Notes under the pieces: generated by a model
Told to the model about the DNA's origin: nothing
Database searches by the model: none
Seen by the model: the letters and a program-made list of their open reading frames with translations, nothing else
Translations under genes and position numbers: made by a program
Source: Thermococci archaeon
GTDB taxonomy: Archaea; Methanobacteriota_B; Thermococci; Methanofastidiosales; B48-G16
Direction: 5' to 3'
DNA length: 9,419 bases
NCBI GenBank assembly: GCA_030668905.1
Contig: DAOVEQ010000024.1
Coordinates: 1-9,419, forward strand
Shown here: positions 1 to 9,419 of the stretch, one piece after another
Numbering within the stretch: position 1 is the stretch's first letter
Layout of the letters: the number at the start of each line of letters is the position of its first letter

Positions 1-875
1 ATAGCTGCTTGAGCTGCCAGTGTTTCAAGCAATCTCTGATCTATTTCTGCGAAAGCATTAAGTTCTTCGCTTTCAGCGTCTATAACACCAATAACTTTAT
101 TCCTGATCTTTATAGGTACAGATAACTCTGATTTAGCCTCTTTGGTACTTAAAAGATATCTTTTATCCTTTCTCACATCTGGAACATTCAATGTTTTCCC
201 TGTTCTCGCAACGTAAGCAGTAATGCCTTTCTCACCGGATAGCGGAATTCTCTCATATATCTTACGTTCTTTCCATCCCATAGATGCTATCGGATGCAAC
301 TCATTTGTCTCTTCATCTAATAAAAATAAATCAATATAATCAAAATTCAGAACTTTTTCAGTGGCATCTAAGATAATTTTGGAGATCTGATCTAAATCTA
401 AACTCAGACTCATTTCTCTTGATAGATCATATATTGCAGAAAGCTTTCTCTCCGTCTCTCTTTGCGGAGTGATGTCTTCATACGTTACAAACTGTTTTCC
501 ATCCTTCAGAGTAACGGGTACGAATTGTATTTCCTTTTTTGAGCCGTCCTTACATGTTACCGTAAATATACGTGGCCTTGATTCACCGATTCCTGCTTTT
601 TTAAAATCATTTATCCAGCATGCAAGAACTTCCTTTCTGTATTCTGGATCGGGATATGACTTTTTAAACCAATCTTTACCTGTGGGAGTATCTTCTAATG
701 TATATCCAAACATTTCTGTAAATTTTGGATTTATATATTCATATATGCCTTCTTTGCTTATAATGCTGATACCAAATGGAGAATTTTTTGCCAGTGATTT
801 GTATTTTTCTTCCGACTCTATCAATTCCCTTGTTCTTTTCTCAATATCACTTTCTTTTTTCTTTTTATTACTCAT
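1..875 (-). CDS. PAS-GAF sensor protein, probably a histidine kinase, N-terminal part (runs off left edge)
   Basis: Translating the minus strand from the ATG at 875-873 gives 291 codons with no stop, open at base 1. Residues about 1-20 are highly charged (MSNKKKK, then Lys/Glu-rich) and look like a short coiled-coil lead-in. Residues about 21-137 form a PAS domain, with the typical opening EEKYKSLAKNSPFGI, a YINPKFTEMFGYTLED stretch and the closing VTYEDITPQRE signature. Residues about 145-291 form a GAF domain, with GEKGITAYVARTGKTLNVPD near 214-233 and LSVPIKIRNKVIGVIDAES near 251-269. This PAS-GAF order usually precedes a HisKA/HATPase kinase core, which would lie beyond the left edge; that part is inferred. 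No transmembrane segment is visible, so it should be a cytoplasmic sensor. The start is supported by GAGAGGA (889-883), seven bases upstream of the ATG. It is transcribed away from the polymerase gene. Ligand and output are unknown. Confidence 0.85.
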   Translation of the reverse strand, partial: MSNKKKKESDIEKRTRELIESEEKYKSLAKNSPFGISIISKEGIYEYINPKFTEMFGYTLEDTPTGKDWFKKSYPDPEYRKEVLACWINDFKKAGIGESRPRIFTVTCKDGSKKEIQFVPVTLKDGKQFVTYEDITPQRETERKLSAIYDLSREMSLSLDLDQISKIILDATEKVLNFDYIDLFLLDEETNELHPIASMGWKERKIYERIPLSGEKGITAYVARTGKTLNVPDVRKDKRYLLSTKEAKSELSVPIKIRNKVIGVIDAESEELNAFAEIDQRLLETLAAQAA

Positions 876-1042
876 TTTATTATCCTCTCGATCTTTCGTG
901 ATCTTGCATGTAATAACAGCATTGTTGAGAATATATCATATTTACTGTTGTTTAAGAAGTATATATGGTTTTCTCTTTATTTGATGCAACTTGCTACAAA
1001 ACTTCACTATGTAATCAATACCTATAAAAATTATGCAGATAA
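876..1042. promoter_or_regulatory. Divergent intergenic promoter region between sensor gene and polymerase gene
   Basis: This 167-base AT-rich gap separates two genes reading away from each other, so it should hold both promoters. On the minus strand a TATA-like stretch at about 929-937 (GATATATT read on that strand) would place transcription start near 909 and leave a short leader carrying the GAGAGGA ribosome site. On the plus strand there is an upstream TATATAT run at 959-966 and a better-placed TATAAAAA at 1023-1030. No RNA gene or small ORF is convincing here. The assignments rest on spacing and base composition only. Confidence 0.45.
1023..1030 (+). promoter_or_regulatory. TATA box candidate for the DNA polymerase gene
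   Basis: TATAAAAA is centred about 25-26 bases before the ATG at 1052 and only about 16 bases before the ATG at 1043. Archaeal TATA boxes lie about 25-27 bases before the transcription start. This box would therefore start the transcript at or next to 1052, making a leaderless mRNA beginning at the fourth codon of the longer reading frame. No Shine-Dalgarno site precedes either ATG, which fits leaderless translation. This depends on the organism being archaeal. Confidence 0.5.
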
Positions 1043-3304
1043 ATGGTATTGATGAAAGGTTTTATAATCCATCCAACATACGAGATTAGAGGTAATATAG
1101 TTTTTGTTAAATTATACGGCAGGCTGGAGAACGGAGAAAGCTTTTTGTGTTTAAAAGAATACAAACCGTACTTTTTTATCAGGGAAAAGGATCGTTCTAC
1201 AATTGAGAACCTCGATTATGAAAAAACAGAGTTTGTAAACTTTTCAAAAGAGAAAGTCGTAAAAGTATATACAAACATCCCTTCAGATGTTAAAAGTCTC
1301 AGAAGAGAGTTTGAAAGAAATGAAATAGAGTGCTATGAGGCAGATATACGATTTGCTTATAGATTTTTATTTGATCGTGATATATATGCGGTCATAGACA
1401 TAGAAGGAGAGTACACTGACGGGGGAAGAGTGAACAGAGTCTATAAAAACCCGGAAATAGTACCTTCTGGGGGAGATATAACGCTTAAAGTACTTTCGAT
1501 GGACATAGAAGTGAATGAAGAAATGGGAGAGGTGGTCTGTGTCAGTTTTTACAATGGAAAAGAATATAAAAGTCTTATAATTAAAAAAGAGATAGAAAAA
1601 TCAACGTGCTGTTCTAACGAAAAAGAATTGCTCCTGGAACTTAAAAAGTATATAATAAAAGAAGATCCAGATATTATTATAGGCTGGAATGTCATAGATT
1701 TTGATTTCAAGTATCTTGAAAAGAGGTTTTCAAAGCATAAACTCTCTTTTGATATGGGAAGATCTGAAAGAAGTACGAGATTAAGAACAGAGAGATCATT
1801 TATCAGAGCTTCGAGAGTAAAACTCGACGGAAGGATGGTTCTTGACGGAATGTATCTGGTGAGAGATTTTGCTGTAAAACTTGAGGATTATAAACTGGAT
1901 ACAGCTGCTTTCGAAGTTTTGGGAGAAAGAAAAATTGAGATCGAGAAGGATATCCATAAGATCTTTGAGCAAGACCCTGAAAAACTCTTGGAGTATAACA
2001 AAAAGGATGCTGAGCTCGTTTACAATATCCTCAAAGAAAAAAAGCTCATCGAGTTCACAAAAAAGATGGCAGGGATAACGGGATTGCAACTGGATAGAGT
2101 AAAGGGATCTATTGCATCTTTTGATTCGTTATACTTGAGAAGAGCTAGAAAGAGAGGAATAATCTGCCCTTCAGTCGCAGGAGGAGAAAGGAAGCATGTT
2201 ATTGGTGGCCTTGTCAGAGAGCCTTTATATGGTATATACGATCATGTTCTTCTCTTCGATTTTCGGAGTCTATATCCCTCGATAATGGTAACAATGAATA
2301 TTGATCCTATGACATTTACAGAAAAAAAAACAAAGATAAAAGCTCCGAATGATGTTTACTTCAAAGATGAGAAGGCCATCCTTCCTGAGATAATCTTAGA
2401 ACTTATGGAAAAGAGAAAAAAAGTGAAACATATATACGAAGAGCAGTACGCTATCAAAATTATCATGAACTCCTTTTTCGGTGTTCTCGGAAATCAAAAC
2501 TGCAGGTTCTATAACTCAAAGATTGCAAATGCGATAACTGCATTCGGGAGATCTTTTTTGAACCTGACAACAAAGAAAGTCGAAGAAATGGGATATAAAG
2601 TTATATATGGTGATACAGATTCGATTTTTGTTGTTTCGAATGCTACAAATTATGAAGAAGCAGAAAAAATAGGAAAAGAGATCGAGAAAAATATAAACGA
2701 GTTTTATGATTTGCACGTCACAGAGAATTACGGGACAAAAAATTACCTCATACTTGAGTTCGAGAAGCTGTATGAAAAGTTTTATCTCCCAAGACAGAGG
2801 CATCTGGAAAAAGGTGCAAAGAAGAGATACGCAGGATTAATGAGAGGAAATCTGGATATAGTAGGATTAGAATATGTGAGGAGAGACTGGACAGATCTAG
2901 CCAAAGAGTTTCAGTACAATCTATTAAAAAAAGTATTTTTGAGTGAAGATTACGAAACGTATATAAAAGAAACGGTAAAAGACCTAAAATCCGGTAAACT
3001 TGATTCTCTTTTAATTTATAAGAAAGGGGTAAGAAAAAATCTGGAATCTTACACAAAAACAACGCCACCACACGTGAAAGCAGCAAGAAAACTCGAGAAT
3101 TTTAAGGACAGGGTCATAAAGTATGTGATGACAAAGAATGGACCAGAACCTATAGAAAATTTAGGTAAAGTAAAGATAGATTACGATCACTATATAGAAA
3201 AACAGTTAAAACCGATAGCAGATTCTCTTTTAATTTTTTTTGACACGAGTTTTGATGAGATCGTCACTGAAAAAAAGCAGGTAAGCCTGGAGGATTTTTT
3301 ATGA
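1043..3304 (+). CDS. polB: Family B DNA polymerase, E. coli Pol II-like, with intact 3'-5' exonuclease
   Basis: Template-directed DNA synthesis with proofreading. All family B landmarks are visible (numbering from 1043). Exo I is LSMDIE with D154 and E156, Exo II is WNVIDFDF at 215-222 with D219/D221, and Exo III is YNKKD with D322. Polymerase motif A is DFRSLYPS at 406-413, motif B is KIIMNSFFG at 472-480, YGDTDS is at 522-527, and the KKRYAG DNA-contact motif is at 593-598. The stretch between motifs A and B is short (LPEIILELMEKRKKVKHIYEEQYAIK), lacking the longer fingers helices of typical archaeal PolB. From motif B onward the text resembles E. coli Pol II: GVLGNQNCRFYNSKIANAIT, YVRRDWTDLA, TPPHVKAA, then NGPEP followed by YDHYIEKQLKPIA. 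Length (753, or 750 from 1052) is slightly below the usual 780 or so. The ATG at 1052 is the likelier start on promoter spacing. Whether it is the replicase or a repair/translesion enzyme cannot be told; Pol II similarity favours repair or bypass. It overlaps the next gene by ATGA. Confidence 0.95.
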   Translation: MVLMKGFIIHPTYEIRGNIVFVKLYGRLENGESFLCLKEYKPYFFIREKDRSTIENLDYEKTEFVNFSKEKVVKVYTNIPSDVKSLRREFERNEIECYEADIRFAYRFLFDRDIYAVIDIEGEYTDGGRVNRVYKNPEIVPSGGDITLKVLSMDIEVNEEMGEVVCVSFYNGKEYKSLIIKKEIEKSTCCSNEKELLLELKKYIIKEDPDIIIGWNVIDFDFKYLEKRFSKHKLSFDMGRSERSTRLRTERSFIRASRVKLDGRMVLDGMYLVRDFAVKLEDYKLDTAAFEVLGERKIEIEKDIHKIFEQDPEKLLEYNKKDAELVYNILKEKKLIEFTKKMAGITGLQLDRVKGSIASFDSLYLRRARKRGIICPSVAGGERKHVIGGLVREPLYGIYDHVLLFDFRSLYPSIMVTMNIDPMTFTEKKTKIKAPNDVYFKDEKAILPEIILELMEKRKKVKHIYEEQYAIKIIMNSFFGVLGNQNCRFYNSKIANAITAFGRSFLNLTTKKVEEMGYKVIYGDTDSIFVVSNATNYEEAEKIGKEIEKNINEFYDLHVTENYGTKNYLILEFEKLYEKFYLPRQRHLEKGAKKRYAGLMRGNLDIVGLEYVRRDWTDLAKEFQYNLLKKVFLSEDYETYIKETVKDLKSGKLDSLLIYKKGVRKNLESYTKTTPPHVKAARKLENFKDRVIKYVMTKNGPEPIENLGKVKIDYDHYIEKQLKPIADSLLIFFDTSFDEIVTEKKQVSLEDFL
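3289..3293 (+). promoter_or_regulatory. Shine-Dalgarno site of the corrinoid adenosyltransferase gene, inside polB
   Basis: GGAGG lies seven bases before the ATG at 3301 and within the last codons of the polymerase gene. With the four-base ATGA overlap it points to translational coupling of the two genes on one transcript. Confidence 0.7.
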
Positions 3305-3816
3305 AAGGGTTGATTGAGGTGTATACCGGAGATGGTAAAGGAAAAACAACAGTAGCTCTAGGGATCGCTTTCAGGGCTTTAGGCCATGGGTATAAAGTCT
3401 ACATGATCCAATTCATGAAAAGTGTTTGTAGTGGCGAGTGTATACAGGCAGCAAAAACCAAGAATTTTAAGATAAAATCCTTTGGACGAGCATCGTTTGT
3501 TAATAAAGATAATCCAGATCCTTTAGATATAGAATGTGCTAAAGAAGCTTTGAATTTTGCTAAAGAGATTGTAATTGAAGGAAAATATGATATAGTTATT
3601 TTGGACGAGATAAATGTGGCACTGGATTTCAAACTAATAGATATTGCAAATGTTATTAATTTGATAAAAAATAAGCCTGATCACGTAGAATTGATCTTTA
3701 CGGGGAGGCATGCGCCCCAAGAAATTATAGATGTAGCAGATCTAGTATCTGAGATAAAAGAGATAAAACATCCGTTATCGAAAGGAGTTTCATCAAGAAA
3801 AGGAATAGAATATTAA
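3301..3816 (+). CDS. cobO: ATP:corrinoid adenosyltransferase (CobA/CobO/BtuR family)
   Basis: Transfers the 5'-deoxyadenosyl group of ATP to the reduced cobalt of a corrinoid, giving the adenosylcobalamin form used by radical mutases. The family is recognised from its P-loop GDGKGKTT at residues 10-17, the following ALGIAFRALGHGYKVYMIQFMK at about 19-40, the central IVILDEINVALDF near 98-110, the LIFTGRHAP segment near 130-138 and the C-terminal KEIKHPLSKGVSSRKGIEY. At 171 residues it is the usual length for family members without the longer N-terminal extension of the E. coli and Salmonella enzymes. The start is fixed by the GGAGG at 3289-3293. It shares four bases with polB, so the two are co-expressed although their roles have no obvious link. 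A B12-dependent mutase-like gene lies 1.5 kb downstream and could use its product (inference). Confidence 0.92.
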   Translation: MKGLIEVYTGDGKGKTTVALGIAFRALGHGYKVYMIQFMKSVCSGECIQAAKTKNFKIKSFGRASFVNKDNPDPLDIECAKEALNFAKEIVIEGKYDIVILDEINVALDFKLIDIANVINLIKNKPDHVELIFTGRHAPQEIIDVADLVSEIKEIKHPLSKGVSSRKGIEY

Positions 3817-3930
3817 ATATAATTATAATTAATAATTTCCGTACTCAACACTTCTCTTATTACACCAAAAGCTTTTTATAGTTTAATGAACAATATATAA
3901 TAATTGTAAAATAAAGAACGTTAAATAGAG
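3817..3930 (+). promoter_or_regulatory. AT-rich intergenic region: end of polB-cobO transcript and start of the next transcription unit
   Basis: This is a 114-base gap with no gene. Just after the stop codon is a perfect 12-base palindrome, TAATTATAATTA (3820-3831), a possible operator or simply low-complexity sequence. A T5 run at 3873-3877 could act in archaeal-style termination. A TATA-like element follows at 3893-3900. No GC-rich hairpin terminator is visible. Confidence 0.4.
3893..3900 (+). promoter_or_regulatory. TATA box candidate for the winged-helix/opine dehydrogenase/mutase operon
   Basis: ATATATAA is centred about 34 bases before the ATG at 3931, which predicts a transcript starting near 3922 with a very short leader. 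No good Shine-Dalgarno site precedes the ATG, consistent with a near-leaderless message. CAAT and ATTG arms (3891-3894 and 3903-3906) flank the box and could be a weak operator overlapping it. A bacterial -10 reading (TATAAT at 3896-3901) is also possible. Confidence 0.4.
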
Positions 3931-4176
3931 ATGAAACACTTGGATATAAAAACCCTTCCATACGAAATCAAAAGAAATCCAGCAGCTTTGCTGGTGCTTT
4001 TGTACTTAACAGAAAAAGGAGATTCCAATTCCATCGGATATATTGCTCGAGAGATTGGTTTTACAGAAGCTGCAGTATCAAAAAGTGCTGACAAATTAGT
4101 CAAGTATAATTTAGTTGAAAAATCCTACGGTAAGGGGAATTTAGGTAAGAGAAAAACTCTACTTAGAATAAAATAA
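3931..4176 (+). CDS. Small winged-helix DNA-binding regulator (MarR-like)
   Basis: An 81-residue protein made almost only of a winged helix-turn-helix. Residues about 14-28 (NPAALLVLLYLTEKG) form the first helix, about 34-45 (SIGYIAREIGFT) the second, and about 46-61 (EAAVSKSADKLVKYNLVEKS) the recognition helix. The basic stretch near 65-80 (KGNLGKRKTLLRI) forms the wing. The arrangement matches small archaeal and bacterial MarR/ArsR-type domains, which bind DNA as dimers. There is no visible ligand-binding domain and no cysteine for redox or metal sensing. It is first in the second plus-strand gene set, 38 bases before the opine-dehydrogenase-like gene, and probably controls its own promoter and that cluster; this role is inferred from position. 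Its start lacks a Shine-Dalgarno site but is the only ATG that covers the whole domain. Confidence 0.75.
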   Translation: MKHLDIKTLPYEIKRNPAALLVLLYLTEKGDSNSIGYIAREIGFTEAAVSKSADKLVKYNLVEKSYGKGNLGKRKTLLRIK

Positions 4177-4189
4177 TCTATATCTAAGA

Positions 4190-4200
4190 CTCTTTCTATT
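4190..4200 (+). repeat. 11-base spacer repeat, copy 1 (CTCTTTCTATT)
   Basis: The identical 11 bases occur at 6941-6951, and both copies are in short spacers directly before genes of the same cluster. This copy lies 14 bases before the ATG of the opine-dehydrogenase-like gene. It is pyrimidine-rich, so it may be an operator, a pausing or termination tract, or coincidence. Confidence 0.35.
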
Positions 4201-4204
4201 TAGT

Positions 4205-4210
4205 AGGTGA
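4205..4210 (+). promoter_or_regulatory. Shine-Dalgarno site of the opine-dehydrogenase-like gene
   Basis: AGGTGA lies four bases before the ATG at 4215. It supports that start, which also places the nucleotide-binding glycine motif at the very N-terminus as expected for the fold. Confidence 0.65.
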
Positions 4211-4214
4211 AGTT

Positions 4215-5288
4215 ATGAGAATAGCTGTTTTAGGTGCCGGTAACGGCGGACAGGCTCTTGCTGGATATCTTTCATCCAAAGGCTTTTCCGTCGCTCTATA
4301 TAATAGAAGTGAAAAGAGAATTAAGAGAGTAAAGGTAAATGGAGGAATTAATTTAAGTGGATTGTTTAAAGGATTTGTAGATCTAGAGATTATAACAACA
4401 GATATCAAAAAGGCAATTGAAGATGTTGATTTAATTATGGTAGTTTTACCTGCGCAGGCACACAGATTCATTGCAAAGACATGCGCACCTCATCTTTCAG
4501 ACGAACAGATTATAGTTTTGAACCCGGGAAGAACTGGTGGAGCTTTAGAATTTCAGAATATCCTCAAAAAAAATGAAGTGAAGGAGAGAATATATCTTGC
4601 AGAAGCTCAAACTTTTCTCTTTGTCAGTCGAGTAATAGACCCAAAAGTGAAGATATTAGGGGTAAAAAATTCTGTTCCTGTCGCTGCTTTACCATCTTCA
4701 GATACTAAAAAAGTAATCAATGAGTTAAAAAATCTGCATGAATCTTTTAAAGAAGCAAAGAATGTATTAGAAACAAGTTTGAATAATATAGGTGCAATAT
4801 TTCATCCTTCTACCATGATTCTCAATATTGGCAGGATCGAATCAAAAGAAAGATTCAATTATTATTTTGAAGGAATAACTCCTCAAATTGCAGATTTTTT
4901 GGAAAGAGTGGATAATGAAAGGAGAATGATTGCTCGTGAGCTCGATGTTAAGGCGTTATCTGCAAGTGATTGGCTTAGGGAGGTCTATAATGCCAATGGG
5001 GATTCCCTGTACGAACTTATTCAGGATACCGAGAAGTATGAGGGGATAGGATCGCCTGAGTTTTTGAAACATCGCTATATTTTTGAAGATATTCCTACAG
5101 GCCTTATACCTATGGCCTCTCTGGGTAAACTGCTCGGAGTTCAAACACCATTAATTAATAGTGTTATCGGTATTGCCTCTCAGTTCTACAGAGTTGACTT
5201 TATGAAGAAAGGCAGGACTGTAGAGAGCTTGGGTTTGGAAGGAAAAAATAAGCAGCAAATCATTGATTATGTAAATGGAGGTGAGTAA
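4215..5288 (+). CDS. NAD(P)-dependent octopine/nopaline (opine) dehydrogenase family protein
   Basis: Family members reductively join the amino group of an amino acid to a 2-oxo acid using NAD(P)H, or run the reverse; the substrates here are unknown. Residues 1-30 are a Rossmann start, RIAVLGAGNGGQALAGYL, with the GAGNGG loop at 7-12. YNR at 29-31 follows the second strand, and the Arg there favours NADP(H). LNPGRTGG at 102-109 is typical of the family. The C-terminal domain carries NNIGAIFHPS (190-199), whose H197 matches the catalytic histidine, and RYIFEDIPTGLIPM (287-300), whose D292 would be its acidic partner. Length (357) fits the family. The gene follows the winged-helix gene by 38 bases and ends one base before the mutase-like gene, so the two enzymes are almost certainly co-translated and should act in one pathway. 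Broader relatives such as ketopantoate reductase are less likely because the HP and EDIPTGL motifs are present. Confidence 0.85.
   Translation: MRIAVLGAGNGGQALAGYLSSKGFSVALYNRSEKRIKRVKVNGGINLSGLFKGFVDLEIITTDIKKAIEDVDLIMVVLPAQAHRFIAKTCAPHLSDEQIIVLNPGRTGGALEFQNILKKNEVKERIYLAEAQTFLFVSRVIDPKVKILGVKNSVPVAALPSSDTKKVINELKNLHESFKEAKNVLETSLNNIGAIFHPSTMILNIGRIESKERFNYYFEGITPQIADFLERVDNERRMIARELDVKALSASDWLREVYNANGDSLYELIQDTEKYEGIGSPEFLKHRYIFEDIPTGLIPMASLGKLLGVQTPLINSVIGIASQFYRVDFMKKGRTVESLGLEGKNKQQIIDYVNGGE
5277..5284 (+). promoter_or_regulatory. Shine-Dalgarno site of the mutase-like gene, decides its start
   Basis: GGAGGTGA is a near-perfect anti-16S match. It overlaps the ATG at 5275 and lies five bases before the ATG at 5290. 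Only the second ATG has proper spacing, so translation should begin at 5290, one base after the stop of the upstream gene. Confidence 0.8.
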
Positions 5289-5289
5289 T

Positions 5290-6927
5290 ATGAGTAAAAT
5301 TTTAGCTGCATCAATTGGAAGCTGCGTCCATGTGGCCGGAACTATAAATTTTCTTACCATAGCTGAAAAGCTCGGTTATGAAACAAAGTTTTTAGGTCCT
5401 GCCGTTCCAGTAAAGAAACTTATAGAAGAAGTTCTAGAATATAATCCAGATATTATTGGAGTTTCTTATAGACTTACTCCAAAGAATGCTAAGATTTTGT
5501 TGGATGAATTAAAAACATACATAGAAAAATATGATTTAAAAGATAAAAGATGGATCTTCGGAGGTACTGTTCCTGTCGCTAAAGTTGCAAGAAAAATGGG
5601 AATTTTTGAAGCTATTTTTACAGGATTGAGCACGATGGAGGACAGCATAGCTTATCTTAAAAGAGAAAAAGTAAAGCATAAGAAAGAGTACTATCCCAAT
5701 AATTTAATTGAAAGAATTATTTTAAAGAAACCATTTCCTATTATTCGTCACCATTTTGGATTGCCATCTCTTGAAGAAACTATAGAAGGGATAAAGAAAA
5801 TTGCGCGGGCAAAAGTAGTAGACATTATTTCTATTGCGCCAGATCAGAATGCACAGGAAAGTTTCTTTCGTCCTCACGAGATGACAAAGGAAGAAGGTTC
5901 AGGGGGGGTACCCCTGAGAAAGAAAGAAGACTTTTTGAGTTTGTATCAGGCATCGAGATATGGAAATTACCCTCTACTAAGATGTTACAGCGGCACAAGA
6001 GATTTGATAAAAATGTCCGGGCTTTTATATGAAACTATAAACAATGCCTGGACCGCGACACCTTTGACATGGTATAGTATACTCGATGGAAGGAGCAAAA
6101 GACCACTGAAATCAGCCATTATAGAAAATCAACTCAATATGGAATGGAATGCGCAGAGAGGAATTCCGGTAGAGGTTAATGAATCCCATCAATGGTCTCT
6201 AAGAAATGCTCATGACACTCTTGCAGTTGTGATGGCGTATCTTGCAGCCTACAATGCCAAAAAAATGGGCGTAAAGCACTATATTTCTCAATATATGTTT
6301 AACACACCTTTAGGAACCTCCCCTGCAATGGATTTGGCAAAGATGTTGGCTAAAATAGAGCTTATCGAGTCTTTACATGATGATAACTTCACATCTTTAA
6401 GAGAGGTAAGAGTTGCTGGACTTCTAAGTTATCCCGTCGATCCTGATTTTGCAAAAGCTCAACTGGCTTCTTCCGTATATCTGAGCATGGCTGTCAATCC
6501 AGATATAGTCCATGCTGTCTCTTATAGTGAAGCAGATCATGCGGCCACACCAAAAGATGTAATTAAAACTTGTAAGATCGCAAAAAGAATAATCCAAAAT
6601 TGTTTGATGGGAATGCCAGATATGACAAAAGATCTAAGAGTACTTCAAAGAAAAGATGAACTGCTTCACGAAGCAAATATACTGCTTTATGCAATAAAAT
6701 CACTTGGAAAAGAAGAAGATCCTTTTATTGATCCAGAGGTATTAGAAAAAGCTGTAAAAATTGGATTGCTTGACGCTCCTCAACTAAAAGGTAATCCCGT
6801 AGCAAGGGGCGAAATTAAGACAAGAATCATAAACGGAGCTTGTTTTGCAGTAAACAAAAAAGGAGAGAATATCAAGGAAGAGGAGAGAGTTCAACAGACT
6901 TTGGAGGAAGTTATCTATGAGAGTTAA
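5290..6927 (+). CDS. B12-binding domain fused to a glutamate-mutase-E-like barrel; putative adenosylcobalamin-dependent mutase of unknown substrate
   Basis: A 545-residue protein. Residues 1-130 have the B12-binding fold: strand KILAASIG, loop CVHVAG at 12-17, helix INFLTIAEKLGYE, IIGVSYRL near 55-62 and FGG at 90-92. The usual DxHxxG cobalt-ligand motif appears as CVHVAG, so the ligand His (H14) is kept while Asp becomes Cys. Residues about 170-520 resemble the barrel subunit of glutamate mutase (MutE/GlmE). Examples are YSGTRDLIKM for its RHGT..SRLL segment, a KSAIIENQLNMEWNAQRGIPVEVNE segment, and a C-terminal SEADHAATPKDVIKTCKIAKRI helix-turn region ahead of RIINGACFAVNKKG. In this by-eye alignment Arg149 of the Clostridium enzyme falls on Tyr233, and Glu171 and Tyr177 are not kept, so the substrate is probably not ordinary glutamate. 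Glutamate mutase normally has separate S and E chains; here they are one polypeptide. Paired with the opine-type dehydrogenase. Confidence 0.75.
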   Translation: MSKILAASIGSCVHVAGTINFLTIAEKLGYETKFLGPAVPVKKLIEEVLEYNPDIIGVSYRLTPKNAKILLDELKTYIEKYDLKDKRWIFGGTVPVAKVARKMGIFEAIFTGLSTMEDSIAYLKREKVKHKKEYYPNNLIERIILKKPFPIIRHHFGLPSLEETIEGIKKIARAKVVDIISIAPDQNAQESFFRPHEMTKEEGSGGVPLRKKEDFLSLYQASRYGNYPLLRCYSGTRDLIKMSGLLYETINNAWTATPLTWYSILDGRSKRPLKSAIIENQLNMEWNAQRGIPVEVNESHQWSLRNAHDTLAVVMAYLAAYNAKKMGVKHYISQYMFNTPLGTSPAMDLAKMLAKIELIESLHDDNFTSLREVRVAGLLSYPVDPDFAKAQLASSVYLSMAVNPDIVHAVSYSEADHAATPKDVIKTCKIAKRIIQNCLMGMPDMTKDLRVLQRKDELLHEANILLYAIKSLGKEEDPFIDPEVLEKAVKIGLLDAPQLKGNPVARGEIKTRIINGACFAVNKKGENIKEEERVQQTLEEVIYES

Positions 6928-6988
6928 GTGCTTAAAAATCCTCTTTCTATTATATGAAAAATGTTATCCTAGAGGGAGATGTGGATAA
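6928..6988 (+). other. Spacer at the composition break, with possible promoter and 12-codon mini-ORF
   Basis: This 61-base gap separates the AGA-rich genes from the CGN-rich cyclase gene. It contains the second copy of CTCTTTCTATT (6941-6951), a TATTATATG stretch (6948-6956) that could serve as a TATA element for a transcript starting near 6979, and GAGGGAGAT (6972-6980) as ribosome site for the ATG at 6989. An ATG at 6954 opens a 12-codon frame (MKNVILEGDVDK) whose TGA overlaps the next start as ATGA. It could be a coupling leader or chance. Confidence 0.35.
6941..6951 (+). repeat. 11-base spacer repeat, copy 2 (CTCTTTCTATT)
   Basis: Identical to 4190-4200. This copy sits 13 bases after the stop of the mutase-like gene and 37 bases before the cyclase gene start, so its distance to the downstream start differs from that of copy 1. 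Confidence 0.35.
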
Positions 6989-8074
6989 ATGACAGCTTAT
7001 ATAGAAGCGGTCGCTGGGGATATAGATCGGCTGATCACTATAGATATAAATCGCCGCGATGTAATTCAGGCGTTATATCAAGCGGCACGGATGAAAATCA
7101 AGCGTCCACTTGTCTTGGCATCTGCAGAAGCACTAGCTAAGGATATTTCTCCTGGTTCTGTTGTGTTTATTGCCACTGGCTGGCCAGATCGTCCCTGGAT
7201 TTCATCGAAGATCGGCGAGTTAGATGGCCCTCCAGGTGCTGCACTCTTGGCACGGAGTCTACACCGTATTTTAGGTGCCGTTCCATTTTTTCTGATCGAG
7301 GAAGAACTGCAGCATGCAATGAAGGCTACAGCACGTGCTGTTGGTTTTGCTGTCCTGCCACCTGACCAAGCTATAGCGGCATACCGCTCATCCGCTCCCC
7401 TTCATGCAGCTTCCGTGCTTGGATTTCCTACTGAGATCCCCCAAGCTATCGCAGAGTCTCAACGGCTGATTAGTACTTATCATCCAACGGCTATGATCGC
7501 CATCGAAAAGGGAAGTGCTAACGAGAAGGGTATTATCCATAACGCACGCGGTATGGATACTACAGCATGCATGGCAAAGGTAGACGAACTGGTGAAAGAA
7601 TCCCATCGATCCGGGATCATAACAATTGGTATTGGCGATGGGGGAAACGAGATAGGCATGGGATTGATTGCTGATGCTATACGAGCTCATGTACCATATG
7701 GGGCACGATGTGCATGCCCGTGCGGAGCAGGCATTGCTCCCTCAGTATGTACTGATATGTTAGTGACTGCGAGCGTTTCCAACTGGGGGGCGTATGGTGT
7801 TGCTGCGTGCTTAGCTGTGTTAAAAGGCCAAGTAGATGGGCTTCACGACGAGGAAGTGGAACGACGTACGCTCCGTGAGGCTGCCGACGCTGGTCTCATC
7901 GATGGTAACACAGGATATGTGGATCCTGGTGCAGATGGAATACCTGCAAGGACGCATGTTGCCATGATCACCGTACTCAGACAACTTGTCATTAACGCAA
8001 TCTCACCGAGGGGATTAGCACTTGAAAAAGAGGTGGGGCTGCAGAGAGATAGAAATAGGAAGGAGGAGATATAA
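6989..8074 (+). CDS. D-glutamate-cyclase-like protein (DUF4392 family)
   Basis: The family is named for the mammalian mitochondrial D-glutamate cyclase, which dehydrates D-glutamate to 5-oxo-D-proline. The diagnostic core is visible: AIEKGSANEKGIIHNARGMD (171-190), AKVDELV (196-202), ITIGIGDGGNEIGMG (211-225) and SVSNWGAYGV (262-271). An N-terminal segment with VVFIATGWPDRPW (58-70), ELDGPPGAALLAR (77-89) and a second Rossmann-like half completes the fold. The length (361) is a little above the bare domain. A cysteine cluster, CACPCG (241-246) plus C254, lies between the glycine-rich loop and the SNWG motif and might bind metal or stabilise the fold. The first 18 arginines are all CGN codons and the last six (residue 321 onward) all AGR, unlike the AGA-only genes upstream; this suggests transfer. 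It ends exactly where the next gene begins (TAAATG). The actual substrate is unproven and may be a modified glutamate made by the upstream enzymes. Confidence 0.82.
   Translation: MTAYIEAVAGDIDRLITIDINRRDVIQALYQAARMKIKRPLVLASAEALAKDISPGSVVFIATGWPDRPWISSKIGELDGPPGAALLARSLHRILGAVPFFLIEEELQHAMKATARAVGFAVLPPDQAIAAYRSSAPLHAASVLGFPTEIPQAIAESQRLISTYHPTAMIAIEKGSANEKGIIHNARGMDTTACMAKVDELVKESHRSGIITIGIGDGGNEIGMGLIADAIRAHVPYGARCACPCGAGIAPSVCTDMLVTASVSNWGAYGVAACLAVLKGQVDGLHDEEVERRTLREAADAGLIDGNTGYVDPGADGIPARTHVAMITVLRQLVINAISPRGLALEKEVGLQRDRNRKEEI
8061..8066 (+). promoter_or_regulatory. Shine-Dalgarno site of the asparagine-synthetase-like gene
   Basis: AGGAGG lies eight bases before the ATG at 8075, inside the last codons of the cyclase gene. 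It fixes the start at 8075, which matters because that start puts Pro, not Cys, at position 2. Confidence 0.85.
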
Positions 8075-9418
8075 ATGCCAGGAATTGCAGGAATTGCAGA
8101 GTCAGGAAGGAGTACACTAGTTGAAGAGATGCTGAATAAGATCAAACATCGTGGTGGAGCCGGACGTAAAGTCATTGAAGTTGAAGATGAAACACTCGGT
8201 ATCGTCTGGACAAAATCTCAGGAAAGTTCAATAGGAAATCAAATCTCAGATCAGAGTGTCCGAGATTATGTGGATGAAGGGCATTTTGCAGAAGCCTGTG
8301 TGAAAAACGGTAGATTGATGCTTATGCGCGATCCTCTGGGTATTGCGCCGCTCTATTACGGAAAAACTGAAGATGGTGTGTTGTGTTTTGCTTCAGAAGT
8401 AAAAGCATTGCTGGAAGTCACGCATGATATCCACGAGCTTCCACCAGGTTGTCGTTACGATGGCAGTCGTATGGAAAGGTACTTTTGTTTGCAAAAACAG
8501 CCACCAAGTGATGAAACTCCTGAGCATATAGCTAAAGAGTTGTATCTACGCCTAGCTGCCTCGGTAGAAAAACGTATCAGAGGGGATGTAGCGGGTTCGT
8601 GGCTTTCTGGAGGACTGGATTCAAGTGCATTGGCTGCTCTTGCCCGTCCCCATGTAGAGACACTTCACACATTTGCCGCAGGTTTTCCTGATGCTCCCGA
8701 TATAGAGCGTGCTCGCGAGGTCGCTGATTTTATAGGATCGAATCACCACGAGGTCATTGTCAATTTTGATGAATTGCTTGCTGTTTTGCCCACGGTAATT
8801 TATCACTTAGAATCATTTGACGCTCTGCTAGTGCGTTCAAGTATAACTAACTATCTGGTAAGTAAAGCTGCATCGAAGCATGTACCGACTGTATTTTCTG
8901 GAGAAGGCGCTGATGAGCTGTTTGCAGGTTACGATTATCTTAAATCTCTCGATATTTCTATGTTACCTGATGAGTTGATTGATATTGAAAATAGACTGCA
9001 CAACACTGCTCTCCAGAGAGTAGATCGTAGCGCATCGGCCCACGGACTAATAGCTCATGTGGGATTTCTAGATTCTGAAGTAGTGGATTATGCACTGCGT
9101 ATCCCAGCCAAGTTCAAACTTTATAATGGCATGGAGAAATGGATTTTGCGCAGAGCGATAGATGAGAAATTGCCGAAAGAAATAGTGAACAGAAAAAAAG
9201 CTAAGTTTTGGGAAGGTGCCGGAGTGAGTGAGCTGCTGGCACAATATGCCAACGAACATATTACTGACGATGAGTTCAAAGATGAACGAACATTACTCAA
9301 TGGAGAGGTAATTAATACCAAAGAAGAACTGATGTATTACAGGATATTCCGCAGACATTTCGGAGATTTAACAGATATTTCTTGGATGGGTCGAACAAAA
9401 GGTGCACCTAAGCAGTAA
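8075..9418 (+). CDS. Asparagine-synthetase-like amide ligase lacking the glutaminase cysteine
   Basis: Asparagine synthetase B activates a carboxylate with ATP and forms an amide. The C-terminal synthetase domain is intact: PP-loop SGGLDSS at 178-184, SGEGADELFAGY at 275-286, HVGFLDSEVVDYALRIP at 328-344 and the KWILRRAIDEKLP helix at 355-367. The Glu in SGEG (E277) matches asparagine synthetases, whereas beta-lactam synthetases have Tyr there. The N-terminal glutaminase domain is degenerate. The protein starts MPGIAG instead of MCGIAG, so the nucleophilic cysteine is absent. The HRG signature is at residue 25 instead of about 49, and the domain is shortened, though RDPLGIAPLYYG (85-96) and FASEVKALLE (105-114) remain. 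Length is 447 against about 500-600. It should use free ammonia or another amine, possibly a cluster product, and not glutamine. Arginine codons are mixed (18 CGN, 10 AGR). It directly abuts the cyclase gene, and the stop is one base before the window edge. Confidence 0.88.
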   Translation: MPGIAGIAESGRSTLVEEMLNKIKHRGGAGRKVIEVEDETLGIVWTKSQESSIGNQISDQSVRDYVDEGHFAEACVKNGRLMLMRDPLGIAPLYYGKTEDGVLCFASEVKALLEVTHDIHELPPGCRYDGSRMERYFCLQKQPPSDETPEHIAKELYLRLAASVEKRIRGDVAGSWLSGGLDSSALAALARPHVETLHTFAAGFPDAPDIERAREVADFIGSNHHEVIVNFDELLAVLPTVIYHLESFDALLVRSSITNYLVSKAASKHVPTVFSGEGADELFAGYDYLKSLDISMLPDELIDIENRLHNTALQRVDRSASAHGLIAHVGFLDSEVVDYALRIPAKFKLYNGMEKWILRRAIDEKLPKEIVNRKKAKFWEGAGVSELLAQYANEHITDDEFKDERTLLNGEVINTKEELMYYRIFRRHFGDLTDISWMGRTKGAPKQ

Positions 9419-9419
9419 G

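Follow-up and report, generated by a model that had tools for sequence, protein, structure and literature searches.

A candidate archaeal amino-acid-modifying gene cluster around a conserved opine dehydrogenase–B12 protein pair

INTRODUCTION

Only a small number of B12 carbon-skeleton mutases have an established substrate. The closest described system to the B12 protein considered here is glutamate mutase (GlmE/GlmS/GlmL), which is built from two chains (S and E) and in which, according to PMC9545868, an arginine claw and E171 bind glutamate. A B12 protein encoded beside an opine dehydrogenase is also in print: the relevant passage of PMC2626281 lists Hore_09740-Hore_09750 as an unexplained putative operon of an octopine dehydrogenase and a B12-binding protein in thermophilic anaerobic bacteria, for which its authors suggested in 2009 an adaptation to hot anaerobic settings, and that passage gives no function, mutase fold, ligase, cyclase or archaea for the pair. 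Two further papers describe a Glu/Asp/Glu cluster that contacts the amino acid in human asparagine synthetase (PMC6748925) and a DUF4392 domain carried by mammalian D-glutamate cyclase (PMC5339696).

Here we describe a window of DNA (the whole stretch analyzed, a contig of 9,419 bases from a genome that is 70% complete in 223 contigs) in which a small regulator is followed by genes for an opine dehydrogenase (ODH), a B12-binding mutase-like protein (B12M), a D-glutamate-cyclase-like protein (GLUCM), and an asparagine-synthetase-B-like (AsnB-like) amide synthetase. The original prediction held that no described pathway uses this set. For the four genes together, no publication turned up among the papers listed by a literature search over titles and abstract openings; the ODH-B12 pair within the set is already published. 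Our preferred reading, which we put at about even odds, is that the regulator and the four enzyme-family genes constitute one small biosynthetic pathway in which an amino acid would be rearranged, N-substituted, and made into an amide or lactam.

RESULTS

A regulator and four enzyme-family genes run in one direction

Open reading frames and Pfam matches (Table 1) confirm the predicted arrangement, with the small regulator first and the four genes behind it in one direction at gaps of 1, 61, and 0 bases, the first of these gaps following from a B12M start that is probably at 5290. The contig ends one base past the stop codon of the AsnB-like gene, and scanning the window for Rfam families and tRNAs gave no matches. 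Relatives of the MarR-like protein occur at 94% in a sibling genome of the same genus (G003) and at 72% in G020, where the gene adjoins an ODH-B12M pair.

Table 1. Positions of the features along the window.
Feature	Position	Strand	Details
B-family DNA polymerase	1043-3304	+	5' of CobO
CobO/BtuR-type corrinoid adenosyltransferase (CobO)	3301-3816	+	PF02572 9.6e-62; TIGR00708 equivalog above cut-off
MarR-like regulator	3931-4176	+	81 aa, winged-helix; MarR_2 PF12802 1.4e-6
ODH, opine dehydrogenase, CENDH-like	4215-5288	+	Octopine_DH PF02317 5.2e-45
B12M	5275-6927	+	B12-binding 5e-8 (Pfam)
Junction	6921-6988	.	Sibling homology stops at B12M stop; GC up downstream
GLUCM, D-glutamate-cyclase-like	6989-8074	+	GLUCM-like_C PF14336 5.3e-69; 61-base gap from B12M
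AsnB-like amide synthetase	8075-9418	+	Asn_synthase PF00733 7.1e-66; 0-base gap from GLUCM

The corrinoid adenosyltransferase gene, which was not part of the cluster as predicted, ends 114 bases before the regulator and has the same position in the sibling G003. Its product is a likely supplier of adenosylcobalamin, and a corrinoid adenosyltransferase likewise lies near the glutamate mutase cluster of E. coli O157.

ODH and B12M form a conserved pair

ODH belongs to the PF02317 family, as it combines the domain with the NAD-motif glycines G7, G9, and G12 and with His197 (68/68 aligned rows) and Asp292 (66/68), which we take to be the catalytic His/Asp of opine dehydrogenases. The nearest solved structure by sequence is 1bg6, N-(1-D-carboxylethyl)-L-norvaline dehydrogenase (CENDH; 1.9e-78 over query residues 3-345). 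Unlike CENDH, however, the ODH described here is nearly always partnered with a B12 protein. In the phylum of the window, B12M was matched over most of its length in 13 of 115 genomes (on two contigs in G007, and cut by a contig end in G008), and ODH lies next to it in each of the 13, present as two frames in G013. A second phylum, for which 195 genomes were sampled evenly out of a larger set, gave B12M matches above 100 bits in 75 of them; it is probably that of the Asgard archaea, since the B12M relatives listed include Thorarchaeota, Hermodarchaeota, and Promethearchaeota.

We then compared 73 loci, one from each of 60 of these 75 genomes plus the 13 from the first phylum, leaving out the window itself. 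At 68 of them ODH and B12M are direct neighbors on one strand, with ODH first in 47 and B12M first in 21. At L119, ODH lies four ORFs from B12M, and at the other four loci (L046, L104, L106, and L139) B12M is broken or at a contig end. The B12M family is a large one: 5,600 of 7,999 scored candidates matched, some of which may not be full relatives, and the closest named relatives among the matches listed are Theionarchaea and Methanofastidiosia. The plasmid records searched contained no B12M, and their matches to AsnB, GLUCM, and ODH were all below 60% identity.

A ligase without the glutaminase cysteine repeatedly joins the pair

By sequence, the AsnB-like protein is nearest to asparagine synthetase B (1ct9) among structures (2.4e-70), with the beta-lactam synthetase 1jgt matching at 6.6e-23; it shares the PP-loop synthetase domain with AsnB and with the beta-lactam/carbapenam synthetases (1jgt and 1q15). 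The PP-loop SGGLDSS is present, and E277, D280, and E281 of the acidic amino-acid cluster occur in 120 of 120 aligned rows. These rows are the window protein plus 119 others, taken from the 120 matches listed out of 4,538 with P0121, the window's own copy, omitted. Unlike asparagine synthetase B, which has a Cys nucleophile, the ligase has Pro2 at that position, a short N-terminal domain, and other genomic partners. Over the same 120 rows, position 2 is S in 80, A in 26, G in 5, T in 4, P in 3, and a gap in 2, so that Cys occurs in 0 of 118; beta-lactam synthetase is not known to have this Cys either. A TT-to-LL change in the AsnB pocket carries no weight here, because a canonical AsnB (in G397) reads "PAL" at that place.

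AsnB-family matches occur in 114 of the 195 second-phylum genomes, and our follow-up covered the 15 best-matching places. Of these, G397:C282 is a canonical, Cys-bearing AsnB, and the other 14 lack Cys and fall into two well-separated clades, seven short (44-65% identical) and seven long (33-37%). In 8 of these 14 ligase genomes, drawn from both clades, the Cys-less ligase lies at most four ORFs from B12M (short: G397, G418, G431, G478, and G502; long: G446, G544, and G576), although the number of independent lineages is below eight because G431, G478, and G502 belong to one genus. It adjoins ODH or B12M on the same strand in G397, G431, G478, G502, and G544, and is separated from the pair by a divergent regulator in G418. 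Rough estimates, which assume 2,500 genes per genome, put the probability of this proximity arising by chance at 1.7e-12 for the short clade (5/7; 1.4e-7 for 3/5 lineages) and at 1.1e-6 for the long clade (3/7). Together with the adjacent ODH-B12M pairs, these eight genomes run against the outcome that would have refuted the original prediction, namely that homologues are hardly ever neighbors.

Several observations counted against a single pathway: the ligase is on the opposite strand in two of the eight genomes (two ORFs off in G446, four in G576), it lies ~440 kb from B12M on one contig in G456, and in G514 it has altered acidic residues and is accompanied by a B12-domain match only. Ligase and B12M are on different contigs in G486, G542, and G525. 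On a contig of G435, a GLUCM (68.6%) is followed after 26 bases by an AsnB-like gene (63.8%), neither of them near B12M, and a regulator there is 58-70% like the one adjoining ODH-B12M in four genomes of the same family. Contigs of equal size among the listed homologues, a proxy for shared contigs that used 119 of 120 listed B12M, coincided in 3 cases for B12M-AsnB (6,649; 16,746; 92,640), 7 for AsnB-GLUCM, and 1 for B12M-GLUCM, against means of 0.65, 1.07, and 0.65 and maxima of 4, 5, and 3 in shifted controls, which is suggestive only.

The downstream genes are probably a later addition to the pair

A rival reading of the locus sees two unrelated modules: an ODH-B12M core that serves a function of its own, perhaps a catabolic one, and a GLUCM-AsnB pair that came in by horizontal transfer and happened to land behind it. 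The GC content is 0.37 in ODH and B12M, 0.50 in GLUCM, and 0.435 in the AsnB-like gene, and the contig of G003 matches the window at 91.4% over bases 1-6920 only (blastn), with different DNA after B12M. Looking up to seven ORFs to either side, a distance fully available at only 21 of the 73 loci, we saw no GLUCM at any of the 73 and no AsnB-like gene at 68, so the ODH-B12M core probably works without the ligase. Nor did the incomplete genomes G001-G003 give an AsnB match. Two unrelated modules nonetheless fit poorly with a ligase that lies so close to B12M in two separate clades at such low chance estimates, and we consider this reading rather unlikely.

The four genes do not make up a single ancient unit, since GLUCM is rare (matches in 9 of 195 second-phylum genomes, one of them close, at 68%), the sibling DNA differs after B12M, and the GC content rises from 0.37 to 0.50. 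The claim of a single four-gene cluster survives in part: pieces of it recur together in distant archaea, but a close GLUCM match occurs in only 1 of 195 genomes.

GLUCM and neighboring genes

GLUCM covers positions 1-291 of the 291 of PF14336 and no further Pfam family is matched at E 0.001; it is therefore read as the DUF4392 domain alone, without the DUF1445 part, and that domain is what it has in common with the mammalian D-glutamate cyclase. Elsewhere in the same genome, a paralogous cluster comprises ODH2, a PALP enzyme, GLUCM2, an aminotransferase, and an Asp/Glu racemase, and at three loci an alanine-racemase-like gene lies 5' of B12M (one of the three was Pfam-scanned). Such company, together with the hot anaerobic adaptation suggested in the 2009 passage (PMC2626281), would suit an amino-acid fermentation module, in which B12M would rearrange an amino acid, ODH would be a deaminating or opine-splitting dehydrogenase, and GLUCM would feed in pyroglutamate-type lactams. 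An amide synthetase that spends ATP would, however, hardly make sense in catabolism, and we judge fermentation unlikely. We prefer the biosynthetic reading, in which a rearranged product is coupled reductively at nitrogen and an amide or lactam is formed, on the ground that the ligase lacks the glutaminase cysteine and would consume ATP.

B12M has a predicted glutamate-mutase fold with altered substrate positions

B12M is a single 550-aa chain, with a B12 domain at ~5-133 and a glutamate-mutase-E-type barrel at 139-538, for which a GlmE fold is predicted. The window protein had no mutase Pfam match at E 0.001, Met_asp_mut_E was matched in 22 of 45 aligned rows of its family, and a PDB search with profile A4 returned no GlmE match. 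An hhalign comparison with one GlmE sequence gave a probability of 0.5%, and the two aligned once eight GlmE-type rows were used. Across 396 archaeal genomes, PF06368 had eight matches at E 0.001 and none above cut-off. In the B12 motif, CVHxxG replaces DxHxxG: H19 and G22 are present in 189 of 191 rows (two gaps), and the first position is C in 182, D in 7, and a gap in 2.

With a GlmE-type barrel and a B12 domain, B12M might be a true glutamate mutase, so that the locus would make or use 3-methylaspartate, for example as 3-methylasparagine formed by the ligase. The predicted fold, a GlmL-type protein that neighbors B12M in G397 and is fused in G525, and the aspartate-type acidic cluster of the ligase all point that way. 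In the profile alignment with the eight GlmE-type rows, though, R66 and R100 of GlmE correspond to H160 and Q194 of B12M (191/191 rows each) and E171 to P263, the last in a gapped stretch; the counterpart of R149 is ambiguous by one residue, and R236 is one residue off. Glutamate mutase differs further in having two chains rather than one, and in the motif D that is mostly C here. With the claw residues changed, it appears very unlikely that B12M is a true glutamate mutase. The original prediction that the relatives all act on glutamate/aspartate-type amino acids accordingly holds for the acidic cluster kept in the ligase, but not for B12M, in which the glutamate-binding residues of GlmE are not conserved. 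MutL was absent at cut-off from 78 of 79 genomes, the source genome included, which was counted against the one-pathway reading.

An assembly error that fused DNA of two organisms at 6928-6988, as the abrupt break in homology and GC and the contig end one base past the AsnB-like stop codon might suggest, is most improbable, since ODH-B12M-AsnB and GLUCM-AsnB neighbors occur in other genomes and chance would have had to join exactly these genes. A 96% GLUCM match in other data (P0241) speaks mildly against contamination.

DISCUSSION

The association of the genes is real, and the chemistry that follows is what their families suggest. It is likely that the cluster makes an amino-acid-derived compound, with opine chemistry assumed from the family of ODH. 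In the one-pathway reading, CobO would make adenosylcobalamin, with which B12M would initiate the radical rearrangement of the carbon skeleton of some amino acid, not glutamate. ODH would then couple the amino group of the product with a 2-oxo acid in an NAD(P)H-dependent step. The AsnB-like enzyme may next adenylate an aspartate-like amino acid on its side-chain carboxylate and link that group to free ammonia or to an amine, which could be external or part of the same molecule; glutamine should not serve as the nitrogen source for a ligase without Cys. Finally, GLUCM would open or close a five-ring lactam, and the MarR-like protein may sense a pathway compound. ODH-B12M would be the core of this scheme, and ligase and cyclase a tailoring layer that was probably gained by transfer.

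The near-fixed dehydrogenase partner and the recurrent amide ligase offer testable clues to the substrate of B12M, whose family has conserved residues at the claw positions that differ from those of the eight aligned GlmE-type rows. If the pathway holds, it would represent new small-molecule chemistry for Theionarchaea-like and probably Asgard archaea.

The pyrrolysine pathway uses a radical-SAM mutase and an ATP-grasp ligase, and the PylB-PylC-PylD logic of skeletal mutase, amide ligase, and dehydrogenase resembles that proposed for the locus, a likeness in logic only, for which we claim no homology. We tentatively entertain, as a speculative extension, an archaeal pathway that would copy this logic with other enzymes: a B12 radical mutase with a new substrate class would give an amino acid with a branched skeleton, the amide would come from a glutaminase-dead AsnB (an ATP-grasp enzyme in other lineages), and the opine dehydrogenase would couple or cyclize it into a natural product or cofactor. 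Ddl-like ATP-grasp genes lie near ODH-B12M, in the company of an NAD-synthase gene in G019 and G020 and of an alanine-racemase-like gene in three f57 genomes; in four f132 genomes the genes after B12M encode a biotin carboxylase and a biotin carrier. Most of these neighbors were named by eye from their first residues and some were profile-scanned; their variation between lineages fits a core that feeds different tailoring steps, and they may also be housekeeping genes.

Conserved motif and genomic settings of GLUCM

In the D-glutamate-cyclase-like protein (GLUCM), three cysteines, C241, C243 and C245, were invariant in all 24 aligned GLUCM proteins; they may form a metal site. A full-length GLUCM (38%) was also found in a different setting, at L183 (G094:C1:1240000-1254000), where one neighbour encodes an aminotransferase, another frame is racemase-like but truncated, and further frames look, by eye, like a 2-oxoacid oxidoreductase and a succinyl-CoA synthetase. 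This set looks like one for glutamate or pyroglutamate catabolism. Separately, the window's own genome (G000) holds a paralogue cluster, L047, and a similar cluster is present in the sibling genome G003 (L048).

Relatives of B12M and the AsnB-like protein

A MutL-type domain and a B12M relative are fused in a single 1,217-aa open frame in G525 (L182, G525:C109:1-3687). In four f132 loci (L143, L147, L149 and L150), a biotin carboxylase and a biotin carrier lie immediately 3' of ODH-B12M, with the Pfam scan of these neighbours run on one of the four.

In two families, the AsnB-like locus is accompanied by three further genes that resemble components of a pathway for an inositol-phosphate solute or lipid. 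In the binding cluster of a Cys-less AsnB relative at L177 (G514:C126), two of the acidic residues are altered, E to D and D to N; the genome that carries this relative has no full B12M match.

At the left end of the window lies a truncated sensor gene, of which the sibling copy encodes a protein 1,548 aa long that includes a histidine-kinase ATPase domain.

Locations of the motif, companion genes, paralogue cluster and sensor gene
Feature	Location	Strand	Basis
CxCPC	window 7709-7723 (GLUCM residues 241-245)		alignment of 24 GLUCM proteins
Carbamoyltransferase, ODH2 (33%), threonine-synthase-like PLP enzyme, GLUCM2 (42%), aminotransferase, Asp/Glu racemase (L047)	G000:C179:1-8000		
Nucleotidyltransferase, CDP-alcohol phosphatidyltransferase, xylose-isomerase-like barrel	L173 (G435) 1493-3831; L157 (G502) 2832-5237		
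PAS/GAF sensor protein, start of gene, runs off contig	window 3-875	-
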